IMG/VR virus record: IMGVR_UViG_3300017971_000200 | Coordinates: 1-64,000 of that record | Reading direction: 5' to 3' (one strand) | Origin: a virus | Length of the DNA: 64,000 nucleotides | In this document: piece by piece, positions 1 to 64,000 of the stretch | Layout of the letters: every line of letters begins with the position of its first letter | Numbering within the stretch: the stretch's first letter is position 1 | Program-made: the position numbers and the translations under genes | Notes under the pieces: generated by a model | The model's input: the letters and a program-made list of their open reading frames with translations, nothing else | Database searches by the model: none | Told to the model about the DNA's origin: nothing

Positions 1-741
1 ATCATCAATCAAACGAATCACAGTACTATTATTCGCTAAACTGGCTTGCAATCTCAATTCCCAATTACCCGCATCCATTTTTTGTTTCAAACGAGCACGT
101 TGTAAATTAATTACAAAAATTTGATCACTATCCCAACTATTGGCGAAAGTAAAAGTTTCATCTTCAGGATCAAGTAACATATTTCTATATTGAGAATAAA
201 TAGCTTTTGTTGGTTCTTTTGATGTGTCCAATACACTTATTCTTGGAGCACCACCACCATTTTGATGTCCATACGCAACAGCAAATTGAACTTCAGCACT
301 CGCAGATATATTTGGATCAAGATTATAAATATCATAATACCAATCACCAGTACTTGAAGATTGAGCAGTAGAACGATAAAATTGAATCAAACTACCAGTA
401 TCACCGGTCCACATACCGGTTGTTGTTCGACGGCTCATATTCTCAACAATATCTTCGCCACCAAAATCGGTATACACTTTCAACGTTGTTGTTGGACGCA
501 CTTCTCTCGGAGGAGTAGTTATCGGTCTTGCTTCCATTGCCCTATTTATAATTTCAGTCCAATATTGTTCAGGAACACCTGCTCCATCCAACACACTTCG
601 TGCTTCCGACGAATCAGTTATATTATTAGCTTGTAAAATACTTACTGCCGAATCTACTTTTTGCGCGGGTGATATGGGCGCTCTACGCCACATCATACCT
701 ATTTGTCTTTCCGCACTTCTTCTTTGCGTTGCTGTTGCCAT
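1..741 (-). CDS. Virion structural protein, 3' end cut by window edge
   Basis: The reading frame opens with ATG at 741 after a GGAGAA ribosome site and stays open to base 1, giving the first 247 residues of a longer protein. The start reads MATATQRRSAERQIGMMWRR. I do not recognise the family. It contains FTFANSWDSDQIFVINLQRARLKQ, typical of soluble virion proteins, and lies directly downstream of the tail genes in the same orientation. Inferred to be a tail or baseplate-associated structural protein; a tail-fibre component is the main alternative. Confidence 0.6.
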   Translation of the reverse strand, partial: MATATQRRSAERQIGMMWRRAPISPAQKVDSAVSILQANNITDSSEARSVLDGAGVPEQYWTEIINRAMEARPITTPPREVRPTTTLKVYTDFGGEDIVENMSRRTTTGMWTGDTGSLIQFYRSTAQSSSTGDWYYDIYNLDPNISASAEVQFAVAYGHQNGGGAPRISVLDTSKEPTKAIYSQYRNMLLDPEDETFTFANSWDSDQIFVINLQRARLKQKMDAGNWELRLQASLANNSTVIRLIDD

Positions 742-780
742 TTTATTATTCTCCTATATATTTCTTTTTACGAATAACTA

Positions 781-1434
781 TTAACTTTTACCGTATATTC
801 TATCACGATAAATAGTAATAGGAATAGTTCTCGTCGCACCCGTATCATTACCAATTATCGTTACGTTTGTTTTTACAAATGTACTTGTATACGCAGTAAC
901 GTCTTTACTAATAAGAGTAAATGACTTACCAACTTTTACAAGAGATTGATTCAATTCATCGTCACGTAGAAATGATGGAATTGCAGGTACAACAGATTGA
1001 TCTACCGTAGATTTCACTTGTAAGTCAAGATAATTTGAATTTTCCACAATAGCAGTATATCCAAAAGTATCTGCTTCATAAAATCTCGTTTTAGGTTGAA
1101 TAAGAACTTCGTCACCTTCCTTACCAAGTTGAATAGTAGAAAATCCAACAGTAAGAAGCGGCATTTTCGTAGTTGTCTTTGGTAGAGTTACAAGTTTGTA
1201 TCTCATGATTTGTGTTTCGTCAGGTGTCGCCTCAATCACTGGCATATTTTCAATGATCGTTCCATAATAATTCGTTCCCAATGGATGATCGGCTTGCCAT
1301 AAACCATAATCAACTTCATCATCAGCAAGAGCAAACTTTGAAATGTTAATAGTTCCACCTTTTGATAAAATTTCTCTACCTTTTTTAGTTAAGATAGCTT
1401 CAACCGTTACAGTTGTATTATCTAAATATCCCAT
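781..1434 (-). CDS. Putative virion structural protein
   Basis: 217 residues with a strong TAGGAG site before ATG. The N-terminus contains AILTKKGREILSKGG followed by ISKFALADDEVDYGLW, a pattern I associate with uncharacterised structural proteins of large marine T4-like phages. No enzymatic motif, signal peptide or membrane segment. It sits between a partial structural gene and the giant tail gene, with a late-type promoter motif about 40 nt upstream. Function beyond 'virion component' is inference from position. Confidence 0.6.
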   Translation of the reverse strand: MGYLDNTTVTVEAILTKKGREILSKGGTINISKFALADDEVDYGLWQADHPLGTNYYGTIIENMPVIEATPDETQIMRYKLVTLPKTTTKMPLLTVGFSTIQLGKEGDEVLIQPKTRFYEADTFGYTAIVENSNYLDLQVKSTVDQSVVPAIPSFLRDDELNQSLVKVGKSFTLISKDVTAYTSTFVKTNVTIIGNDTGATRTIPITIYRDRIYGKS

Positions 1435-1470
1435 TTTATTGTTCTCCTATTATTACATACATTTCTATTC

Positions 1471-1483
1471 ATATATAAATATA
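1471..1483 (-). promoter_or_regulatory. Late-type promoter motif TATATTTATATAT
   Basis: The minus strand reads TATATTTATATAT 37-49 nt upstream of the ATG at 1434, with no TTGACA -35 element. The same motif precedes several other genes in this window. T4 late promoters consist of a -10 TATAAATA only, read by a gp55-type sigma, which this phage encodes at 15561-16268; assignment to that sigma is inference. Confidence 0.45.
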
Positions 1484-1503
1484 AGTAATGAAAATATTTA
1501 CTT

Positions 1504-4500
1504 TTATTCTACAGTTATTTTTGACGGCCCTTGATCAGTGGCTTTCAATTTGTTTGGATTAGTAAAGGTAATCTCAACAGGATCTTTTCCATCAATAGTT
1601 GTATCTTTTGTATTCAATGTTCCTTTATACCAAACTTCACTTTGTATTTCTCTATATTGTATCAACCAATTTCCTTGATGTAAATCATACACATAATGAT
1701 AAGGGCTTATCACTACTTTACCATCCGAACCAGTATAATATTGTAATCGAGTATATGTTTTTTCGCCATTACTTCCAATAGATTCACTAATATGATCAAA
1801 TACTTGTCGTTTCGTTTGAAATCTACTCCAATTATAATTAGGATTATCTTGTACCGGCCATACCATATCAACTGTTTGTTGATCATCCCTTTCACCAGGT
1901 ACAAAAAGTGATCCAGTACCAGCATAAATACCAGGACTAAATCCTTGTTGAGCTTGTTTCGAACCTGCTCCGGCTAACGATTCATCAGTAACAACGACCG
2001 GTGTTTGTTGAAAATATGTTGATTTTTCACCCATACCCAAATCTAACTCAGTAACATGAGTCAAATATTCAGATTCAGACATATGAGTCATTTGAAGTGT
2101 AGTTTCATAATGAATATAATCATTACTAAATGTTGGATGTGTCGCCCGATCTAAATTGGCTTGATAATCCTTTCTATCTTCCTCAAGTGGTTGCCATTTG
2201 ACTTTATACCTCTCAAGTATATGTGGTTCAATCAATGTTCCAACTACTGGCTTAGCACGTGCAGGAATTAATGATTTCAAATGATCAAAAAATGATTGAT
2301 CGTAATTCTTTATCACTCGTATAAAATCATTGTGATCCGGTCTACTTGTGTACTTTTCCCAATAAAATTTATTCAATTCATCTAAATCACTATATGTACT
2401 TTTAAACTTATCTCTTGGATCACCGATATATCCTAATAAATCTAATCCAGCATATGTTCCAACTATGTCTTTATTTATCGCGTCTTGTGGAGTAAAATAT
2501 ATTCCAAGTTTTGGCGAATCATTTGGTGCTCTATCAAATTGAGCTTTCTCAACTCTCTTTCCAACACTTAGTTGACCATACGCAATCTCGTTGTCCTCAA
2601 GTCGTATTTTGTTGTTGATAAAACGACCAGCACCAATCAACGGTGTAATAGCAGCATATTCTTCCGTTATTGAATGATAATTTATTTCACTATCGAAATT
2701 GTTCGCTGTTCCAGGTAAAACGCCAGGACCTGGACTTGAACCTTGATTTGCTTTTATATCAGTTACGGTCGTCGATAACGCATGATTTACAGGATCGTCA
2801 AATGAATATCTCAATGTCAAATCCCAATATGTTCTTCTTGGATCGTTTGAGTTGTATGACTTCGGCCATCTTACATGATTATTAAAAGTTGATTCCGATA
2901 ACGCTGTTTGATATAATTTAAATTCTTGTACCGATCCAGTGAATTGTTGTCCAAATGTAGCACTACTATCTCCACCAATGTAAAATGTTCCTGCTGATTG
3001 ATAATCAGAAGTATAATTAATGCTAGCAGAAGATTCCCAAATAACGTGATCCCCTTCGGCTTTTTTAGTTATAAGTTGAAGTGAATCATTTGACCCACTA
3101 ACTCTTAACATTACAGTGTTAAACTCACCATCATAATATTGATATTCTTCCGTATTAGCACTATTATTAGAACTATCCACGATTTGAAGGCTACCATATT
3201 GACTTTTCGAACCTTTGACAAGATTTATACCAAAATACCCATTTACATGAAATAATGATTGTGTTAGTTTTGTGTCAGTCGGCGCGGCAGCGAACCTGAA
3301 CTCAATCGTTTGTGGATATATACTTTGTGTGTACGCACTCCAAGCACGTGAAACACTTTGACTGCCTTCCATATCTAACGCATATACAAAATCGTCAAAT
3401 ATCCAAGCTGACTTTTGTTCAAAATTTTCATAATCTCTTGGATCAGGACCACCGTATTCCCTTATCGTCAATAATGATGTTGGAATACCATAACACGCTA
3501 ATAACGCCTTGATCGATCTCGACGTTCCTTTTGTTTTCAACATATAAGGTAAATTATTAAGTATTCTTCTCCATATTTCTTTTGACGCATCTTCGCTACT
3601 CATATGTGTTTCATTCGAACCACTTACACTAACCGCAGACCCGCTTGAATATGAACTATAACTACCGGTATTAGCAAATCCTAATGTATACTTCCACAAC
3701 TCAGTATTATCTTGACCACCTTTCATGTCAAATCCCATTGACTTAGCAACATTATATGTTAAGTCTTTCGCCAGACCCTCATATAACGATTCATCACGAT
3801 TGGCGACCATCGTAAGATGTCTTACATATGTGTACAAAATGTCAAAATGTTGTCCTATCATATACATGAATGTCAAATAATCCTCGTTATCTTCCTCTAC
3901 ACTCAGGTACGCAGGTATGTTGTTTATAAAACTATGTATGTTGTCACGATCAAATCTCTGAGCAATCGTTAGTTGATCGTTATACCAATCTGTCGCTTGG
4001 GATGAAGTCAATGTATATAATTCATATGGTTCAGTTGTATTTTGTTTCGGCCATTCATGTATTGGATTTGTAAGATATTCGCCACTTAAAAGCGATCCAG
4101 AATAAGATGAACCGGATGTGTAATATAAATGTTTTTCATATGAATCAAATGTATTTATCGTTTGACGAATCTTTGACCTAAATCCACTAATACTTTGTGA
4201 CACATATAACGAATCGGCTACACTCGCGGAATATAGTGTCGTTTTCTTTATATTTTCGTTGTATTCGTCTATAACTTCCATTTTATATTTGAAATTTTTC
4301 AATCTTTCTTCGGCTGAACCAAAATGTATAAAGTTATAATAACTACTCCAATCAATATTCAATGAAACGTCACCAACATCTGACGCACTAAAATAATGAT
4401 CTATAAGTTGTTGTGATGTCGAAGCTTCAGTAGAAACTAAACTATTCCACGTCTCAAATCCAGTCCCACGACCCGTCATTCCTGCAACTTCTACATCCCA

Positions 4501-5595
4501 ATTCGCTGGACGTAGTAATCTACCTTCCTCTTGTATATCTTCACTACCAAGTAAGAAAACTTTTTCAATGACTGATGGAGTTATTTGACGTGAAACCCAT
4601 AATTGATCTTTTACCTTTACTTCTCTTGGAAGTGGCTCATATAATTTGAATACGATTGAATTTGGCGCTTCAGGATATTTTACATTGTCATTTACCCAAT
4701 TAGTAACCAAATAATGTTTACCATCACCAAAATTCAAATAAAAATCACCATTCTTGGCATCAGCATCTTGAAATGTAAATCCATTTACTAATTGAGTCAA
4801 ATCCTGGAACGCTTGAAGCATCACTTCTTGTTGATCCCAACCATCACCAAAAACTTCAGTCCAAACACTTTCATGTACACTATTTATTATTTCTTGTTGT
4901 TCTTCTCTTGAAAGAATATCTTGTGGATTGTTTTGATATGCATCTATTGCAGCAGCAACTTTCTCAATCGTTGTATCTCGTAAAGTAATTCTTTGACCAC
5001 TAACTTGTCTCAATAATTTTCTATCATATCCAAAAGCGGAAGCAAATTGGCGAGCCCCAATTCGTTTCATTCTCGCATTGAAACGACGATTGAATTCTTC
5101 CTTCCCAACTCCAGGATTAGAAAAATTAAGAAATTCACTTGCAAATATAGCATCTATTCCGGCAACATCTTTCTTTACCGGTAAAACTCTTATTTCCTTT
5201 CTTGATGGTGAAATTTCATCAATGAATACTTTCCCACGATCACGTAAACCAACCGTACCACTACCTAACTCGTCACGATAAAAATCATAAACAATACGAT
5301 ATTGACCACGATTAAAACCACTACCTCTTAAATCGTCGCCAGGACGTAAGATTAATCTCGTTGGCGAAAACTGATCGTATAATTCGTACGGTGGTTCTTT
5401 GATTGTCCATAAAATTTGATTATCTTCCATGTCATACACAGAAAATTCAATCGTATCTCGACCACTCAAATTATAGTTTTCTTCAAGAAATTTATCAAAA
5501 AAGATTAATGTCAAATCCTTTTCAGCTATCTTTTCGCCACGAACCCGACCAGTTTGGTTCTTTATTTCTTCATAATTTTTAAAATCTTTGATCAT
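1504..5595 (-). CDS. Giant tail/baseplate protein with LamG-like domain
   Basis: 1363 residues, the largest gene here, ending in TAA. Residues about 745-905 look like a concanavalin/LamG jelly roll (IEFRFAA, then the strand series FNTVMLRVSGSNDSLQL and GTFYIGGDSS, closing with FTGSVQEFKLYQTAL), a fold used for carbohydrate or surface binding. The rest is alpha/beta without known motifs. Size, position between other tail genes and the LamG module suggest a peripheral baseplate or receptor-binding tail protein. It overlaps nothing and is followed by a 12-nt gap to the next structural gene. Confidence 0.6.
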   Translation of the reverse strand: MIKDFKNYEEIKNQTGRVRGEKIAEKDLTLIFFDKFLEENYNLSGRDTIEFSVYDMEDNQILWTIKEPPYELYDQFSPTRLILRPGDDLRGSGFNRGQYRIVYDFYRDELGSGTVGLRDRGKVFIDEISPSRKEIRVLPVKKDVAGIDAIFASEFLNFSNPGVGKEEFNRRFNARMKRIGARQFASAFGYDRKLLRQVSGQRITLRDTTIEKVAAAIDAYQNNPQDILSREEQQEIINSVHESVWTEVFGDGWDQQEVMLQAFQDLTQLVNGFTFQDADAKNGDFYLNFGDGKHYLVTNWVNDNVKYPEAPNSIVFKLYEPLPREVKVKDQLWVSRQITPSVIEKVFLLGSEDIQEEGRLLRPANWDVEVAGMTGRGTGFETWNSLVSTEASTSQQLIDHYFSASDVGDVSLNIDWSSYYNFIHFGSAEERLKNFKYKMEVIDEYNENIKKTTLYSASVADSLYVSQSISGFRSKIRQTINTFDSYEKHLYYTSGSSYSGSLLSGEYLTNPIHEWPKQNTTEPYELYTLTSSQATDWYNDQLTIAQRFDRDNIHSFINNIPAYLSVEEDNEDYLTFMYMIGQHFDILYTYVRHLTMVANRDESLYEGLAKDLTYNVAKSMGFDMKGGQDNTELWKYTLGFANTGSYSSYSSGSAVSVSGSNETHMSSEDASKEIWRRILNNLPYMLKTKGTSRSIKALLACYGIPTSLLTIREYGGPDPRDYENFEQKSAWIFDDFVYALDMEGSQSVSRAWSAYTQSIYPQTIEFRFAAAPTDTKLTQSLFHVNGYFGINLVKGSKSQYGSLQIVDSSNNSANTEEYQYYDGEFNTVMLRVSGSNDSLQLITKKAEGDHVIWESSASINYTSDYQSAGTFYIGGDSSATFGQQFTGSVQEFKLYQTALSESTFNNHVRWPKSYNSNDPRRTYWDLTLRYSFDDPVNHALSTTVTDIKANQGSSPGPGVLPGTANNFDSEINYHSITEEYAAITPLIGAGRFINNKIRLEDNEIAYGQLSVGKRVEKAQFDRAPNDSPKLGIYFTPQDAINKDIVGTYAGLDLLGYIGDPRDKFKSTYSDLDELNKFYWEKYTSRPDHNDFIRVIKNYDQSFFDHLKSLIPARAKPVVGTLIEPHILERYKVKWQPLEEDRKDYQANLDRATHPTFSNDYIHYETTLQMTHMSESEYLTHVTELDLGMGEKSTYFQQTPVVVTDESLAGAGSKQAQQGFSPGIYAGTGSLFVPGERDDQQTVDMVWPVQDNPNYNWSRFQTKRQVFDHISESIGSNGEKTYTRLQYYTGSDGKVVISPYHYVYDLHQGNWLIQYREIQSEVWYKGTLNTKDTTIDGKDPVEITFTNPNKLKATDQGPSKITVE

Positions 5596-5607
5596 TATTA
5601 ATTCCCA

Positions 5608-6864
5608 TTAAAGTCTGTTTCGATTTCCGTCGCCTTCCGATTGTTCACTATATCCATTATATGAAAGTATTAATTGTTTAATATCATCCGGTATTGTAAA
5701 AGTTACAACATTTCCCGATCTACCACTAACATTATCTTGTTTCTTCCAAGTATTATTATCAGTAACTGTATACCAATGACCTAAACTTATCACTCCATCC
5801 GTACCCTCAACATCTATCATTGATACTCTCAACGTTTGTCCTGGAATTACATTTATATCAAATGGATTGTTAACAGGAGCTCCGCTTTGATCTACTACAT
5901 TCCCTTCACTATCCGACAATCTCCAAGTAAATCTTCCCTCAACATCGTCTCTCGCCCCAACAAGTTGTCCACTAATAAGTTCTATCATTTGAAAAGTCAA
6001 TCTATCAGTCGTTACAACTGGTGGCGCTTCATCTTTATACGCGACCGCAAAAGTGAATTTATTTTCATCACCTTGATTTGCTTCACGTTCATCCGTAAGA
6101 TTCATTGAAATGATATTTTTTTGACCACCATATGCTATATAATCTTGTGTATTTCCTAAATTCTCTGAATCAAAATACCATCCTTGAAAATATTCCGGAT
6201 TAGCAATTCCACTTGTAAATCTTGCTGTTATTTGTCCGGTCTCATTATTTCTTGATATTTCATAGTTAATTCTTTGAGAAGGCACATTAAGTTGATTAGG
6301 CTCTATTCGTTGAGTGTCCGTATTCCATATAGCAGTTTGAACATTTATTGTAAAACCTTCAACCTCTAATGTATATGGAGCTAATCTATCTCCACTTAAC
6401 AAGACTTCAGTTCCGGTTGGAGACGTTCCATCTCCATCTCCGTCGCCCGTTCCATCACCATCAGAAACAACTTCCTGAACGATTATGTCGGCTTCAGCTT
6501 CTGCAAGAAGTCGTCTCATTCTTTCTATTTCTTCTCTCAATTCATCAGCAGTTTTCGTCTTTGGTGACTTGAATAACTCATTTATCTCCGTATCAAACAC
6601 CTTTTGTATTTCGCCGTCATTATAATCTCGTCTCTCAACCATTACTGACATATATTGGTTTACAAGTTGTTTATTACTACCAAGATTATTCGGATCTTCA
6701 TGTAATAAAATGTTACCCATATCATCACGTTCAGTAGAAATTAAACCACCTGATACCGTAAGTGCGTTTAAGGTTTTCGCCCTTAACTCTTGTTCAGTTA
6801 AAGCTTTCCCCTCAGCACCAATAGAATCTTGTTGACGTTTTGCTTCTTTTGTTGGTTGTGCCAT
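5608..6864 (-). CDS. Tail structural protein with coiled coil and DG-rich linker
   Basis: 418 residues. Residues about 85-125 form a charged coiled coil (ELREEIERMRRLLAEAEAD), followed near 135-150 by an acidic DGDGTGDGDGDG linker that could bind calcium or act as a hinge. The C-terminal half is beta-rich and resembles repeated Ig-like modules (TLEVEGFTINVQTA, TITIP-type endings), but I cannot assign a family. Packed 6 nt from the next gene. Likely a tail fibre, whisker or baseplate accessory protein. Confidence 0.5.
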   Translation of the reverse strand: MAQPTKEAKRQQDSIGAEGKALTEQELRAKTLNALTVSGGLISTERDDMGNILLHEDPNNLGSNKQLVNQYMSVMVERRDYNDGEIQKVFDTEINELFKSPKTKTADELREEIERMRRLLAEAEADIIVQEVVSDGDGTGDGDGDGTSPTGTEVLLSGDRLAPYTLEVEGFTINVQTAIWNTDTQRIEPNQLNVPSQRINYEISRNNETGQITARFTSGIANPEYFQGWYFDSENLGNTQDYIAYGGQKNIISMNLTDEREANQGDENKFTFAVAYKDEAPPVVTTDRLTFQMIELISGQLVGARDDVEGRFTWRLSDSEGNVVDQSGAPVNNPFDINVIPGQTLRVSMIDVEGTDGVISLGHWYTVTDNNTWKKQDNVSGRSGNVVTFTIPDDIKQLILSYNGYSEQSEGDGNRNRL

Positions 6865-6870
6865 ACCTTA

Positions 6871-8532
6871 TTACCTTATTACTCTAAATGTATAATTTTT
6901 GTCATATACAGTTTCTATATTTCCTTTTACTACTTTAAATAATATTCTATACAATCTTTCTGGCTCAAGTCCATTCAAGAATAAATCAAAATAACTTCCA
7001 GTCGCATCCACAGAAATTTGAGTATATGTTGACCACGGCATAACTTCGTCCTCACTCCACGCGTCACGTATAGCATAATAAGACGAAGATAAGAAATAAG
7101 TGTCTCGTGTGTACGCCCAACTTTGTGTTACAAATGTCTTTCTTGGATAACGTTCTCTAGCATTTACTCTAAACTTTATCTTAGAATCTTGTACATATTC
7201 ATCTTGTAAATTGTCAAGATAAATAACGAAATCCTCTCCAGGTACAACATCCATTAGTTGTGTTGTCGTTGTTGATTGTGATATTGAACTCGATAAACTT
7301 GAACTTGTCCACGTATATGATGTCGTTACCGCATCAAAACTTTGACTTGTATAATATCCCGCTACAGGATTATACGTCCACATAGCATCACTGGATGTTA
7401 ATGAAGCTGAACTAAAATATACACTCGCACTTTCAAACTCCGATCCAAGACTTGCTGTATAAAAATTAACAATAGTAAAACTCGATGTCAAACTACTACT
7501 AATCCATGTATTACTTTGACTTATACTTTCACTTATACTTGAACTTGTATATGTATCAAATGAAGCGGTTGTAAATGTATAATCTAAACTTGAACTACGA
7601 TATAAACCAAGGCTGCTCGTGTAAGAATAAATAGATTGTGTCACCCACGAATAACTTTCACTATACCATGTGTTCGCATCATCACTTTGAGTAAAATATC
7701 CACTTCCAGTTCCTACCCCACTTCCAGTAAAAAAACTTGAAGTATTATAATATATTATAGGATTTGTTGTTTCATTCGTCACCGTTGCAGAACTCGACAC
7801 ACTTTGACTTATACTTGACGTTGTATATGGCGACCAAGCATAATCTTTCCAAACCACTTCTAATCTTGGACGATAAATTGTGTGTGTTTCTTTTGAAAAG
7901 AATTGAAGATTTCCTTGATTCAAAATACTTTGTTCAGCAGCATTATCTCTCTTTATCAAAAATCCATAATTATCTATTGACCCACTCAACCAACCTTCAA
8001 CAATATTTGTTACATCAACGTGTAAATCCGTTGTTTGATAATTAAATGATTGTGATGCTTCATATTTTGTTGGATTTGCTAACGTTCCACTAAAATATGC
8101 TCCACCAGGACCACCAGCCGAACCGGACGACCACGCACTACCAGTCACACCAGATATAGTTACACCATCACGAAGATTCCAACTTACACCGGTTGTTGTA
8201 ATCGGGCTATCAGCTCTCTTACCATTACCCATTTGCCAGGATTGTGATACCGGATAAACATATACACTATATGTTACAGGAATTTCTACAGCTTCATCAG
8301 TGTAAAGATTCAAGTAGTATTTCATATCACTACCACTTGTTTCGCCGGACGCTAACGAGGCAGAAAAGTCGTCCAAATCAAATTGTACCAAAATACGTGA
8401 ATTGAATGGAGCGTCACCGAGCGCGTGTACAAGTTGTTTCTCTAACTCCAATATTTGATCCATTCCAGTATTTTGATGTATACTGTCCTCATAAATCGTG
8501 GCGTCTTTCGAAGGAAAGATAAAATAATGCAT
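6871..8532 (-). CDS. Tail protein with DNRLRE/CBM96-like domain and Ser-rich repeats
   Basis: 553 residues. The first ~230 residues match the DNRLRE (CBM96-like) pattern: PSKDATIYEDS, SRILVQFDLDDF, YSVYVYPVSQSWQMG, VDVTNIVEGWLSG and YGFLIKRDN. Residues about 244-427 are a long low-complexity stretch of SSS/TSS/SQS repeats with regularly spaced Trp and Tyr, suggesting an extended fibrous rod. The C-terminal ~120 residues are a separate beta domain. The domain is common in surface and tail proteins; a tail-fibre or adhesin role is inferred. Stop and next start overlap by one base. Confidence 0.6.
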   Translation of the reverse strand: MHYFIFPSKDATIYEDSIHQNTGMDQILELEKQLVHALGDAPFNSRILVQFDLDDFSASLASGETSGSDMKYYLNLYTDEAVEIPVTYSVYVYPVSQSWQMGNGKRADSPITTTGVSWNLRDGVTISGVTGSAWSSGSAGGPGGAYFSGTLANPTKYEASQSFNYQTTDLHVDVTNIVEGWLSGSIDNYGFLIKRDNAAEQSILNQGNLQFFSKETHTIYRPRLEVVWKDYAWSPYTTSSISQSVSSSATVTNETTNPIIYYNTSSFFTGSGVGTGSGYFTQSDDANTWYSESYSWVTQSIYSYTSSLGLYRSSSLDYTFTTASFDTYTSSSISESISQSNTWISSSLTSSFTIVNFYTASLGSEFESASVYFSSASLTSSDAMWTYNPVAGYYTSQSFDAVTTSYTWTSSSLSSSISQSTTTTQLMDVVPGEDFVIYLDNLQDEYVQDSKIKFRVNARERYPRKTFVTQSWAYTRDTYFLSSSYYAIRDAWSEDEVMPWSTYTQISVDATGSYFDLFLNGLEPERLYRILFKVVKGNIETVYDKNYTFRVIR

Positions 8533-9032
8533 TATTTATTCTCCAAATATTTTTCAACAGCGTCTTTAACAACCTCTGTCCATTGTTTTAAGCTTGAAGT
8601 TCCCAATTTGAGATTCCAACCTTTATCTTTAGCAAGTTTGTCAATCTCTTTTTTATACCCTTTTTTATCAGTATCACCGTATGTAGAAAGAGCATCCTCT
8701 TTAAATTTATCGATTTCTCTTTTAGCAAAAATAGGATAATCATAGTTTAAATCTTTATATGAACCGGGCACCGCTCCACGATCATCTTTTGAAAGTTGAA
8801 ACCAAGGCACTCCAGTCGAATAAATATGTCTAAGCCATACATACCCACCCGGTACTTTGATTGAATATAATTGTCCACGACCATGATATTTAATTGAATC
8901 ACTACCCAATTCTTTCGCCACTATTTTGGCTACGTGTTTACCATATTTTCTCATTATCCAACGGCTAACATGAGTGTCTACATAATCTTTCATTGGTGCC
9001 GTACCTTCTACTAAACTTGTTAATTTTATCAT
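8532..9032 (-). CDS. Small protein with LVE leader, possible packaged protein
   Basis: 166 residues, unknown family. It starts MIKLTSLVEG and then changes to a soluble charged body with GYVWLRHIYSTGVPWFQLS. The first ten residues resemble the leaders of the proteins at 10947, 12966, 14962 and 31192, all ending in L-x-E. T4 prohead protease cleaves after (L/I)-x-E, and T4 internal proteins carry an N-terminal capsid-targeting sequence ending there. That this is a head-packaged protein is inference. Confidence 0.55.
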   Translation of the reverse strand: MIKLTSLVEGTAPMKDYVDTHVSRWIMRKYGKHVAKIVAKELGSDSIKYHGRGQLYSIKVPGGYVWLRHIYSTGVPWFQLSKDDRGAVPGSYKDLNYDYPIFAKREIDKFKEDALSTYGDTDKKGYKKEIDKLAKDKGWNLKLGTSSLKQWTEVVKDAVEKYLENK

Positions 9033-10933
9033 TATAATGCTCTCCCCTCAATGTCCGTATTTGGATATTTTAATTCAAATATACTTGGATCAAGACTTGG
9101 ATATATGATTCCATCTTTTGTTGCTTCTTCAATATTATACACATTTCCAGAATATCCTTCAGATGATTTCCATTTATTTTCTACTTCAGCGCTCACAACA
9201 GCTTGAACACCTTCAACCTTAAATAGTTCAGTTTGAATATCTGCAATAATAATAGGTTGATTAAACTGCCATTTTTCAACATCAAAAAAGGCTTTGATTC
9301 TATCAATACACCTTAATAATACTTCTCGTTTATTGAAATTTTTAAAGGCGACAATCGAAAATTTTACACCAACATTTATTACAAATCCATCTTTTATATT
9401 GATCGCATCAGTTAATATTCTATATTGTCCAAGATAAACTTTCAAGTTTTCTTTTATCGCATCATTCAACGATGTAAGTTTTTTATCCTTATCAAATCCT
9501 AATAAATACATATTCAATGCTAATGGATTCGGTACTCGTGTCCTATCTATTCCCTCTACTTGAGCGGTGTCAGGTGATTCACTTAGTTGATCATCTTGTA
9601 TTATATAGGCTTTCGCCACTCGTCCAAATCGGGCGGGCATTGAGTACGCCCGTGTGATGTAATCCTCTTTCGTTACTGCTCTCAACTGAGTTGGAAAATT
9701 CGCTAACGCGTTTTGTCGTATTTCCTCTACACTCTCTCCATCACGACCACCTGTCGCTGCGTCAGGATTGTTACACGCAATCGAGTTTTTAACTTGTGCT
9801 AATGTAGATGAATCTAATACATCGTCGTCGATTGTAAATGTCGCGTCTTTTATTTCAGTTAAATCGTCTTGATTTACATTTGATGTTATTCCACCACCAA
9901 CTACATATCTCACGGTTATCGTCGTGTCCGTTGGAGCTTGACCATACGTTTTCGTGTGTAAAAAGTTTGCTGGATCAATAGGTGTGTCAGTAAATGTTAC
10001 TGATCCAAATAAAGTTGATCCTACATTTGTTGGATTTGGTATAAGTAATTCATCAGGATTATCAGATACACCCGCACCAAATTGTATTTCCGTCTTTTTA
10101 TCTCCACGTATTCTTGATGTAAATCTACGAGCAGATTTCTTGAGTTTCAATAAGTAAGGAGCTGTATCATTATATTGTGCCAAATCTTTATCAAACGCTT
10201 CCACGTTACGAAGTTCAGTGTAAACGGTGTCCTGAGCAAGAAATGGTACGTGATACCATGTATTACCATCCGCGTCAGTAGCATCCAAAATTTGTACCAC
10301 GTTCGTTTCTGAGACCACTTTTTTCTCAAATCGTTTTGGATCACTAAAAGAAAAGTCGGCAGTCAAAATTTCTCCGGCAGCGGCTTGAGTTGATTTTTTC
10401 AATACAAAAAATGTTGGATTTCCTTGATCGTCCGTTTCCCAAACTGTAGCAGTTGTTGGATCATCACTTGACGAGTGAGCAAAATTTACATCCTCTAATG
10501 TCCTAAATACTACACTTGAATCCGCTTTACTTGCGATCTGCATTCCTGAATTTACGATTAAGGCGTATCTCCAATCAGGAACTACATTTGCACCACTTCC
10601 CAACGCTGGTACAATATGATACACATCAACATTAGTTGTACCAGGTACAGATAATGCAGGTGTATATCCAAGTGTTTGAGCAAGAGCATAAATGTTTTGC
10701 TCTTCTTCGGCGTACAATAATAAACTTTCTTTCAATGAGTTATCGATATAATAACTTAGTGAGTCGCCAACGTAAGACGCCATTTCAATAAACATCATTC
10801 CTACACTCGTCTCATTGAAGTTTTTATACACCGTAGGAAAATACACTTTGGCGAAATTTATTAGATTAGTCCTATAATCATTGAAATCTCGACCAAGATA
10901 ACGTACTTCCTTTACTATGTTTTCATTCGCCAT
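9032..10933 (-). CDS. Baseplate wedge protein, gp6/Baseplate-J family
   Basis: 633 residues. The start, RDFNDYRTNLINFAKVYFP followed by FNETSVGMMFIEMASYVGD, is the classic opening of T4 gp6-type wedge proteins ('...GMMFIELASYVGDSLSYYIDN'). Further conserved elements are the LRAVTKEDYITRAY motif of Baseplate-J proteins and the C-terminal NQPIIIADIQTELFKVEGV segment. It forms the inner baseplate ring with gp25, whose gene lies just upstream at 11232. Length is close to T4 gp6 (660). High confidence. Confidence 0.9.
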   Translation of the reverse strand: MANENIVKEVRYLGRDFNDYRTNLINFAKVYFPTVYKNFNETSVGMMFIEMASYVGDSLSYYIDNSLKESLLLYAEEEQNIYALAQTLGYTPALSVPGTTNVDVYHIVPALGSGANVVPDWRYALIVNSGMQIASKADSSVVFRTLEDVNFAHSSSDDPTTATVWETDDQGNPTFFVLKKSTQAAAGEILTADFSFSDPKRFEKKVVSETNVVQILDATDADGNTWYHVPFLAQDTVYTELRNVEAFDKDLAQYNDTAPYLLKLKKSARRFTSRIRGDKKTEIQFGAGVSDNPDELLIPNPTNVGSTLFGSVTFTDTPIDPANFLHTKTYGQAPTDTTITVRYVVGGGITSNVNQDDLTEIKDATFTIDDDVLDSSTLAQVKNSIACNNPDAATGGRDGESVEEIRQNALANFPTQLRAVTKEDYITRAYSMPARFGRVAKAYIIQDDQLSESPDTAQVEGIDRTRVPNPLALNMYLLGFDKDKKLTSLNDAIKENLKVYLGQYRILTDAINIKDGFVINVGVKFSIVAFKNFNKREVLLRCIDRIKAFFDVEKWQFNQPIIIADIQTELFKVEGVQAVVSAEVENKWKSSEGYSGNVYNIEEATKDGIIYPSLDPSIFELKYPNTDIEGRAL

Positions 10934-10946
10934 CTATTTTCTCCAA

Positions 10947-11219
10947 TTATCCTCGCATTTTTGATAATTTTAATAAAGTTTTCATTTCATCTTTAGTAAC
11001 ATTGACAGGTTTATTTGTATTCCTTACCATTTCGTTACCAACACATCTATAAATTAATTCTTTCTCTTTATCAGATAATTTATTGAGTAAAGTTTTCTTT
11101 ATTGTAATACTTTTTCCTGTCGGGCTTGTAATTTTAACATAAGATGATTCTAAACTTCGCATCCAACTTGAATTATCACACTTTACGGTTACTTCCAAAA
11201 GATTTTTTAACTTTACCAT
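10947..11219 (-). CDS. 90-residue protein with LLE leader
   Basis: Starts MVKLKNLLEVTVKCDNSSW; no recognisable domain in the remaining ~80 residues (basic, helix-rich C-terminus EMKTLLKLSKMRG). It is wedged between gp6 and gp25 genes with 13-nt gaps. The N-terminal K-L-x-x-L-(L/V)-E pattern is shared with 8532 and 14962, although the bodies are unrelated, pointing to a leader rather than a common fold. Candidate capsid-targeted small protein (inference). Confidence 0.5.
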   Translation of the reverse strand: MVKLKNLLEVTVKCDNSSWMRSLESSYVKITSPTGKSITIKKTLLNKLSDKEKELIYRCVGNEMVRNTNKPVNVTKDEMKTLLKLSKMRG

Positions 11220-11231
11220 CTATTTTCTCCA

Positions 11232-11618
11232 TTACACTACAAAAGTAATTACTATTTCATCATGTTCTTTTATATTCCTCTTTAATCCAAATGCGATCCT
11301 AACGTCAATCTTGTTTTGATCCATGTTCGTCGGGCCAGCGTCTACGGTGACCTCGGTTAACTCAACATAAGGCAACCACGTCTCTACCGCAGTTGTTATC
11401 TCATTTTGTATCTTACTCGATAAATCACCCGTCATTTGATCAAATAAATAATTGTATATGTTTGTCCCGAGTTCAGGGTGCATCATTCTCTCGCCTTTTC
11501 TCGTCAAAAGAAGATTGATCATGTTTGACTTCGCTTCCTCTATCGAAGAAAACGTTTGATCAAAAAATCCAGTATTACCCATTCTAATAGGAACTTTTAC
11601 TCCTATCGGTTCTGCCAT
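11232..11618 (-). CDS. Baseplate wedge protein, gp25/lysozyme-like family
   Basis: 128 residues, the usual gp25 size. It contains IRMGNTGFFDQTFSS, NLLLTRKGERMMHPELGT and YNYLFDQMTGDLSSKIQNE, the typical GPW/gp25 core (the 'T.kGER.m.P.fG.....LF' signature), and a closing beta hairpin. gp25 nucleates the inner baseplate with gp6. The gene order gp6-small ORF-gp25 supports the call. Confidence 0.9.
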   Translation of the reverse strand: MAEPIGVKVPIRMGNTGFFDQTFSSIEEAKSNMINLLLTRKGERMMHPELGTNIYNYLFDQMTGDLSSKIQNEITTAVETWLPYVELTEVTVDAGPTNMDQNKIDVRIAFGLKRNIKEHDEIVITFVV

Positions 11619-11629
11619 TTATCTTCCCC

Positions 11630-12403
11630 TTATACAGGTCTATTTACTTTTTGTTCCGTCTTTTTCATCAATCCACGATAATCTTTCATCATGTTTTGAA
11701 CTAAATCCATTGGAACTTTTGAATAATTTATTGGTTGTCCATCAGGATTTTGTGTTGGAAGTTCTACTTCAGTTAATGGTTCACTTGAAGCTGGAATCGG
11801 GTCTTCCGCAATAATCCTTTTCGCTGTACTCTTTGGTTTTATTTCCATTCCAGGTATACCCTCTCCACCACCTATTTTTTCCATGTCGCCATATCCCATC
11901 TTAGCAGCCATAGCTTCTTTTGATGGAGGCGGCTTTGACGATGGTACATAATCTTCCGTTGGTTGTACATTCTCAACGACAGGTTGTCCTGAAGCTAAAT
12001 TAACCTTCACTTGATCACTACCACCGGTGGCAGCCATCTTGTGCGGATTCGAATATATACCCTCTCGATTTGTTACTTCCTTCGCCGTTTGATTCAATAC
12101 GTTGGCGAAAGGATTCTTTTCGTCCTCAAATGGTTTCTTCCCAGCAAAAATCTTCTCGTTTACTCCAGCTCTTACTGGATCACTCTCTTTATCTTCGTCA
12201 ATTAAATTCATTAATGATGTCTCGGATGAAACTTCCTCAGTCATCATTTTTCTCGGTTTCGCTTCCGTTTTTGGAGCGGATTCCGCTTCACTCAAAATCT
12301 TGTGAAACTCTTTTCGTATCGTTGTCTCAATTAAAGGTTTCATTTCCTTTATCGCAGCTTTCACTGAGACATTGATTAACTTTTGTAAATCTTGTTTTGT
12401 CAT
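11630..12403 (-). CDS. Conserved phage protein, helical N-terminus, unknown role
   Basis: 257 residues from the ATG at 12403, which has AAGGAG at ideal distance; a longer frame to 12439 lacks a site and overlaps the next gene. The N-terminus is a helix (MTKQDLQKLINVSVKAAIKE, then MKPLIETTIRKEFHKIL), followed by a disordered Pro/Ser/Glu-rich middle and a short basic C-terminus. No enzyme motif. The position between gp25 and other tail genes suggests a tail assembly or chaperone-like function, but this is unproven. Confidence 0.55.
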   Translation of the reverse strand: MTKQDLQKLINVSVKAAIKEMKPLIETTIRKEFHKILSEAESAPKTEAKPRKMMTEEVSSETSLMNLIDEDKESDPVRAGVNEKIFAGKKPFEDEKNPFANVLNQTAKEVTNREGIYSNPHKMAATGGSDQVKVNLASGQPVVENVQPTEDYVPSSKPPPSKEAMAAKMGYGDMEKIGGGEGIPGMEIKPKSTAKRIIAEDPIPASSEPLTEVELPTQNPDGQPINYSKVPMDLVQNMMKDYRGLMKKTEQKVNRPV

Positions 12404-12420
12404 ATCTAACTCCTTACTTT

Positions 12421-12960
12421 TTACCCGTAACCAACCCACGGAAATGGCGTGGGCACAGGACCACTTGGCGTTGTAACCAACGCAGTTGTAACTCCACTCA
12501 AACTTTGTAGATGTTGAGTAAAAAAATCTATCAAATTATCTATAAATTCATCTTCATTCTCTGTCGCACTTACCTCTAATCTTGGAACTGGCGTTCCGGG
12601 TACACTAACTACATTCGTCACCACCGCAGTTGAACCGGGTGGCGGAATCACTGGAGCTAATGTAGCACCAGACCAAAATCCTATCAACCCTTGTGAAATC
12701 GTCGTTCCAAAAAAATTAGGTACAACACTTTCATTCATAGCAGGATTGTTCGCTTGTGTGAACGCATTCCCAATCGCTGCGGATAATGTAGGCTTAGTGT
12801 AAGTTAATACTACATTATTATATGTCAAATCTCCACCGGTCAATATCGCTATTTCATATTGATCAGCGATAAAATTTGCTGCTTGTTGTTCAGTTTTCGC
12901 CGTGTAACTGACAAAATAATTTTTTGTCGTTTGTTTAAATGTCGTCCAATCTATCGGCAT
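12421..12960 (-). CDS. Putative tail structural protein
   Basis: 179 residues. The N-terminal half is helical and soluble (FIADQYEIAILTGGDLTYNN), and the C-terminus ends in a Pro-rich tail PSGPVPTPFPWVGYG of a kind I recall at the end of uncharacterised structural genes of marine T4-like phages. No catalytic motifs. Its place among baseplate genes supports a virion role. Confidence 0.5.
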   Translation of the reverse strand: MPIDWTTFKQTTKNYFVSYTAKTEQQAANFIADQYEIAILTGGDLTYNNVVLTYTKPTLSAAIGNAFTQANNPAMNESVVPNFFGTTISQGLIGFWSGATLAPVIPPPGSTAVVTNVVSVPGTPVPRLEVSATENEDEFIDNLIDFFTQHLQSLSGVTTALVTTPSGPVPTPFPWVGYG

Positions 12961-12965
12961 CTTTA

Positions 12966-13292
12966 TTATCCAATATATTCTATTTTATCATCACTCAATG
13001 TATAATAGTCGCCATTTTTATCTAAAACAGAAACTTCATCATAAAACATCCCACCTCTTACGTCTACTCTTTTTATTTTCTCAATAGTATGATATTCCCA
13101 ATCATGACGACCCGTACCAGCTTTAGATGCTTTTGCTCTTATAGTTTTTCCCAATAACAATTTATCAAGAAAATCTTCATACATTTTTTGATGTTTATTT
13201 AACCAATTATCAATAGTCTTGTTCAAATCAAATTTTTTTCCTTCATTTAATTTGTTTCCGCGAAATATTTTGTTCCAAAGTTGTTTATCCAT
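12966..13292 (-). CDS. 108-residue protein with LNE leader
   Basis: Starts MDKQLWNKIFRGNKLNEGKK; the leader has the same layout as the protein at 31192 (MDSKQWKEVLEKGKLNEA): Asp-Lys, a Trp, then G-(N)K-L-N-E. After the L-x-E point the two bodies are unrelated. The body here is helical, then a small beta domain ending LSDDKIEYIG. Possible capsid-targeting leader cleaved by a prohead protease (inference). Function unknown. Confidence 0.5.
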   Translation of the reverse strand: MDKQLWNKIFRGNKLNEGKKFDLNKTIDNWLNKHQKMYEDFLDKLLLGKTIRAKASKAGTGRHDWEYHTIEKIKRVDVRGGMFYDEVSVLDKNGDYYTLSDDKIEYIG

Positions 13293-13304
13293 CCTTTATC
13301 TCCA

Positions 13305-14522
13305 TTATAAACTATAATTTCGTTGTGATAACGCACTCTCTAACTTACTCTTGAGTTGATTTAGTTGTGGATTCTCCGGTGGCATTGGCGGCCCACTTGG
13401 ACCTGTGCCAGTAGGATGTGTATGACTTATCAATAAATCCACTAACTCATTCAATAAATCAACTAATGTATTTCCTAATACAACCGCTTCCTGAGCATCC
13501 TCTCCACCTAAATATATCTCAGGTGAGTTTAGTATCGTTCGTGATGTCGTATTCGTTATTATATCATCTACAGCATCAACAGTAAAAATACCCTCAGTCA
13601 CAAGATTCATCGCTTTCTTGGAAAATCCCATAATCTCTTGTGTTTTAGCATTCAATATGAGTCTATCACTATTTATAAATATTTGATTTCCAAGAAATTC
13701 ATTTGGTTTATCTTCATAAAATTGTAAATGTACTTCACTCTCCGCAGTTGAGGCGATAAATGGTACATCTTCATCATTTACAATCCATATCGAACTTGGA
13801 TCATCATTTATGTTTTCATCTATTGGTTGTATCGATGTCTCAGGTACTTCGTCAGGTTGTCCTACCTTTATCTTTATTGTTGGTAATCCATTCTCTTGAT
13901 TTGACCCAAACCTTATTGAATGTCCAAACCTACCTTCATATATTATGTCGCCTTCATATGGTTGTAATGGTTTTATGTCTATGTTGTCCTTGAATACCTT
14001 TCCCAACTTTATATCGTCTTGATCACTCTGGCGATTTGGGGCGCCTGATGTGGACACCGATTCATATGATTGTGCGTCCGCTTTTGACGAAGTTTCTTCC
14101 TTCGATGATACGGTCGGTAAACTTATACCAGGTACAGCATTTTGATTTGGAGCATTGTAAACATTCATTCGCTGTGTGTAATATAACTCGTTTAAATGTT
14201 GCGCGACAATTACTACCTCGTGAAGTAATGGAAATGACTTTATGTTTGAGTCTAACGGTTTCGCCCAAGATAAAGTCGATCTCTCCTTACCATTTTCACT
14301 TATCACCATTCGAACTTTGGCTTTACCTATATCACTATATTCTACAAACTCAGGATGTGTATCGTCTAATATAATGTCAATAACCTCAGCAGCTTCTAAC
14401 TCATAAAATTCATAATGAGGCGAACCGATCCCACGACCCGGACTTGATTCTACAGTCGTCAAACCAAATCGTTGATTTGTAAGTTGAACTGAACCTTTAT
14501 TTTTATCTCGTTCCCACGCCAT
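13305..14522 (-). CDS. Baseplate hub/spike protein, gp5/VgrG-like OB fold
   Basis: 405 residues. Residues about 45-110 contain VEYSDIGKAKVRMVISENG followed by SFPLLHEVVIVAQH, the OB-fold pattern of gp5/gpV spike proteins. The middle has RFGHSIRFGSN, and the C-terminal region a repetitive beta segment (DRLILNAKTQEIMGFSKKAM) and VDLLISHTHPTGTGPSGPP, as found in phage baseplate assembly V proteins. There is no lysozyme domain as in T4 gp5. It would form the membrane-piercing hub below the tail tube. Confidence 0.8.
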   Translation of the reverse strand: MAWERDKNKGSVQLTNQRFGLTTVESSPGRGIGSPHYEFYELEAAEVIDIILDDTHPEFVEYSDIGKAKVRMVISENGKERSTLSWAKPLDSNIKSFPLLHEVVIVAQHLNELYYTQRMNVYNAPNQNAVPGISLPTVSSKEETSSKADAQSYESVSTSGAPNRQSDQDDIKLGKVFKDNIDIKPLQPYEGDIIYEGRFGHSIRFGSNQENGLPTIKIKVGQPDEVPETSIQPIDENINDDPSSIWIVNDEDVPFIASTAESEVHLQFYEDKPNEFLGNQIFINSDRLILNAKTQEIMGFSKKAMNLVTEGIFTVDAVDDIITNTTSRTILNSPEIYLGGEDAQEAVVLGNTLVDLLNELVDLLISHTHPTGTGPSGPPMPPENPQLNQLKSKLESALSQRNYSL

Positions 14523-14950
14523 TACTTTTCTTCCTCACTAAGTTTTTCCTTTATTTCCTCAACTCTTTGATCTAATGATTTTTGGTTTTCTTTTTCCTCT
14601 TTTACATATTCCTCATATTCATCAACGTCACCTAATAGTTGTTTCTTTTCATCCTCAGATAAAAATCCTGGCCCTTCAGTACTCGCAATCTTACCTTCCT
14701 TGATAAGCCGTATCGCTGAGTCGCTCAACTTGATAAGTTGTTCATCACTTCGTAAAATAATCTCCATGTATTCACGAATTAAAGGTGCTATTATCGTAGC
14801 AGATTCCAATGAGTTTACATACTTTTTCATTTGATCTATCATACCTTTAGCATTACTTCTCGTATTAGCAGCATTTTTATGTATCTCTTTGAATACATCA
14901 CTTATTGATTTGTCCTCAAATAACTCATAAAATTTTCTATCTTCTGACAT
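14522..14950 (-). CDS. Coiled-coil protein, unknown
   Basis: 142 residues, strongly helical with an acidic coiled-coil C-terminus (EYVKEEKENQKSLDQRVEEI). One base of overlap (TAATG type) with the hub gene start, so translation is probably coupled. Similar small helical genes accompany baseplate hubs in T4-like phages; a hub chaperone or tail-length role is possible, but no signature supports one. Confidence 0.5.
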   Translation of the reverse strand: MSEDRKFYELFEDKSISDVFKEIHKNAANTRSNAKGMIDQMKKYVNSLESATIIAPLIREYMEIILRSDEQLIKLSDSAIRLIKEGKIASTEGPGFLSEDEKKQLLGDVDEYEEYVKEEKENQKSLDQRVEEIKEKLSEEEK

Positions 14951-14961
14951 ATTAACCTCTC

Positions 14962-15405
14962 TTAAACTATTGTTTCTAATACAAACTTGTATTTTGGATT
15001 TTTTGATTTAACTTTTTTAGCATACTTTTTCAAATAAGGCATAAGTTCATGTTCATCAAAATACATTGTGTCACTGAAATCGGTTGATTCACTCAACCAA
15101 AATTCATCGGTTGACCCTTTCCTTTGCCAATTTATATACCCATTTTTCATACCATCAACTATTCTTGTTTTTAAATTCATATTAGGTACTTTATATCCAT
15201 TTTTATTTAACCACTCAGCAAATGCAGAATGAATAACATTCCAATTATCATCAATAACAAATAAATCTCCATTTGGAAAACTTATCGCCCTTAATTCTTT
15301 CGCCATACGTTTGATTGATTTGGGATTCTTGTACACTTCGTAACCTTGATGTGTAGTTCCAACAAAATCTTCTTTCAATAAATCCTTCAATTTTATATTC
15401 GCCAT
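14962..15405 (-). CDS. 147-residue protein with LKE leader
   Basis: Starts MANIKLKDLLKEDFVGTTHQ; the K-L-K-D-L-L-K-E opening matches the leader group at 8532 and 10947. The body is a compact alpha/beta domain (GDLFVIDDNWNVIHSAFAEW) with no known motif. It is the first gene of the tail block, with a late-type promoter motif about 31 nt upstream and a terminator behind the previous transcript at 15453-15487. Packaged-protein hypothesis as for its relatives. Confidence 0.55.
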   Translation of the reverse strand: MANIKLKDLLKEDFVGTTHQGYEVYKNPKSIKRMAKELRAISFPNGDLFVIDDNWNVIHSAFAEWLNKNGYKVPNMNLKTRIVDGMKNGYINWQRKGSTDEFWLSESTDFSDTMYFDEHELMPYLKKYAKKVKSKNPKYKFVLETIV

Positions 15406-15435
15406 AGACTATCTCCATAAAATACAATATCTCAC

Positions 15436-15446
15436 ATATAAATATA
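15436..15446 (-). promoter_or_regulatory. Late-type promoter motif
   Basis: The minus strand reads TATATTTATAT about 31 nt before the ATG at 15405, without a TTGACA box. It lies just past the terminator of the sigma-factor operon, so it is well placed to start the tail-gene operon. Confidence 0.45.
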
Positions 15447-15452
15447 CACAAA

Positions 15453-15487
15453 CAAAAAAAGGTTGATCTAATTAAAGACCAACCTTT
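15453..15487 (-). terminator. Rho-independent terminator after the late sigma gene
   Basis: Minus-strand stem AAAGGTTG / CAACCTTT closing a 14-19 nt loop, followed directly by a run of seven T. A second hairpin (CCAAGTG AAC CACTTGG, 15499-15515) stands just before it. It separates the 15.5-17.4 kb operon from the tail operon. Confidence 0.75.
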
Positions 15488-15560
15488 AAACTTACGCCCA
15501 AGTGAACCACTTGGCTGCACTACCACTTATTATAACCTTTGGTGTGTTTACTTCCGATTC

Positions 15561-16268
15561 TCAAAGAAAATCATCTAAACACATTTCCGTATCAAAATAC
15601 CCAATAGCATTGTATTCCTCTATAAGAATATTATTATGTTCTCTCATTTTGTTTACGACGGCAGTAATATATTGTGTTCTCAATCCGGTCATTTCACGGA
15701 TCATTAAGTAGAGTGCTTTTTTATTGAAGTTTTCTATATTGATGGAACGTCTGAATAATGTGAGTACGGCGTCCGCAATCATCATTTCTTGACGTTTAGT
15801 AAAAATCGTTGTGAGATTGTTTTCCCAATATTCCACCATCATTTTTATAAACTCAGGTGTATCGTCATTTTGTTTCTTATTTTGAGCTTCATCTATAATA
15901 TCAAATGCGTATTCTGTCGCATTCGTATCTATACGTTGTGAAATTTTCTTGAATTTCCAATGTTCATTGTTACCAAGAATAAGATAGTTTTTCGCCAAGA
16001 TAGAAAAATAAGAAAAGGCGCGACCTTTCTCTTGTTGATACTTGTGCATCTGCATCACAAGAAATGACACCGTATCGGCATGTAAATCTATTGAAGCATC
16101 CTGAAAGTGCGGAAACTTAAATCTATTTATTATGTTTTCTACCAGTTTGTTTAAAGGTTTTTCTATCTTGTCTCTGTATATCTTCGATTTGAACGTCTGA
16201 TCGTCGGACTCGTTGTATTCGACGATTGCGTTCTCTGTCTCTTTCGTAAAGTAAATCCTCCGCCTCAT
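15561..16268 (-). CDS. Late-transcription sigma factor, T4 gp55-like
   Basis: 235 residues. The segment KGRAFSYFSILAKNYLI is the sigma-70 region 2 motif typical of T4 gp55 and its relatives ('..ayaYfs.i.rn.li..'), preceded by a helical region-1.2-like segment. As in gp55 there is no canonical region 4; the C-terminus ends with an acidic hydrophobic tail (YFDTEMCLDDFL) like the gp55 sliding-clamp-binding end. ATG with GGAGAGG site; it overlaps the preceding gene by 146 nt. It should direct host RNA polymerase to late promoters. Confidence 0.82.
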   Translation of the reverse strand: MRRRIYFTKETENAIVEYNESDDQTFKSKIYRDKIEKPLNKLVENIINRFKFPHFQDASIDLHADTVSFLVMQMHKYQQEKGRAFSYFSILAKNYLILGNNEHWKFKKISQRIDTNATEYAFDIIDEAQNKKQNDDTPEFIKMMVEYWENNLTTIFTKRQEMMIADAVLTLFRRSINIENFNKKALYLMIREMTGLRTQYITAVVNKMREHNNILIEEYNAIGYFDTEMCLDDFL

Positions 16269-16557
16269 TAATTTCCTCTCCTGGTTCTACAAGTTTAAAT
16301 TCTTCTAATCGTTTTAGTATTGAGTACATTCCTTGATAAAAATATCCGACTTCGTCGTCGGCACGAAATGTAGCTTCGGCGTCAAGGTCATTCAAATCAG
16401 AATCAATCTTTTCAACAGTTATGGCAAAGTTTTCTATCCAACCCTCATATAACGCGAGTGTTTCTTCAAACGCTCCATTTTTACGAGACAAATTCCATAC
16501 CACATAGCTCATAGTTAATATTATCAGTATTAAAATTATTATTATAATTGTTATCAT
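16123..16557 (-). CDS. Membrane-anchored small protein
   Basis: 144 residues. Residues 1-24 are a membrane anchor (MITIIIIILILIILTMSYVV), then a soluble acidic helical region and a very basic Arg-rich C-terminus. The last 48 codons are out of frame with the sigma gene and overlap its start, an unusually long overlap; the frame ends with TAG. Start overlaps the HD gene stop (ATGA-type). Function unknown. Confidence 0.55.
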   Translation of the reverse strand: MITIIIIILILIILTMSYVVWNLSRKNGAFEETLALYEGWIENFAITVEKIDSDLNDLDAEATFRADDEVGYFYQGMYSILKRLEEFKLVEPGEEINEAEDLLYERDRERNRRIQRVRRSDVQIEDIQRQDRKTFKQTGRKHNK

Positions 16558-17351
16558 TTTTCATTGTCCTTAAATGCGTTACCAAATAAATCTTCAAACT
16601 TCTCTATCTTTATATCAGCGTTTTCTAATTTTTTGGGATTAAATGCTTTTTTAACTGTGGTTTTAGTCTTTTTACTTATAGGTTTACCTGATCCATTTCC
16701 TTCTAAATGTGGACGCGCTTCAGGTGTCTTAGCCCATTCTTCCCACTCCAACTTAGATGCCAACATATCTGCCGTATGTATTACGTGAACAAATCTATCT
16801 ACTTCTTTTGCGCCCCATTGAATGTAATATGGTTTATTCGGGTCTTGATACAATCCATCATGGGCACGAATGGCGATAAACTCTCGTTTACTCATTTTGA
16901 TTCCATAATGTTGTAACCAAAATAAACTACGATCTTCTATTTGCATGTATTCTATTTTTGGATTTGATTCAAATTCCATTCCTCTCTTTTTCTTCCAATC
17001 TTCGTCAGTAGGAATGTAATTATCATTCTCTATGTCGCCAACCTTTCCTAAATCGTGATTCATGGCGACAAAAAATAATTCTTCGTCCGTCCACGTCTTT
17101 TCGCCACCTATCGATTCCCATAAAGATGAAACCTTTGGTGCTATCTTCATCACATTTAGTACGTGATGGACATAACCACCAACAAACGCTGAGTGAAAAT
17201 AAACCCTACTCGATGCTGGTGCTTGAGCGATACGGTTATCATGATCGTTGTATAACTTCAATAACCTTTCTCTCCGTTCGCCATCAAAACCATCTTCAAT
17301 AAAACGTATTAACTTATTCCAATTACTTTCAATCTGTTCTGCCGTTAACAT
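16554..17351 (-). CDS. HD-domain phosphohydrolase
   Basis: 265 residues. HD-superfamily metal ligands are visible: YVHHVLNVMK (first His) and FVAMNHDLGKVGD (HD pair), with later HTADMLASKLEWEEW supplying the distal Asp. HD enzymes hydrolyse phosphate esters, often nucleotides; the substrate cannot be told. C-terminal ~40 residues are basic and likely disordered. Groups with the membrane gene and late sigma in one operon ending at the 15.45 kb terminator. Confidence 0.75.
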   Translation of the reverse strand: MLTAEQIESNWNKLIRFIEDGFDGERRERLLKLYNDHDNRIAQAPASSRVYFHSAFVGGYVHHVLNVMKIAPKVSSLWESIGGEKTWTDEELFFVAMNHDLGKVGDIENDNYIPTDEDWKKKRGMEFESNPKIEYMQIEDRSLFWLQHYGIKMSKREFIAIRAHDGLYQDPNKPYYIQWGAKEVDRFVHVIHTADMLASKLEWEEWAKTPEARPHLEGNGSGKPISKKTKTTVKKAFNPKKLENADIKIEKFEDLFGNAFKDNEK

Positions 17352-17433
17352 AGTTCTCCCTTAAATATATTCTTTATTTCCTTTAACATACTTATTATAC
17401 TTACTTTATTTAATAAAGTTCCATTTTCGGTAT

Positions 17434-17466
17434 AAAAAAACCCGATTCAATGAATCGGGCTTTATT
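17434..17466 (-). terminator. Rho-independent terminator
   Basis: Minus strand: CCCGATTC / GAATCGGG stem followed by a T-rich run; the plus strand also has T-rich flank, so it may work both ways. It stands directly after the stop of the gene at 17469. Confidence 0.75.
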
Positions 17467-17468
17467 TT

Positions 17469-18287
17469 TTAGTAAGGAATGTTACTTGTATCAAGTTCTT
17501 TCCTTTTAGTAACACTCTCAGCTTCCTTTTTCTTTTTAGTATAACGAACATGAACTTTATTCAATGCTTCCCTTTGTTTAGGTGAAAGGAAGTTTCTTGT
17601 AGTCGCACTTTCAAGAACATCAGTTACAAAATCATACGCAGACCATTTTGGAATGTCGTAATACGCAGTATCATTAGTAATACCATCAACCTCTTTTACG
17701 AGATTCAACAAAGTTTTGATCTTTGGAATGGTTACATTTCTATGATGATCAAGTTTGTCGCCATATTCCTTGGCAGTGATTTGAATCTTCGCCATCTTGG
17801 AACGAATTGCTTTCTCCATCTTTGGAGTAAACACACGGCGACCCGTTGTCAAAATGGAAAACATATCACTAAGAAATTTGTTTGTCTTGATATACTCAGG
17901 ATGTAATCCATCAAACCAAGCAATCATATCTTTATACTGAGTCGCATATTTTTCAGCCCTTTTCTTCTGGGCTGCTTCTTTTTTCAACTTAGCAATTTCA
18001 CGTTTCGCTTGACGAAAATATACCCATTCTTCACCTAAAACGAGCTGTAAACAATCCAAACCAACATCATATACTTTTGATGTAGTCTTGTGGGCAGTGT
18101 TTCCCTCAAGTAAAGAGTCGCCAGTAATCGTTGCGACATACACAAGTTTATTACCACAAAAATTACACTTTCCACCATTACCATGTACATGATGTAACTT
18201 GAAATTATAGTTGTTGACCGTTTCTTTTATATCAACTTTCCATCTACGAGAAACAAGTGACATTCCTTTAGATTCTTTTGTTGACAT
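17469..18287 (-). CDS. Conserved phage protein with N-terminal zinc-binding Cys
   Basis: 272 residues. Residues about 35-85 carry GGKCNFCGNKL and a later VGLDCLQLVLGEEW, consistent with a small zinc site. The middle is a basic coiled coil (KREIAKLKKEAAQKKRAEKY), the C-terminus basic. It may bind nucleic acid; I do not recognise a named family. It has its own strong promoter (18319-18347) and terminator, so it is a single-gene transcription unit. Confidence 0.6.
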   Translation of the reverse strand: MSTKESKGMSLVSRRWKVDIKETVNNYNFKLHHVHGNGGKCNFCGNKLVYVATITGDSLLEGNTAHKTTSKVYDVGLDCLQLVLGEEWVYFRQAKREIAKLKKEAAQKKRAEKYATQYKDMIAWFDGLHPEYIKTNKFLSDMFSILTTGRRVFTPKMEKAIRSKMAKIQITAKEYGDKLDHHRNVTIPKIKTLLNLVKEVDGITNDTAYYDIPKWSAYDFVTDVLESATTRNFLSPKQREALNKVHVRYTKKKKEAESVTKRKELDTSNIPY

Positions 18288-18318
18288 TATTTTTACCCTT
18301 TCTTAATTTGTATACCTA

Positions 18319-18347
18319 AATATACAAAATTTCAGGGTATTTGTCAA
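18319..18347 (-). promoter_or_regulatory. Sigma-70-type promoter, AACAGTTGACA class
   Basis: Minus strand TTGACA, 17-nt spacer, TATATT, preceded by AAAACAG. The predicted start lies ~25 nt before the gene at 18287. One of nine near-identical promoters in the window. Confidence 0.8.
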
Positions 18348-18364
18348 CTGTTTTCTGATATTTT

Positions 18365-19108
18365 TTATACTTCCGGTTCAACCATTGCTAAAGGTTGTGG
18401 ATTTTCCTCAAAGTCGTGATATATTTCATTCAATATACGAACAAACTCAGGATTCTCAACTTTATACATCAATACATTTTTGTAATAAAATGACCTCTCA
18501 CCAGGAGTCAAAAGAATATCAATCCATTGAGTATGACGTTTATTCATCGTATCTCTAACTTGATATATCCCATCTTGTGCTCCATCAGGAGTTCCCTTGA
18601 TGAAAATGTAGTCGCCAAAGTTTATGTCGGCGCCACGTCGATTGAAATGTGTAAGTAAATCCCTACTCAATGCTACATATTTGTATTCACCTGCTCTATC
18701 AATGTCAAACTTTGTTCCATCTGCCGTGATGTCGGGTGTTGAGTCCGTTTGCTCAGGGACTGGATGGTATCCGGTCAAACTTGTTCTATAATACCTCTGT
18801 GAAAACATTTCCTTGACAAATTCTTTTACAAGTCGATCCTTTTCTTTGTGAGCAGCAATCAACTCGTCTTTCTTACCATTTTCATATTGTAATTCAGTAA
18901 CTTGTCCTTTCAAGTTCTCAATATATTTGTTTTGTTTATAAATGTCAATATTTAGAAACGATGCGTGAAACCACATCGCGAAAAACATAACTATTAAAGC
19001 TCCAATACTAAACTTCATTATGTCAACATTTGTCAAGTTCTTGTACCACGTCTCAACCATTGAACAACCTTTTAAGACTGAATACTTAAATTTGGCGATT
19101 GTTTTCAT
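18365..19108 (-). CDS. Membrane-anchored 3D-domain protein, putative murein hydrolase
   Basis: 247 residues. One transmembrane helix near residues 31-50 (MKFSIGALIVMFFAMWF), then a coiled coil, then a 3D-domain (double-psi beta barrel, MltA/RlpA-like): LTGYHPVPEQTDSTPDITADG, VALSRDLL, GDYIFIKG and the closing YQVRDTMNKRHTQWIDILL, with the characteristic Asp residues. Such domains act as lytic transglycosylases. A role in peptidoglycan cleavage at lysis, or envelope remodelling, is inferred. Confidence 0.7.
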   Translation of the reverse strand: MKTIAKFKYSVLKGCSMVETWYKNLTNVDIMKFSIGALIVMFFAMWFHASFLNIDIYKQNKYIENLKGQVTELQYENGKKDELIAAHKEKDRLVKEFVKEMFSQRYYRTSLTGYHPVPEQTDSTPDITADGTKFDIDRAGEYKYVALSRDLLTHFNRRGADINFGDYIFIKGTPDGAQDGIYQVRDTMNKRHTQWIDILLTPGERSFYYKNVLMYKVENPEFVRILNEIYHDFEENPQPLAMVEPEV

Positions 19109-19157
19109 AATTTAAATCTCCCATTCATTTAACTTACCAACTATTATAAATAAAAAG

Positions 19158-19231
19158 AGCGGAATAACGGATTCGAACCGATACTTCCACGTTGGCAACG
19201 TGGCGTGCTAACCGTTGAACACCAATCCCGC
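19158..19231 (-). tRNA. tRNA-Gly(GCC)
   Basis: Full cloverleaf: acceptor GCGGGAT/ATTCCGC, anticodon stem CCACG/CGTGG with loop TTGCCAA, T-arm loop TTCGAAT, discriminator U73 as expected for Gly. CCA is not encoded. Confidence 0.93.
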
Positions 19232-19256
19232 TTTTTATAAACCTACTATGTAAAAC

Positions 19257-19562
19257 TTAATCTAATTCGTTTTGACCTATAATAACTTTCATCAACTCAC
19301 GTACTTTTTTTCGTTCCTTTAGACGTTTACTTTTGTTCTCTTTACGGCGAATAATTGTCCTGTCTCGACACATACCACAACCGCAATTCATTGAATGATG
19401 ATTTCTTAGATAACCCATTCCACCACCATCACTTTCATTACAAGTGTAATCGGTAACATACTCACCACCATCATTACGCTTGTACGCCCAAAACCAACCG
19501 AAAATAGACCATAATCTTCTGCGAGATAACAATTTTTCTTTTTCTTTACGTTTAAATCTCAA
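19257..19562 (-). CDS. Small Cys/His basic protein
   Basis: 101 residues, very basic. Centre has NHHSMNCGCGMCRDRTIIRR, a compact Cys/His cluster likely to bind zinc, followed by a Lys/Arg-rich helix (KSKRLKERKKVRELMK). Resembles the many small Cys-cluster proteins of T4-like phages. Lies between tRNA-Gly and the tmRNA. Possibly RNA-binding; no family assigned. Confidence 0.5.
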   Translation of the reverse strand: MRFKRKEKEKLLSRRRLWSIFGWFWAYKRNDGGEYVTDYTCNESDGGGMGYLRNHHSMNCGCGMCRDRTIIRRKENKSKRLKERKKVRELMKVIIGQNELD

Positions 19563-19584
19563 GAAATGTTCTCCCTATGTGTTG

Positions 19585-19913
19585 TGGAGTCGGCGGGAAT
19601 TGAACCCGCGTCCAAAATATTTCAAAATCCAACTTCTACGATTATAGTTTGATTTTGTTATTTTACGTCACGAAAAAACCAAACAAAAGTTGTGACAACG
19701 AGTTTTGATTTACTTTGAGTTGTCGCCCTCAAAGGTTCTACCGATTATGACATCACTTTACCCAATATCGGTGTCTTGGAGTGACGGCTTAATTCGTTGT
19801 GATTAAGCAGCTAATTGTAATTCGTTGCCAGTTATTTTAGGCTTTTGGATTTCCCACTTCCCAGTGAATCGCTATTAAATCTCTCAGTTATCCTGTCGAA
19901 TCCGATCGACCCC
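19585..19913 (-). ncRNA. ssrA: tmRNA, proteolysis tag GNELQLAA
   Basis: 329 nt. The 5' end (GGGGTCGATCGGATTCGACA) and 3' end (GGACGCGGGTTCAATTCCCG, then CCGACTCC) are the hallmark tRNA-like ends of tmRNA and pair as a 7-bp acceptor stem with discriminator A. The tag frame is at 19829-19803: GGC resume codon then AAC GAA TTA CAA TTA GCT GCT TAA, giving GNELQLAA, two residues shorter than the E. coli tag but with the protease-recognised LAA end. CCA is not encoded. A TATATTTATACA motif lies just upstream. Confidence 0.93.
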
Positions 19914-19943
19914 ATATTATATCGTGTATAAATATATACAAAT

Positions 19944-20282
19944 TTAGTTTTCATCACCAGAATCATTGTCCGGTGGTACACTTTCATCGTCCTGAATAAA
20001 CTTATCTATCTTTTTTTCATCATGCATCAAGTCAAATATATGTTTTCTTATCTCAATATCATCCTCAAACTTAAAATATGGTGTATCAACAGGACCAAAA
20101 GCATCCATTATATTTTCTTCGCCAAAACCCATGGCTTGAGCCATTCTAATACACATTATTCTATATTCATAAATATTCAAGTCCTTTGGAACATTAAAAA
20201 CAATCTTTTTGGGCTCCCTTGTCTTTACCCCTTGATTTTTTAGTTCATTATCGAAATCCCTTTCCAATGTGAATTTGTCCAT
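19944..20282 (-). CDS. Acidic protein, unknown
   Basis: 112 residues from the ATG at 20282 (AAAGGGG 5 nt upstream); an in-frame GTG two codons earlier is possible. Predicted alpha/beta with a low-complexity acidic tail (DDESVPPDNDSGDEN). It overlaps or abuts the stop of the gene at 20285, so the two are probably co-translated. No recognised domain. Confidence 0.45.
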   Translation of the reverse strand: MDKFTLERDFDNELKNQGVKTREPKKIVFNVPKDLNIYEYRIMCIRMAQAMGFGEENIMDAFGPVDTPYFKFEDDIEIRKHIFDLMHDEKKIDKFIQDDESVPPDNDSGDEN

Positions 20283-20284
20283 AT

Positions 20285-20686
20285 TCACCCCTTTCCTTCA
20301 TAATGTTCTAACCTCTTTTTTAATCTTTGTATTTCATCATACGATTTTAATGATTCATCTACGTGTAACTTCTTAATGTTTTCATTCCATTCACGTATTG
20401 ATTTATTTTCTTCTAATATCCTAATCATTTCTTCTTTGTCTTGGCGAAACCAACCAATATCATTCATTTCTTTTTCACTTACCTTACCAAATCTCATATC
20501 TTCAGGTAAAACCATAACACTTACATCAATATTCTTGTATATTTTTAGTCGCCGTACAATAACTCTCAATACATCAATCCATTTACGAAATCCTTTATTC
20601 GTTCGTAATACAATAACGTCGCCTTGTTCTAATGATAATTTACTTATCGCCTTTTCTAATCTTTTCTTACCAAACATATCAAACAT
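20285..20686 (-). CDS. Hypothetical protein
   Basis: 133 residues. The N-terminal half (KLSLEQGDVIVLRTNKGFRK, then RKWIDVLRVIVRRL) looks like a small alpha/beta domain; the C-terminal half is a charged helix. The RBS is weak. Sits between the IMPDH/GMPR gene and the acidic protein in the same operon. Family not recognised. Confidence 0.45.
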   Translation of the reverse strand: MFDMFGKKRLEKAISKLSLEQGDVIVLRTNKGFRKWIDVLRVIVRRLKIYKNIDVSVMVLPEDMRFGKVSEKEMNDIGWFRQDKEEMIRILEENKSIREWNENIKKLHVDESLKSYDEIQRLKKRLEHYEGKG

Positions 20687-20695
20687 TTTGTACCT

Positions 20696-21862
20696 CTATT
20701 TTTTTAATAAATGTGGTTGAGCTTCAAGTTGTCCTGCTCTTGTTACTCTCACAAATTCAGCATTCTTTCTAAATTCTTCTATATTTTCAGCACCTACATA
20801 ACTCATAGATGATTTTATTCCATCAGTTATAGATTCTATTATTCGTTTTACTTTCCCTTTATACGGGATAAGTTTTGAGTTACCCTCTATGTTATTATCG
20901 TTTTCGCCACGATCTAACTTACTCGATTGACTGGCCGACCCGCGATATTGTTTGAATAATTGTTCGTCAGGAAAATTTCCTACTCGTATCAATCTACCTG
21001 GCGTTTCCTTAGTTCCGGCAAAAAGTGATCCCATCATAACCATGTCTGCTCCAAGAGCAATCGCTTTTGCAGCGTCACCGGGTGTCCGTATACCACCATC
21101 TGCTATGATAGAAATTCCACTTCCCTTGAGCACTCGATATACCTCAGCTATCGCTGATGCTTGTGGAATACCTACTCCGGTTCTTATTCTTGTCTCACAT
21201 AATGACCCATTTCCTATACCAACTCTAACACTATCTAATCTCCATTTAACTAAATCTTTAGCTGCATCAGCAGTAGCAATACTCCCACCTATAAGTGTTA
21301 CGTTGTCGCCGTACTTCTTTCGTATCTTCGTGACGGCCCTCTTGAGTAAAATGTGATGTCCATGAGCTACATCAAATAAAAATGTCTTGACACCTCTGTT
21401 GTGTAACTCTAAAAATCTTTCATAATAATCACCGGTTACTCCAATCGCACAAGCAATCATTTGTTGAAAAGCAAACCCGTCTGCAGGTTCAAGTTGAGTT
21501 GTCGCAAATCCTGTATTTGATTCTACATAATTATTATTTTCATACATACAACGATTATGCGGTTGATATTTATACCATTCCCTAAACTTTTCTCTCAAAT
21601 ACATTACTTGTTCGGCTTGTTCCTCTATCGTCATAAAACGATGTATGAAACCAACTCCGCCGAGCTCCCATAACTGGTACGCCATTTCATGTTCCGTTAC
21701 AGTATCCATTGGTGAAGATACTATTGGAATACGAATCTTGAACATCCCATTATGAGAAAATCCGGTTGTAAGATCACAATCAACCCTTGATAAAACTTTA
21801 CTATATTTCGGGCGTAATTGTAAATCATCAAATGTATATGTATCTGGAACAATATGCGTCAT
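20696..21862 (-). CDS. IMP dehydrogenase / GMP reductase family enzyme
   Basis: 388 residues, TIM barrel. Visible elements: PIVSSPMDTVTE near the N-terminus, the catalytic-Cys loop VGIGNGSLCETRIRTGVG, phosphate-binding GGIRTPGDAAKAIALGADMVM with GSLFAGT, and the distal KQYRGSASQSS and IPYKGKV segments. The CBS pair usual in IMPDH is absent, as in GMP reductase and compact IMPDHs, so the direction of the reaction is uncertain. In a phage it would adjust the guanine nucleotide pool. Ends in TAG. Confidence 0.85.
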   Translation of the reverse strand: MTHIVPDTYTFDDLQLRPKYSKVLSRVDCDLTTGFSHNGMFKIRIPIVSSPMDTVTEHEMAYQLWELGGVGFIHRFMTIEEQAEQVMYLREKFREWYKYQPHNRCMYENNNYVESNTGFATTQLEPADGFAFQQMIACAIGVTGDYYERFLELHNRGVKTFLFDVAHGHHILLKRAVTKIRKKYGDNVTLIGGSIATADAAKDLVKWRLDSVRVGIGNGSLCETRIRTGVGIPQASAIAEVYRVLKGSGISIIADGGIRTPGDAAKAIALGADMVMMGSLFAGTKETPGRLIRVGNFPDEQLFKQYRGSASQSSKLDRGENDNNIEGNSKLIPYKGKVKRIIESITDGIKSSMSYVGAENIEEFRKNAEFVRVTRAGQLEAQPHLLKK

Positions 21863-21924
21863 AACCTTTCCCCTATTTATAAAACCTCTTTTCTCTTATA
21901 CTACCGAAAACCTATTTTTGTTCC

Positions 21925-22569
21925 CTAAACCTTTCCACAACACTTCTTATATTTTTTTTGGCTACCACATGGGCAAGGCTCGTTACGACCTACTTTTTTC
22001 TCATTCTTGATGGGCTCAAGTTTCCATTCCCTATCAAACATCAATACACCATTCAAATGATCAACCTCATGTTGAACGGCGACACTCTCTAATAAACTCG
22101 TATCATTTTCCATATCATCACGATCTTCGGCAGCAAAATATAATGTTTGATCCTTTTCCCATACTATACTTACACCATTATATATTCCTACCCAATCAAC
22201 CTTGACTACTATATTTTTCTTTCTTTTCGTCCTTACACTGGCTCCAGGAAATGAAACACAACCCTCTTGATACCACGTTTCGCCATCACTCTCGATGATT
22301 GTTGGATTGACTAATACTATTGGTTCTTTCGCCCGAATTACACAAATCTTCTTTCGAATACCAATCTGGGGCGCTGATAGACCAACATCATTTTCATTAC
22401 GTGCCGATAAAGTAGCCCATAGTTGTTCGGCTATATCTCCTGCTTCAGTTGTGTCCTTTACTTTAGAACTACGTTTTCGTAATACCGTTTCGTCCGTTAT
22501 AATAGGGAGAGCACGAGACTTCGCGCTCTCCTTGAGTGTTTCTTTTAATTCATCTAATGCTTTGCTCAT
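21925..22569 (-). CDS. def: Peptide deformylase with C-terminal SEC-C zinc motif
   Basis: 214 residues. All three deformylase motifs are present: [16 protein letters not shown] and HEVDHLNG (metal ligands Cys, His, His and catalytic Glu). A C-terminal extension carries the SEC-C motif [19 protein letters not shown], as in the SecA tail, an addition unusual for deformylases and probably a ribosome or zinc-binding module. Removes formyl groups from nascent chains; marine phages often carry def, but the SEC-C fusion and the phage initiator tRNA at 44488 make this set notable. Stop is TAG. Confidence 0.93.
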
Positions 22570-23021
22570 TTCTTTTTCCTACCACGTTTTTTCTTTTTAT
22601 CCTTACCATTCTTTTTATTATACTTAGCAGCAAGTTTTTGTTGTTTCTTTATACGTTCTTGTTCCTTTTCAAAAGAAGATTTCTTAGCTTTTGGTTCAAT
22701 TACGGTTGGTTTCTTTGTTCCCTTGAGTTTAGGTTGTTCCACACCCTTGAAGAAAACATTTCCTTCTGAATCAACAAACTCTTTGTAAAATCTCCAACCA
22801 CGCGGACGACGAACTTTGTTCTCGTCGGCTTCGGCTTTCTTTTTCGCCCGTACTAAAGCTTCCGGCGGCCCGGCCATCTTTTGAGTACAACGCCAACATA
22901 TCCCACCTTTACTGTCACCATCAATTTCAAGTTCCTCGCCACACCCTTTCATACAAAGTACCCACTTTGTCTCTGCACGTTTAGGTAATGAAAATCTGTT
23001 AACTTTTTTTCTGCGAGCCAT
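22566..23021 (-). CDS. Basic zinc-finger protein
   Basis: 151 residues. Residues about 23-45 hold a C-x3-C...C-x2-C cluster ([20 protein letters not shown], then WRCTQKM), followed by a long Lys/Arg-rich tail ending [10 protein letters not shown]. Such proteins usually bind nucleic acid or ribosomes. Its stop overlaps the deformylase start (ATGA), so both are translated together. Confidence 0.55.
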
Positions 23022-23034
23022 TTTTTACTCCTTT

Positions 23035-23208
23035 TTAAGTATACATTTCGTCTACTTGTTCTGTTTTTCTTTTTATTGGTTCTTTATTAAATACTTCATT
23101 GTTTAATATTACAAATCTCAATACAAGATAACCTACTAATATTGACAATAATATTATAATTATTGATTTTCTAATTTTTGTCCACTCGATATTTGTTGTA
23201 AATCTCAT
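23035..23208 (-). CDS. 57-residue single-pass membrane protein
   Basis: Begins MRFTTNIEWTKIRKSIIIIL with AAAGGA upstream; one transmembrane helix (residues ~15-36, IIIILLSILVGYLVLRFVIL), then a basic C-terminus. Overlaps the last 38 nt of the WGR gene in another frame. Unknown role. Confidence 0.55.
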   Translation of the reverse strand: MRFTTNIEWTKIRKSIIIILLSILVGYLVLRFVILNNEVFNKEPIKRKTEQVDEMYT

Positions 23209-23677
23209 TTAATTCCTTTGCCTTTTCTTGTGTAAATGTTCCGGGATCGTCACAAAAATTCGCATATATTCCTTGCACTCTCTGTTTATTTACTTGAAAA
23301 GCATTTTCTTCAAGTTCCGGAATATCTATCTCAGAAAGCAATTCTACAACCATTCTAATCTTGAGTTTTATAGCACTTACTTTCTTCGTGTCGTATTTTG
23401 GTTCTACAGGTTGAGGCGATTGTACCGGTTGTGGTTGATAAGTTGTATTACCAGGATCGTTCCCAAACACATAACCTTTATTCTCTTTTTTTGTTTGAAT
23501 GTTATACCATTCGCCCATTGAATACTCTTTTGTTCCCAATGGATTTTTACCTATACTACCCCACTCAACCAAAAACTTACCATTTCCAAGTTCTATCATA
23601 CGATAAAACTTACTATGATGTTTTCCCGTGTTATGGTTTAAAGTTGTATTCTCAAAATAATAAACTCGATTTGACAC
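23171..23677 (-). CDS. WGR-domain protein
   Basis: 168 residues. Residues 1-75 match the WGR domain: YYFENTTL, HSKFYRMIEL, FLVEWGSIGK (the Trp-Gly core with Ser replacing Arg) and EWYNIQTKKENKGY. WGR domains bind nucleic acid, as in PARPs and bacterial DNA-repair proteins. A Pro/Gln linker (~85-100) leads to a C-terminal helical domain. Two tandem promoters of the TTGACA class (23709-23737, 23760-23788) precede it, suggesting strong early expression. Confidence 0.7.
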   Translation of the reverse strand: MSNRVYYFENTTLNHNTGKHHSKFYRMIELGNGKFLVEWGSIGKNPLGTKEYSMGEWYNIQTKKENKGYVFGNDPGNTTYQPQPVQSPQPVEPKYDTKKVSAIKLKIRMVVELLSEIDIPELEENAFQVNKQRVQGIYANFCDDPGTFTQEKAKELNEIYNKYRVDKN

Positions 23678-23708
23678 TTTCTAAAACCTTTCATTTTTTC
23701 AGTATACC

Positions 23709-23737
23709 AATATACAAAATAAAAACATCTTTGTCAA
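23709..23737 (-). promoter_or_regulatory. Sigma-70-type promoter
   Basis: Minus strand TTGACA, 17 nt, TATATT; drives the WGR gene. The upstream box is ACATTTGACA instead of AACAGTTGACA. Confidence 0.75.
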
Positions 23738-23759
23738 ATGTTTTTTTACTTGATATATA

Positions 23760-23788
23760 AATATACGAAAAAATAGCTTCATTGTCAA
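23760..23788 (-). promoter_or_regulatory. Second sigma-70-type promoter in tandem
   Basis: Minus strand TTGACA, 17 nt, TATATT, about 50 nt upstream of the previous promoter and overlapping the space after the HNH gene; gives the WGR gene a double start. Confidence 0.75.
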
Positions 23789-23791
23789 CCG

Positions 23792-24061
23792 TTATTTTCG
23801 TTTTTTTGTGGCTATTGTTATCCTTTCTTTCTTTTTATTACTTATCCACTTGACATATTTTTGTATTTTTGGATTCGCCAATAATTTCTCCAATGTGTCA
23901 TAATTCCTATCTAACTCTTTGTTTGGTATAAGTTGATGAACCATGTCCTTACACGAAAGGCATACTTTTATCGTGTCGCCCTTTGAGCCTCCTCGTGCTT
24001 TTGGCGTCAGGTGATGTCGAGTAAGTGTTTCTACATCCCTATTACATAAATTACATATCAT
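23792..24061 (-). CDS. Small HNH-type zinc protein
   Basis: 89 residues. MICNLCNRDVETLTRHHLTP, KARGG and VCLSCKDMVHQLI give a C-x2-C ... HH ... C-x2-C ... H layout, the HNH nuclease-like beta-beta-alpha zinc fold. The body is very short and the final catalytic helix is basic. It may be a nicking or homing-type nuclease or merely a zinc protein; no intron or intein is visible beside it. Confidence 0.7.
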   Translation of the reverse strand: MICNLCNRDVETLTRHHLTPKARGGSKGDTIKVCLSCKDMVHQLIPNKELDRNYDTLEKLLANPKIQKYVKWISNKKKERITIATKKRK

Positions 24062-24546
24062 ATCAAATAAGCTTTTTCAAGTTTATATTTCGTTTTCAAA
24101 TAATTCTTTCTAAACTTTGTTCGTTCTTTTCTCAAATCTTCAAGTTCAAGTTTCAATTTGATTATCTTAGCATCAAGACCGTCGTTGTGATTCACAGCTT
24201 CCAGGAGCGCTGCAGGTTCTACATTTACAAACTTCATTATACCCTTTTTATCAAAATGTATTTCGCCTTCATAATGATGTATGGGAAATGGATAAAGATA
24301 CATATCTTTTCGATACGCAATATTCAAATATTTTTGTGGCTCAAAATATGATCTTTCTTTGTCTTTCCACGTTACTTGAAAAGAAAAATATTTCTTATTC
24401 TCTTTGTGTTCCCGTATTTTCTTTTCAAGATTTGTGATCTTGTGTTCATATTCCCTATCAATCATATCAGGATTTTCTAACGCAGTTTTGTGAGAATACT
24501 TTACAATTTCACCATATAACTTTTCTTTTCTTCTAAATAACTTCAT
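24058..24546 (-). CDS. Hypothetical protein
   Basis: 162 residues. N-terminal half charged helix (ENPDMIDREYEHKITNLEKK), middle domain with FSFQVTWKDKERSYFEPQKY, C-terminal coiled coil (IIKLKLELEDLRKERTKFRK). No family recognised. Stop overlaps the next gene's start and its own start overlaps the ASCH gene stop, so it is translated in a chain. Confidence 0.5.
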   Translation of the reverse strand: MKLFRRKEKLYGEIVKYSHKTALENPDMIDREYEHKITNLEKKIREHKENKKYFSFQVTWKDKERSYFEPQKYLNIAYRKDMYLYPFPIHHYEGEIHFDKKGIMKFVNVEPAALLEAVNHNDGLDAKIIKLKLELEDLRKERTKFRKNYLKTKYKLEKAYLI

Positions 24547-24941
24547 TTGATGTTTCCTTTCCTCAAAATTTCACCTAAATGTATTTTATATAATCCTTCG
24601 TCACGATCCTTTACAATCCCTAACATTTTTACATCCATCCAAGGCTTGTCGGCTCCATAACCATTTACAAAATGTATGTAATCATATTTCTTGTCCTCTA
24701 ACCTCTTTGACCAATAACCCTTGATTTCCCTATTCTCTACTTTCTTTTCGCCACATAAAATGGCGTCAAAATACTCTTTCATCAATGTCAAATGTAATAC
24801 TTTATCCACTTTATTCTCCCTTTCCTTTTTTCCCTTTAACCAACTCTTATATAATAATGATCCTTTTGGAGCATAACCGGGTGCGGGTAACCCATCTAAA
24901 CCTCTCTGGTATGCTGATCCCATATTTCCTAATGTTTTCAT
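24543..24941 (-). CDS. ASCH-domain protein
   Basis: 132 residues. VLHLTLMKEYFDAILCGEKK, VENREIKGYW and YDYIHFVNGYG match the ASCH fold (related to PUA/YTH RNA-binding domains): the Lys/Glu pair after 'GEK.vE.R' and the NGYG turn are typical. ASCH proteins bind or process modified RNA; some hydrolyse acetylated cytidine. The N-terminal ~30 residues are an extension. Fits the RNA theme of the genome; substrate unknown. Confidence 0.75.
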   Translation of the reverse strand: MKTLGNMGSAYQRGLDGLPAPGYAPKGSLLYKSWLKGKKERENKVDKVLHLTLMKEYFDAILCGEKKVENREIKGYWSKRLEDKKYDYIHFVNGYGADKPWMDVKMLGIVKDRDEGLYKIHLGEILRKGNIK

Positions 24942-25315
24942 CTATTATACCATACTATTGTGTCAAAATCTTTCCTAACCATATTGTGTTTTACATCACT
25001 TGGATATATCTCGATGTCGGTTTCTTGACCATCTTTTACATAATGACCAAATCCGTCATAATCAATAAATCCACCACACTTTACACATTCAACAAAATGT
25101 TCTATTGACATAACATCACCGTAATCCGGAAGCTCACTCAATTTGTAAGATTTTATCAACCTATATTTTCTACTCAACTCATTTAATTTTTTCCGTTCAG
25201 GTAATGTATATTCTTGATATAATTCAAATGGTTTACTATAATCCCATTCCTGCTCTTTTTTCTCAAGTTCTTTTTCAACTTTTTTTGCTTCTTCTAATAG
25301 TTGTTTTTCATCCAT
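24938..25315 (-). CDS. Hypothetical protein
   Basis: 125 residues. N-terminal acidic/basic coiled coil (KKVEKELEKKEQEWDY), then a small domain with EHFVECVKCGGFIDYDGFGH containing a single C-x2-C. One base pair gap to NadR. No assignment. Confidence 0.45.
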   Translation of the reverse strand: MDEKQLLEEAKKVEKELEKKEQEWDYSKPFELYQEYTLPERKKLNELSRKYRLIKSYKLSELPDYGDVMSIEHFVECVKCGGFIDYDGFGHYVKDGQETDIEIYPSDVKHNMVRKDFDTIVWYNR

Positions 25316-25316
25316 C

Positions 25317-26306
25317 TTAATACCCCAAAATTTCGCTTATATGTTTTTTAGCTTGTTCTATACGATCATTATAATCGTCGCCATGAATTATCTTATATTC
25401 CCAATTACGATTGTCTAACTCTTTCCTAATCATTCCATAATGTTCAACCCTACGATTTGAAAATGTCCTTGTTCCATCGTCAACCCAAGGCACTTCAGGT
25501 GTCAAAAGTAAATGTAAATGATACTTACTATTCCACGACTGTGTCGCTATCCACGCTGGACACGGAACGTTATATAACTCCGCCCACGTCTGTGTCGTCA
25601 TTAAATCCGTATCACAAATCAATAACCGGTTCGCGTGTCTCGCAACTTCATCTTCCCATTGTAATTGACCAGCAGCTATCCGTGAAAAATCCATTGAATT
25701 TATCTGAGCGTTCCTTTTCATATTGTCAGTATATACCCTACCATATTCAGGTACAAAAGCTGTCTTGTAATGTACGGCTAATTCGTGTGCCATTGTTGTC
25801 TTTCCAACAGATTCAGGTCCAACTAATACCACTTTCTTGGCGAAAAAATGACGAGCTTCCTTTGGTATCATTTCCCAGTTCGTCATTGGATTTCCACGAA
25901 TATCCGTCCCTGATATTGGAAATGTAACTCTCAACTTGTCCACACATTCATGTTTGATACCAAAAATCTCAGATATTTGATTACCATATTCCTCAGATGT
26001 AAATACCACATCTAAATTGCTTGGTGTATTATCCTTGATTATTTGTGTCCACACTTCCCAAAATTTTACCGGACCTTGATCATAAGTTTCAGGATAATCA
26101 GGTACATTTGTCAAGTGAATGACATTTGCTTTTGGGAACTTTTCTTTGATCCAATTATAACGAAGATAACCGGGTATAAATTCCGACTCCAAACTACATA
26201 TTAATATTGTTAAGTTTTTCGCCCGTTTGAGCCCTTCCTCAATCAAATATGAATGTCCATTGTGTAAAGGATAAAACTTACCTAATATCAACCCATGTTT
26301 ATACAT
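25317..26306 (-). CDS. nadR: NadR: NMN adenylyltransferase / nicotinamide-riboside kinase
   Basis: 329 residues from the ATG at 26306 (AGAGGG 8 nt upstream); an in-frame ATG at 26312 is the alternative. N-terminal nucleotidyltransferase: GLILGKFYPLHNGHSYLIE with the HxGH motif. C-terminal P-loop kinase: VVLVGPESVGKTTMAHELA and VPWVDDGTR, the NadR ribosylnicotinamide-kinase signatures. No N-terminal repressor HTH, so an enzyme form. Converts NR to NMN and then to NAD. Its gene overlaps the helicase gene and is two genes away from pnuC, which imports the substrate. Confidence 0.92.
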   Translation of the reverse strand: MYKHGLILGKFYPLHNGHSYLIEEGLKRAKNLTILICSLESEFIPGYLRYNWIKEKFPKANVIHLTNVPDYPETYDQGPVKFWEVWTQIIKDNTPSNLDVVFTSEEYGNQISEIFGIKHECVDKLRVTFPISGTDIRGNPMTNWEMIPKEARHFFAKKVVLVGPESVGKTTMAHELAVHYKTAFVPEYGRVYTDNMKRNAQINSMDFSRIAAGQLQWEDEVARHANRLLICDTDLMTTQTWAELYNVPCPAWIATQSWNSKYHLHLLLTPEVPWVDDGTRTFSNRRVEHYGMIRKELDNRNWEYKIIHGDDYNDRIEQAKKHISEILGY

Positions 26307-27621
26307 GACCATTTCCCTCTATTATTTCTTCCCATGTTATTTTCTTACCACTACTATTGTTTGACATCGTTAAAAATTCGATGGCTCTCGAGGCAGCTGT
26401 GTAAAGCCAGCGGGGATTGTCGCCCCAATAATCGTTGTGAATGTATACATTATCCCACTGTGAGCCTTGTGACTTGTGAGCCGTTATCGCATATCCATAT
26501 GTTGTTATCAAAACGCTTCTACTCAATATAGGTTTCTTGTAAAACTTTCTATCAATCAAATGTTCCAAATCAAAAGGTAATGTGGTTATATCTATCTCAG
26601 GATGATAGATTGATGGGCGTACCGTATTCGGGAATAAAAACATATCATACTCTCCATCACGACCCATTATTTCTACTTTACAATAATAACAATCTCCAAA
26701 ACTATCGCCATCTTTGGAATAGATTTCTAATGGGCGAATGTCGATTACTTTGTTTACCCGGAATGTCTCCGAATTCTTGTAAGTAGGTGAATTAGCAATC
26801 ACGATTATTTGATCAGTCTTCCGGAGCGCACTTGGTTCTTCACCAAACTTGTGTGTTCTGGCCAACTTGTTCAACAATACTCGTGTCTTGTTTTTCGCCA
26901 CAATGAAAACACTATCATCATAGTTTTTTAAGCCGTCAAGCCATTTCTTTCCAACTTCCTCAATGTCTAAAACATCCACTTCATCTTTTGACTTTGTTGG
27001 AACACAGGACTTCTTTATTTCTCTCAACTTTGTAACATAGTCAAGGATAACTCCATCATGACGTTGAACATTTTTTAACTCGTAATGTGGATTCCTCAAT
27101 ACTTTTGGATCATCACCGACTGGCTCAAGTTGAAATCCATCACCTATCTTTATTACTTTCGCCCCATGTTTGGCGATGTGTTTGTTGATGTCGTTGTTTA
27201 CAAATGTGTCTATCATACTCGATTCATCTATGATAACAAGTTGTCCTTGTGTAAAACTACACTTGGCATTCCAGTTTCCATCGTCGTCGGGCTCGCCATA
27301 GAGCAAACTGTGTAACGTCCTAAACTTTTCCTTGTAATCAATTAACCCGGCTAACCAATCTGCTGACTTGTGTCTCAATACCTTGACCGCAGCATTTGTT
27401 GGTGCTGATACATAAACATCATAATGTAAAATGTCACGAGCATATGAAAATATGTTTTCTATGATTGTGGTTTTACCTGTTCCAGCATATCCTGCTAACT
27501 TGAAAGTATTCAAGTTTTGATCATACGTTTTTGGTTTCTTTAGAAATTTCTCAACTTCCAGTAACGCTTCCTTTTGATCCTTTGTATAACTAATCTTTTC
27601 ACTACGTTGTTTGAGTATCAT
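26299..27621 (-). CDS. Dda/RecD2-like SF1 DNA helicase
   Basis: 440 residues. SF1 motifs in order: FKLAGYAGTGKTTIIENI (Walker A), VSAPTNAAVKVL (Ia), LVIIDESSMID (II, DESS), KIGDGFQLEPV (III), and a C-terminal TAHKSQGSQWDNVYIH (V) plus LYTAASRA (VI). Length equals T4 Dda (439), which loads at replication forks and removes proteins. Embedded between pnuC and nadR with overlaps, so it is co-transcribed with the NAD genes although functionally unrelated. Confidence 0.9.
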   Translation of the reverse strand: MILKQRSEKISYTKDQKEALLEVEKFLKKPKTYDQNLNTFKLAGYAGTGKTTIIENIFSYARDILHYDVYVSAPTNAAVKVLRHKSADWLAGLIDYKEKFRTLHSLLYGEPDDDGNWNAKCSFTQGQLVIIDESSMIDTFVNNDINKHIAKHGAKVIKIGDGFQLEPVGDDPKVLRNPHYELKNVQRHDGVILDYVTKLREIKKSCVPTKSKDEVDVLDIEEVGKKWLDGLKNYDDSVFIVAKNKTRVLLNKLARTHKFGEEPSALRKTDQIIVIANSPTYKNSETFRVNKVIDIRPLEIYSKDGDSFGDCYYCKVEIMGRDGEYDMFLFPNTVRPSIYHPEIDITTLPFDLEHLIDRKFYKKPILSRSVLITTYGYAITAHKSQGSQWDNVYIHNDYWGDNPRWLYTAASRAIEFLTMSNNSSGKKITWEEIIEGNGHV

Positions 27622-28201
27622 ATAACTCTCTCCATTTCCTGTAACCTTGTAACGCCATAAAGAAGAATAAGGCGTATAATCCTGCTGTCATATATAATTC
27701 TTTGTAAATAAAAACACCTACATAAATAACATCTACTGTGATCCATAAAAACCAATTCTCTATATATCGTTTCGCCAGATAAAAGTTGGCGACCAAACTC
27801 AATGATGTGGTAAATGAATCTATAATAGGAATATCCGGTTGTCCAATGTAACCACCTTGATACAATCCCATTATTATACTATAAATGAACCACGTTCCTA
27901 CTAAAACATACATCATAATGGTTAAAACCATTGTGTCTTTTGGACACGCAGCAAATTGATCCTTATACCTTGTTATTGGTGCTGGTGGCTTGTTACGCAG
28001 TTTCGCCCAATTATACCATCCATAAAATGATTGACACAAAAATACGATTTGTGTTATGACCTCGGCGTACAGGTTCACAGAGAAAAACAAATGTAAATAA
28101 GCACTTACTCCAATAATACCTAACGGCCACGCAATAACCTTGTTTTGTATAGTAAAATATACACACGCTAATGTGAATAGAACAGCAATAATTTCTATCA
28201 T
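27602..28201 (-). CDS. pnuC: PnuC-type nicotinamide riboside transporter
   Basis: 199 residues with about seven hydrophobic helices. Diagnostic stretches: WPLGIIGVSAYLHLFF, SFYGWYNWAKL and the C-terminal DSFTTSLSLVANFYLAKRY with ENWFLWITVD. PnuC carries nicotinamide riboside across the inner membrane by facilitated diffusion, trapped by the NadR kinase. The related PnuT carries thiamine; NadR beside it favours NR. Start overlaps the stop of the TonB receptor gene (ATGA), so both are translated as a unit. Confidence 0.88.
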   Translation of the reverse strand: MIEIIAVLFTLACVYFTIQNKVIAWPLGIIGVSAYLHLFFSVNLYAEVITQIVFLCQSFYGWYNWAKLRNKPPAPITRYKDQFAACPKDTMVLTIMMYVLVGTWFIYSIIMGLYQGGYIGQPDIPIIDSFTTSLSLVANFYLAKRYIENWFLWITVDVIYVGVFIYKELYMTAGLYALFFFMALQGYRKWRELYDTQTT

Positions 28202-30126
28202 AAGTTTATTGTAACTCCAAGTGTATAGTTTCTTAAAGCAGCTACATAATAGTTTGCTCCATCATATACATAACCACTATTATAATAATCATTATCAAAC
28301 ACATTGTTTATTGTAAAACTAAATATCAACTCTTTGAATGTCGTTTTGAAATATAAATCAGTAACAAAATATGGTTTCATCTTCGTTGTGTTTTCATTAT
28401 CTAAAAATGATTCTCCCATATATCTACAATATACTCCACTCGTAAAATAATGATTTACATTGTAAATCAAGTTCCCGGTGTAAGTCAACTCCGGACTTAA
28501 CAATGGAGTAACATCTTTGTAGACGCCGTACTCTTTTATATTCGATTTATTCACACCTATAAAATTGAACATACTCAAATCTTTTGAAAACTTATATGTT
28601 GATTCAATTTCTATTCCTTGTCTTGTACTCTTTGGTACATTCATTCTCAATGGTAATCCAATGTAACTTAGTTCACCTATGGCGGCGATTTCATTGGTGA
28701 AATCCATATGATATAGATTTACATTCAATGTGAAGTCCTTTTCAATATACTTAATTCCCGCCTCAATGTCAAGAACTTTTTCTGGCTCAACTTGATAAGC
28801 TTCGTGAATGTTATCTTCATTTAGATCATCTTCGCCATTGAATAAATCGTTTCGTGTTGGTTCTCTCATGTTTTGACCAATAGAAACATAATACATTCCA
28901 TACTTTACGCCGACCTTTGGATTCACAAATAACCATGAAGTTTTTGGTGGCGAAACACTACCATTGTAAATAAACTCGTTGTATCTTACTTGTACGTCAC
29001 CAAATAAATCTATGTCTCTCGTTATGTCATAACTACCTTTTATAAAACCACTCGCCTCATTCTTGATCCCATAATTCTTGTAAACCTCGTCGCCAATTAT
29101 ATCCATTGAATGATTTCGTTTATAGGTGTATAAATGAAAACCCGAGTATAGTTTTAACCTTGTAAAATCATAGTTTACATTTAATATGTTACCTAAATAG
29201 TATGAATCTAAATTAAAGTTCAACATATCCTCTGCCAGAACACCATATGTACCATCTAACTTGATAAAATAGATTGTATTCGTTACGTGTTCACTCATAT
29301 ATGATAATGAATTGAACCAATAATGAAAATGATCCTTTTCGTTGGGCGACAAGTAATTCATTTGACGATTGTAACTTAAATCATTTTCGTGTGTCGCCAG
29401 GTACGCCATTTCATTCTCTTGATTTCCATAAAATGTTATATACTTGAATGCATAGTTTTCCTTGAATACTCCACCACTTAAATAAAATGAATAACCATAA
29501 TGACCGGAATTGTCACGGTAACCTTTCGTATTTACCCTTGAAAATCTTAGATTCAAGCCAATACCATCTTCATTTATACCGAAACTCTGTTCCGCCATGA
29601 ACTTGTATGTATTGTATGATCCATAATTGAAATTCAACCTTGAGTATTCTTCGTCTAAAGTCTTTGATGTGAAATTGAGTGATCCACCATAAGAAGCTGT
29701 ACCATTACTTGTAGTTCCAACTCCACGTTGTATTTGTACATCTTGAACGGAACTCAAAAAATCAGGATAGTTGTTGAAATAAACTCCCATATCTTCAGGT
29801 TCATTTAGTGGAACACCATCTAATGTAGCATTGATCCTTGTTTGATCAATCCCGCGAAGGCGAAAATAAGAATAACCATAAAATGTTCCCATGTCAGAAT
29901 AAAACTGAATCGCGGGAGTGTATGTCAGCATCGCTGGAACATCTTTGTCGTCTAAAGGTATTTGTTGTAAATCATCTTGAGAATATGTTTTCTCTGTAAT
30001 AGGATTATCTTTTATTCTAAGATGTCCTACAACTGAAATTTCTCCATCATATTCATAAACCTTTAGTGTATCTTGTGAAAATACAAATGAAACAAACAAC
30101 AATAAAATAACCATTATTTTAAACAT
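28198..30126 (-). CDS. TonB-dependent outer-membrane receptor
   Basis: 642 residues from ATG at 30126 (AAAGGGG site; the frame is open 15 codons further without one). Signal peptide MFKIMVILLLFVSFVFSQ, then DTLKVYEYDGEISVVGHL as likely TonB-box region, a plug domain with GYSYFRLRGIDQTRINATLDG, VPLNEPEDM and VQDVQIQRGVGTTSNGTASYGG, and a C-terminal series of aromatic beta strands ending YVAALRNYTLGVTINL. Length and layout are those of a 22-strand barrel. Rare in phage genomes. Coupled to pnuC, so it probably admits nicotinamide riboside or a precursor across the outer membrane (inference). Confidence 0.92.
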   Translation of the reverse strand: MFKIMVILLLFVSFVFSQDTLKVYEYDGEISVVGHLRIKDNPITEKTYSQDDLQQIPLDDKDVPAMLTYTPAIQFYSDMGTFYGYSYFRLRGIDQTRINATLDGVPLNEPEDMGVYFNNYPDFLSSVQDVQIQRGVGTTSNGTASYGGSLNFTSKTLDEEYSRLNFNYGSYNTYKFMAEQSFGINEDGIGLNLRFSRVNTKGYRDNSGHYGYSFYLSGGVFKENYAFKYITFYGNQENEMAYLATHENDLSYNRQMNYLSPNEKDHFHYWFNSLSYMSEHVTNTIYFIKLDGTYGVLAEDMLNFNLDSYYLGNILNVNYDFTRLKLYSGFHLYTYKRNHSMDIIGDEVYKNYGIKNEASGFIKGSYDITRDIDLFGDVQVRYNEFIYNGSVSPPKTSWLFVNPKVGVKYGMYYVSIGQNMREPTRNDLFNGEDDLNEDNIHEAYQVEPEKVLDIEAGIKYIEKDFTLNVNLYHMDFTNEIAAIGELSYIGLPLRMNVPKSTRQGIEIESTYKFSKDLSMFNFIGVNKSNIKEYGVYKDVTPLLSPELTYTGNLIYNVNHYFTSGVYCRYMGESFLDNENTTKMKPYFVTDLYFKTTFKELIFSFTINNVFDNDYYNSGYVYDGANYYVAALRNYTLGVTINL

Positions 30127-30139
30127 AACTACCCCTTTC

Positions 30140-30364
30140 TTATCTAAATGCGATAAAGTCCAATTCATCAAGTTTAACTGTTTGGCAAAATGGATGTGAA
30201 TCTTTCGGGTCTTTTGGTTGCATAACCACTATTCCCATTTCGTCTTTTGTTTCGCCGTCTGGGCTTACTCTTGTCCATTGATGAACTAATGTTACACGAC
30301 ATTCATTATATGATTCATCCTTGAACTTTACCCACGGCCCTTCACTCATTTCGATTTTTTTCAT
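30140..30364 (-). CDS. 74-residue hypothetical protein
   Basis: Start at ATG 30364 after GGGGAAG; the longer frame lacks a site. Sequence MKKIEMSEGPWVKFKDES then a beta-rich region (CRVTLVHQWTRVSPDG). Start overlaps the stop of the next gene (TGATG). Lies just upstream of the TonB receptor. Unknown. Confidence 0.5.
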   Translation of the reverse strand: MKKIEMSEGPWVKFKDESYNECRVTLVHQWTRVSPDGETKDEMGIVVMQPKDPKDSHPFCQTVKLDELDFIAFR

Positions 30365-30552
30365 CACTTCCCCAATATGTTTTTGTCGATCCATAAATCG
30401 GCACCACGATATGTATTAAAATATCTTATCGTCCACCATATAATAAATTTACCTTGAACAGCGTAAAGCGTTTCATTCCAATCACCCATCATATTTGGCG
30501 AATGAATAGGTTTTACTCTGTACTTACTAAACAAGATTGCACTTAATGACAT
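30364..30552 (-). CDS. 62-residue hypothetical protein
   Basis: Start chosen at ATG 30552 preceded by GAAAGGG; begins MSLSAILFSKYRVKPIHSPN, middle WNETLYAVQGKFIIWWTIRY. Coupled by TAATG to the upstream frame and TGATG to the downstream one. Unknown. Confidence 0.45.
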   Translation of the reverse strand: MSLSAILFSKYRVKPIHSPNMMGDWNETLYAVQGKFIIWWTIRYFNTYRGADLWIDKNILGK

Positions 30553-30710
30553 TACATAACCCTTTCTAATTTGTCCATCGTATATACATTTATATGATTT
30601 AATCTGCGATCTAAAATAACCCGTGGTGACTTTTTCCAAGACGGAGCAATCCATAGAATTATTGCTGTTTCCTTTTCGCCTATGAGGCGAACTTTATCAC
30701 CACTTTTCAT
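30552..30710 (-). CDS. 52-residue small beta protein
   Basis: Starts MKSGDKVRLIGEKETAIILW with the ATG three bases after the 3' end of the Arg-type tRNA gene. The 'GDKVRL......A.I' beginning is that of small SH3/KOW-like barrels. The tRNA and this mRNA must be separated by tRNA 3' processing. Function unknown. Confidence 0.45.
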   Translation of the reverse strand: MKSGDKVRLIGEKETAIILWIAPSWKKSPRVILDRRLNHINVYTMDKLERVM

Positions 30711-30712
30711 AG

Positions 30713-30792
30713 AACTCTCGGTGAGATTCGAACTCACGTTTTCAGCTCCGGCTACGGCTAACAGGGTCGAAACCTGCCCCGGCTACGAGAGC
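30713..30792 (-). tRNA. D-arm-less tRNA-Arg-like gene, anticodon TCG
   Basis: 80 nt: acceptor GCTCTCG/CGAGAGT (G1-U72), only 8 nt (TAGCCGGG) between acceptor and anticodon stem, anticodon arm GCAGG-TTTCGAC-CCTGT, a 23-nt variable region able to form a hairpin, and a perfect T-arm (GTGAG-TTCGAAT-CTCAC). U73, no CCA. The architecture is base-for-base the same length as the gene at 30937, so it is not random decay. Amino-acid identity (Arg by anticodon) is inference. Confidence 0.65.
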
Positions 30793-30795
30793 ATT

Positions 30796-30915
30796 TTAAT
30801 GCCATGCGTTATCAAACCAAATCCTTAAAGTTAAATACGCAAATGCTAATATACCAATAATGGCTGCTATTAATATACCAACTACCTTAAAAACTATTTT
30901 AAATACTTTGGACAT
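30796..30915 (-). CDS. 39-residue membrane peptide
   Basis: MSKVFKIVFKVVGILIAAII then GILAFAYLTLRIWFDNAWH: one transmembrane helix with GGAG upstream, placed precisely between two odd tRNA genes. Unknown role; could be a small envelope or lysis-control peptide. Confidence 0.55.
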   Translation of the reverse strand: MSKVFKIVFKVVGILIAAIIGILAFAYLTLRIWFDNAWH

Positions 30916-30936
30916 AATTCACTCCAAGTTAATAAG

Positions 30937-31016
30937 AACCGTCGGCGAGATTCGAACTCGCATTTTCAGCTCCAATTACGATTAGTTGCTTAGAAGGCAA
31001 CCTCGGCTACGACGGC
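30937..31016 (-). tRNA. D-arm-less tRNA-Arg-like gene, anticodon TCT
   Basis: 80 nt: acceptor GCCGTCG/CGACGGT (G1-U72), 8-nt D replacement (TAGCCGAG), anticodon arm GTTGC-CTTCTAA-GCAAC, 23-nt variable region with a CTAAT/ATTGG hairpin, T-arm GCGAG-TTCGAAT-CTCGC, U73. Same dimensions and the same GGAGCTGAAAA tail of the variable region as the gene at 30713, showing common descent. No CCA. Confidence 0.65.
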
Positions 31017-31211
31017 TTATTTTCGTTTCAAGTCGGTTACGATTTCCCCACAATCGGGGCAAGTCAACCAATTCCACATTCCACCTTTGGCTAAAGTTTC
31101 TTTCAAACTTTTATACCTAAACGATTTTACACATTTGTTACAAAAATAGTTGAAACCCTTTTTTGTAACCGTTACTTGTTCATCTAAACCCTTAGATGTA
31201 TTTCTTGGCAT
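31017..31211 (-). CDS. 64-residue zinc-ribbon protein
   Basis: FNYFCNKCVKSF and WLTCPDCGEIV give two C-x2-C knuckles separated by ~30 residues: a zinc ribbon of the FmdB/TFIIS-like size class. The stop codon touches the 5' end of the neighbouring tRNA gene. Probably a nucleic-acid or protein-binding ribbon. Confidence 0.6.
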   Translation of the reverse strand: MPRNTSKGLDEQVTVTKKGFNYFCNKCVKSFRYKSLKETLAKGGMWNWLTCPDCGEIVTDLKRK

Positions 31212-31695
31212 ATTCGTGATCCTTTGAAAAATTACTTACATTACTTTTTAACGCTTTCTTCAAGTCACCAAAATACTTGTCTATCGATTTTAGGATTTGA
31301 TCAGGTGATCCAGTTTTCTTACGTACAGGAACTTTTACTCTATCATACGCCATATAAGAATCAGGACCCGGTTTAATAACAAAACTTCCTGCTCCACTTG
31401 GATCAAATTGAAGTTTATCTTTCATCTTACCACTTTTTTCAAATCCCCAAATAAACATACGATTACTAACTATATCATTTTCAAAATATCCACCAGACCA
31501 ATCATTCTTTTGACCTAACGCGAATACGATATGAATACTCGGTTCAAAACGTCCACCAAATTCAACTTGAGAAAATGACTTTGGAAAATGTTTCTTTATT
31601 ACACTTTCAATTTGTTTCACAAAATCATCAGTACTCATTGTTGCTTCGTTGAGTTTACCCTTTTCCAATACTTCTTTCCATTGTTTACTATCCAT
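31192..31695 (-). CDS. 167-residue protein with LNE leader
   Basis: Starts MDSKQWKEVLEKGKLNEATM, a leader like that of the protein at 12966, followed by an unrelated alpha/beta domain (VEFGGRFEPSIHIVFALGQK) that may be a metal-independent hydrolase or a beta-sandwich; no motif is clear. Has its own TTGACA promoter, so unlike the other leader proteins it is outside the tail operon and likely made early. Confidence 0.55.
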   Translation of the reverse strand: MDSKQWKEVLEKGKLNEATMSTDDFVKQIESVIKKHFPKSFSQVEFGGRFEPSIHIVFALGQKNDWSGGYFENDIVSNRMFIWGFEKSGKMKDKLQFDPSGAGSFVIKPGPDSYMAYDRVKVPVRKKTGSPDQILKSIDKYFGDLKKALKSNVSNFSKDHEYAKKYI

Positions 31696-31725
31696 CTATA
31701 TTCTCCATAAATGATTACTTATATA

Positions 31726-31754
31726 AATATACGAAAAATAAAAAGAATTGTCAA
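31726..31754 (-). promoter_or_regulatory. Sigma-70-type promoter, AACAGTTGACA class
   Basis: Minus strand AAAACAGTTGACA, 17-nt spacer, TATATTTATATA, 31 nt before the start at 31695. Confidence 0.8.
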
Positions 31755-31769
31755 CTGTTTTCTGATTTT

Positions 31770-32138
31770 TTATGACAACAATTCAATCTCTATACTCAAT
31801 ACTTCATGAATAAATGTACCGATATTTTGTAAGTCTTTTGCCTTTGTCTCGGGCAAATGTATCTCTTTGTTCCTATCATCTAATGCTTGATCTACAACAA
31901 GTCTATACGTGTCCATCTTGGAAAATGGTAAATGATTTCTTATTTGTGTAGTAAATACAAATAAATCCTCTACCCGTATCTTATCCTTTTGGAATACGTG
32001 TTTTACTGGAGTATCAACAGATGGAATACCTAATGCGGAAACAATCTTGTCGTTTACCCGATATACAGATACTAAAACTTTTACCTTTTGTGATTTTTTA
32101 ACCGTTGTTTTAGTTGTCTTTTCTTTCGTTTCTGCCAT
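31770..32138 (-). CDS. Hypothetical protein
   Basis: 122 residues. Basic N-terminus (KEKTTKTTVKKSQKVKVLVS) then a small alpha/beta domain ending IGTFIHEVLSIEIELLS. No family recognised. AGGAG start site; follows the HAD gene by one base. Confidence 0.5.
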   Translation of the reverse strand: MAETKEKTTKTTVKKSQKVKVLVSVYRVNDKIVSALGIPSVDTPVKHVFQKDKIRVEDLFVFTTQIRNHLPFSKMDTYRLVVDQALDDRNKEIHLPETKAKDLQNIGTFIHEVLSIEIELLS

Positions 32139-32139
32139 T

Positions 32140-32673
32140 TTATTCTCCTTTTAATTTATTTATCGCCTCTTGAATCAAATCTTCATGAAACCCTTTTTCC
32201 ATTGTAGTATGTATAAACTTTCCCTTATGTAAGGGCTCAATATCAGACAATTCATCATCTATAATTATATAAGAATCAACATTTTTATTCTCACTCAACC
32301 ATAAATTTATCTCATTTCCACGTTCATGTTCCCAAAACATTTGTAAATCATTTATAGTTTTGATTCCTATATCCTCTTTATACTCTTTCCAAACTGGCGT
32401 CCTTCCTATAACAATCCCACGAAAGTCGGCGTTCATCAAATACATAATCAACTCATTTATTGGATGTAAATCTCGCCATGACGATGATATAACTACAAAT
32501 GCTTGCGTTTCATCTATAACCTTGTTGATGTTTTCTACCAACTTTGGATCAATCATTTTTTGACTATACAAATTACGATCACCATCTTTATTCGCTTTCG
32601 CAAATGTACGGGCGTCACTGATAGAATCATTGGTACATATTACTCCATCAAAATCTAAAAATATAACTTTCAT
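32140..32673 (-). CDS. HAD-superfamily phosphatase-like protein
   Basis: 177 residues. HAD motif I is MKVIFLDFDGVICTND (nucleophile Asp and general acid Asp), motif II VVISSSWRD, and motif IV-like YIIIDDELSD. It resembles the HAD domain of 'Swiss-army-knife' RNA repair proteins and phage polynucleotide phosphatases. A phosphatase on nucleic-acid ends or nucleotides is likely; exact substrate unknown. ATGA overlap with the small membrane gene upstream. Confidence 0.75.
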   Translation of the reverse strand: MKVIFLDFDGVICTNDSISDARTFAKANKDGDRNLYSQKMIDPKLVENINKVIDETQAFVVISSSWRDLHPINELIMYLMNADFRGIVIGRTPVWKEYKEDIGIKTINDLQMFWEHERGNEINLWLSENKNVDSYIIIDDELSDIEPLHKGKFIHTTMEKGFHEDLIQEAINKLKGE

Positions 32674-32843
32674 CCTAATAACTCCGGATATTTCATTTCA
32701 AAATACTTGAATATCGCCACTATTGTAAATGCGATTATTACACCATATCTTTCTATTACAATACCAAATATAATGGCGAATACACAAAATATAATCCATC
32801 CAATACATTTTATTTTTTGTTTTTTCTTCTCTTTTTCATCCAT
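32670..32843 (-). CDS. 57-residue membrane protein
   Basis: Start ATG 32843 lies inside the 3' end of the SNF2 helicase gene in another frame. MDEKEKKKQKIKCIGWIIFC opens with a charged N-terminus, followed by two hydrophobic helices (IIFCVFAIIFGIVI; VIIAFTIVAIFKYF). Stop overlaps the HAD start (ATGA). Unknown. Confidence 0.5.
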   Translation of the reverse strand: MDEKEKKKQKIKCIGWIIFCVFAIIFGIVIERYGVIIAFTIVAIFKYFEMKYPELLG

Positions 32844-34798
32844 GCAAATAACTTGTTTATGTTTGTCGCCTTATCAAATATTTCTTCCTTACCAACTACC
32901 ACACCATATACGTGTTCCTCAATCGTATCTTCGCCTATCAAATAATATACGTTCACGGCATTCTTTTGTCCTATTCGATGGGCTCTATCCTCGGCTTGTG
33001 TTAGCATCGCCGGTGTCCAGGGTAACTCAAGAAACGCAACCTTGTCACACACATCTTGTAATCCGTCTATACCAACTCCACCAGATTGAACCGAGGCGAC
33101 AAATAGTTGTATTCTCTTGTCCTTGATAAACTTGTTTACCAAATCCTCAACTTGATCACTCATTCCACCATATAATAATACAGCCCTATCTTTGTATTTC
33201 TCATAAACTTGTTCCGCAGCATCCCTGTGATGCGTAAACAAAATCAACTTACTCGATTGTTCTAATGTATCATCTATCCACTCTAACGCCGCTTTCATTT
33301 TATACTCAACCGCAGCTTGTCGTAAATATTCTACCTTTACCATCTTCTCAGCAAACGCACTACGATTTTGTAACTTTTCGTCTACTGCTTCCAAGATTTC
33401 ATGTTCACTCATTTCATCTTGTTTTCGTAGTTTCGTCTCATACCAATTTATAGAATCATCCTCAACTTTTTCGTAAGCCGGAACATCAGATAATGGCAAA
33501 TAAACTACTTGTCTAACTTTATCAGGTAACTCAGTTAAAACATCCCTTTTCATACGACGAATCATACAAGATTTTCTCAACTCAACTTGTAGTTCTTCCT
33601 CGTTCGCCGAACCATATGTCGTACCAAACCCATTCCATTGTGGCGGAGCGTAGCGGTTTATAAATTTCCTCTTTCCACCAAAATGTGTGTCCAAAATTCC
33701 TAACAAATCAAGCTGTGGTGCTAATTCAACAGTTCGATTTAGTATCGGTGTACCGGTCGTCAAAATCTTGAATGGAACATTCTTGAAATTTTTGAGTATG
33801 TAATCCGTTCGAGCAGCTTTTGGATTTTTCAAATAGTGACTTTCGTCACATACAATGACTTTTGGTTTTCTTACCACAAAACGATTTGATACCTTTGACG
33901 CCATTGAATAACTTACAATGTATAAATCACCAGGTGGAATGATTTTGTTCTTATCAACCGCAACCACACTTTTATGAGGCAACCACGTCTTTATTTCTCG
34001 CGCCCAATTTTTCTTCAGCATCGCTGGTACAACAATCAATGCTGGATATAGTTGATGGTACTCTATAATCGCTAACGCTTGTATTGTCTTTCCTAATCCC
34101 ATTTCGTCAGCGATAAGGATTGACCTTTTATGTTTTGAGTATTCCACCGATACTTTTTGGAATGGATATAGTTTCTCAAACATACCCTTGAATTCTTCCG
34201 TTTCTTCCATTTCAGCGGTTACGGATAACTCAAATAACTTCTTTTGTTTCTCAATCTCTTTCTTTAGTCTCTGTTTCGCCTTTTTTACTTTTTCTTCGTC
34301 AATGTCATATCCTATTACTTTAACTAATGGATGATTTGTTAGTTCATCAAATACATTTTCATCACGAATAATTGAAAACCAAACTCCATCTTGATTTTGG
34401 CGAAATTCAAATTGAAAATCTAAATCCTTCTTAAAAAATCCTATTAATATGTCAAACTTGTCTTTCGGTAACCAGGGTAACCTGACCTCTATTACATTAT
34501 TATCACCTACTATTTTAATGTTTATTTTATCGTATACCGGTCGTTCCTTGTTAACTTCATCATTTTTTGAACTTAATGTTTCATAATCAATTTCATACTT
34601 GTCTAATACACTCTTGTTCTTTACTAAACATTCATCTATAAGTTTTACTTTACCATAATCCGTTATCTTTCCTCTCAACAAGTGTTCCAATAATATTCTA
34701 TCAGCGCCAGAAAATCCCTGTATCTTTCCTTGTTTAACAAAATCAAGAAATAGTTTAGCGAATTTTACGGTATAATGTTCATTATAGTTGTTACTCAC
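32810..34798 (-). CDS. SNF2-family DNA helicase/translocase
   Basis: 662 residues. SF2 motifs: RSILIADEMGLGKTIQALAI (I), LIVVPAMLKKNWAREI (Ia), VIVCDESHYLKNP (II, DESH), KILTTGTPILNR (III), and C-terminal LFVASVQSGGVGIDGLQ (V) and AEDRAHRIGQKNAVNVYYLI (VI, with the SNF2-typical HRIGQ). An N-terminal ~150-residue HARP/accessory-like region precedes. Related phage proteins are annealing or fork-remodelling helicases, the job T4 UvsW does. Confidence 0.9.
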   Translation of the reverse strand: MSNNYNEHYTVKFAKLFLDFVKQGKIQGFSGADRILLEHLLRGKITDYGKVKLIDECLVKNKSVLDKYEIDYETLSSKNDEVNKERPVYDKINIKIVGDNNVIEVRLPWLPKDKFDILIGFFKKDLDFQFEFRQNQDGVWFSIIRDENVFDELTNHPLVKVIGYDIDEEKVKKAKQRLKKEIEKQKKLFELSVTAEMEETEEFKGMFEKLYPFQKVSVEYSKHKRSILIADEMGLGKTIQALAIIEYHQLYPALIVVPAMLKKNWAREIKTWLPHKSVVAVDKNKIIPPGDLYIVSYSMASKVSNRFVVRKPKVIVCDESHYLKNPKAARTDYILKNFKNVPFKILTTGTPILNRTVELAPQLDLLGILDTHFGGKRKFINRYAPPQWNGFGTTYGSANEEELQVELRKSCMIRRMKRDVLTELPDKVRQVVYLPLSDVPAYEKVEDDSINWYETKLRKQDEMSEHEILEAVDEKLQNRSAFAEKMVKVEYLRQAAVEYKMKAALEWIDDTLEQSSKLILFTHHRDAAEQVYEKYKDRAVLLYGGMSDQVEDLVNKFIKDKRIQLFVASVQSGGVGIDGLQDVCDKVAFLELPWTPAMLTQAEDRAHRIGQKNAVNVYYLIGEDTIEEHVYGVVVGKEEIFDKATNINKLFAWMKKRRKNKK

Positions 34799-35091
34799 AT
34801 ACTCTCTCCGATTTGGATTACTCTACCATAAACGTTCTTTGTCCAACCGTTTATCCGTCCATGATTATTTCCAATCAATAGTCCACGTTTATCATTTTTT
34901 CCTTTTACTAAATGTGTATAAAGATTTCCCTTGACCTTACAATAAACTATGTCGCCTACATTACATTCTTCCCACGTCACCGGTTCCAGTGTAACCGGTT
35001 GACGAGATTTGATTAACGGCATCATAGAGTTGCCAGGTTCTTTGGAAATTATTGTCTCTCCATTCAATAACTTTTCAACTTTCCAATTCAA
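34795..35091 (-). CDS. S24/S26-like peptidase fold protein
   Basis: About 98 residues from the TTG at 35091 (GGAG 7 nt upstream, 17-nt overlap with the Nudix gene); the frame is open to an ATG at 35172, but that would overlap by 98 nt. GNSMMPLIKSRQPVTLEPV is the catalytic-Ser box of LexA/signal-peptidase-like proteins; CNVGDIVYCKVKGNLYTHLV matches the core strand; the expected Lys is probably in KVKGNLY or LVKGKND. Could cleave a repressor or pre-protein. Confidence 0.62.
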   Translation of the reverse strand: MNWKVEKLLNGETIISKEPGNSMMPLIKSRQPVTLEPVTWEECNVGDIVYCKVKGNLYTHLVKGKNDKRGLLIGNNHGRINGWTKNVYGRVIQIGESM

Positions 35092-35518
35092 ATACTTTCT
35101 CCAAAATGGGCTCAAATCGTCTAAAGATACGCCAACGGGCTTCCTCTTTGTCGATAAATCCTGCCCAATCAATCTCTCTTATTTGTAGTAAATCCTTTGG
35201 TATTGTTGGATAAATGTGTTTTATAAAATGTTTGTCCTTTATCCTAACAACAAACCAAAATACTTTCTTGTATGTCTTACCTTGTTTATTCTTATAGTTT
35301 ATTACTTTTGGTTCACCACTTTCTACCATGTCGGGCGAAAACTCAACCCCGAATTCCTCTCTCGTTTCTCTTATCGCTGCGTCTAACTCACTCTCTCCAA
35401 TCTCTATCTTTCCCTTTGGAATGCTGTATGAGCCTTTCCACGGTGCTCCGGTGGGATGTCCTAATAAAATACTATCTTCGTAGATAATAACTAAACCGGC
35501 CGATTTCTCTATTCCCAT
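35075..35518 (-). CDS. Nudix hydrolase
   Basis: 147 residues with a complete Nudix box: GKIEIGESELDAAIRETREE followed by FGV (G-x5-E-x7-R-E-U-x-E-E-x-G-U). The preceding SYSIPKGKIE is typical of the diadenosine polyphosphate/NTP group. Hydrolyses nucleoside diphosphates linked to X. A late-type motif is ~10-22 nt upstream. A second Nudix gene lies at 49967. Confidence 0.88.
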   Translation of the reverse strand: MGIEKSAGLVIIYEDSILLGHPTGAPWKGSYSIPKGKIEIGESELDAAIRETREEFGVEFSPDMVESGEPKVINYKNKQGKTYKKVFWFVVRIKDKHFIKHIYPTIPKDLLQIREIDWAGFIDKEEARWRIFRRFEPILEKVFELES

Positions 35519-35527
35519 TTCTCACCT

Positions 35528-35540
35528 ATATATAAATATA
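35528..35540 (-). promoter_or_regulatory. Late-type promoter motif
   Basis: Minus strand TATATTTATATAT close to the ATG at 35518; no -35 box. The resulting leader would be very short. Confidence 0.4.
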
Positions 35541-35545
35541 TAACT

Positions 35546-35923
35546 TTAGTATTTCCAACCATTTTTCTCAACATATATCCATTCACGTAATTCACCACCA
35601 TATGAATTGTAATCATACATAACTTTTATCGTGTCGCCAACTTCAATGTGTCGAATAATAGCTGGGTCGGTAATAACCTTGTTACCAATGTTCGGAACAA
35701 CCAACACTATACTATTTTCATTCTTCTCAATAAAACTACCATCAGGTACAATGATTTCCGTTTCAACCGGTAATGCTAATCCTACAAAAAGAAAACCAAA
35801 AATTATTGTAAAAAAAGCTAAAAAGAACCCGAACCCCATCATTCCATCAAGATCAATCATCACTCCAAGAAAGAATATAATAATACCAACTGCTAAAAGT
35901 ATTCCACTAATTATCAAAACCAT
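35546..35923 (-). CDS. Membrane protein with C-terminal beta domain
   Basis: 125 residues. Two or three transmembrane helices (MVLIISGILLAVGIIIFFLG; GFGFFLAFFTIIFGFLFVGL), then a soluble beta domain. The layout recalls NfeD-like proteins but is shorter and no family motif is certain. Confidence 0.55.
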   Translation of the reverse strand: MVLIISGILLAVGIIIFFLGVMIDLDGMMGFGFFLAFFTIIFGFLFVGLALPVETEIIVPDGSFIEKNENSIVLVVPNIGNKVITDPAIIRHIEVGDTIKVMYDYNSYGGELREWIYVEKNGWKY

Positions 35924-35926
35924 AAC

Positions 35927-36697
35927 TTAATCTCCTATATTTCTACTTGTTATCCATTTTTCAATTATATATCTTTTATCCTTTACAAAATATGGTATTC
36001 TTGTATCGGCGACCCAGCGTGACCTTTCCACCATTCCATCACCAACTACCACATCGTAACTTTCTTTATATACGACAAATCCCCACTTTTGTAAAGGTGT
36101 AAGATTATCCCACAAAATACCCTTTTTATAACACATATCAACCATTTCTTGTTGATTCTTTCCATTACATTCACTGTGACTATATAATGAACGAGCAAGA
36201 GCTTGAATGGAATTTCTCTTGGCATCTTGTTGTCTCCAAATGAAAACATTTTCTATTTCGCCGACAGTTGGCACATTGAAAACTCGGGCATCAAATAATG
36301 CTGATGTCCATTGATCAAAATGACCCACTCCCTTTAGATTGAAATGTGCGGTGAACGCGGAAGCCATAATGGATGTGATCTTTTGTATCTTTCCACCAAA
36401 ATACATTTGTGAATCAGGATTCGCCCATCCATTCAATAAAAATGTGACTTCATCAGATTGCCCGTAAGCCATAAGTATTTGTCCTACATCACGACATAAA
36501 TCAATAGTCGCTTGTTGAAACAATAATGACAAACGATAATCAAATGGTTTCTCGATGTTCATTCGTTTTACCCATGTGTGAAACGCCTTACCATCAAGGC
36601 GAACAAACGTAGGCATATTTTGATTTACATATCCTAACTCCGGAGAATAAAATTCCTTCTCATACATTTTCATCCGGTCGCCTAATGAATCACTCAT
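35927..36697 (-). CDS. Thg1-like 3'-5' nucleotidyltransferase (tRNA end repair)
   Basis: 256 residues from ATG 36697 (GGAGGAATT). Thg1 family motifs: TFVRLDGKAFHTWVKRM (metal-binding Asp) and AYGQSDEVTFLL (second metal-binding Asp/Glu), then KIQKITSIMASAFTAHFN. Thg1 adds G-1 to tRNA-His; Thg1-like proteins repair 5'-truncated tRNAs in the 3'-5' direction using the 3' strand as template. With ~37 tRNA-like genes in the window, many with odd acceptor pairs, a tRNA 5'-repair or editing role is plausible (inference). Confidence 0.88.
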   Translation of the reverse strand: MSDSLGDRMKMYEKEFYSPELGYVNQNMPTFVRLDGKAFHTWVKRMNIEKPFDYRLSLLFQQATIDLCRDVGQILMAYGQSDEVTFLLNGWANPDSQMYFGGKIQKITSIMASAFTAHFNLKGVGHFDQWTSALFDARVFNVPTVGEIENVFIWRQQDAKRNSIQALARSLYSHSECNGKNQQEMVDMCYKKGILWDNLTPLQKWGFVVYKESYDVVVGDGMVERSRWVADTRIPYFVKDKRYIIEKWITSRNIGD

Positions 36698-36996
36698 AAT
36701 TCCTCCGTCCATTGACAATGTTCATACGCATCGTTTGAGCCTTCTTCATACTTTAGTTGCATAACTTCATCTATTTCATCTAAAAGTTCTTTGCTCAATT
36801 TTATACCAAATTCCACACAAGATTCTAACTTAGCCATCAATACATTGTAACGATAATTTACTTCAGATAAAGTAACGTGTTGTATAAACTTTCCATCAAT
36901 CCATAACTCCGCATCATAATATGGATATGAACCATCAATCTTTTTTACGTTACGATATTCTTTATCACGATACTTTTTTCCCATCTTTCTTTCCAT
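36694..36996 (-). CDS. Hypothetical protein
   Basis: 100 residues (ATG 36996; ATG 36984 has a better-spaced GGAAAG). Basic start KKYRDKEYRNVKKIDGSY, body with AELWIDGKFIQHVTLSEVNY and a helical acidic C-terminus. Stop overlaps the Thg1 gene start. Not recognised. Confidence 0.45.
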   Translation of the reverse strand: MERKMGKKYRDKEYRNVKKIDGSYPYYDAELWIDGKFIQHVTLSEVNYRYNVLMAKLESCVEFGIKLSKELLDEIDEVMQLKYEEGSNDAYEHCQWTEEL

Positions 36997-37171
36997 AATT
37001 TATTTTACTTACATCATACTCACTTATTATTTTTGACATTTCATTACATTTTTGGAGCCACAAAGCATCGTCCTTGAGTGTCGTTTTACCATCTTTCTTC
37101 TTTTCACGGTACTTCCTACTATACTCAACAAACGACCTTATGACTTCCATTGTCTCTTTGTGTGTCGCCAT
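36965..37171 (-). CDS. 68-residue basic protein
   Basis: MATHKETMEVIRSFVEYSRK and a Lys-rich continuation; helical. Coupled to its neighbours by overlaps. Unknown. Confidence 0.42.
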   Translation of the reverse strand: MATHKETMEVIRSFVEYSRKYREKKKDGKTTLKDDALWLQKCNEMSKIISEYDVSKINYGKKDGKKVS

Positions 37172-37172
37172 T

Positions 37173-37352
37173 TTACTCCTTTACTTTGACTACATTATGT
37201 TTTACATGAACATATAAAAGAATGGCCATTACCCCAATCAAATATACACCCGCCCAATCAATAGGTACATTGAATATAGAATACTTTACCATTATTACAA
37301 ATACCGGTATAGCCATTAACGCAATTATTATGTTTCTCATACGTTCTTTCAT
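37173..37352 (-). CDS. 59-residue membrane protein
   Basis: Start ATG 37352 with GGAAG upstream; MKERMRNIIIALMAIPVFVI and a second helix (WAGVYLIGVMAILLYVHV). Two membrane passes, short basic tail. First gene after a TTGACA promoter (37381-37409). Confidence 0.5.
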   Translation of the reverse strand: MKERMRNIIIALMAIPVFVIMVKYSIFNVPIDWAGVYLIGVMAILLYVHVKHNVVKVKE

Positions 37353-37380
37353 GACACTTCCTTTCATTATAAGTTGATAT

Positions 37381-37409
37381 AATATAATAAATAAAAATGG
37401 ATTTGTCAA
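37381..37409 (-). promoter_or_regulatory. Sigma-70-type promoter, AACAGTTGACA class
   Basis: Minus strand AACAGTTGACA, 17 nt, TATATT; heads the 37.35-35.5 kb operon that includes the Thg1-like gene. Confidence 0.8.
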
Positions 37410-37421
37410 CTGTTTTTTTAG

Positions 37422-37447
37422 AAAAAAAGGGCGATTCCTCGCCCTTT
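37422..37447 (-). terminator. Rho-independent terminator
   Basis: Minus-strand stem AAAGGGCGA / TCGCCCTTT with loop GGAA and a following T run; ends the gene at 37480. Confidence 0.8.
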
Positions 37448-37479
37448 CGATGTAACCTTATACTTATTATACTAATAAC

Positions 37480-38349
37480 TTAAAACTTTGTTCCACATTT
37501 CGGGCAGAATGCAAAATTCTTCTTTCTTCGTTTACCACACTGAGTACAATATTCTCGTGTCGCTTCTTGAATGTTTACTCGTTTTTTGGATAATGGAAAG
37601 ATTTGAAATTCTTCAATGTGAGAAACCCAACTTTCAAAATCAATATTCGTTTTATGGAATTTTTGTTTTGACTTTTTACCTTTCTCAATACGTCCAGTTT
37701 CTTCAGTTGGAACAGGTAAACTACATTGCATTTCATCCCCAAGAGACACTTCCTTACAAGGATTTACATTACTTGTTGTAAATGAAATGTTATTATCACT
37801 ACTATTTGAAATCGTTATCGTTCCACTTAAATTCGGATCAGCAGTATCTCCACCCGTATTACAATACCAATATGGTTCATATGGTGGGCAAGGCGTAATG
37901 TCTCGTTTATGGTAATGATGATGGTAAATATGAGTAGATACCGGTTGAATCAACCAATTAGGAAATTGTCTTTCCTTATAAAACTCGATCTTGACTTTAC
38001 CATTTTCGGCGACCAAATGACCACGACCTTGTTCAATCTCATACGTCTCAAACTTGAACTTGTGTTTCTTCTTTCCACTCGCTGTTATATCAGGTGTGTC
38101 CAAAAATACGTGTTCACCAGGTTTCAAAACTAATCCACTTTCGGATGTCTTTTCGCCGTTTAAACTGATCATGGCGAGCCATGTGTAGGGCGTACAGTTG
38201 TCCAACTCAATTTGGAATTCCGTTCCGTCAGCCATAAAGACCTGATTGTAAGGATAAGTTTTGATTCTGGATTTGTTAATTGTGATGTGCGCTGATGGAT
38301 AATCCATAACAGCGACGGATGATGTGCTAACGCGTCTGTGTTGTTTCAT
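37480..38349 (-). CDS. Protein with C-terminal zinc ribbon
   Basis: 289 residues. N-terminal ~110 residues form a beta domain (ITINKSRIKTYPYNQVFMAD), the middle has a His-rich run (THIYHHHYHKRDITPCPPYE), and residues 265-289 are a zinc ribbon (YCTQCGKRRKKNFAFCPKCG). A stand-alone transcription unit with terminator and late-type motif, which suggests a structural or abundant late protein. Function unknown. Confidence 0.58.
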   Translation of the reverse strand: MKQHRRVSTSSVAVMDYPSAHITINKSRIKTYPYNQVFMADGTEFQIELDNCTPYTWLAMISLNGEKTSESGLVLKPGEHVFLDTPDITASGKKKHKFKFETYEIEQGRGHLVAENGKVKIEFYKERQFPNWLIQPVSTHIYHHHYHKRDITPCPPYEPYWYCNTGGDTADPNLSGTITISNSSDNNISFTTSNVNPCKEVSLGDEMQCSLPVPTEETGRIEKGKKSKQKFHKTNIDFESWVSHIEEFQIFPLSKKRVNIQEATREYCTQCGKRRKKNFAFCPKCGTKF

Positions 38350-38454
38350 AGCAATTCTCCTTATTTATTTGATAAATACCTGCAAACCAATTCATGTCCC
38401 GTTGGAACATTCTAAAGTCACCATTAACTCTTGGCTAACAGATTGATGAATTAC

Positions 38455-38467
38455 ATATATAAATATA
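38455..38467 (-). promoter_or_regulatory. Late-type promoter motif
   Basis: Minus strand TATATTTATATAT 106 nt before the gene at 38349. The ~100-nt leader between them shows no clear riboswitch-like pattern. Confidence 0.4.
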
Positions 38468-38481
38468 TAAAAATTTATTTT

Positions 38482-39114
38482 TTACTTATGTAACACTTTT
38501 GATTCTTCTAATTCTTTTGTATAAAAACAATAATGTAACATTGGATATTCTGCAATATATCTTACAGGTTCCCTATCTCCAGGTAAAGTAGGTTTCGCAC
38601 AATATTTATATGGTTTATATCCTATACCTTCTACCCATTTATACGCTTTACAATGTCTTGGATTTGGATATTTCATTACGTGTCGCCCATCGTCCGTAAT
38701 CATTTTATACGAAAACATCATTATATCATCACTCGATACCATAAACTTTTTTAAGTCAATAAGAAAATCCTCGTGAAATGTTTCATCTTCGTCTGGCGAC
38801 AAAATGATGTCAGGTTTTTCGTCGTCTAACTCTCGTAATAATTCCTCTCTCCAATTCCACCGATTCCACTTTATATCACTCGTAAATGTAATGAGCTTTG
38901 TTCCACTGGCTGCTTCTATACACTGGAGCCAAATGTCGGTGTCGCCATTTACCTCGTCAAATCTCAAAACTAATATGTCTACTAACTTTTTTAGTTCGCG
39001 GATCATCCGGGGCGCCATAGGGAAATCATTTATCGCTACGATTCCTGCTACCTTTTTCTCTATCTCGTTGATTGTAAAACCTTCGTCACTAAAACCTTTT
39101 ATTTTATATTTCAC
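38482..39114 (-). CDS. Putative GT-A-type glycosyltransferase-like protein
   Basis: 210 residues. Order of elements is that of a family-2 transferase: VAGIVAINDFPMAPRMIREL (nucleotide-binding first strand), DILVLRFDEVNGDTD, then DIILSPDEDETFHEDFLIDL, where the acidic DEDE stands at the DxD position. C-terminal half lacks the usual catalytic signature, so certainty is limited. A role in modifying DNA or surface sugars is possible. Confidence 0.5.
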   Translation of the reverse strand: MKYKIKGFSDEGFTINEIEKKVAGIVAINDFPMAPRMIRELKKLVDILVLRFDEVNGDTDIWLQCIEAASGTKLITFTSDIKWNRWNWREELLRELDDEKPDIILSPDEDETFHEDFLIDLKKFMVSSDDIMMFSYKMITDDGRHVMKYPNPRHCKAYKWVEGIGYKPYKYCAKPTLPGDREPVRYIAEYPMLHYCFYTKELEESKVLHK

Positions 39115-39410
39115 TGTAACTTTTCCTCGTCAAACTCGTCAAATGTTATGATCGCTGGACAATACTGCATCTTACCATTCTTGAAATGTTTGATCCATAC
39201 ATCGGGTGCTTCAGAGCCTTGTCCATACAATGTAATTACATAATCTTCATGTTTCTTGGAAAATTCTCTCAAATCCTTTTCATGCTCTAACCAGATTGTC
39301 GGATCGCCGCTTAACGCATATTTGGCTTCCTTATATTCCTCACAAATCGCATCAATAATTTCTTCCGCATATGGCTCTACATCTATCGAATATAAAACAA
39401 ACTCATTCAT
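39111..39410 (-). CDS. Hypothetical acidic protein
   Basis: 99 residues from ATG 39410 (ATG 39416 also possible). NEFVLYSIDVEPYAEEIIDA, then DEFDEEKLQ at the end. Overlaps the upstream stop by 8 nt (ATGAATGA). Not recognised. Confidence 0.45.
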   Translation of the reverse strand: MNEFVLYSIDVEPYAEEIIDAICEEYKEAKYALSGDPTIWLEHEKDLREFSKKHEDYVITLYGQGSEAPDVWIKHFKNGKMQYCPAIITFDEFDEEKLQ

Positions 39411-40197
39411 CGTCATTCCCAAAAAGTTTATCAGGATCCCATCTGTATAGGTGTCCGTCTTTCTCAGCTCCCTCTATACCCTTTTCCTTGATAATTTCGT
39501 CTAACTCGTCGCCAGTCTTTCGTATTTCTTCGCCCGTTTCGTCACGACGATCAGGATCACCGTAAAAAGAAATGTCGTCCAAAATTCCACCAACTACATC
39601 AAATACAGTCATCTTCTTGTGACCTATAACACAATACCAATAATCAGGATCGTCAGGAGTTTTATTCGTTTGGTATCTTTCCCAATCCAACATTCTGTAT
39701 TCAGTATCTATCTTAAAGGGATAGCCTTTCATCTCATTTATTGGTGTAAATGAAAAAGAGATGCCCATATCATCCATCCAATCACCAGTTTCTTCGTCAA
39801 GTGTTTCGCCACGACCACCAAAACCTACCCATTCCTCAACTTCTCTATATTCACCATTGATACTCTTATCCCACCATTCAGTTGACCAAGCAACTTGTAA
39901 ATACTTTGTTCGGGTATGACCATCGGGCTTATCCACAAATGGTTTCTTCCATTCGTCTACCCACTTACCCAAATCAAAATGACCAAGTTGACTGGCGAAA
40001 ATCACACTAATAATTTCATGGTTGTCCATAACATGATTGAAAAAATCCTCAAATGTTATATCGTCCTCTACTCGTATTTCTTCATTGAGATATGGTATAA
40101 AACTCTCTACTTTGTTTTCAAGTTGTTCGCCATCATCCCAATCACGGTAATATATTCCATCCTTTTTGATAAGGATTCCTCTTGTAAATTCACTCAT
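39403..40197 (-). CDS. Hypothetical protein, ~264 residues
   Basis: Start ATG 40197 with AGAGG. Acidic, soluble; contains EWVGFGGRGETLDEETGDWM and SFSFTPINEMKGYPFKID. I see no motif. Part of a chain of overlapping genes with 39111 and 38482. Confidence 0.5.
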   Translation of the reverse strand: MSEFTRGILIKKDGIYYRDWDDGEQLENKVESFIPYLNEEIRVEDDITFEDFFNHVMDNHEIISVIFASQLGHFDLGKWVDEWKKPFVDKPDGHTRTKYLQVAWSTEWWDKSINGEYREVEEWVGFGGRGETLDEETGDWMDDMGISFSFTPINEMKGYPFKIDTEYRMLDWERYQTNKTPDDPDYWYCVIGHKKMTVFDVVGGILDDISFYGDPDRRDETGEEIRKTGDELDEIIKEKGIEGAEKDGHLYRWDPDKLFGNDDE

Positions 40198-40207
40198 AAT
40201 AACCTCT

Positions 40208-41809
40208 CTATTTTTCATTTACAGGATCACTTTGTACTGAATAATCAACATCAGGATCATCTTCCATATGACCCACATTTACACTACCACCTGCTTGAAA
40301 TGGCGACCGTATAATCATTCCTTGACCCTCTTTCTTTACTTTTCTTACAGCATCCTCAAAATACGCTCGTATCTCGTCATTTGTTACGGGTGATTTCTTT
40401 TTTTCCTCTATCTCTTTCTCAAACGCTTCTTCGTCCTTTTTCTCAGGTTCCGTCCTCATTTTATCAAAAAACTCGTTTTTGTGTTTTACCTTTTCTACCG
40501 CATCTATAATCTTTTCTTTTGGTATGTCGCCCGATTTCGCAGGCTCTTGAACTATTCGTTCTTTTGTTGGTTCATCTTGTCCTACCTTTTTCGTCGTTTC
40601 CTCTAATGCCTCAGAAAAATCTTCGTCTAAATCCTCTTGACTTTCAATGAAATGTTTAAATAACTCAGTTCCTGCTTTTAACTCTTTCTCTACCTCAACT
40701 TCATTTTCCATTTCCTCAATTTCGTCGTCTACCTCTTGAAGAAAATCCTTTTCCTCTTTTATCTTCTTTTCTATGTTGTCAAATGATTCTTCTATCGGTT
40801 TCGCAGATTCTATACCCGGTTTATCAAAAATAATTTCATCGTCCTCGTCGTCCTCTTGTGGTATATCATAACCACCAAATTCACCTACCTCTAAACCAAT
40901 GTGTTCTTGTGGTATAGGATCAAATGAACTTGTAATAGAAAAATCTCCCGGTAACGCAGGATCAATACCTACACTATATTCTTTCTCTTGTCTACCTTTC
41001 ATTATCACAGAGTTATAGGCGACAATCAAAGCAATAGCTAATGGATCAAACACAAATACAATGACCAATGTAAACCATTTCATTACATTGTCCATCGTCG
41101 TATTGAATATACGTGCCATATAAACCAAAGGCCCAACGTCTACACCGGTGTCTATCATTTCAAGTTTTTTGTCCGAAATGTCCTGTTCTACGGTAGATAA
41201 TCTCACATTCGTTGTATCAAGTTGTTCGGTGTAACGTGAAATGTTGTCGTCTATTCTCGTTAATTCTTCGTCATATCTCTTGTGTGCTTGACTATTTCTC
41301 CACGCTCTATACTTTACAGAATTAGAATCCGTCGCTGTATTGTTAGCAGCTATCTCACTGTTACGATTCTCAATGGTTGATTGTCTCTCCGCTCTCAGTG
41401 TCGCTATATCACTTTTCAATCTTTCTCGTTCATCCACTAAATTTTGTTTTCGTTGATCCAATACTTGAGCTTGACTATTGATTTTATCTAATCCTATCGT
41501 CGCCCCTTGATAACTGTTAGTCAAATAACCATAAATACCACCGGACGTTACTAACATCAATACCAATACTGCTATCGATAAATACGTCTTTAATCCCCAA
41601 CCTGTTGTTTTCCAATACCTATACAAAAATGACGCGGTGATGATCTTGGCGAATTCCAAGGCACCCATGGCGATTGCCACGTATAACATTTCCCCTGAGT
41701 ATAACATGGATAAACCCGTTACAGAAAAGATCGCTGCAGCAGCAGCTACCAGTAACGCTGAAAATCCCAATAAGGTTGTGAATATTTTTGAGTTAGTTTT
41801 TTCGAGCAT
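40208..41809 (-). CDS. Large membrane protein with coiled coil and acidic tail
   Basis: 533 residues. About four transmembrane helices (residues ~10-32, 38-60, 73-95 and 245-268), a long coiled coil between helices 3 and 4 (LVDERERLKSDIATLRAERQ), and a ~260-residue acidic disordered tail (KEEKDFLQEVDDEIEEMENE). Similar architecture is common in uncharacterised phage membrane proteins of T4-like marine phages. Possibly anchors replication or lysis factors. Confidence 0.58.
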   Translation of the reverse strand: MLEKTNSKIFTTLLGFSALLVAAAAAIFSVTGLSMLYSGEMLYVAIAMGALEFAKIITASFLYRYWKTTGWGLKTYLSIAVLVLMLVTSGGIYGYLTNSYQGATIGLDKINSQAQVLDQRKQNLVDERERLKSDIATLRAERQSTIENRNSEIAANNTATDSNSVKYRAWRNSQAHKRYDEELTRIDDNISRYTEQLDTTNVRLSTVEQDISDKKLEMIDTGVDVGPLVYMARIFNTTMDNVMKWFTLVIVFVFDPLAIALIVAYNSVIMKGRQEKEYSVGIDPALPGDFSITSSFDPIPQEHIGLEVGEFGGYDIPQEDDEDDEIIFDKPGIESAKPIEESFDNIEKKIKEEKDFLQEVDDEIEEMENEVEVEKELKAGTELFKHFIESQEDLDEDFSEALEETTKKVGQDEPTKERIVQEPAKSGDIPKEKIIDAVEKVKHKNEFFDKMRTEPEKKDEEAFEKEIEEKKKSPVTNDEIRAYFEDAVRKVKKEGQGMIIRSPFQAGGSVNVGHMEDDPDVDYSVQSDPVNEK

Positions 41810-41811
41810 TT

Positions 41812-41991
41812 TTAATCTTGATTTTCTCTATTGAGTAAAGCCAGGATTTGTCCTAACTCGTGTTGAATTTTACCGTAAGATTCATGAACCTGTTCTTTTG
41901 TTAACGCATCCTTTTCAATGGAACGTTTTAACCCTTCTACGTTGTCGGTTAATCTTTCAATCTTTTCTACTATAATATCTTTAAATCTCAT
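41812..41991 (-). CDS. 59-residue coiled-coil protein
   Basis: MRFKDIIVEKIERLTDNVEG start after AAAGGAT; continuous amphipathic helix to the TAA. Two nt gap before the membrane-protein gene, so probably a partner of it. A TATTTATATAA motif lies ~30 nt upstream. Confidence 0.55.
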   Translation of the reverse strand: MRFKDIIVEKIERLTDNVEGLKRSIEKDALTKEQVHESYGKIQHELGQILALLNRENQD

Positions 41992-42069
41992 AACATATCC
42001 TTTCCGTTTACGTTTTACACATACTTATATAAATATTAAACTATTGAAAAATCAAATAGTTCCACAAAA

Positions 42070-42102
42070 TAAAAAACCCGCCCTACACAAATGGGGCGGG
42101 TC
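42070..42102 (-). terminator. Rho-independent terminator after the Ro60 gene
   Basis: Minus-strand GACCCGCCCC stem to GGCGGGTTTTTT, about 55 nt after the stop codon. The 50 nt between contain another GC-rich element (CAGCCGGGAGACTGGAGGAC) which may fold. Confidence 0.85.
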
Positions 42103-42155
42103 TCGGCTAAGTTCATAGCTCTCCCAGAGTCCTCCAGTCTCCCGGCTGTTCTGGA

Positions 42156-43799
42156 TTAGAATTTATCCATAATAAAGTCACTCATTATAGATGGCGCGTT
42201 TGTGTCGAAACCAACAACGTCGAGTGAGCTTCTATCCTTTGGATCAGCAATAGTGAAACCATTCGATGCCATACCAACTACAACTAACTTGACATCGTGA
42301 CCCACTTTATGACGATAACGATCCATTGCTTCGCTTGGTTGGATATTTCCTGCCCAAGTTTCATTATCGGTATATACAAAAATCGCGTCAAAATCCTTGT
42401 TCATACCAGCGGCCCACAATGCTGGTAAAGCACAATCAGTTCCACCAAAATCTAACCTGCTAACGTAATTATCCACATCATTCAAACTCATTCTATCGTG
42501 TAACTTCAATTCCGTTACATTAGTTAACGCTTGACCAGAACCATACCAACCACCACCGGTAAATCCAATAATACCCCAGTTCTTTTCAGCTTTCATCGTT
42601 ACCATAGCCATTGCGGACGATGCGGAACGACAACTGATAAATGGAGCGTTTTGAATACCACTACCCATAGAACCAGATACATCCAAAGCAATCAAGATTC
42701 TCTTACCCGTAGACTCAATGTTCTTGAATGCTTTGTAAAATCCTGCGTCCAAAGCGGAAACGATTTGTGGTACAACGTTCCAAGTATTAGACCCACGAAA
42801 ACCACGTCCTGCTTCATAGGTTTTCAAAGCCATTAATAATTGAATAGGATGTACACGTGCTTTCTTTAACGCTTCATCATTAGTGATCTTGTCAACCACT
42901 AAGTTGATTTCGTCAAAGTTACCACTTTCCAAGATACCAACTTTGGATAAGTTACCTAAATTACGAATTAACGCAGTCATAGGCATTGTTGGTAACAACG
43001 CTTCGTATACTTTCTTTCCTAAGAATTGTGTAGGAATAGCTTCCCGTGGCAAGTTATATTCCTTAATCAAGTTCACAATTTCCTTTTCATTTTCGGCTTT
43101 CTTTGCTAACTCAAAACCATAAATCATTGGAATTTTCCTATACTTCTCAATGTCGCCATTGATTCCTTGAGTAATCCAATGGAATACCTTGTTCATATCT
43201 TCATTGACGGCTTGTGCATGAGACTTACGTAAAATGTCACGGTGACTCCACCCGTCACGAGATTGATACTTGACTACTTGATACGCCAACTTGTTGATGT
43301 CCTTGTCGGTGTACCACTTGGCGAATGCCTTACGTAATCCACGACCCCAACCACGCATCGAGTTTACGAACTCTGTGAAATGGAATAAATGAGTACCAAT
43401 ACGTGCTACTTTACTCAAGTTGTCCAAAGCGTACTTCTTAGCTTCGTCAGTTCCATAGGAAGCAACCATCGCTAATACGAATAACGCTGGATCATTATTA
43501 GGTGCACGACCCTCTAAAGAAATCTCAACTACACGATTTACAACTTCAATGCCATCTTCCTTGATTAACTTTTCAATGTTCTTAGCATTCTTCTTAGTTA
43601 ACTTTTGCGCGGATGCGTAATAAGTTGGTTGATCGCTACCCAATACTAAGAAACGATTTAACTTATCCCACTTGTCCAACTTAAATGAGACGCCACCGCC
43701 ATAATTCTTAGCCATATCTTTCTTACGACCCTTGATTTTTTGGTTTTGTGGAGTTGCTACCTTAGTAGACTTGTTTAAAGTTTTGGTATAATTTTGCAT
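42156..43799 (-). CDS. rsr: Ro60/TROVE-domain RNA-binding protein (Rsr)
   Basis: 547 residues from ATG 43799 with a perfect AGGAGGG site (the frame is open 18 codons further without one). TROVE ring of helical repeats: FVLAMVASYGTDEAKKYAL, HLFHFTEFVNSMRGWGRGL, YQSRDGWSHRDILRKSH, HPIQLLMALKTYEAGRGFRG. C-terminal vWA domain with intact MIDAS: ILIALDVSGSMGSGIQ, then FGGTDCALPALWA. Bacterial Ro proteins bind Y RNAs and feed misfolded RNA to PNPase or other nucleases. Structured non-coding DNA lies directly upstream. Confidence 0.93.
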   Translation of the reverse strand: MQNYTKTLNKSTKVATPQNQKIKGRKKDMAKNYGGGVSFKLDKWDKLNRFLVLGSDQPTYYASAQKLTKKNAKNIEKLIKEDGIEVVNRVVEISLEGRAPNNDPALFVLAMVASYGTDEAKKYALDNLSKVARIGTHLFHFTEFVNSMRGWGRGLRKAFAKWYTDKDINKLAYQVVKYQSRDGWSHRDILRKSHAQAVNEDMNKVFHWITQGINGDIEKYRKIPMIYGFELAKKAENEKEIVNLIKEYNLPREAIPTQFLGKKVYEALLPTMPMTALIRNLGNLSKVGILESGNFDEINLVVDKITNDEALKKARVHPIQLLMALKTYEAGRGFRGSNTWNVVPQIVSALDAGFYKAFKNIESTGKRILIALDVSGSMGSGIQNAPFISCRSASSAMAMVTMKAEKNWGIIGFTGGGWYGSGQALTNVTELKLHDRMSLNDVDNYVSRLDFGGTDCALPALWAAGMNKDFDAIFVYTDNETWAGNIQPSEAMDRYRHKVGHDVKLVVVGMASNGFTIADPKDRSSLDVVGFDTNAPSIMSDFIMDKF

Positions 43800-43840
43800 G
43801 ATTCGACCCTCCTGTTTAAAGGTAAATGTTATATAAACTA

Positions 43841-43868
43841 AAAAACCCGACAAGATATTTGTCGGGTT
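43841..43868 (-). terminator. Rho-independent terminator of the RNA upstream of rsr
   Basis: Minus-strand AACCCGACAAATATCTTGTCGGGTT followed by TTTT. It lies only 42 nt before the rsr start codon, so it ends an RNA made upstream and isolates rsr translation, as expected for a Y-RNA gene. Confidence 0.85.
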
Positions 43869-44008
43869 ACTATTGTAAACAAAATATCTTGGATAAAAAG
43901 TTGTTGATGTTATTTTTACGTGTGATCGCGATAATCATCAACTACGACCCAAATTATGTCTGAGATTGTAGGTTTTACAATCTCGTTACTGTTTGTACAC
44001 ATGGTACA
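43841..44008 (-). ncRNA. Candidate Y-like RNA upstream of rsr
   Basis: No open frame. Minus strand has consecutive hairpins: TGTAC/GTACA, GAGATTGTA/TACAATCTC, a long stem AGTTGATG/CATCAACA with a 22-nt top, then the terminator at 43841-43868. A ~150-170 nt terminator-ended RNA immediately before a Ro60 gene is the classic Y-RNA arrangement. Homology cannot be judged by eye because Y RNAs are poorly conserved. Confidence 0.5.
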
Positions 44009-44020
44009 TCAGCTAAAATA

Positions 44021-44051
44021 TAAAAAATTGGCGGGATTCGCATCTACCCGC
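44021..44051 (-). terminator. Terminator-like hairpin GCGGG/CCCGC + T6
   Basis: Minus strand GCGGG, 11-nt loop, CCCGC, CAATTTTTTA. The 3' strand resembles a tRNA T-arm (GCGAATCC). Ends the larger non-coding RNA at 44021-44345. Confidence 0.7.
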
Positions 44052-44345
44052 AAGCGTTCATTCAGACTTGAATTATTCGAGCATGTCGGTTAACAACCGT
44101 CGTTATTAACCTTATGACAGGAAGAACCTATCTATTTATCTTCCAACGTCCACTAGCAGTAGCTCTATTGCCAATTATAATGGGGATTTTAGCAGACGAA
44201 CCATTGATATGTTTTTTTCAACCCCAAGAGTTGATCCCACTCCCATATCGACAGTCTCTTATTCTCACTGAACTCGCAACCGACTCCCAGAACTTTTCAG
44301 TCTGGGCTATCGTACCTTACTCACCTGCATGAGTTATTCAGTCAC
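44021..44345 (-). ncRNA. Structured non-coding RNA candidate, ~320 nt
   Basis: No supported ORF on either strand. The minus strand has many hairpins: CCCAGA/TCTGGG, CAAC/GTTG, GGAAGA/TCTTCC, an uninterrupted 10-bp GGTTAATAAC-GACG-GTTGTTAACC, and a terminator. I compared it mentally with RNase P RNA, 6S RNA and group I intron cores and saw none of their signature motifs. Class unknown. Confidence 0.5.
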
Positions 44346-44487
44346 AAAATTTTCAAAGATCAAAATAAAATGATGGATAAAGGTGGCTAACGAGATTGAC
44401 GCGCGTCACGTCCTGCGTTTTTTTCGATTAAAAGATAACGTTAAACCGACGACCCATCAAGTCCTGTATCAATCAGGACTTGTTTAG

Positions 44488-44561
<74 letters not shown>

Positions 44562-44604
44562 ATACAATATGTTATATATACTTATATACTATTCAACTAA
44601 ATAA

Positions 44605-44900
44605 AAGTTCCATTTTTCTCAAAAAAAAATTTAGGATAAGGAACGACCAGAGAGAGTTGATTTTTCCGTGAAACTATCACGTCTTTTTAACGTTGTTGTT
44701 AAAGACTCTCAACGGGGCTTCTTAAACTTGCTCCCACACAAGAAACTCTAAGACCGCGAAAACTTTCTTCGGTTAAGATTTTACGACGCGGCTAGCAGAT
44801 CGAGTTTACAATCTACCTTTCATCCTTTTAGAATTATCTGTAAGGTAACTCTGCATCAACGACCCTAAAAGTTGAGAAAAATTTTCAAAGAACTATTTGT
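44605..44900 (-). ncRNA. Second structured non-coding RNA candidate, 5' of tRNA-fMet
   Basis: No ORF. The 5' part TTTTAGGG can pair with the 3' CCTAAA before a T9 run (at ~44620-44631), closing an RNA of ~250 nt. Internal hairpins: GTCTTTAAC/GTTAAAAAGAC and CGTGA/TCACG. Followed by the fMet tRNA. It might be processed from the same transcript. Class unknown. Confidence 0.4.
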
Positions 44901-44998
44901 ACTACCATATATAAGTATATACAAATTTTCGAAACGTATCTATTATACTACTTTTTGTGAAAAAAAGTTCCATTTTTTGAAACTTTTTTTATTTTTTA

Positions 44999-45352
44999 TC
45001 ATCCGTCTCGCCATGCTTCAGAATAAGTAGAAAATTCAAGATCATCACCGAACTTTTCCTTGAGTTTCTTTTCTACTCTCGCCTTAAATTCGGCTCCAGT
45101 TTCATCGTCTTTAACTTGATCCCACGACACACCAATATAACAACCATAATCTCCGTCATAAGGCCATAGACATTCCATATCAAGTTCTTTTCCTAATTCA
45201 TATCCAATTTCCCATACATCAGTATCATCGTCGTCGTTTTCAACTTCCATATTTAAAGCCTCACGAAATTCATCTTCCGATTCAAAACAAATTCCATAAA
45301 TCAAGAATGAAGATGTGGAACTATTACTTACAAACCCATTTCTTACTTTCAT
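44999..45352 (-). CDS. SNSSSSSF-leader paralogue 8 (117 aa)
   Basis: Begins MKVRNGFVSNSSTSSFLIYG; the remaining ~100 residues are acidic alpha/beta (EFREALNMEVENDDDDTDVW). It shares only its first ~18 residues with seven tandem neighbours. Last gene of the array, adjacent to the non-coding block. The array is described at 48287. Function of leader and body unknown. Confidence 0.65.
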   Translation of the reverse strand: MKVRNGFVSNSSTSSFLIYGICFESEDEFREALNMEVENDDDDTDVWEIGYELGKELDMECLWPYDGDYGCYIGVSWDQVKDDETGAEFKARVEKKLKEKFGDDLEFSTYSEAWRDG

Positions 45353-45365
45353 ATTGTTTTCCTTT

Positions 45366-45743
45366 CTAACAATCTACTTCTACTTCAGCAACATTTTTAG
45401 GAAGTTTATCTTTAGCAGAATACCAAAGTTCACCTGGCCAGATTCCATCTACATTATCATATCCATATTTTTCTTCAAATTCTTCCTCAGACAAATCTTC
45501 ATCTTCAGGTAATAATGTCACAGAAAAATCTTCATAAAAACACCAATTACCTGTCATTCCACTAAAAATAACTACATCAAAATCACCAATTTTTTCTTCC
45601 TTTCGTCCTAAATAACTATTATCAATGACTTGTTTCTCATAAACATCTAAATTGTCTCGCCATTCTTTTTCTTGTTCAGGTGTCATTACAATAGTAAAAC
45701 TTGAACTTGAACTGTTTGATACAAAACCACTACGTATTTTCAT
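45366..45743 (-). CDS. SNSSSSSF-leader paralogue 7 (125 aa)
   Basis: Starts MKIRSGFVSNSSSSSFTIVM, then a soluble body with VVIFSGMTGNWCFYEDFSV and an acidic region LLPEDEDLSEEEFEEKYGY. Body unlike its neighbours. AGGAGG site 6 nt upstream. Stop TAG/TGA spacing to the next member is 13 nt. Confidence 0.65.
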   Translation of the reverse strand: MKIRSGFVSNSSSSSFTIVMTPEQEKEWRDNLDVYEKQVIDNSYLGRKEEKIGDFDVVIFSGMTGNWCFYEDFSVTLLPEDEDLSEEEFEEKYGYDNVDGIWPGELWYSAKDKLPKNVAEVEVDC

Positions 45744-45757
45744 AACCTTTCCTCCTG

Positions 45758-46357
45758 TTAATGTCTACTTACTTTTATATGATATACCCTACGAAACAAT
45801 GTACCATGTTCCATAGCAGCAAATAATGAACTATCGTTATCACTATATTCAAATGTATAGAATACGGCGTCAGGATTCTTTTCCTTGAATCTCTCTAAAA
45901 TAGCTTTCGCTCGTTTGTCACTTTCTTCCTCACGAGCTTTCCAACATTTTTCATATAACTCTCTACCCTTGTCCGTTGTATATCCACCATTTTCTAAGGC
46001 TTCCCTTTCCATTTCTTTATATTTTTCGTCTCGTTTGTCGCCACGATATACATCAACATGACCAGGTAATTCTTCATATCCATCAAACCAACCATCCCTG
46101 ATACAATCCAACATTTGTTCATCAGTCGTCTCACCATCTTGTTCTTCAATGTCGGCCCATACGATTTGAGCTACTTGATCAACAGGCCAAAATGTGTCCT
46201 TGTCGTCCATTCCATATACAAAAGGATTTGGATAATCGTTTTGACCAGGTGAAAACAAAATCTCTTTTACATCGTTAATGTTTTTTGGTTTACGCGGAAA
46301 CGCTACCAAAAATGAACTTGAACTTGAATTACTTACAAAACCATTTCTAATCTTCAT
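45758..46357 (-). CDS. SNSSSSSF-leader paralogue 6 (199 aa)
   Basis: Longest member: MKIRNGFVSNSSSSSFLVAF followed by ~180 residues (DYPNPFVYGMDDKDTFWPVD; GYTTDKGRELYEKCWKAREE). No known motif. Overlaps the next member's stop by 11 nt. Confidence 0.65.
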   Translation of the reverse strand: MKIRNGFVSNSSSSSFLVAFPRKPKNINDVKEILFSPGQNDYPNPFVYGMDDKDTFWPVDQVAQIVWADIEEQDGETTDEQMLDCIRDGWFDGYEELPGHVDVYRGDKRDEKYKEMEREALENGGYTTDKGRELYEKCWKAREEESDKRAKAILERFKEKNPDAVFYTFEYSDNDSSLFAAMEHGTLFRRVYHIKVSRH

Positions 46358-46832
46358 AACGATAACTACCTCTCTCTAAAAATTTATCAATATTGACTTC
46401 CCATGAACCTTTTTGATCCTTTACTTCGGCTAAATCCTTATACATCATATATTCCATACCAAAATTTCTGGCGATAAAAACATAATCGTTTCCTTTGTCA
46501 TATTGTATATAATAATGATCGTAATGACATAACGCCTTAAATGGAATATGATTTTTCAATAAAAACTCTATTACTTCCCACTCATTACATTCAATCGTAT
46601 ATCCATAAGCAGAAACTAACTCGCCTCTCAATTCCTCAAATTGATCTTGATAACTTACTTGATCTGGGTAATGAGCCATTGTTTTCCAAAATCCAAATCG
46701 TTCTAATTGTTCCATTTTCTTTTTTGATATAAAAGTCTTTTCACATTTACCTTGAAAATCAAATTGATCCCTAAAATGAACTATAAAAGAACTTGAACTA
46801 CTATTTGATACAAAACCATTTCTTACTTTCAT
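46347..46832 (-). CDS. SNSSSSSF-leader paralogue 5 (161 aa)
   Basis: Start ATG 46832 (GGAG 6 nt upstream; a frame open 4 codons further belongs to the overlap with the previous gene). MKVRNGFVSNSSSSSFIVHF leader, then FDFQGKCEKTFISKKKMEQL and a helical C-terminus. Body unrelated to neighbours. Confidence 0.65.
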   Translation of the reverse strand: MKVRNGFVSNSSSSSFIVHFRDQFDFQGKCEKTFISKKKMEQLERFGFWKTMAHYPDQVSYQDQFEELRGELVSAYGYTIECNEWEVIEFLLKNHIPFKALCHYDHYYIQYDKGNDYVFIARNFGMEYMMYKDLAEVKDQKGSWEVNIDKFLERGSYRYED

Positions 46833-46834
46833 TG

Positions 46835-47107
46835 TTATCTCCACTCAACTTTATTCATGTCAATACCAATATATTCTAAAAACTTATACATATCAAAATT
46901 ATCCATACTACACCAACCATGAATGTATTTTTCGCCAACATCTATATCCCATTCATCGTATTTACCAAAATAATCACCAACATTTTTTAATTTACCATAC
47001 TCCAAATGATTCTTTATTTTGTATAGTTGTTTATCAGTTACACCGTCTCGTTCTATAATAAATGAACTTGATGAACTATTTGATACAAAACCTTGTCTTA
47101 TCTTCAT
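46835..47107 (-). CDS. SNSSSSSF-leader paralogue 4 (90 aa)
   Basis: Shortest member: MKIRQGFVSNSSSSSFIIER, then GVTDKQLYKIKNHLEYGKLK and a small domain ending EYIGIDMNKVEWR. Two nt from the previous gene. Confidence 0.65.
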   Translation of the reverse strand: MKIRQGFVSNSSSSSFIIERDGVTDKQLYKIKNHLEYGKLKNVGDYFGKYDEWDIDVGEKYIHGWCSMDNFDMYKFLEYIGIDMNKVEWR

Positions 47108-47108
47108 A

Positions 47109-47426
47109 TTAACACAACCTTACACCAGAATAAATCCTTACATCTTTTGAATTAGCACCAAACTCTTTTATAAGTTTTTCAGCCATTTGATTTATGTCCT
47201 CTAATGTTAAAACGTCACCACCAAAATCAGTTTCGTCACCCTCAGCAATCTCTATTCCTATAACAGTTTCATCAACTCCGTCCTCTCCGCCTTCATACAA
47301 AATTGTATATACATCTTGTAAATCATCTAATTGATTCTCGTCATATTTACTATCGTCAAATGGAATGCCTACAATAACAAATGAACTTGTCGAACTATTA
47401 CTTACAAACCCTACTCTTTTTTTCAT
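47109..47426 (-). CDS. SNSSSSSF-leader paralogue 3 (105 aa)
   Basis: MKKRVGFVSNSSTSSFVIVG, then an acidic body (YDENQLDDLQDVYTILYEGG). Variation in the leader (VNSS/TSS) shows what is conserved: R-x-GFVSNSS-x-SSF-hydrophobic. Confidence 0.65.
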   Translation of the reverse strand: MKKRVGFVSNSSTSSFVIVGIPFDDSKYDENQLDDLQDVYTILYEGGEDGVDETVIGIEIAEGDETDFGGDVLTLEDINQMAEKLIKEFGANSKDVRIYSGVRLC

Positions 47427-47438
47427 TGTCGCCTCCTA

Positions 47439-47855
47439 TTAATAATATTCCTCTTTTATGATTATAATTTCATCGGTTTTATAGTCAATACCCATTGGTA
47501 CTAACATCATTGCTCCCATATCATCATAATCTTGATCAGATACAGATCCCTCATACAACTTCCAACCATGATTTTTGACCTTATCATATATCTCAGGATA
47601 CATATCCTCAAACTCTCCAGGTTCCCAGCACCTATCATCTATAAATCCATCAAGAGTATATTCATCCGCATTATCAACAAACGCACCAGTGATTATGAAA
47701 ATAAACTTCTCAACTAACTCTTTCATTGGAAAATCTTCAGTGGTTTTTATTCCATCTAATACCGTCTTAAAACTACTCTCCAGATCGCCTTCTTTTACCG
47801 CTATAACGAAGCTGGACGAGCTGGAATTACTTACGAAACCTGTTCTTACTTTCAT
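47439..47855 (-). CDS. SNSSSSSF-leader paralogue 2 (138 aa)
   Basis: MKVRTGFVSNSSSSSFVIAV leader followed by ESSFKTVLDGIKTTEDFPMK and a C-terminal AMMLVPMGIDYKTDEIIIIK. Codons for the Ser run differ among paralogues (TCA, AGT, AGC), so the leader is kept by selection at protein level. Confidence 0.65.
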   Translation of the reverse strand: MKVRTGFVSNSSSSSFVIAVKEGDLESSFKTVLDGIKTTEDFPMKELVEKFIFIITGAFVDNADEYTLDGFIDDRCWEPGEFEDMYPEIYDKVKNHGWKLYEGSVSDQDYDDMGAMMLVPMGIDYKTDEIIIIKEEYY

Positions 47856-47867
47856 AATTTCTCCCTA

Positions 47868-48287
47868 TTAATAACTACAATATTCTAACATTTCATCAAT
47901 GTCACCGATTGTCGTAGGTGAATGTTGATCACATTCTCCAAATAATACAACTAACTCACCATCAGGTAAATCACTTTTATTAAGTTTCATATCTCCACCA
48001 TAATCTGAAGCATATTTAGAAATTTCCAAAACAGTACCAACTTCTAAACGTTTTTCTCCCTCTACATCATCCGCATTAATCAACTCAAGTAATTTACCAT
48101 ATTCATTTTTGTCAAACCATTTGGTATTCAAGTGAATATATCCACCATCATAAGAATAACTCGTATCAATGAAATACTCATTTTTATTCAAATCTTCAAC
48201 AGTCAAATCTTTGACATTTACTTTTTTTCCAATTACTACAAAACTTGAACTGGAACTGTTAGATACAAAACCATTTCTAATTTTCAT
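47868..48287 (-). CDS. SNSSSSSF-leader paralogue 1 (139 aa), first of eight
   Basis: First gene of the array in transcription order: MKIRNGFVSNSSSSSFVVIG, then VNVKDLTVEDLNKNEYFIDT and a soluble acidic body. The eight genes span 3.3 kb with gaps of 1-15 nt, all with AGGAG-type sites. The N-terminal 11-residue core GFVSNSSSSSF is known from scattered phage and bacterial proteins, but I know no assigned function. A radical-SAM gene lies just upstream. Confidence 0.7.
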   Translation of the reverse strand: MKIRNGFVSNSSSSSFVVIGKKVNVKDLTVEDLNKNEYFIDTSYSYDGGYIHLNTKWFDKNEYGKLLELINADDVEGEKRLEVGTVLEISKYASDYGGDMKLNKSDLPDGELVVLFGECDQHSPTTIGDIDEMLEYCSY

Positions 48288-48315
48288 AACTTATTCTCCC
48301 TACTTTATATTATTT

Positions 48316-48552
48316 TTATTGAGGCCATTCACTTGGAAATTTATCGAGGGCGACCCACACTGTTCCGCCTTCGTAGGGCTCGCCGTTCTCGTCGGCTAAC
48401 TGAGCCTGAATTACACCATTTCGCTCTCGTAAATCGCTGATGTTAATTAAGCCCATTCCAAAAGGTGTGAGCCAAGGTGCTTCAAACGGAAGCTTGTTGA
48501 TCGTGTCGCCAGTTGGCAGCTTCGCTTTTCCCAAAAATATGTTTTTTCCCAT
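48316..48552 (-). CDS. 78-residue hypothetical protein between array and radical SAM
   Basis: MGKNIFLGKAKLPTGDTINK, then WLTPFGMGLINISDLRERNG and GGTVWVALDKFPSEWPQ. Lacks the SNSSSSSF leader. Compact beta-rich, could be a small binding domain. AGGAGAAA site. If the array is modified by the radical-SAM enzyme, this protein would be a candidate partner (speculative). Confidence 0.5.
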   Translation of the reverse strand: MGKNIFLGKAKLPTGDTINKLPFEAPWLTPFGMGLINISDLRERNGVIQAQLADENGEPYEGGTVWVALDKFPSEWPQ

Positions 48553-48563
48553 ATCATTTTCTC

Positions 48564-49598
48564 CTATATTTCATAATGTACACACGATTGTTTACATTCT
48601 CTACATTTAATTACTTTATTCCTAAACTCAATAACTCGTTCACTATTCCACAAATCATTGAGAAAATTGTCCACTTCATTTAACTTAATTCCCTCTTTCC
48701 AATCAGATTCACCTTCCATAAAACTACAAGGGAAAAACTCACCTTTTACATTGAAGTAACTTGAAAATAAACTTGATTCACATGGTTCAATGTATTGTTC
48801 ATATTGAGAATCATTACCAACTGCTTTCAAAAACTTGAACGCACCACAACTATCAAATCCAATGGGAACATTATTTGAAAGGGCGAAATTGACAAGTTCA
48901 CTAAATTTTTCTTGCGAAAGTTGAGTGTAACGAGATTCTGCTCGACCCTTTTTCTTGAGTGACAAAAATACAATCGCGTTCATCTTTGATAAACGTTCGT
49001 CGTTATGTCTCTCATATATTAAACTACGCGCCTTGTCAAAAGTTTCATTTGAAATCATAAAATGTATGTTTACCTGATCCATACCACGATCGGTCAGTTT
49101 CTTGATCGTGTTGAATGTCATATCCTTGTCATAATAAGATACGGCTACCGCTCCACAAGCAGCTGCTAAATGATCTGCTAATTCGTCAGTAATACCAGCT
49201 CCGTTTACGGTGACATTTGGAATGACTTTGTTATCTCGACAATACTTGAAGATTTTCCACATATCAGGATTTGAATCTATATCACCTATACCAAAAGCGA
49301 TTTGTGTGATTGTGGGCGGGAGTTTGGCGAAAAGTTCCTTGAATGTCTCTAATGTCATATATTCGCCGTTTGGATTGTTTTTCTTGTAACAAAAGTTACA
49401 TGGAACACCAACACCTTTACACGATGTCGCTATCTCAATGTCAGCAATCTCAGGACCAAATGGTGAAAATTGTGGATCATCCTCTTGTGTCTTTCCCCAA
49501 CGCGCAAAAAACCCACTTTTCCTATCAAAAATAAAGTTGTAATCTCGGGAGTGCAGATAAGTCTTGTCACCCTTATGGGCGATAATCGCTTTGTTCAT
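48564..49598 (-). CDS. Radical-SAM enzyme with SPASM-like C-terminus
   Basis: 344 residues. Iron-sulfur loop ATSCKGVGVPCNFCYKKNN (C-x6-C-x2-C, a wider first gap than the usual C-x3-C), GIGDIDSNPDM near the SAM site, and a C-terminal Cys set (EPCESSLF, FPCSFMEG, KCRECKQSCVHYEI) resembling an auxiliary-cluster SPASM domain. SPASM enzymes usually modify peptides or proteins. It lies one gene away from the eight Ser-rich leader proteins in the same operon. Substrate unproven. Confidence 0.82.
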   Translation of the reverse strand: MNKAIIAHKGDKTYLHSRDYNFIFDRKSGFFARWGKTQEDDPQFSPFGPEIADIEIATSCKGVGVPCNFCYKKNNPNGEYMTLETFKELFAKLPPTITQIAFGIGDIDSNPDMWKIFKYCRDNKVIPNVTVNGAGITDELADHLAAACGAVAVSYYDKDMTFNTIKKLTDRGMDQVNIHFMISNETFDKARSLIYERHNDERLSKMNAIVFLSLKKKGRAESRYTQLSQEKFSELVNFALSNNVPIGFDSCGAFKFLKAVGNDSQYEQYIEPCESSLFSSYFNVKGEFFPCSFMEGESDWKEGIKLNEVDNFLNDLWNSERVIEFRNKVIKCRECKQSCVHYEI

Positions 49599-49614
49599 GA
49601 ATGTAACCCTTTCT

Positions 49615-49914
49615 TTAGAATGGTTTATTTATATCCTTTATATAATGTCTTATCAAATCTAAATCATTAGCAATATAATCAACTGCTAACATATCAATAC
49701 CATGACCCTCTTTGTATTTTTTCTCTATTCGCCGAAAAGATTCTTGTAGAAAATCAAACTCAATCATGACATCGTAAAAATCGTCGGCGTCACGTTCCTC
49801 TAAGAAATCATACTCATTGTCCATAATTTGGGGCGATAATTCCTCAAATGAACGATTCACATTCATCATGAGATTTGTTATCAGTAACGCTTCATCAAGA
49901 TTTGTATATTCCAT
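49615..49914 (-). CDS. Hypothetical acidic helical protein
   Basis: 99 residues, MEYTNLDEALLITNLMMNVN start, all-helical and acidic. Preceded by a TTGACA promoter (49942-49970), so it heads the operon that continues through the radical SAM gene and the leader array. Confidence 0.5.
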   Translation of the reverse strand: MEYTNLDEALLITNLMMNVNRSFEELSPQIMDNEYDFLEERDADDFYDVMIEFDFLQESFRRIEKKYKEGHGIDMLAVDYIANDLDLIRHYIKDINKPF

Positions 49915-49941
49915 AAAATTTCCTTTCTTCCATTTTATATA

Positions 49942-49970
49942 AATATAATAAAAAGAAAGAAGATTGTCAA
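49942..49970 (-). promoter_or_regulatory. Sigma-70-type promoter, AACAGTTGACA class
   Basis: Minus strand AAAACAGTTGACA, 17 nt, TATATTTATATA, ~28 nt before the gene at 49914. Predicted to drive the radical-SAM/SNSSSSSF operon. Confidence 0.8.
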
Positions 49971-50470
49971 CTGTTTTCTAATATTATTTCCTTATGTCCA
50001 AATGCGAACTCTTTATCCATTATTTCATCTATCTTGAACCAACCTATTTCTGCAGTTTCATTTTCCTCATTATATTTATTTGTCAATTCTGGAAGTTTAT
50101 CCACTTGTATAAAAAACCTATATCTCAACGTAACATTTTGTTTGTTTTGAGCAACATCAGATGCTACATAATATGGTTGATGTACATTAAGTAGATTGTC
50201 GCTGAAATATTGTTTTATATTTAATCCCGTTTCTTCATATATCTCACGAACAACGGCTTCAACTCCGGATTCATTCCAATCAAGATAACCACATGGTAAA
50301 TTCCAATAACCTTGATAATCCGGTGCACCTTGTCCGCGCTGATTAATCAAAACATATGTTTCGCCTTTACAACGAACAAAAACTAATCCCACGACGGCAA
50401 TAGAACGAGAAATCCAATAGACTTGCCCTTCATGTTCAATCATTTTATTTTGTACGTTATTAAATTTCAT
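49967..50470 (-). CDS. Nudix hydrolase (NADH/ADP-ribose-type length)
   Basis: 167 residues from ATG 50470 (AGGAG; frame open 18 codons further without a site). Nudix box GYLDWNESGVEAVVREIYEE then TGL, with the preceding YWNLPCG. The box and the WNESG spacing match small Nudix enzymes acting on NDP-sugars or NAD-related metabolites. Given the NAD salvage genes in this genome, an NAD/ADP-ribose substrate is worth testing but not shown. Confidence 0.88.
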   Translation of the reverse strand: MKFNNVQNKMIEHEGQVYWISRSIAVVGLVFVRCKGETYVLINQRGQGAPDYQGYWNLPCGYLDWNESGVEAVVREIYEETGLNIKQYFSDNLLNVHQPYYVASDVAQNKQNVTLRYRFFIQVDKLPELTNKYNEENETAEIGWFKIDEIMDKEFAFGHKEIILENS

Positions 50471-50495
50471 AAAATCTCCTATTTTAATTGTTAGT

Positions 50496-50524
50496 AATAT
50501 ACGAAAATAAAAATGATTTGTCAA
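50496..50524 (-). promoter_or_regulatory. Sigma-70-type promoter, AACAGTTGACA class
   Basis: Minus strand AAAACAGTTGACA, 17 nt, TATATT; overlaps the 3' end of the gene at 50521 and drives the Nudix gene at 50470. Confidence 0.8.
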
Positions 50525-50715
50525 CTGTTTTCTGATATTTCTTCAAATTCTATATCTTGTATTTCCTCAACGAAGTAAAGTAACCCATCTTTCTTTAAAA
50601 CTAAATCGGCTTGTTTGTACCATCTAAACCAATCTAACTTATCTGCCGAAAACCCCGTATCCGGAGTTTTCATTTTTACAACCCATCTTTTGTCTTGAAA
50701 TGATAAAAATTCCAT
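50521..50715 (-). CDS. 64-residue hypothetical protein
   Basis: MEFLSFQDKRWVVKMKTPDT; Trp-rich small protein with an acidic end (EEISENS). Two nt from its neighbour. Its last codons are shared with the promoter of the next unit. Unknown. Confidence 0.42.
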   Translation of the reverse strand: MEFLSFQDKRWVVKMKTPDTGFSADKLDWFRWYKQADLVLKKDGLLYFVEEIQDIEFEEISENS

Positions 50716-50717
50716 AT

Positions 50718-50957
50718 TTATCTTACCAACGCTAATATATTTTCTTCATCTACAATAAAAGAACCATCAGACAATTCTATAGCTTTTCTTTTATCAAATA
50801 TAACTTTTTTATTTTCACTTATAGCAGTTTCGCCATTTTTTAGAACAAGTCCAACAACCACCTTTTCATTTTGATCCGTATATTCTATTATACTACTTTT
50901 ACTTTCTTTTATTTCTTCTATATGTAATCTCTTACCATAAGTATTTTGTATTTCCAT
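50718..50957 (-). CDS. 79-residue hypothetical protein
   Basis: Start ATG 50957 with GGGAG. MEIQNTYGKRLHIEEIKESK, beta-rich, with VIFDKRKAIELSDGSFIVDE. Unknown. Follows the Hsp20 gene past a GC-rich hairpin. Confidence 0.45.
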   Translation of the reverse strand: MEIQNTYGKRLHIEEIKESKSSIIEYTDQNEKVVVGLVLKNGETAISENKKVIFDKRKAIELSDGSFIVDEENILALVR

Positions 50958-50972
50958 TTCATTTCTCCCATA

Positions 50973-50999
50973 TAACCAGGTGGGGCATGGAGAGAGCCC
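50973..50999 (-). other. GC-rich hairpin after the Hsp20 gene
   Basis: Minus strand GGTGGGGC / GCCCCACC, 8 perfect pairs, no T run behind it. More likely an RNA-stability or attenuator hairpin than a full terminator. Confidence 0.5.
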
Positions 51000-51026
51000 C
51001 ACCGGATTTCAGCCATTACGAAGCGG

Positions 51027-51443
51027 TTATTTGATTTCTATTTCTTTTAGTTTTTCTTCCTCTTTTTTGGGAAGCGTAATTGTTAGGACACCATTCTTGA
51101 AATTGGCGTCGATGTTTTGTTTATCAAAAGAATCTCCAAGATAAAACCTACGAGCAAAAGTTTTACTACCTATCTCTCGATAAAGATATTTCTTCTTTTC
51201 CTCTTTTTCTTCTTTTACTTCGCCGGACACGGTTAAGTAACCTTTTTCATACTCGATTTTGATGTCTTTCTTATCAAATCCTGGCGTTACGGCGACAACC
51301 TCTAATTGATCGTCTTTCTCAACAACGTCAACTTTTACATTGTCGCCATCGAAAAATCCCAGACTTCTCCGATTAAAAAAGAAATCACTATCATCAAAAA
51401 GTGACGGAATGTCGCGTGAAAAATATTTAATTAAACTATCCAT
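51027..51443 (-). CDS. Small heat-shock protein, Hsp20/alpha-crystallin
   Basis: 138 residues. Alpha-crystallin domain: VKVDVVEKDDQLEVVAVTPG, YLTVSGEVKEEKEE, RRFYLGDSF, and the signature FKNGVLTITLPK with the A/G-x-L. C-terminal anchor is replaced by a Lys/Glu tail ending LKEIEIK. Holdase chaperone; many cyanophages and other marine phages carry hsp20. ~130 nt upstream region at 51444-51578 carries no obvious TTGACA promoter. Confidence 0.92.
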   Translation of the reverse strand: MDSLIKYFSRDIPSLFDDSDFFFNRRSLGFFDGDNVKVDVVEKDDQLEVVAVTPGFDKKDIKIEYEKGYLTVSGEVKEEKEEKKKYLYREIGSKTFARRFYLGDSFDKQNIDANFKNGVLTITLPKKEEEKLKEIEIK

Positions 51444-51578
51444 AATTAATTCTCCTTGTGTTTGTTTTACGTTATAGTTTAATCAAATATGTTACAAATA
51501 TCGTACCAAAAAATCTCAGTCGTTGTTTTTATTGATTTTATCTTAGTTTAGTAAAATAACCATTATTTTTGTATGTCA

Positions 51579-52781
51579 TTATGTCACACTTAGTATGACA
51601 TCATTGTTCGTGTCGCCAAAAACGGTGGCGAAAATCGCTTCCTTCTTGTCAAGGATATAATAATATACATCAACCTGTTCGCTCGTCTTTCTCAATGTTT
51701 GATTCTTGTAATGTACATCTTTACCCTCTTTTATGATCTTATCATAATGTTTCAATCTTTCCAAGTTCTCATTGTTTGTAACTCTAAAATGTTCCTGAGC
51801 TCTTGACTTCATTGGTTTATTGATTATATCTTGTCGTTTTAAACCGGTCAACTTCTCAAAACTTTCATTCGCATCAAGTATAATGTAATCGACCACTCTA
51901 TTCTTTTTATCATAAATAAGTTTTTTGTAGGCTATCGCATTGAAACTACGATGAAAAAGTAACTTGTATTTTCTCTCGTTTTCTTTGGCTTGTTCAGTGA
52001 GAAATTTTGTTTTTGTTATGTCTTGAATCGTTTGTATAAAATATAATGGTTCATCGTTTGATGTTTTTTGTAAAGTGGTTGTAACCAACGCCCAGAAGTA
52101 GAAACCATTATATTTCTTGAATCGTTTCTCTACTTGAACAAAATCTTGACCACCATCTAATAACCTATTACAAATATAATCAACCGATTCCAGATCAGAT
52201 TTATATGTTATATCTTTTGGAGTAAGATCAAGTATGTCGCCACGAGTGTAACCCAATAGGTTACAAAATGTGTCGTTTACATCCATGTATTTCATGTCCA
52301 TGTCTACTATGGCTTGAGCGACACCGGGATTGTTGAATAATCCATCGAATTTTTCTTGTTCGATTTTCTCAGTGTTCGCTAACATCCTCTCGTTCGTTAC
52401 ATCACGACCAACTAAAATAAGGTATTCATCGTCGTATAAACCATGAGCTGGATCATCTTGTGATGGAGTGTTAGATATACGATGTATATAATACTTACAT
52501 GATACTAACTTAGTATCACTATTTTTTGTTTGTATAAAGAATTCCTGTTCACCATTGAATGTTTCATTGAACATTTTTTGTAATACTTTTTCGGTGTTGT
52601 CCTTATCATCTTCTATTACTAATGATGAAAAAGGTTTTTCCTGCATTTCATGATGATTATATCCCAACGCCTTAAAAGTATTGTTATTTACTTCTTGTAC
52701 TCGTTTGAATTCATCAATGATGAAAATCATTGCATCAACTTCATTTAATAAGTTGTATAAAAAATCTTTATCATTTAACAT
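51579..52781 (-). CDS. Triple PAS-domain protein without output domain
   Basis: 400 residues, three PAS folds: ~10-130 (IFIIDEFKRVQEVNNNTFKA; GYNHHEMQEKP), ~140-260 (GVAQAIVDMDMKYMDVNDTF; LLGYTRGDILDLTPKDITY) and ~275-390 (YIILDANESFEKLTGLKRQD; then IINKP). No histidine kinase, GGDEF, HTH or HPt follows. Closest relatives by wording are bacterial PAS sensor arrays. In a phage, it may act as a competitor or partner for a host sensor, e.g. by heterodimerisation (speculative). Confidence 0.82.
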   Translation of the reverse strand: MLNDKDFLYNLLNEVDAMIFIIDEFKRVQEVNNNTFKALGYNHHEMQEKPFSSLVIEDDKDNTEKVLQKMFNETFNGEQEFFIQTKNSDTKLVSCKYYIHRISNTPSQDDPAHGLYDDEYLILVGRDVTNERMLANTEKIEQEKFDGLFNNPGVAQAIVDMDMKYMDVNDTFCNLLGYTRGDILDLTPKDITYKSDLESVDYICNRLLDGGQDFVQVEKRFKKYNGFYFWALVTTTLQKTSNDEPLYFIQTIQDITKTKFLTEQAKENERKYKLLFHRSFNAIAYKKLIYDKKNRVVDYIILDANESFEKLTGLKRQDIINKPMKSRAQEHFRVTNNENLERLKHYDKIIKEGKDVHYKNQTLRKTSEQVDVYYYILDKKEAIFATVFGDTNNDVILSVT

Positions 52782-53035
52782 ATAAATCTCTCAAGTAAGT
52801 TAACTATCAAATAAGAACCTGAACAAGATGTAAGTGTTTCTAATCGTTGTTCTTTACTTATTGTATTGTCACTAATAACCTTTAACATATCTCGTAAATA
52901 TGACTTGTCCAAATCAGATGGCGCCACAACTTCTATGTCTAAATTAGACAAAATAGATAAATCACGAATTTCACTTACTAACTCTTTTCGTGTTTCATCT
53001 TTCGCCTTGTCAATTATTTCTTTCCACTCTCCCAT
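52775..53035 (-). CDS. 86-residue helical protein
   Basis: Start ATG 53035 (GGAGTAAAATT). MGEWKEIIDKAKDETRKELV, acidic helices. Overlaps the PAS gene start by 7 nt, so the two are translated together; possibly its partner. Unknown. Confidence 0.5.
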   Translation of the reverse strand: MGEWKEIIDKAKDETRKELVSEIRDLSILSNLDIEVVAPSDLDKSYLRDMLKVISDNTISKEQRLETLTSCSGSYLIVNLLERFIC

Positions 53036-53061
53036 AATTTTACTCCATGTATAAATAGTGA

Positions 53062-53670
53062 TCAACCATAAAATTTTGATTCACCATATAGTAATTTTAC
53101 CTCTTTCATGATAAAAGCATACATACGAGCAACATTATACGCATCGTCCATTCCACGATGGGGCGAGCCTTCAAACTCTAAACCAAGTACCTGAAGCGCG
53201 TTGTCCACGTTTCGTTGTACGTTTTGATTCGTCAAAAGTGAAAACCAATACTTGAAATTACTATGAGTATGTTTGAACGGATATTGTAATCCCTTTCTCT
53301 CACATTCTCTTTCTACTTGTTGTCTATCAAAATCTCCCCAGGACATCCATTCATATTTCGTTGTCTTGAACTCAGTCATCATCCTCGCCAGGGCATAGTC
53401 AAGGGCAAGACCATCCTTGATTATCATTTGTTGAGTGATACCTGTGAGTTTAGTGCAGTAATCTGTTATACCACTTAGACCCATCTCTGTAGGAATTATG
53501 AGATAACTTTCTTTCTTTTCGATCTCCAATGATCTCGTATCAAGTTGTACTATTCCTATCTCAATCATTTCCATTACGTCACGTTGATTTCGTCCATCAG
53601 GAAGTATACCATTTTCCCAACAAGTGCTTTCCAAATCTACGAAATTTATTTTTTGTACCTTTTTCGCCAT
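53062..53670 (-). CDS. DEDDh 3'-5' exonuclease
   Basis: 202 residues. INFVDLESTCWE (Exo I: Asp-x-Glu), WMSWGDFDRQQVE (Exo II: Asp) and GSPHRGMDDAYNVARMYAF (Exo III: His and Asp) give the full DEDDh set of the ERI1/RNase T group. ERI1-like enzymes trim the 3' ends of structured RNAs; here an RNA end-trimming role is plausible. Confidence 0.88.
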   Translation of the reverse strand: MAKKVQKINFVDLESTCWENGILPDGRNQRDVMEMIEIGIVQLDTRSLEIEKKESYLIIPTEMGLSGITDYCTKLTGITQQMIIKDGLALDYALARMMTEFKTTKYEWMSWGDFDRQQVERECERKGLQYPFKHTHSNFKYWFSLLTNQNVQRNVDNALQVLGLEFEGSPHRGMDDAYNVARMYAFIMKEVKLLYGESKFYG

Positions 53671-53671
53671 T

Positions 53672-53884
53672 TTATTTTCCTATCAATCTACAATTTTTTA
53701 TTTCTTCCGGTGTCGCCAATCTATACCTATCAAAAAAGATTACTTCCTTACCATGTTGTTTTCTCAACACTTCCTTTTGTTTCTTTACATATGAAAAAAC
53801 ATACACATTTCCGGTTGGAAAGTAAATCTTAAACGGACATTTGGTATCATCAAATATCACAATATCATCGTCTTTGAAATCCAT
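53672..53884 (-). CDS. 70-residue hypothetical protein
   Basis: MDFKDDDIVIFDDTKCPFKI, then YFPTGNVYVFSYVKKQKEVL and a basic end. Looks like a small SH3-like barrel. One base between this and the exonuclease gene. Confidence 0.45.
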   Translation of the reverse strand: MDFKDDDIVIFDDTKCPFKIYFPTGNVYVFSYVKKQKEVLRKQHGKEVIFFDRYRLATPEEIKNCRLIGK

Positions 53885-53885
53885 C

Positions 53886-54182
53886 TTACCAATCCTCAGT
53901 TGGATCGGGATTAATCCAAGATTCTATCAATGCTGATATGTATTCGTCTTTTGACTCCCATATACAATTTTTTAGTGCTCGTTCCTTTTCTTGTTCACTT
54001 TCATAATGACCATATTGTTCGGCGAACTCAAGTACATCAGTCATTTTGTCGTTTGTATCTTCCATTTCAGCACGCCAAACATATTCTGCTGCTCTCCGTA
54101 ACGCTTCTTTGTACTTTTGTTTACTCTTGAACTCGTCAAATATAGCGTCAACTAATTCTTCGGTATTTGTCTTTTTACACAT
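53886..54182 (-). CDS. 98-residue helical protein
   Basis: KTNTEELVDAIFDEFKSKQK, all-helical, acidic C-terminus (INPDPTEDW). Not recognised. Follows a 50-residue zinc protein gene closely. Confidence 0.45.
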   Translation of the reverse strand: MCKKTNTEELVDAIFDEFKSKQKYKEALRRAAEYVWRAEMEDTNDKMTDVLEFAEQYGHYESEQEKERALKNCIWESKDEYISALIESWINPDPTEDW

Positions 54183-54185
54183 TAT

Positions 54186-54338
54186 TTATTCCTTTATTTT
54201 ATATTTCTTTTTCGCCAATTTAAGATTTTGTGCGGTCGCTTTATCTTTTTCTTCATCACTTGTACAACCATAACATACATCTTCTGACATACCAAAAATA
54301 ACTAAATTGATTTCTTCACCACACTTTTTACATATCAT
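54186..54338 (-). CDS. 50-residue zinc-binding protein
   Basis: MICKKCGEEINLVIFGMSED and VCYGCTSDEEKDKATAQNLK: C-x2-C pair and C-x2-C pair 20 residues apart, then a basic helix. AAAGGA site. Unknown. Confidence 0.55.
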   Translation of the reverse strand: MICKKCGEEINLVIFGMSEDVCYGCTSDEEKDKATAQNLKLAKKKYKIKE

Positions 54339-54362
54339 AATTTATTCCTTTATTTTGTGTAG

Positions 54363-54433
54363 TCCGCCCACCGGGAATCGAACCCGAATAAGTGAGTTTA
54401 GAAGTCACTGTTCTACCATTGAACTATGGGCAG
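54363..54433 (-). tRNA. Candidate amber-suppressor tRNA (anticodon CTA) or aberrant tRNA-Arg(TCT)
   Basis: Acceptor CTGCCCA/TGGGCGG, D-arm GTTC-AATGGTA-GAAC, anticodon stem GTGA/TCAC with a C-C mismatch at 31-39, T-arm TCGGG-TTCGATT-CCCGG, A73. Counting a 7-nt loop gives TTCTAAA with anticodon CTA. With the two flanking C included it is a 9-nt loop in which TCT is a possible alternative. Several genes here end in TAG. Confidence 0.7.
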
Positions 54434-54445
54434 ATATAAAAGCGG

Positions 54446-54835
54446 TCAACTTGTGACCGCTTCATTTTCTTTTTGAGCCATTATAGGTAAATCTTTGAAC
54501 ATTCTTCCATTTGTATATACAGCAATCGCTGTAAGTTGGTTATCTAAATCAGGTTCATGAAAAAGTGAAAAAGGTATTTTCTTTCTATCATCATATTGTT
54601 TATCATTGATAGATTGTAACTTGTCTTTCCACTCATTCAATTCATGACTACTTTCAACAGCGAGAAAAATAAGATAACCATTCTTCCACTCGCTCTTCGG
54701 ATAGTCCATCATAAACTGAGCAACTACATGAGCACCCTGAACTGCTTGATATGATGGATCAAATAATTTAATAAAACTATCCGGTTTCTCCATACATCCT
54801 AAATCATTACGAGTTAGAACATATAGCCGTTTCAT
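54446..54835 (-). CDS. Peptidyl-tRNA hydrolase 2 (PTH2)-like protein
   Basis: 129 residues from ATG 54835 (AGAAGG; longer frame lacks a site). MKRLYVLTRNDLGCMEKPDS, AVQGAHVVAQFMMDYP, GYLIFLAVESSHELNEW and the DNQLTAIAVYTNGRMF stretch follow the PTH2 order (basic start, AAQ.aHA, strand with 'EL', the D..T..aV strand). The conserved catalytic Lys/Asp are only partly clear, so function is probable, not certain. It would recycle peptidyl-tRNA, fitting the tRNA-rich genome. Confidence 0.7.
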   Translation of the reverse strand: MKRLYVLTRNDLGCMEKPDSFIKLFDPSYQAVQGAHVVAQFMMDYPKSEWKNGYLIFLAVESSHELNEWKDKLQSINDKQYDDRKKIPFSLFHEPDLDNQLTAIAVYTNGRMFKDLPIMAQKENEAVTS

Positions 54836-55133
54836 TATCCACCTTCTGTATAACGGGATACGCATTAAGAAGTTGTTCAATGTAATCTTGATTTGGCTCA
54901 TTATCGTCTCTTACCGACCTTTCAATTTGTTCATAACTTTTACCACGTGCCATACAATAAGCAATATGTTGATGTCTAAATTCATATTTCGCTTGTTGTA
55001 CTTCGTGTCGTTTTTTATTTGATTCTTTTCTACTTCGTTCTAATTCCTTAAACTCGATCTTGAGTTGTCTGATTTGTTGTGCTAACCCTTTAAGGTAATA
55101 TTTTCTCGATTTGATATATTCTTTACGTTCCAT
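54807..55133 (-). CDS. Basic coiled-coil protein
   Basis: 108 residues; long basic helix (KGLAQQIRQLKIEFKELERS; RHEVQQAKYEFRHQHIAYCM). Overlaps the PTH2 gene by 29 nt. Possible nucleic-acid binding. Unknown. Confidence 0.5.
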   Translation of the reverse strand: MERKEYIKSRKYYLKGLAQQIRQLKIEFKELERSRKESNKKRHEVQQAKYEFRHQHIAYCMARGKSYEQIERSVRDDNEPNQDYIEQLLNAYPVIQKVDNETAICSNS

Positions 55134-55183
55134 TTTAAATCTCCTTTATATTATTGTTTCATTTTTTATGATACATTACCACT

Positions 55184-55204
55184 TGTTTCAATAAAAATGA
55201 AACA
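55184..55204. repeat. Inverted repeat TGTTTCA/TGAAACA
   Basis: Palindromic hairpin with a 7-nt loop in the 100-nt gene-free stretch 55140-55250; another GTTTCATTTTTT copy lies at 55155. No promoter of the TTGACA class is seen in this stretch. Confidence 0.5.
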
Positions 55205-55254
55205 TTAAGGAGGCTTAAAACTTTTTATCTACGTAAAGCCCTACGTCCACTTAA

Positions 55255-55392
55255 TCATTTTGATACTCCTATAAAATATCCATTGATTGATATACATATA
55301 CTTACACTATTGAAAATGATTTTTGTTCCAAAATCTTCATCCCAACCGTAAGATATGTGTTGACCTATATATTTTTCGTAATTTAATCTCAT
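55255..55392 (-). CDS. 45-residue hypothetical protein
   Basis: MRLNYEKYIGQHISYGWDED, then GTKIIFNSVSICISINGYFI; stop TGA. There is no SD, but a late-type motif lies at 55396-55408, so the mRNA would be nearly leaderless. Small beta-rich protein, unknown. Confidence 0.4.
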   Translation of the reverse strand: MRLNYEKYIGQHISYGWDEDFGTKIIFNSVSICISINGYFIGVSK

Positions 55393-55395
55393 AAC

Positions 55396-55408
55396 ATATA
55401 TAAATATA
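55396..55408 (-). promoter_or_regulatory. Late-type promoter motif
   Basis: Minus strand TATATTTATATAT directly before the ORF at 55392. Confidence 0.4.
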
Positions 55409-55552
55409 CTATTTTTTAATTTCCCCTAATCCTTTACACTTTGTACACGCTACTTCCATATATACCGGTTGTCCGTCCAATAGGGAAATCGGGACTAATC
55501 GTTGTCCCGATCCCTTACAAGTTGGACATATTTCTTTTTTACTTTTCGCCAT
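55409..55552 (-). CDS. 47-residue DnaJ-type double zinc-finger peptide
   Basis: MAKSKKEICPTCKGSGQRLV and a second CTKCKGLGE: two C-x2-C-x-G-x-G repeats as in the DnaJ Cys-rich domain, here alone. TAG stop. It overlaps the membrane gene stop by 14 nt. Likely binds zinc and a partner protein. Confidence 0.6.
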   Translation of the reverse strand: MAKSKKEICPTCKGSGQRLVPISLLDGQPVYMEVACTKCKGLGEIKK

Positions 55553-56855
55553 CAGTCTTTACCTTTTTTGTACGCGGTTTACGCGGTTTTGGTAAATACT
55601 TAATTTCATTTATAGAATGAATATGATAACGACCCTCATAATCACTTGGATTTGTGGCGACAAGATTATAACTAATACGAACCTTTTTATAATCCGATTG
55701 TTTCGTCCTCAATTTGAACTTTTCAGGAAATACATCAGAACCGATATAAATTTTTCGTTTCTCGCCATCTATAAAACCATTATGTGATTCATTTTGGAAT
55801 CTTAAAACTAATTCGCCAACATCTTCATGTGTTTCAATAAACTCAATAGGCGGACAATGATTACTCACTGTTGATGTGATCATATGCCATACTACATAAC
55901 AAATCTCACCAATCTTTTTCAATACCCACCAAATAGTAGTGAATACAACTCCAATAACACTAAATATAAAACCAAATACCAACCCCACAGGTTTCAAAAT
56001 AGCAACAATCGTATTGATCCACTTTTCTGCGGTTTCTTTTCGACGTTCCTCTTTAGCATCAATTTCTTCCTTGTGAGCCTTGTAATATTCGTCTTGTTGT
56101 TTCTTGAATTCGGCTTCTTTTTTACGGCGTTCCGCAAGACGAGCGAACTTTTTGTCTTGTCGTCGTTCTCGTATATTACAAGATTTCTTAATGAGAAAGT
56201 TGAAACATCCACGATTGAATAGAAATACACCTATACGATATAATACCCAAAATGTGACCACCATACCTAATAAAATAAGTAATCCCATTCCAACTACATA
56301 TCCTAACATTCCCCATTCAATGGCAACCAACCAACCGGCAAGCATTACAAGTAAATCCCATACTACACTTAAAAACCAAAATACTGCCCATAATACCCAA
56401 TACACAACAAAATATGGAATGGCGAAAATAACATGAATACCATAACCTACCCATGCTACTGCATTGTCAAGGAATAATAAAGATATGAAGAATGTTGTAA
56501 TGAATGCTAACATAGAAATAATTAATGAAAACGAAAAAGGATTTTCGTCTTTTAATGCTTCGAAATGTTCAGGTAACGATGGTATAACAAGACCTATCAA
56601 TTTTGTTAGACCATAAATAATATAGGCGAAAATAAACAAAGGAAAAGTAACTACCATCAAAAGTGATCCCCAAAACATAAATTGGTAAAACGGACACTTA
56701 TGAGTAACTAACTTTTCGCCCATACCATACCAACTTCTCAACCATTGGTAATAACGATACCTGGCATCTGAGACGCCCATCGTAATGGTATCTTCGACAC
56801 CAAACAACTTTTCGGAAGCGTCTCTTGCTTTAGATTTTGCTTCCCATTTACTCAT
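55539..56855 (-). CDS. Large multi-pass membrane protein
   Basis: 438 residues, about eight hydrophobic segments (FWGSLLMVVTFPLFIFAYII; FSFSLIISMLAFITTFFISL; YFVVYWVLWAVFWFLSVVWD; MGLLILLGMVVTFWVLYRIG; LVFGFIFSVIGVVFTTIWWV) with a charged coiled coil near residue 240-280 (EFKKQQDEYYKAHKEEIDAK). No transporter motif recognised. Co-transcribed with two small membrane proteins. Confidence 0.6.
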   Translation of the reverse strand: MSKWEAKSKARDASEKLFGVEDTITMGVSDARYRYYQWLRSWYGMGEKLVTHKCPFYQFMFWGSLLMVVTFPLFIFAYIIYGLTKLIGLVIPSLPEHFEALKDENPFSFSLIISMLAFITTFFISLLFLDNAVAWVGYGIHVIFAIPYFVVYWVLWAVFWFLSVVWDLLVMLAGWLVAIEWGMLGYVVGMGLLILLGMVVTFWVLYRIGVFLFNRGCFNFLIKKSCNIRERRQDKKFARLAERRKKEAEFKKQQDEYYKAHKEEIDAKEERRKETAEKWINTIVAILKPVGLVFGFIFSVIGVVFTTIWWVLKKIGEICYVVWHMITSTVSNHCPPIEFIETHEDVGELVLRFQNESHNGFIDGEKRKIYIGSDVFPEKFKLRTKQSDYKKVRISYNLVATNPSDYEGRYHIHSINEIKYLPKPRKPRTKKVKTDGEK

Positions 56856-57064
56856 TTGGACACCTCCGTTGAATCAGTTGATGTTGAGTCAGTTAATGTT
56901 TCGATAACTTGTAACAAACTATCTCTTTCTGCTGTTAGAGCGATAACAGCTTCAGAATCTTCGGAAACTCTCGCTTCCTCAAGATGATTCGTTGATTGCC
57001 ATGAGAATATAAAAACTAAGACAATAACCAAGATAATAATACCTGCTCTTACATAATCATTCAT
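56852..57064 (-). CDS. 70-residue single-pass membrane protein
   Basis: Start ATG 57064 (AAAGGG). MNDYVRAGIIILVIVLVFIF helix, then an acidic coiled coil ending TDSTSTDSTEVSK. The layout (N-terminal anchor, helical Ser/Thr-rich tail) is that of a spanin-like or anti-holin-like small protein, but no motif decides. Confidence 0.5.
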   Translation of the reverse strand: MNDYVRAGIIILVIVLVFIFSWQSTNHLEEARVSEDSEAVIALTAERDSLLQVIETLTDSTSTDSTEVSK

Positions 57065-57093
57065 AATATAACCCTTTCTTTTTGATGAATGTT

Positions 57094-57264
57094 TCACCGA
57101 TTATAGTGTATATCTTCTTTAACTAATAATTCGTTATAATGTTCCAACCAGGTTAAAAAAACTTGTCCTTTAGTTGTAAATTCATTTTTATCAATAGGTT
57201 TTTCGCCATGTTTCTCACATAACTTCTCATATCGTCTATAATCTCGTAGTAAATCCTTGTCCAT
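57094..57264 (-). CDS. 56-residue basic protein
   Basis: ATG 57264 with AAAGGG site, frame different from a longer antisense-looking frame here. MDKDLLRDYRRYEKLCEKHG, helical, acidic/basic mix. Adjacent to two tRNA genes. Unknown. Confidence 0.5.
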   Translation of the reverse strand: MDKDLLRDYRRYEKLCEKHGEKPIDKNEFTTKGQVFLTWLEHYNELLVKEDIHYNR

Positions 57265-57287
57265 AATAACCCTTTCATTTTAGATAG

Positions 57288-57359
57288 TAGCGTGTAGCAG
57301 ATTCGAACTGCTAAGGCAACAGGATATGAGCCCGTGCTGGACAACCAATCCGACACGCC
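57288..57359 (-). tRNA. tRNA-Met(CAT) or Ile2(CAT)
   Basis: Acceptor GGCGTGT/ACACGCT (G1-U72), anticodon arm ACGGG-CTCATAT-CCTGT, T-arm AGCAG-TTCGAAT-CTGCT, A73. Elongator Met or lysidine-type Ile2 cannot be separated by eye. D-arm is irregular (GGATTGGTTGTCC). Confidence 0.85.
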
Positions 57360-57368
57360 ATTCAACCG

Positions 57369-57441
57369 TGGGTCTGGTTGGAGTTGAACCAACGATCTTC
57401 GCCATGTCACGACGACGACTTAACCTCTTGTCCACAGACCC
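57369..57441 (-). tRNA. tRNA-Val(GAC)
   Basis: Acceptor GGGTCTG/CAGACCC, anticodon arm TCGTC-GTGACAT-GGCGA, T-arm GTTGG-TTCAACT-CCAAC, A73. No CCA. Confidence 0.85.
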
Positions 57442-57453
57442 AATATAACAATT

Positions 57454-57963
57454 TTAAAACCATTTGTCAAGGAAATTCTGGATTGTGTCCTCTTTTCCTC
57501 TCTTTATCCACCATTCTTTTCTAAGTAATCCCTTAAAAACATATATCTCGTGTGTTAAAAAATTTGTTACTCCAAATAAAATCAACCCACTAAAAAATAC
57601 CCATGACCATGTTTGTAAAGTCATTGATATAACTGCTAATACATATCCACCTAAAATACCTACAAAATATGTCAAGTATTGAAATCCTTGTCTTATTATT
57701 TTCGCCCCATGCCATCCATCAAACATGAACGCTGGTTTAACAATAAATCCTAACCACTTCTTTCTCGTTCCATCTTCATTATATTTTCGTTCCCACGCAC
57801 TATCAGGATCAACCATATACCACGACCACCAACCACCTTTTGGCAACCAATCAAAAATTGAATCTTCATAATAATATTGTAGACCATCTTCTATATCATT
57901 GAATATAATAGAAACTATCCACAACACTAAGGCGACAAAAAATAATATAATAAATAAAAGCAT
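57454..57963 (-). CDS. Membrane protein, 169 residues
   Basis: Hydrophobic helices at the N-terminus (MLLFIILFFVALVLWIVSII) and in the second half (YFVGILGGYVLAVISMTLQT; WVFFSGLILFGVTNFL), Trp-rich middle. No family assigned. Stop 12 nt from tRNA-Val. Confidence 0.55.
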   Translation of the reverse strand: MLLFIILFFVALVLWIVSIIFNDIEDGLQYYYEDSIFDWLPKGGWWSWYMVDPDSAWERKYNEDGTRKKWLGFIVKPAFMFDGWHGAKIIRQGFQYLTYFVGILGGYVLAVISMTLQTWSWVFFSGLILFGVTNFLTHEIYVFKGLLRKEWWIKRGKEDTIQNFLDKWF

Positions 57964-57980
57964 CTTATCTCTCCCATTTA

Positions 57981-58283
57981 TTATAAATAGTGTTCATTCT
58001 TTTCTTTCAACCATTCCATTAATAATTTATTCTTTTCGCCGACATAAACAGGACACCACTCAAGAAACTCAAGCGGTTTCACTGTTCCATATGGAGCTCC
58101 AGTATCCCAGTGATACTCCATATCAAGAAACTCCATTGTAAACTTTTGTCGTATTCCTATAAAACCTTGTTTCTTCTGATGATATACTCCAAGAGTAAAG
58201 TTACGAGCTAATATCATATATAAACCGGTATGCTCACACTTTTCTATTGGTAAATAATCCTCAACATTTGTTGTATATCCCAT
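57981..58283 (-). CDS. Hypothetical protein, 100 residues
   Basis: Start ATG 58283 (GGAG, 6 nt). MGYTTNVEDYLPIEKCEHTG; residues ~55-85 read EFLDMEYHWDTGAPYGTVKP. Alpha/beta, no motif. Confidence 0.5.
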   Translation of the reverse strand: MGYTTNVEDYLPIEKCEHTGLYMILARNFTLGVYHQKKQGFIGIRQKFTMEFLDMEYHWDTGAPYGTVKPLEFLEWCPVYVGEKNKLLMEWLKEKNEHYL

Positions 58284-58304
58284 ACAATACTCCAACTTAA
58301 TTTG

Positions 58305-58430
58305 TGGTATTTGTAGGATTCGAACCTAAATTCCGGTGTATCAGACCGACGTGTTACCGTGAGCGGTTATCCAATAAGATTAACCGGTCTCTTATTGGCT
58401 TCCCTTTGTGCTCTATTACACTACCATACC
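58305..58430 (-). tRNA. tRNA-Ile(GAT) with ~60-nt insertion in the D-loop
   Basis: 126 nt. Acceptor GGTAT/ATACC (positions 6 and 7 mismatched), D-stem GTGT/ACAC, anticodon arm TCGGT-CTGATAC-ACCGG, T-loop TTCGAAT, A73. Between the D-stem strands there is a structured insertion with GAGC/GCTC and a 9-bp CCAATAAGA/TCTTATTGG hairpin. Whether it is spliced, tolerated or makes a pseudogene is unknown. Confidence 0.55.
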
Positions 58431-58439
58431 ATTATACTC

Positions 58440-58538
58440 ACCCCGTCACTGCCAGGTTTTACTCAACTGCGCGGGTCGAACACTCCAAACCTACCGCGAA
58501 TCGGTTTTGGAGACGGTGGAATTGAACCACCACGGGAT
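58440..58538 (-). ncRNA. Stem-closed tRNA-like element with T-arm at its 5' side
   Basis: 99 nt between two tRNAs. Outer 7-bp stem ATCCCGT/ACGGGGT, then hairpins GGTGG-TTCAATT-CCACC (a T-arm), CTCCAAAACC/GGTTTGGAG and TTCGAC/GTTGAG. The T-arm is first instead of last, so this looks like a rearranged or permuted tRNA, or an independent structured RNA. Confidence 0.45.
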
Positions 58539-58541
58539 TAG

Positions 58542-58613
58542 TGGGAGCACCAGGAATCGAACCCGGAACTGGAGGTTAAGAGCCAACTGCGTTCCCAATT
58601 ACGCCATACTCCC
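58542..58613 (-). tRNA. tRNA-Lys(CTT)
   Basis: Acceptor GGGAGTA/TGCTCCC, D-arm GGCGTAATTGGGAACGC, anticodon arm GTTGG-CTCTTAA-CCTCC with two mismatches in the stem, T-arm CCGGG-TTCGATT-CCTGG, A73. Confidence 0.75.
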
Positions 58614-58620
58614 ATAACTA

Positions 58621-58704
58621 CTTTTCACCAAACTATATCAAAAATACCTACTTTTCACGATCAGTAACCATTTTTCACCAAATGACCTTGAAAATACCTA
58701 CTTT
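58621..58704. repeat. Two 34-nt direct repeats, 50-nt period
   Basis: Copies at 58621-58655 and 58671-58704: (C/T)TTTTCACCAA, about 10 variable nt, AAAATACCTA, CTTT. Fixed spacing of exactly 50 between tRNA-Lys and tRNA-Phe. Purpose unknown; might be processing signals. Confidence 0.7.
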
Positions 58705-58705
58705 G

Positions 58706-58784
58706 TGGGAGCAGTCGGGATCGAACCGACGACACCCCGGGCTTCAACCGAGTGCTCTACCATTCTAATCTGAGCTACACTCCC
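58706..58784 (-). tRNA. tRNA-Phe(GAA)
   Basis: Acceptor GGGAGTG/TGCTCCC, anticodon arm CTCGG-TTGAAGC-CCGGG, T-arm GTCGG-TTCGATC-CCGAC, A73; D-loop enlarged by ATTAGA. Confidence 0.88.
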
Positions 58785-58793
58785 ATATATAAA

Positions 58794-58912
58794 ATAAAAT
58801 CGATCTTCCTCACATCCCTTTACTCTTGGAAGAATTGATAGAATACGTCTATCTCTTGATAAATGATATATAGGCCAGGGTTTGGCGACCCTTACACCAT
58901 CAACGATTTTAT
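58794..58912 (-). ncRNA. Stem-closed spacer element between tRNAs
   Basis: Outer perfect 9-bp stem ATAAAATCG/CGATTTTAT; inside are hairpins TCTTCC/GGAAGA, GATAGA/TCTATC and AGGGT/ACCCT. No ORF, no T-arm motif. Cloverleaf-like layout but 119 nt long. Confidence 0.5.
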
Positions 58913-58914
58913 AG

Positions 58915-59034
58915 TTGCGCGAGTAGGATTCGAACCTACATCCTTCCTTTCCAATAAGATAACGTTTCTCCAGCGGCCCTGTTAGGACAAAAACGAAGCA
59001 ACGGTTTTAGATGTTACCATTACACCATCGCGCA
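58915..59034 (-). tRNA. tRNA-like gene with ~48-nt insertion after the anticodon arm
   Basis: 120 nt. Perfect acceptor TGCGCGA/TCGCGCA, D-arm GTGT-AATGGTA-ACAT, T-arm GTAGG-TTCGAAT-CCTAC, A73, so both ends are sound. Anticodon arm AAAAC/GTTTT has a 9-nt loop CGTTGCTTC (TGC possible, Ala). The variable region is ~50 nt with GTCCT/AGGGC and contains ATCTTATTGGA, also found in the tRNA-Ile insertion. Confidence 0.55.
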
Positions 59035-59042
59035 AATTAAAA

Positions 59043-59255
59043 CTATTTTTTTACTACCCTATATTGTGTTTTGCGGTAATTCTTCCAATTCTTTTTCTCT
59101 CGTTTTGGAAGATACCACCATCCACAACCACCATATATACTACCGGTTCTTTGTAAACAAATCATACAAGGTACGTCTCTTACGTGTTTCCATTGTAATT
59201 TTTTGTAGACACTACTATTTGTAGTATTCTTTAGCGTTTCTCTTTTTCTCGTCAT
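59043..59255 (-). CDS. 70-residue basic protein, paralogue A
   Basis: Start ATG 59255 (AAGGAG). MTRKRETLKNTTNSSVYKKL; C-x2-C (PCMICLQ) and ending WKNYRKTQYRVVKK, almost identical to the end of the next gene. Basic, probably RNA or DNA binding. Confidence 0.55.
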   Translation of the reverse strand: MTRKRETLKNTTNSSVYKKLQWKHVRDVPCMICLQRTGSIYGGCGWWYLPKREKKNWKNYRKTQYRVVKK

Positions 59256-59297
59256 TTTGATTCTCCTTATGTAATGTTTGACCACTACTAAGGAAAA

Positions 59298-59510
59298 TCA
59301 TTCTCCATATTCATCATACATTATTACCTTGTATTGTGTTTTTCTGTAATGTTTCCAATTTTTACGATAATACGTTCTTTGGTTTTCATTACGATTATAT
59401 TTACAACGTGAACATGAAATGATACATTGTAGTTCACGATAACGTTTTAACGCTAAGTTGTAAATACGACTGTTAGTTGTTGTATCAACTATTCTTTTGT
59501 ATTTCGCCAT
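59298..59510 (-). CDS. 70-residue basic protein, paralogue B
   Basis: MAKYKRIVDTTTNSRIYNLA, IISCSRCKYNRNENQ (C-x2-C), then YRKNWKHYRKTQYKVIMYDE. Shares TTNS...Y and the NWK-YRKTQY end with its neighbour, so a tandem duplication. Unknown role. Confidence 0.55.
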   Translation of the reverse strand: MAKYKRIVDTTTNSRIYNLALKRYRELQCIISCSRCKYNRNENQRTYYRKNWKHYRKTQYKVIMYDEYGE

Positions 59511-59635
59511 TTGGTTTCTCCTTGAGTTAAAATTTACTTAACTCAAACGAAACCACTCCCTACATAATGTGTAAAATATGTCATATTATCTCCCGTTTTG
59601 ACACATAATTGGTAATATATGTCACTTTATTTTTG

Positions 59636-59718
59636 TGGTAAGGGTAGGATTTGAACCTACGAACCCTTGCGAGACCGGTTTTACAGACCGGCGCCTTTAA
59701 CCACTCGGCCACCCTACC
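59636..59718 (-). tRNA. tRNA-Tyr(GTA)
   Basis: Class II: acceptor GGTAGGG/CCTTACC, D-arm GGCCGAGTGGTTAAAGGC, anticodon arm CCGGT-CTGTAAA-ACCGG, long variable arm, T-loop TTCAAAT, A73. Confidence 0.93.
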
Positions 59719-59749
59719 AAATCTTATTCTAAACCAATACTATATCTCA

Positions 59750-59902
59750 TTAGTAATCAACTTTCCCGCGACAAGCTTTACGGGATTGTTCACGTTTTTT
59801 GTTTTTGATTTTACGAACACGGTAACGTCCATCAAAGAAACCATCACGTTTCTGGATTTCTCTCAAAACACCTTTGTTCATATTTATGTTTACATTACTC
59901 AT
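59750..59902 (-). CDS. 50-residue basic protein
   Basis: Start ATG 59902 overlaps the upstream stop (TAATG). MSNVNINMNKGVLREIQKRD then a very basic end (RVRKIKNKKREQSRKACRGK). Ribosome-like basic charge. Unknown. Confidence 0.5.
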   Translation of the reverse strand: MSNVNINMNKGVLREIQKRDGFFDGRYRVRKIKNKKREQSRKACRGKVDY

Positions 59903-60147
59903 TAGACCATCACTACTTTCTTTTGTTTCAACCAAGTTAGACAATCATCTAACTCTTGTTCATCTATTTCGCCATTCAATAACTGACACTGCCAGTTCAA
60001 CATATTTGAGATAACTTCTTTCCTTACAAACTTCCCTTTTGGGAAATCATCTAAGGCTAATCCTAACAAAGGCGTAGTATCTACACCAGGATAAGTCTTT
60101 CCATTTCTCAAATCGTCAACTACTTCTTTTACGTCAGCTTTTGTCAT
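59902..60147 (-). CDS. 81-residue hypothetical protein
   Basis: MTKADVKEVVDDLRNGKTYP then FVRKEVISNMLNWQCQLLNG; helical, acidic. Driven by a TTGACA promoter at 60178-60206. Confidence 0.5.
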   Translation of the reverse strand: MTKADVKEVVDDLRNGKTYPGVDTTPLLGLALDDFPKGKFVRKEVISNMLNWQCQLLNGEIDEQELDDCLTWLKQKKVVMV

Positions 60148-60177
60148 TTCTCAAATCCTCTCTAAATGTTATACCTA

Positions 60178-60206
60178 AATATACAACATTTTTTTGGATT
60201 TGTCAA
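60178..60206 (-). promoter_or_regulatory. Sigma-70-type promoter, AACAGTTGACA class
   Basis: Minus strand AAAACAGTTGACA, 17 nt, TATATT; lies between tRNA-Val and the gene at 60147. Confidence 0.8.
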
Positions 60207-60226
60207 CTGTTTTCTGGTTTTTTTTG

Positions 60227-60300
60227 TACCGCGAGTTGGATTTGAACCAACGACTTCCTGCTTGTAAGGCAGACACTCTAAACCCCTGAGTTACCGCGGC
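60227..60300 (-). tRNA. tRNA-Val(TAC)
   Basis: Acceptor GCCGCGG/TCGCGGT (G1-U72), anticodon arm TCTGC-CTTACAA-GCAGG, T-arm GTTGG-TTCAAAT-CCAAC, A73. Confidence 0.92.
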
Positions 60301-60309
60301 ATATAATGT

Positions 60310-60460
60310 TCCTTTGGTACGAGAGGCAAGACTTCATCCTTGCGCTTATGTATTGTAACCTATATGATCAACCTATAAGCCATACATCGTATGGAAGCGA
60401 ATCAAACATACAGCGCTGACTTTGTTTGACTTTTTCTCTACCTCTCTCGCCAGAGAAACA
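60310..60460 (-). ncRNA. Structured spacer element between tRNAs
   Basis: No ORF. Pairs seen: CGAGAG/CTCTCG (outer), GCAAG/CTTGC, CCATAC/GTATGG, TCAAAC/GTTTGA and TTCTCT/AGAGAA. Similar in style to other spacers of the array. Confidence 0.4.
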
Positions 60461-60465
60461 TTGTG

Positions 60466-60539
60466 CTCCACCGGTAGGATTCGAACCTACGACAAGTCGG
60501 TTAACAGCCGACCGCTCTACCTGACTGAGCTACAGTGGA
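60466..60539 (-). tRNA. tRNA-Asn(GTT)
   Basis: Acceptor TCCACTG/CGGTGGA, canonical D-arm, anticodon arm GTCGG-CTGTTAA-CCGAC, T-arm GTAGG-TTCGAAT-CCTAC, G73 as expected for Asn. Confidence 0.95.
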
Positions 60540-60545
60540 ATTTGG

Positions 60546-60617
60546 CTGGCCCGCCTGGACTTGAACCAGGAATGCTTGAGTCAAAGTCAAGTGTGTTGCC
60601 AATTACACCACGAGCCA
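60546..60617 (-). tRNA. tRNA-Gln(TTG)
   Basis: Acceptor TGGCTCG/CGGGCCA (U1-A72), D-arm GTGT-AATTGGCA-ACAC, anticodon arm CTTGA-CTTTGAC-TCAAG, T-loop TTCAAGT, G73. Classic Gln features. Confidence 0.92.
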
Positions 60618-60625
60618 ATTTCTTG

Positions 60626-60698
60626 TGGAGGCCCTGAGAATCGAACTCAGCTCTTCACGGGCTTCAACCGAACGCTTCACCAGGATAGCTTGACCTCC
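60626..60698 (-). tRNA. Second tRNA-Phe(GAA), divergent
   Basis: Acceptor GGAGGTC/GGCCTCC, A8 instead of U8, anticodon arm TTCGG-TTGAAGC-CCGTG with one mismatch, T-arm CTGAG-TTCGATT-CTCAG, A73. Diverged from the Phe at 58706. Confidence 0.75.
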
Positions 60699-60706
60699 AA
60701 AAAAAA

Positions 60707-60822
60707 TGGGTAAGTGTCGAATAAGATAAATCTCCCAAAGGGAGTTGTGGGGCTTGATCCCACGGCGATCCAGATTCGTAAATCCGACCGCCAACCAGGT
60801 AACCTTATCCATCGACCCACTT
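60707..60822 (-). tRNA. tRNA-Arg(ACG)-like gene with extended stems
   Basis: Inner acceptor GGATAAG/CTTATTC (C66-C72 strand separated from the T-stem by a CTCCC/GGGAG hairpin), extended anticodon arm GGCGGTC.../...GATCGCC around a loop holding TTACGAA (anticodon ACG), T-arm GTGGG-ATCAAGC-CCCAC with A54. Too long for a normal tRNA. Confidence 0.5.
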
Positions 60823-60824
60823 AG

Positions 60825-61017
60825 TTCTCAGAGTTGGAATCGAACCAACTTCCGTACAAGGTTTATTGTAGTTACTTACTATTCACACATTGTTTATTTT
60901 TCAGGCCTCAATGTGTGGGCTTCACTACAATCTCACTTGATTCTACTTAGATTCGGCTGATCGCGATCAGCAGGAACGATCTAAGTCAACGTGTCTTACC
61001 GCATAAACGATCCAAGA
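60825..61017 (-). tRNA. tRNA-like gene with ~130-nt structured insertion
   Basis: 193 nt. Ends are tRNA-like: acceptor TCTTGGA/TCTGAGA (all 7 pairs with two wobbles), D-arm GTTT-ATGCGGTA-AGAC, T-arm GTTGG-TTCGATT-CCAAC, A73. Between D-arm and T-arm are nested stems: CTTAGAT/ATCTAAG round a perfect 16-nt palindrome GCTGATCGCGATCAGC, and ATTGTAGT/ACTACAAT enclosing CACACATTG/CAATGTGTG. No anticodon can be assigned safely. Confidence 0.5.
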
Positions 61018-61018
61018 G

Positions 61019-61093
61019 CGGAACCGACGGGACTTGAACCCGCAAGCCTTCGCCTTGACAGGGCGATGTGCTAACCAATTACACCACGGCTCC
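61019..61093 (-). tRNA. tRNA-Asp(GTC)
   Basis: Acceptor GGAGCCG/CGGTTCC, D-arm GTGTAATTGGTTAGCAC, anticodon arm TCGCC-CTGTCAA-GGCGA, T-arm GCGGG-TTCAAGT-CCCGT, G73 as in Asp. Confidence 0.95.
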
Positions 61094-61132
61094 AAATAAG
61101 AACAGTTTCACATCTTGTTCAGGATGTAAAAA

Positions 61133-61552
61133 TTACTGCAACAACGTCAGGTTCAGGAATGGGAAATGTCTTTTCAACTCAACTTCGTGTTTCAATAATA
61201 CCTTAGCTTCCGGTTCCGCTTTCAATAAGACATCTAAAGAATCGTAGTAAGTAACATCGTTGACTTCCGCTTCCCAGCCGTAGCAAGAACAGTGTCCGTC
61301 ATACAATACTGCCCATCTACCATCTTTAGTTATTCCTATTTCAGTAGCGCCTTCTTCGTAATCATCCAAGTAAAACCCATCATACATTATCAACCACACT
61401 ACTTCAACACCTTTCAACGCAAATTGTAAACGATCAATGTTATCAACTCCAGATTCAATAGCATATTCCCCGTAGAATCCGTTGTCATAACTTTCCTGCA
61501 ACGCTTTTTGTTGATAGTTGTACGCTTTTCTCCAAGTTTGTAAAGTTTTCAT
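61133..61552 (-). CDS. Hypothetical protein with CSCYGWE motif
   Basis: 139 residues, GGAG start site. DGRWAVLYDGHCSCYGWEAE is a conserved pattern that I recall from small phage and bacterial proteins of unknown function. Soluble alpha/beta. Interrupts the tRNA array. Confidence 0.6.
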   Translation of the reverse strand: MKTLQTWRKAYNYQQKALQESYDNGFYGEYAIESGVDNIDRLQFALKGVEVVWLIMYDGFYLDDYEEGATEIGITKDGRWAVLYDGHCSCYGWEAEVNDVTYYDSLDVLLKAEPEAKVLLKHEVELKRHFPFLNLTLLQ

Positions 61553-61667
61553 GGCAATTCTCCTTATGTTAGTTTATGGTTTCTAAGTAGTTAAGAATTG
61601 CTTAACTTTACCATACCTATCATTTGGATTGTCGCCTAAAAAATTTACTTCTCAAAGATCAAACTTG

Positions 61668-61740
61668 TGCCCCCACTTGGATTCGAACCAAGAACTCACC
61701 GCTTAAAAGGCGGGTGCGTTACCATTGACGCCATGGAGGC
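61668..61740 (-). tRNA. tRNA-Lys(TTT)
   Basis: Acceptor GCCTCCA/TGGGGGC, D-arm GCGTCAATGGTAACGC, anticodon arm CCCGC-CTTTTAA-GCGGT, T-arm CTTGG-TTCGAAT-CCAAG, A73. Confidence 0.92.
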
Positions 61741-61742
61741 AA

Positions 61743-61982
61743 TTACATACTATTTTTTATCGCACTTACTATTTGGTAAAAATTCATTATCGTCCAATTC
61801 TTGTATACCATCACTTCACCATCAGAATAATGAACTACCATTTTTATTTTTCCATAAAATTTACATATTTTGTCGCCGTTCTCGTTGATAAATGTGACCT
61901 TGTTATTCTCTACAATAAAATCACACTCAACTTCAATGGCGACCCACTTGTAAAAATCGTAAAAAACTCTATCATTGTCCAT
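61743..61982 (-). CDS. 79-residue hypothetical protein
   Basis: MDNDRVFYDFYKWVAIEVEC, beta-rich (KVTFINENGDKICKFYGKIK). Strong TTGACA promoter upstream. Stop 2 nt from tRNA-Lys. Unknown. Confidence 0.5.
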   Translation of the reverse strand: MDNDRVFYDFYKWVAIEVECDFIVENNKVTFINENGDKICKFYGKIKMVVHYSDGEVMVYKNWTIMNFYQIVSAIKNSM

Positions 61983-62007
61983 CGTTTATTCCTTTAACGT
62001 ATATATA

Positions 62008-62036
62008 AATATACGAAAAAAATGTAAACTTGTCAA
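62008..62036 (-). promoter_or_regulatory. Sigma-70-type promoter, AACAGTTGACA class
   Basis: Minus strand AAACAGTTGACA, 17 nt, TATATTTATATATA, 26 nt before 61982. Confidence 0.8.
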
Positions 62037-62056
62037 CTGTTTTTTCAGATTTTTTG

Positions 62057-62128
62057 TAGGCCTGCAAGGTAACGATCCTTGTTCTCCCGCTTAAAAGGCG
62101 GGTGCTTCACCATTAAAGCTTCAGACCC
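62057..62128 (-). tRNA. Second tRNA-Lys(TTT), aberrant T-loop
   Basis: Acceptor GGGTCTG/CAGGCCT (G1-U72), A8, anticodon arm CCCGC-CTTTTAA-GCGGG, T-loop ATCGTTA instead of TTCGAAT, A73. The T-loop loses U54, so tertiary contacts are abnormal. Confidence 0.72.
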
Positions 62129-62136
62129 ATAATTTG

Positions 62137-62209
62137 TGGAGCTACTCGGATTCGAACCGAGAACTCAGGCTTGCAAGGCGAGCGTAGTTCCCATTACTAC
62201 CATAGCCCC
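62137..62209 (-). tRNA. tRNA-Ala(TGC)
   Basis: Acceptor GGGGCTA/TAGCTCC with G3-U70, the alanine identity pair; D-arm GTAGTAATGGGAACTAC; anticodon loop CTTGCAA; two stem mismatches; T-arm CTCGG-TTCGAAT-CCGAG; A73. Confidence 0.88.
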
Positions 62210-62219
62210 ATATCATTTG

Positions 62220-62292
62220 TGGAGACGATCGGAATCGAACCGACCACAGTCTGCTTGCAAGGCAGTCTCGCCCCCTTGGCACATGCGCCCCC
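62220..62292 (-). tRNA. Second tRNA-Ala(TGC)
   Basis: Acceptor GGGGGCG/CGTCTCC also has G3-U70. Anticodon arm CTGC-CTTGCAA-GCAG, T-arm GTCGG-TTCGATT-CCGAT, A73; D-arm irregular (GCCAAGGGGGC). Two Ala genes with the same anticodon but different bodies. Confidence 0.8.
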
Positions 62293-62344
62293 ATAAAAGA
62301 CAATCGTTTTAGGTTATCTCAACTCAAACAACCTTTTTTACTTG

Positions 62345-62415
62345 TCCGCACAGAGAGAATCGAACTCCCATTTACTGGATATAAGCCAGGTGCTCTACCG
62401 TTGAACTATGCGCGG
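62345..62415 (-). tRNA. tRNA-Ile(TAT)
   Basis: Acceptor CCGCGCA/TGTGCGG, D-arm GTTC-AACGGTA-GAGC, anticodon arm CCTGG-CTTATAT-CCAGT, T-arm GGGAG-TTCGATT-CTCTC, A73. Anticodon TAT reads AUA, useful for an AT-rich genome. Confidence 0.85.
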
Positions 62416-62418
62416 ATA

Positions 62419-62497
62419 AATGAACAAGTATTGTATTGGAAAGCGGGCATTAGCCCAACTCCATCATGAAAGGATAACCCAATACTTTCGGCTCATT
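62419..62497 (-). ncRNA. GAGCCGAA-family spacer element 1
   Basis: Minus strand AATGAGCCGAA at the 5' side; closing stem AATGA/TCATT, second stem AGTATTG/CAATACT, apical hairpin GGGC-TAAT-GCCC. Between tRNA-Ile and tRNA-Trp. Confidence 0.55.
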
Positions 62498-62499
62498 AG

Positions 62500-62570
62500 C
62501 AAGGGCGACAGGAATCGAACCCGCCACACCAGGATTTGGAGTCCCGGTCGTCACCTTGACATACGCCCCT
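62500..62570 (-). tRNA. tRNA-Trp(CCA)
   Basis: Acceptor AGGGGCG/CGCCCTT, short D-arm, anticodon arm CGGGA-CTCCAAA-TCCTG, T-arm GCGGG-TTCGATT-CCTGT, G73; the AGGGGCG start is that of bacterial tRNA-Trp. Confidence 0.92.
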
Positions 62571-62578
62571 ATAATTTG

Positions 62579-62661
62579 TACCGACACTCGGATTCGAACC
62601 GAGACGGGATTTCTCCCACTCGCTTTTGAAACGAGCGTGTCTACCATTCCACCATATCGGC
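62579..62661 (-). tRNA. tRNA-Leu(CAA)
   Basis: Class II. Acceptor GCCGATA/TGTCGGT (G1-U72), anticodon arm CTCGT-TTCAAAA-GCGAG, variable arm TGGGAGAAATCCCGT, T-arm CTCGG-TTCGAAT-CCGAG, A73. Confidence 0.92.
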
Positions 62662-62666
62662 ATAAT

Positions 62667-62766
62667 GTCAAGGATTTTCACTACACAAAAGTTGACATAT
62701 CTATGTAGTAAAGGCGTTTTACGTTTGTCGGTCTAAGTCAACCTCGACCTTTCCCACGACCTTGAC
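62667..62766 (-). ncRNA. Stem-closed spacer element, GTCAAGG type
   Basis: Outer perfect 7-bp stem GTCAAGG/CCTTGAC, internal hairpin ACTACA/TGTAGT. The second stem of the spacer at 62946 (GTTAAGG/CCTTGAC) is nearly the same. No ORF. Confidence 0.5.
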
Positions 62767-62775
62767 GTACCTTAG

Positions 62776-62858
62776 TAGCACTGGAGAGATTCGAACTCTC
62801 ATGTATGTTTCAACCGCCGGGTTTAAGCCGACTGCGTATGCCATTCCGCCACAGTGCC
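62776..62858 (-). tRNA. tRNA-Leu(TAA)
   Basis: Class II. Acceptor GGCACTG/CAGTGCT (G1-U72), anticodon arm GTCGG-CTTAAAC-CCGGC, T-arm GAGAG-TTCGAAT-CTCTC, A73. Confidence 0.93.
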
Positions 62859-62868
62859 ATATATTTTG

Positions 62869-62941
62869 TAGCACCACCCGGATTCGAACCGAGATCTGTG
62901 GGGCGAAAACCCACTATCCTAAACCATTAGACGATGATGCC
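62869..62941 (-). tRNA. tRNA-Glu(TTC)
   Basis: Acceptor GGCATCA/TGGTGCT (G1-U72), D-arm GTCTAATGGTTTAGGA, anticodon arm GTGGG-TTTTCGC-CCCAC, T-loop TTCGAAT, A73. Confidence 0.92.
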
Positions 62942-62945
62942 ATAT

Positions 62946-63031
62946 AATGAGCAAATAGTTGTCAAGGAATAACCCCGAAGGGCTATTGGATTCGAACCAA
63001 TTTAACCGATAACCTTAACATTCGGCTCATT
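62946..63031 (-). ncRNA. GAGCCGAA-family spacer element 2
   Basis: Closing stem AATGAG/CTCATT, second stem GTTAAGG/CCTTGAC, a T-arm-like hairpin ATTGG-TTCGAAT-CCAAT, and AATAGCCC-TTCG-GGGTTATT with a stable UUCG loop. Looks like a tRNA relic or a tRNA-derived RNA. Confidence 0.55.
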
Positions 63032-63033
63032 TG

Positions 63034-63108
63034 TCGGGATAGACGGATTCGAACCGCCGATCCCATGCTCCCAAAGCATGTGCGTTAGCCAGACTACGCT
63101 ATATCCCG
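63034..63108 (-). tRNA. tRNA-Pro(TGG)
   Basis: Acceptor CGGGATA/TATCCCG with C1-G72 (a Pro feature), anticodon arm CATGC-TTTGGGA-GCATG, T-arm GGCGG-TTCGAAT-CCGTC, A73. Confidence 0.95.
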
Positions 63109-63115
63109 ATAAAAG

Positions 63116-63187
63116 TCTGAGCGGCTGGGCTCGAACCAGCGCGTTCCCGGTTCCAAGCCGGGGTTCTTCCAACTGAACTACGCCCAG
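63116..63187 (-). tRNA. Second tRNA-Pro(TGG)
   Basis: Acceptor CTGGGCG/CGCTCAG (C1-G72), D-arm GTTCAGTTGGAAGAAC, anticodon loop CTTGGAA, T-arm GCTGG-TTCGAGC-CCAGC, A73. Same anticodon as the neighbour, diverged body. Confidence 0.85.
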
Positions 63188-63194
63188 ATAATAA

Positions 63195-63264
63195 AACGAA
63201 CAAGAGTGACCAACGAGTTTTGTTCTTTTTGACAGGAAAGATAATCGTCAATCTTCGGCTCGTT
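63195..63264 (-). ncRNA. GAGCCGAA-family spacer element 3
   Basis: Closing stem AACGA/TCGTT (covaries with AATGA/TCATT of element 1), then AAGA/TCTT, TGAC/GTCA and hairpin TTGAC/GTCAA. Same motif order as elements 1 and 2. Confidence 0.55.
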
Positions 63265-63267
63265 TAG

Positions 63268-63340
63268 AGTACCATATCGGATTCGAACCGATACCACCGA
63301 CTTGGAAGGACGGAATGCTACCGTTAAACACCAATGGTAC
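63268..63340 (-). tRNA. tRNA-Gly(TCC)
   Basis: Acceptor GTACCAT/ATGGTAC, D-arm GTGTTTAACGGTAGCAT, anticodon arm CCGTC-CTTCCAA-GTCGG with one U-U mismatch, T-arm ATCGG-TTCGAAT-CCGAT, U73 (Gly). Confidence 0.88.
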
Positions 63341-63347
63341 ATAAAAG

Positions 63348-63419
63348 TTGCGGGAGTGAGAATTGAACTCACGTGGCTCGGCTTATGAAACCGAGTGGGC
63401 GACCAACAGCCTTCCCACA
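63348..63419 (-). tRNA. tRNA-Met(CAT) or Ile2(CAT)
   Basis: Acceptor TGTGGGA/TCCCGCA (U1-A72), short D-arm GGC/GCC, anticodon arm TCGGT-TTCATAA-GCCGA, T-arm GTGAG-TTCAATT-CTCAC, A73. No initiator G-C run. Confidence 0.85.
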
Positions 63420-63426
63420 ATAAAAG

Positions 63427-63585
63427 TGCTCCGTTAAGGATTCGAACCTCGTTTAGTTATACCATGCTACACCTTGGCCCAGGACTTTGGTATAACCTAC
63501 TCTTTCATCTTAGTGAACTGACTTGAATCAGTGTAGTAACTCAAGACTTCATTCTAAAACTATTAGACCATCTTCTAACCGGAAC
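63427..63585 (-). tRNA. tRNA-like gene with ~95-nt insertion at the anticodon loop
   Basis: 159 nt. Acceptor GTTCCGG/ACGGAGC (six of seven pairs), D-stem TTAGA/TCTAA, anticodon stem TAGTT...AACTA, T-loop TTCGAAT. Between TAGTT and AACTA lie a CTGA/TCAG hairpin and a long stem GTTATACCA/TGGTATAAC. Position matches the usual tRNA intron site. Anticodon not certain. Confidence 0.5.
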
Positions 63586-63594
63586 ATATAAGGC

Positions 63595-63734
63595 TGCCTG
63601 AGGCCGGAATCGAACCGGCTTGAAAACCCATTTCGTACTTTGTGGTTTTCTTTAGCGACCCCAGCGATTCTGTCTCAGTTAGTACGAACCAAAACATATT
63701 CTTTTCTGGGCGCCCCACTCCAGTGGGCTCGGGC
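63595..63734 (-). tRNA. tRNA-like gene with ~70-nt insertion
   Basis: 140 nt. Acceptor GCCCGAG/CTCAGGC (one C-A mismatch), T-arm GCCGG-TTCGATT-CCGGC, A73. Instead of a D-arm there is CCCACT-GG-AGTGGG, and the middle has a perfect 8-bp stem TTCGTACT/AGTACGAA. No clear anticodon. Confidence 0.42.
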
Positions 63735-63740
63735 GTTTAG

Positions 63741-63822
63741 TACCTTCGGAGAGATTCGAACTCTCATGTCCTTTGGACGCTGGTTTCTAAAACCAGTGTG
63801 TATGCCGTTCCACCACGAAGGC
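63741..63822 (-). tRNA. tRNA-Leu(TAG)
   Basis: Class II. Acceptor GCCTTCG/CGAAGGT (G1-U72), anticodon arm CTGGT-TTTAGAA-ACCAG, variable arm CGTCCAAAGGACAT, T-arm GAGAG-TTCGAAT-CTCTC, A73. Confidence 0.93.
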
Positions 63823-63828
63823 AAATAG

Positions 63829-63902
63829 TGCGGGAAGTAGGTTTTGTATCCTACAACTTCGGGCTTACTCACCCGATGTTTTTTCTCTTAAACTATTCCC
63901 AC
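63829..63902 (-). tRNA. tRNA-like gene with deviant D- and T-loops
   Basis: Acceptor GTGGGAA/TTCCCGC, D-stem GTTT/AAAC with loop AAGAGAAA (no GG), anticodon stem TCGGG/CCCGA with an even-sized loop, T-stem GTAGG/CCTAC with loop ATACAAAA (no TTC). Because the GG of the D-loop normally pairs with the TTC of the T-loop, both losses match. Mitochondria-like; no anticodon assigned. Confidence 0.5.
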
Positions 63903-63905
63903 TTG

Positions 63906-63980
63906 TGATGTCGACGGGATTCGAACCCGCATTTACCAGATTGAAAGTCTGGTGTCCTACTCCATTTAGACGACGACATC
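63906..63980 (-). tRNA. Second tRNA-Glu(TTC)
   Basis: Perfect acceptor GATGTCG/CGACATC, D-arm GTCTAAATGGAGTAGGA, anticodon arm CCAGA-CTTTCAA-TCTGG, T-arm GCGGG-TTCGAAT-CCCGT, A73. Confidence 0.93.
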
Positions 63981-64000
63981 AATTTGAGCTACCTACAGGA

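Follow-up and report, generated by a model that had tools for sequence, protein, structure and literature searches.

The finding of genes for a TonB-dependent outer-membrane receptor, the carrier PnuC and the enzyme NadR side by side in viral DNA raises the question of whether a phage can bring its own route for NAD precursors across both membranes of the infected cell. In this study, a window of 64,000 nt (positions 1 to 64,000 of the IMG/VR record IMGVR_UViG_3300017971_000200, a virus record of 161.6 kb) was analysed. An earlier note on this DNA had proposed such a route, and its four genes were found where it had placed them, all on the minus strand (Table 1). The receptor, pnuC, a Dda-like helicase gene and nadR form a run in which each gene overlaps the next. 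The receptor stop and the pnuC start have ATGA in common, and the pnuC/helicase and helicase/nadR pairs also overlap; the ATGA overlap and the order of helicase then nadR were both borne out.

Table 1 Features of the receptor–pnuC–helicase–nadR run, with positions in the window
Feature	Position	Strand	Basis
TonB-dependent outer-membrane receptor, 642 aa, NAD-precursor clade	28198..30126	(-)	Pfam plug and barrel, AF2 model, clade placement
Receptor signal peptide MFKIMVILLLFVSFVFS, predicted cut before QDTL	30076..30126	(-)	Read by eye from sequence and alignment
Receptor plug stretch, residues 87-138, motifs RGIDQTRIN and NEPEDxGxYF	29713..29868	(-)	Clade-diagnostic
pnuC, nicotinamide riboside carrier, 199 aa, 7 predicted membrane helices	27602..28201	(-)	TIGR01528, AF2 fold, Pnu tree
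Dda/RecD2-like helicase	26299..27621	(-)	PHROG 325 2e-63
nadR, bifunctional NMN adenylyltransferase / ribosylnicotinamide kinase, 331 aa	25317..26312	(-)	PHROG 3462, 8x7f, 1lw7, motifs

Searches of the whole virus record for terminase (PF03237, PHROG 9) and Gp23 capsid returned no match, as would be expected if the cassette were host DNA misassembled into the record. Such an origin is extremely improbable: a second viral contig (IMGVR_UViG_3300028840_001625) is identical to the window record at 21,926/21,926 bases, the baseplate module of Flavobacterium phage immuto_2-6A is collinear with the left end of the record, and published genomes of several huge phages have the same cassette. The missing genes are explained if, as is probable, the record is only a fragment, since the terminase and capsid of immuto_2-6A lie elsewhere than its baseplate module. 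Outside the window, the neighbour scan matched the helicase at this locus only in identical copies of the contig, and only in this phage are pnuC and nadR split by it; in most relatives little or nothing separates the three genes. The helicase is probably not part of the NAD function. The Bacteroidota promoter TAnnTTTG occurred upstream of window genes 7 times against 4.6 expected, which was not significant.

The receptor matched PF00593 (4e-19) and PF07715 (1e-10), and its AF2 model (pLDDT 84) contains 22 barrel strands. The architecture of a TonB-dependent transporter is thus complete, with a signal peptide (by eye), a plug and 22 predicted strands; a QDTLK-like mature N-terminus also occurs in several phage relatives in the alignment. 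At dS near 1, receptor dN/dS was about 0.09-0.16, and the phage receptors are under purifying selection. A SusC-type carbohydrate transporter belongs to the same superfamily and would likewise have a 22-strand barrel and plug, and this function was proposed for the 'SusC' TonB receptors of LR745206 and Mar_Mega_1 (PMC9723777). In the available part of that source, the LR745206 gene, a homologue of the window receptor, was published as serving carbohydrate uptake, and the adjacent PnuC and NadR go unmentioned. Carbohydrate transport is, however, very improbable here. No SusD-like or glycan-enzyme gene was seen by eye among the neighbours listed, the LR745206 copy is followed directly by PnuC and NadR, and the closest solved fold in the PDB was PqqU/YncD (TM 0.82), with no SusC among the best 50 structure matches listed. 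The published assignment of the LR745206 homologue looks wrong.

The two partner proteins were assigned with the aid of family models and solved structures. PnuC matched PF04973 (3e-47) and the NCBIfam equivalog TIGR01528 (104 bits; cut-off, 42), and the best PDB match of its AF2 model (pLDDT 89) was 4qtn, a PnuC. NadR matched PHROG 3462 (2e-75), the solved NadR 8x7f (5e-41) and the solved 1lw7, and it keeps both catalytic motif sets, namely, GKFYPLHNGH and ISGTDIR of the adenylyltransferase, and GPESVGKTT and DTD of the kinase. Because its full-length match to NCBIfam TIGR01526 scored 248 bits, under the curated cut-off of 341, the protein is regarded as a divergent member. It has two domains and lacks the DNA-binding part that the trifunctional form possesses; its filing as NadR-like rests on the motifs and solved relatives.

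The closest characterised relative of the receptor is a thiamine receptor whose operon has the same layout, with receptor, PnuT and TPK (L013; PMC5613172), which would suit a receptor for thiamine or another vitamin, with PnuC acting as PnuT. Genetic work in B. thetaiotaomicron has implicated OMthi and PnuT in thiamine uptake, and the Bacteroidota OMthi-PnuT-Tnr3 operon has a receptor of the sister clade, a Pnu-family carrier and a vitamin-trapping enzyme in identical gene order (PMC5613172). However, that operon is bacterial, serves thiamine, carries a TPP riboswitch and has TPK in NadR's place, and its receptor plug reads NDAES/NDSES, as in the thiamine sister clade at this site, rather than NEPED. 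Thiamine import by the window proteins is very unlikely in view of the receptor tree, in which splits with 97 and 100% support set every phage receptor on the NAD side, in a tree of mixed support where the window receptor is a long branch. The two clades differ systematically at 25 receptor positions, and the RGIDQTRIN-type motif is found in 92/99 NAD-clade receptors and 0/25 thiamine-clade receptors. Neither TPK nor a TPP riboswitch was found at the scanned NAD-clade loci (riboswitch 0/21, versus 13/24 for sister-clade loci). The Pnu tree also placed the window PnuC, with moderate support, outside the TPK-linked group and apart from the thiamine-linked PnuT, a grouping that the earlier note would have taken as refuting its proposal; the WxxW stretch is no discriminator, being present in the TPK-linked Pnu protein of L013 too. 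The sister clade consists of thiamine receptors, and identity of the window receptor with OMthi was largely refuted by clade, TPP riboswitch and PnuT/TPK neighbours.

Bacterial receptors belonging to this clade are linked with pnuC-nadR and NrtR/NAMPT operons, the kind of context that the earlier note had held to be informative of the substrate, and not with the thiamine or siderophore loci that it had named as contrary evidence. nadR lies just downstream of 58/67 bacterial members, with both nadR and pnuC present in 40/67; nadR was not found within 3.5 kb of the other nine (9/67). In the opposite part of the receptor tree, the corresponding linkage was 6/47. About a third of the nadR-linked receptors have no adjacent pnuC, and therefore the partner in the inner membrane may vary. 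Among bacteria, the receptors closest to that of the window lie in Bacteroidota receptor-pnuC-nadR operons found here, which hold the same three genes in the same order with NrtR, NAMPT and NADAR (L015-L018 and others). These operons are cellular and beside NrtR, whereas the phage cassette lacks NrtR and has the helicase inserted. In L016 to L018, the receptor occurs with NAMPT and variously beside genes for NrtR, PRPP synthetase, NADAR, KptA, a macrodomain and ADP-ribosylglycohydrolase. The bacterial scan was enriched for the NAD clade because it was seeded with phage motifs; random sampling of Bacteroidota returned mostly the thiamine clade and other relatives, and the NAD receptor is therefore uncommon in this group.

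A phage-encoded receptor of this type had been called very unusual, which is only partly right, as about 37 IMG/VR contigs and 24 INPHARED records contain a relative. In the viral contigs, a set that includes a few near-copies, nadR adjoins the receptor in 34/37, so this linkage exceeds chance, and pnuC is nearby in 27/37; within the NAD clade, nadR was not found within 3.5 kb of three of the 27 phage receptors. Two viral gene orders were observed, receptor-PnuC-NadR and, in one viral group, receptor-NadR-PnuC. The trio is contiguous in the former order in huge phages LR756502 and LR745206, and the 735-kb phage LR756501 carries the run PncB-NadE-receptor-PnuC-NadR-PncA. The phage receptors do not form one clade. 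A single phage capture of the receptor was rejected (AU test p about 1e-85) on a quick tree with long branches that does not fix the number of events. Our literature search found no paper describing such a receptor together with PnuC and NadR in a phage, and the bacterial operon may have been predicted earlier in NrtR regulon work. A 2021 paper had met one phage relative of the receptor, the role of which went unrecognised there.

It is thus very probable that the phage supplies a three-step NAD salvage of its own, consisting of receptor, PnuC and NadR, and gene context, viral as well as bacterial, lends strong support to the outer- to inner-membrane route proposed earlier. This explanation stands on complete, co-oriented and overlapping genes, on a linkage to NAD genes that is specific to the clade and seen in both phage and bacterial genomes, and on selection keeping the proteins; the further NAD genes of the same phage also speak for it. 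During infection, when the genes would be expressed, the receptor would be put into the outer membrane by the Sec and Bam machinery of the host. Host TonB and the proton-motive force would presumably open the plug and admit an NAD precursor to the periplasm, either nicotinamide riboside (NR) itself, or NMN or NAD that may be trimmed to the riboside there. The riboside would cross the inner membrane via PnuC, and NadR would phosphorylate and thereby trap it before adenylating it to NAD, with a presumed net NAD gain for the phage. We infer that the exact ligand may be NR, NMN or NAD, and that the purpose may be metabolism or protection against NADases. The uptake of thiamine, a molecule of about the same size as NR, by OMthi and PnuT is a precedent for such a route. 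Against it, general porins pass molecules as small as NR; the receptor may therefore matter only in porin-poor hosts or at very low NR. The trio recurs in many large phages and in Bacteroidota NAD operons, and therefore phages appear to install their own NAD supply line. A Bacteroidota receptor clade with vitamin B3 as its likely ligand is hereby defined, together with its diagnostic residues.

Known phage NAD cargo acts intracellularly, while several phage lineages here captured the outer-membrane step too; the virus therefore appears to alter the nutrients that the infected host can take up. The NadV/NadM type of KVP40 and the PnuC/NadR of Caulobacter, Vibrio and Lysinibacillus phages (PMC9503650) are similar as NAD-making cargo, but no relative of the window receptor was found in these phage records. 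NARP1 (PMC12774641) is likewise a phage-encoded NAD restoration; it rebuilds NAD intracellularly from NAD-depletion products, whereas the window module, in its proposed role, imports a precursor from outside.

With regard to purpose, and compatible with three-step salvage, the module may tentatively be read as counter-defence, although the odds are somewhat against it: NAD would be refilled from outside in cells with Thoeris, SIR2 or TIR NAD-destroying immunity, and a separate PncA-PncB-NadD-NadE run would recycle nicotinamide released by NADases. The phage of the window does hold two complete NAD routes, its other NAD genes being PncA, NadE, PncB, a NadD-like enzyme and an NAD-dependent ligase. 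Weak macrodomain matches lie beside viral receptors (just over the Pfam cut-off in L116, just under it in L114), NADAR, ADP-ribosylglycohydrolase and macro genes adjoin the receptor in bacterial loci, and phage pathways that rebuild NAD oppose NAD-depleting defence (NARP1, PMC12774641; survey, PMC9503650). However, the same phage has ordinary uses for NAD, namely the ligase and IMPDH, and the operon is also maintained in bacteria, where it presumably serves nutrition. A further and more doubtful idea is that, by remodelling the host's outer membrane during infection, phages draw on NAD breakdown products from outside, such as those of lysed neighbours, and so outlast immunity that destroys NAD within the one cell; if true, the receptor would be an envelope-level counter-defence gene. 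It can now be tested directly whether external NR alters phage yield or the success of NAD-depleting immunity.

TonB receptors often serve as phage receptors, and the structure matches include FhuA with T5 pb5 and with the exclusion lipoprotein Llp. The window receptor could accordingly act chiefly against superinfection, either by serving as a decoy or by displacing a host receptor, with the pnuC neighbourhood inherited from a bacterial operon. This role is improbable, as the linkage to nadR and pnuC persists across several separate lineages and through an altered gene order, and the signal peptide, plug and barrel of the receptor are all conserved.

The receptor, pnuC (nicotinamide riboside (NR) carrier), helicase and nadR genes of the window are co-oriented and overlap at each junction. 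As the earlier note had claimed, the receptor gene ends and pnuC begins within a shared ATGA, and nadR follows the helicase gene. NadR scored under the strict NCBIfam cut-off and keeps its adenylyltransferase and kinase motifs. A second viral contig was identical to the window across 21,926 bases. In its AF2 model (pLDDT 84), the receptor comprises a plug and 22 barrel strands; among solved structures its fold is nearest to that of PqqU/YncD (TM 0.82, 19% identity), with FyuA and FecA next. The PnuC model (pLDDT 89) has a fold like 4qtn.

Coordinates of the features in the window, the whole virus record and comparison loci
Feature	Coordinates	Strand	Remark
TonB-dependent receptor	window 30126-28198	minus	firm family assignment
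pnuC	window 28201-27602	minus	firm family assignment
Helicase	window 27621-26299	minus	between pnuC and nadR
nadR	window 26312-25317	minus	good family assignment
IMP dehydrogenase	window 20696-21862	minus	NAD-using; PF00478, 8e-103
tmRNA	window 19582-19913	minus	predicted tag GNELQLAA
Thg1-like tRNA-His guanylyltransferase	window 35927-36718	minus	PF04446, 8e-27
TROVE/Ro60 protein	window 42156-43853	minus
Second PAS protein	window 51579-52781		Pfam
tRNA-Pyl, CTA anticodon	window 54362-54433	minus	ARAGORN; loop by eye also readable as Arg (TCT)
Short protein, roughly half of a PnuC	record 83536-84009 (L003, a stretch of it, 3536-4009)	minus	Pfam NMN_transporter 33 bits, over the C-terminal portion alone
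Apparent hybrid histidine kinase, PAS domains	record 88665-90926		by eye
Second NAD operon	record 93626-98358 (L003 13626-18358)	minus	HAD-like, PncA, NadE, PncB, radical SAM-like, NadD-like
PncA	record 94174-94794
NadE	record 94798-95544
PncB	record 95598-96776
NadD-like enzyme	record 97714-98358
TROVE protein	bacterial locus L017 10564-12081		adjoins receptor-pnuC-nadR operon
Macrodomain match	viral contig L116 10156-10635		weak; adjoins receptor
Macrodomain match	viral contig L114 10870-11397		weak; adjoins receptor

The best 80 bacterial relatives from a genome scan were mostly Bacteroidota and over-represent the NAD clade (receptors linked to nadR/pnuC), because the scan patterns were derived from phage receptors; among 148 sampled genomes from this phylum, the sister clade, which holds the OMthi thiamine receptors, was far commoner. 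Within 3.5 kb downstream of the receptor, nadR was present for 58/67 bacterial NAD-side members versus 6/47 outside, and 40 of the 58 also had pnuC. The bacterial receptors most closely related to that of the window (L015-L018) belong to operons that contain NAMPT and different combinations of NrtR, PRPP synthetase, NADAR, KptA, macrodomain and ADP-ribosylglycohydrolase genes. By eye, two Paraflavitalea loci (L026 and L046) carry NAMPT-like, NADAR, ADP-ribosylglycohydrolase, receptor, NadR and KptA-like genes without adjacent pnuC.

Thiamine, whose loci the earlier note had named as a refuting context for the NAD route, was largely excluded as the receptor ligand. The TPP riboswitch occurred at 13/24 scanned sister-clade loci versus 0/21 NAD-clade loci (one of the latter, L034, without upstream sequence) and none was found in the window. 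Twenty-five positions set the two clades apart, and a RGIDQTRIN-type motif was present in 92/99 NAD receptors versus 0/25 thiamine receptors. In the PnuC tree, the window protein did not group with PnuT, being separate from the six TPK-linked proteins with moderate support.

Receptor relatives were detected by tblastn in 24 INPHARED records, including Lak phages and huge phages of 634, 642 and 735 kb. NadR and PnuC lie at neighbouring coordinates in these three huge phages; LR756502 and LR745206 have the order receptor-PnuC-NadR with overlaps, and LR756501 has a run of PncB, HAD-like, NadE, receptor, HAD-like, PnuC, NadR, lipoprotein-like and PncA genes (HAD and lipoprotein by eye). Among 37 distinct IMG/VR receptor contigs, a few of them near-copies, nadR was near the receptor in 34 (a fragment in L117) and pnuC in 27. 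One viral group, relatives of Lak receptors, has the order receptor-NadR-PnuC; no pnuC was found beside the receptor in the two Lak phages inspected. The weak macrodomain matches in two viral contigs suggest that ADP-ribose handling may accompany NAD uptake.

With the trio linked in phages and bacteria, the outer- to inner-membrane route proposed in the earlier note is the best-supported reading and very probably correct: an NAD precursor would enter through the receptor, cross via PnuC and be trapped by NadR. The ligand may be NR, or a nucleotide that periplasmic trimming would turn into NR; among the cassette genes, none was identified as coding for a periplasmic enzyme. A receptor for a molecule this small is not odd in the phylum, since deletion of OMthi or pnuT hampers growth of thiamine-auxotrophic B. 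thetaiotaomicron at low thiamine (PMC5613172). The imported precursor may meet NAD demand for replication or counter NAD-depleting immunity, which are mutually compatible. NAD salvage by phages is established (PMC9503650; PMC12774641); no earlier description of the trio in phages was found in the open-access literature searched. PMC9723777 proposes carbohydrate uptake for the TonB receptor of Mar_Mega_1 and LR745206; for LR745206, the adjacent PnuC and NadR speak against this.

A single clade of all phage receptors was strongly rejected; receptor capture or exchange therefore appears to have occurred more than once. Between related phage cassettes, receptor dN/dS was approximately 0.09-0.16 at dS near 1, which indicates maintenance as a protein.

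The second NAD operon encodes PncA, NadE, PncB and a NadD-like enzyme, a predicted complete Preiss-Handler path from nicotinamide to NAD. The short protein with roughly half of a PnuC is encoded approximately 55 kb away from the complete gene.

The virus record spans 161,620 bases, and the window covers its first 64 kb. The record also contains tRNAs, the tmRNA, an NAD-dependent ligase, an RNA ligase/tail fibre attachment protein and a baseplate wedge. At its left end, nine genes are collinear with the baseplate module of immuto_2-6A, a cultured phage of Flavobacterium, and additional genes match elsewhere; the phage therefore probably infects a member of Bacteroidota. Terminase and capsid genes were not found in the record, which is taken to be incomplete because those of immuto_2-6A are located away from that module. 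TAG is the stop in 24/213 called minus-strand genes. A TROVE protein is encoded both in the phage and beside a bacterial receptor operon.

Follow-up and report, generated by a model that had tools for sequence, protein, structure and literature searches.

Phage tRNA-like genes with a predicted Ro60-binding Y-RNA stem in the anticodon stem

We analysed a 64,000-nt window of viral DNA (positions 1 to 64,000 of IMG/VR record IMGVR_UViG_3300017971_000200) containing an array of oversized tRNA-like genes, all of whose sites lie on the minus strand. One of these genes, at 58915-59034, probably encodes an unspliced tRNA-shaped RNA in which a Ro60-binding Y-RNA stem forms an extra arm from the anticodon stem, with a divergent form of the same RNA probably encoded at 60825-61017. 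The insert belongs to a family that covaries and has the features of a Ro60 site, the phage encodes Ro60, and the same stem is found nearby in predicted permuted Y RNAs. The array and its oversized genes, described in a first-pass annotation of the sequence, are real; an assembly error, considered there as a possibility, is unlikely because tRNAs with comparable inserts are found repeatedly in related phages.

A candidate Y-RNA stem in a tRNA-Pro-like gene

The gene at 58915-59034 resembles tRNA-Pro(UGG), is 120 nt long including the discriminator and is interrupted after nucleotide 27 by a 49-nt insert. As the first-pass annotation had claimed, its tRNA ends are sound, with seven of seven acceptor pairs and canonical D and T arms. 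The gene scored 41.9 bits over 120 nt against the Rfam tRNA model, and deleting the insert (about 58960-59008) regained tRNA-Pro(UGG). Inside the anticodon stem, a Ro60-binding Y-RNA stem in its unpermuted form is predicted at 58958-59009. This was the single match in the 161.6-kb genome (26.9 bits, E = 5.8e-4) of R2, a covariance model of the insert family from whose building the window was left out. For the window's insert alone this is a modest score, which we count against the chimeric interpretation. The insert is not unusually stable (fold z-score of −0.45), so that its evidence is comparative rather than energetic.

The insert family comprises 54 distinct aligned matches, in which 95.3% of helix cells were paired, both-sided changes occurred in 11 of 14 pairs and covariation reached 0.634 compared to 0.221 after shuffling. 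Its core runs, in order, from a helix through the unpaired C of CCG, with a U-rich bulge opposite, to a second helix and GGUUAUC, with CCG and UUUG nearly invariant and the helices covarying. This arrangement fits the published Ro60 site of a helix, a bulged C and a 3-nt bulge opposite (PMC4726728; PMC4030889), the family's own 3-nt bulge being U-rich. The core of the 58915 insert is thus predicted to be a Y-RNA stem of the kind that Ro60 binds, apparently an already described domain placed somewhere new. Two members had hinted at a conserved AAAA/UUUU pseudoknot, which we rejected when the large alignment showed these A/U positions changing uncompensated. Because the insert is conserved across many phages and covaries strongly, the concern that these loci are degenerate, unconserved pseudogenes does not hold for 58915. 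Removing the insert from most other members also restored tRNAs of many isotypes; ARAGORN recognized 15 of 16 as tRNAs after removal and no full-length one before.

The gene at 60825-61017 (192 nt) has a seven-pair acceptor and two large hairpins, including the CACACATTG/CAATGTGTG stem reported earlier, and its insert folds with a z-score of −3.9. A divergent Y-RNA stem is predicted within it at 60945-60986, the unique match of a relaxed scan in the array; the R2 search gave no match to this stem. A homologue in the relative G018 (L109) carries the same stem. A further, equally long gene, missed by the first-pass annotation, lies beyond the window at 64877-65059 (183 nt, seven of seven acceptor pairs).

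Permuted elements, Ro60 and RNA ligases

Three spacers between tRNAs of the array, overlooked previously, hold predicted circularly permuted, YrlA-like Y RNAs. These lie at 62419-62497, with a hairpin in the middle (score 12.2; fold z-score −2.9), at 62946-63032, with a T-arm and a short acceptor closed by UUCG (12.6; −2.7), and at 63194-63265 (11.4; −1.4). A scan for the permuted form yielded 69 sites, compared to 1 in shuffled sequences. The element at 62946-63032 has the order of YrlA, with the T-arm followed by the closed acceptor, and no D-arm; the order in 58915 is reversed. In other phages, the Rfam YrlA model matched permuted sister elements (E values of 7e-10, 6e-8 and 5e-6) and the nematode sbRNA model matched simple sister elements (E of 3e-4), all below gathering scores. 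For the window's own elements, the curated Y RNA, sbRNA and YrlA models gave no match at E ≤ 1 over 54-64 kb, apart from one weak YrlA match at 60514 that is unrelated, and none at 62946, where one was sought. Both this and the low scores of the sisters weigh against the chimeric interpretation.

The phage encodes a Ro60 protein with TROVE and vWA domains on the minus strand at 42156-43853 (PF05731, 2.5e-39; PF25045, 2.7e-56), which also matched Ro60 and Rsr in the PDB and keeps the residue equivalent to human H187. Of the 40 records with the element, 26 have Ro60, against 0 of the 25 that lack the element (p = 3e-8), and the pattern persists when only records of 100 kb or more are counted (20 of 26 versus 0 of 11). 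The 14 element-bearing records that show no Ro60, which speak against the chimeric interpretation, include the 251-kb G049. An RNA ligase was found in 12 of 14 large element-positive records compared to 4 of 10 negative ones (p = 0.03), a link that counts RtcB too and is weak and only suggestive; ligases are common in large phages. Rnl1 alone did not co-occur with the element in the first record set. The chimeric RNAs are possibly part of a repair set of Ro60 and RNA ligase.

The remaining oversized genes and rival explanations

The six genes singled out in the first-pass annotation are not one class. All had been credited with sound tRNA ends, which 58915 and 60825 have and 58305 has in weaker form; 63595 lacks an adequate acceptor partner. 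The tRNA-Ile(GAT)-like gene at 58305-58430 has around 56 nt in its D-loop and mismatches in its acceptor, its best-deletion score (10.1) exceeded all 60 shuffles, and its insert has a fold z-score of −4.0. At 60707-60822 lies an Arg(ACG)-like structured RNA with a non-canonical T-loop (−3.1), and at 63427-63585 a 158-nt tRNA-like gene with two hairpins and six of seven acceptor pairs (−3.1), which does contain the GTTATACCA/TGGTATAAC stem described before. The locus at 63595-63700 combines a good T-arm with otherwise poor tRNA structure (−0.8) and is possibly degenerate. None of these four matched the Y-stem family, and they could be degenerate or other RNAs; most of the other genes initially flagged are left unexplained by a tRNA/Y RNA chimera, a point against that interpretation. 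The sharing of ATCTTATTGGA by 58305 and 58915, once thought worth recording, we take as coincidence, because it lies in a stem in one of the genes but in the other's anticodon arm.

Several known kinds of insert were considered and set aside. As the first-pass annotation had proposed, these are not group I introns: neither group I introns nor known ribozymes gave an Rfam match, the 58915 insert is 49 nt long, and the group I catalytic core usually exceeds 200 nt. Introns of archaeal or eukaryotic type were dropped because PF01974, the splicing endonuclease, was found in 0 of 20 phage records, and a self-splicing ribozyme was abandoned once the Ro60 association appeared. A search of bacterial genome contigs with a short intron pattern returned scattered chromosomal matches that we judged to be chance. 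It is improbable that the inserts are unrelated insertions in decaying, functionless tRNA genes, as the heterogeneity of the six genes and the failure of any single deletion to yield a good tRNA from 63595, 60707 or 63427 might suggest; strong covariation, recurrence in many phages and association with Ro60 exclude decay for the Y-stem elements, and the G018 homologue of 60825 retains its stem. We regard it as very improbable that they are equivalent to the tRNA introns of Lak megaphages, which have been called 'enigmatic' and are the first reported in phage tRNAs (PMC6784885). Those introns are likewise inserts of tens of nucleotides in phage tRNA genes, but they look different, and Lak genomes yielded no convincing match to R1 or R2 and no Ro60 by Pfam.

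The most serious competing idea, although we hold it to be unlikely, is that the Y stem is a small intron. It would be excised, perhaps while Ro60 holds it, and the ligase of the phage (Rnl1 with kinase, or RtcB) would then seal the halves into working tRNAs; the permuted genes would pass through circular intermediates, which tRNA end processing would open. The restoration of many isotypes speaks for this, as do the ligase distribution, a single boundary rule that produced 13 of 16 tRNAs and was the best in a 7 × 7 grid of shifts, and the retention of acceptor, D, anticodon and T arms by permuted tRNAs. Many members retain well-formed anticodon arms, a feature that splicing would explain but that a simple mimic could do without. 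However, deletions at other places often passed ARAGORN too (152 of 551), insertion points vary among members, some anticodons carry A34, which is unusual in bacteria, and the same stem occurs where there are no halves to join. The missing splicing endonuclease and the weakness of the ligase link also count against it. A related version, in which the stem and Ro60 bring tRNA halves of normal or circularly permuted order together before the stem is excised and a phage ligase seals the tRNA, we consider quite unlikely; if true, it would be a new phage tRNA-splicing system with permuted tRNA genes. The earlier suggestion of introns of unknown kind probably does not apply to 58915 and 60825; the annotation was right to name expansion segments and tRNA-like RNAs as alternatives.

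Relation to known RNAs and meaning

Under the chimeric interpretation that we favour, the RNA would be cut from the array by ordinary tRNA end-processing enzymes, would not be spliced and would be held by the phage's own Ro60. Its mode of action may resemble that of YrlA in bacteria: the stem would bind Ro60, and the tRNA-like portion would either attract proteins that recognize tRNA or serve them as a decoy. Such proteins could be an exonuclease, enzymes that modify or repair tRNAs, or anticodon nucleases of the host. Like YrlA (RF02553), it joins a Ro60 stem to a tRNA-like domain, and it is the permuted sisters that the YrlA model matches. Its topology is the opposite: the chimeric RNA would end at the acceptor stem with its Ro60 stem closed by a loop, whereas YrlA ends in the Ro60 stem, such that the two forms would be circular permutations of each other. 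In addition, 58915 has a complete anticodon arm, which the Rfam consensus of YrlA lacks. Y RNAs and nematode sbRNAs share the Ro60-site pattern, including the unpaired C, the U-rich bulge and GGUUAUC, but stand alone, with a loop where the phage RNA has the tRNA. In the permuted tRNA genes of algae and archaea the 3′ half precedes the 5′ half, and four phage loci (L428, L325, L239 and L103) likewise have the 3′ half first with pairing acceptors; it is the predicted Ro60 stem, not a splicing-endonuclease site, that joins the phage halves.

Y RNAs are known as tRNA mimics and, to our knowledge, the origin of this mimicry is unclear. In the phages studied here, the predicted Ro60 stem sits in the anticodon stem of tRNA genes of many isotypes, beside permuted versions that keep complete acceptor and anticodon arms. 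Such forms are the expected intermediate between tRNA and YrlA, and allow direct tests of how Y RNAs arose and what they do. They would also account for one origin of the large inserts in phage tRNA genes, linking these genes with Ro60 and, perhaps, RNA repair.

Oversized genes in the tRNA array

The virus record is linear, spans 161,620 bases and contains 47 tRNA matches, with the tRNA array on the minus strand at about 57.3 to 65.5 kb; a search of deposited phages for a close record found none. Searches with a spacer motif and with two proteins, one of the baseplate and one of the membrane, brought up relatives. tRNA arrays are also present in the records G018, G029 and G030, with inserts in several tRNAs of G018 and G030. 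Elsewhere on the minus strand of the window, the phage encodes a tmRNA (19584-19913; predicted tag GNELQLAA), a tRNA with a CUA anticodon that is a possible amber suppressor and is also found in the relative L101 (54362-54433), and a TonB-dependent receptor with plug and beta-barrel, unusual for a phage (28198-30171).

We located every T-arm, sought a matching acceptor strand upstream of each, and determined the single deletion giving the best cloverleaf, with shuffled middles as the null. The best-deletion score was 13.1 for the gene at 58915 (null maximum 11.3), and 14.4 and 13.6 for two tRNAs of G030 (null maxima 9.2 and 11.8). In all three, one best deletion directly after nucleotide 27 gave a perfect five-pair anticodon stem, the restored types being tRNA-Pro(UGG), Lys(UUU) and Phe(GAA). 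No single deletion turned the genes at 63427, 63595 or 60825 into a tRNA when tried against shuffled middles, nor a further 183-nt tRNA-like gene with an acceptor of 7/7 on the minus strand past the window (genome 64877-65059; L096 877-1059). The first-pass annotation had described the oversized genes together, as possible introns of an unknown kind, expansion segments or new tRNA-like RNAs. With 58915 clear, 58305 compatible with a D-loop insert in tRNA-Ile(GAU), and 63427, 63595 and 60825 not restorable, that set is therefore a mixture.

When 16 interrupted genes were submitted to ARAGORN intact, no full-length tRNA and one partial call were returned; with the insert taken out at boundaries set by hand, 15 of the 16 were called, as Pro, Lys, Phe, Met, Asp, Glu, Leu, Cys, Tyr, Ile and Ser. 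One fixed boundary rule gave 13 of 16, the maximum over a 7x7 grid of shifts, with a program tolerant enough to pass same-length deletions elsewhere in 152 of 551 cases. In a wider set with boundaries free to vary, 46 of 57 cores led to some tRNA call, several of them doubtful.

Other unusual tRNAs were also seen. Two phages encoding TROVE proteins carry tRNAs with inserts of about 65 nt near the D-arm (L294 2045 and L331 579, both plus strand), perhaps related to the 58305 type. A perfect-acceptor gene in G030 (L111 14886-15005, minus strand) encloses an additional T-arm and D-arm, like two interleaved tRNAs. Insert-bearing tRNAs on L453, L467 and L469 have A-initial anticodons (AUU, ACA, ACU, AUG and AGA), as if G34 had become A.

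A Ro60-type stem and its permuted forms

The inserts at nucleotide 27 have letters in common, and we gathered their family by pattern scans of viral contigs, requiring tRNA context, and with a covariance model, R1. The 54 distinct aligned matches, the majority inside tRNA genes, run (U)AAAAC, P1 (nine pairs), a U-rich strand, P2 with a small loop, CCG, the second P1 strand and GUUAUC. Of the cells, 95.3% were paired, and both sides had changed in 11 of 14 pairs; the covariation score was 0.634, whereas shuffles gave 0.221 and sliding no more than 0.092, the alignment having been fitted to the model, which somewhat favours it. A second model built with the window left out, R2, had its sole match in the whole genome at 58958-59009, within the 58915 gene (26.9 bits, E 5.8e-4). 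The search of other phages with the insert alone, suggested in the first-pass annotation, supported conservation of the 58915 type: R2 matched three G030 inserts and had matches in 27 of 46 records, with none in Lak genomes. The tRNAs of Lak-A1 (L423) and Lak-B1 (L424) share an insert of a different family, starting ACACCCAAATCCCAGGGATAAGAGAT.

By its predicted pairing, the phage core has the pattern of the Ro60 site in Y RNA, a seven-pair helix with a single bulged C and a three-nucleotide bulge on the facing strand (PMC4726728). BLAST with L325 showed that genes annotated 'Ro-like RNA binding protein' adjoin these elements. The window encodes Ro60 at 42156-43853 (TROVE 2.5e-39; Ro60 vWA domain 2.7e-56); its PDB matches are human and Deinococcus Ro60, and it keeps the histidine of human position 187, described as essential to Y RNA contact (PMC4030889). 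Three stem-carrying tRNA-like genes of G030 are followed on the same strand, a few hundred bases further downstream, by that record's Ro60 gene. Among records sorted by hand, 26 of the 40 that have the element also have Ro60, compared with 0 of the 25 that lack it (p=3e-8, a guide only because the set includes many fragments and relatives are non-independent); at 100 kb or more the counts were 20/26 and 0/11. The association was unchanged by adding the records kept outside this count, namely the ambiguous G042, G044 and G050 (Ro60 present) and G053 (absent), the Ro60-positive G096 and the short, Ro60-negative G094.

Some elements have a permuted order (P2', CCG, P1', GGUUAUC, a middle part, P1, the U-rich strand, P2), which is the core opened at its other end. 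A scan for this order returned 69 sites scoring at least 10.5, against 1 in shuffled controls. The middle part can be a roughly 15-nt loop, a T-arm whose acceptor is closed, or a permuted-order tRNA. In L428, L325, L239 and L103 a 3' half, a short linker and a 5' half follow one another; the acceptors form 7 bp and the D-arms are normal. The permuted-tRNA claim rests on such perfect cases, because the acceptor statistic across all T-arm sites is weaker (at least six pairs in 28/44, against 16/44 shuffled); ARAGORN calls on them came from many trial joins and identified no isotype. The window's genome has exactly three permuted elements scoring at least 9 (62419-62497, 62946-63032 and 63194-63265), each between tRNAs of the array. 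Scanning with relaxed criteria for the stem in unpermuted form added one site, 60945-60986, inside the 60825 gene and also present in its G018 homologue.

Rfam models matched elements of other phages, all under the curated gathering scores: YrlA matched permuted ones (E 7e-10, 6e-8 and 5e-6) and nematode sbRNA simple ones (E 3e-4). The window's own 62946 element had no YrlA or sbRNA match.

Splicing, novelty and a proposed role

Removal of the Y stem by splicing, with the halves joined into a tRNA, appears unlikely, although the kept anticodon arm is the best argument for it. The stem is a predicted protein-binding site that is present also where there is nothing to join, insertion points differ among members, and a search of 20 records for an intron endonuclease found none. 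A34 anticodons also speak against splicing, occurring in about 5 of 30 clean insert-bearing cases picked by hand, compared with 12 of 517 normal tRNAs (p=0.001).

Y RNA, YrlA and phage Ro60 are already known; TROVE proteins have been described in jumbo phages, probably acting as a platform for repair (PMC7824862), and PMC12282133 discusses putative Y RNAs of phages. The phage gene differs from YrlA in that its Y stem sits in tRNA genes of normal order, a circular permutation of YrlA. We found no description of this arrangement in the literature searched, which did not include the main primary reports of bacterial Y RNA, so that how new the permuted phage forms are is especially uncertain.

Bacterial Ro60 and Y RNA are reported to tether the exonuclease PNPase and gate RNA access (PMC4726728), and to be linked with an RtcB RNA-repair operon, the tRNA-like part being proposed as an anticodon nuclease inhibitor (PMC7790460). 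Here, a T4 Rnl1-type RNA ligase, an HD-domain protein and an AAA_33 kinase-like protein adjoin one another on the minus strand (L096 7801-10691; genome 71.8-74.7 kb), and a Thg1-like protein of the tRNA-His guanylyltransferase family (35927-36718, minus strand) possibly belongs to RNA repair. Rnl1 or RtcB was present in 12 of 14 large element-positive records and 4 of 10 negative ones (hand count, p=0.03), a weak link given how often large phages carry ligases.

The 58915 gene combines tRNA-like ends with a Ro60-type stem, and the phage has a Ro60 gene. We favour a model in which the RNA, stem included, would be freed from the array by tRNA end processing and fold as a tRNA plus an extra arm. 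By analogy with YrlA, this tRNA-shaped RNA would probably be held by Ro60.
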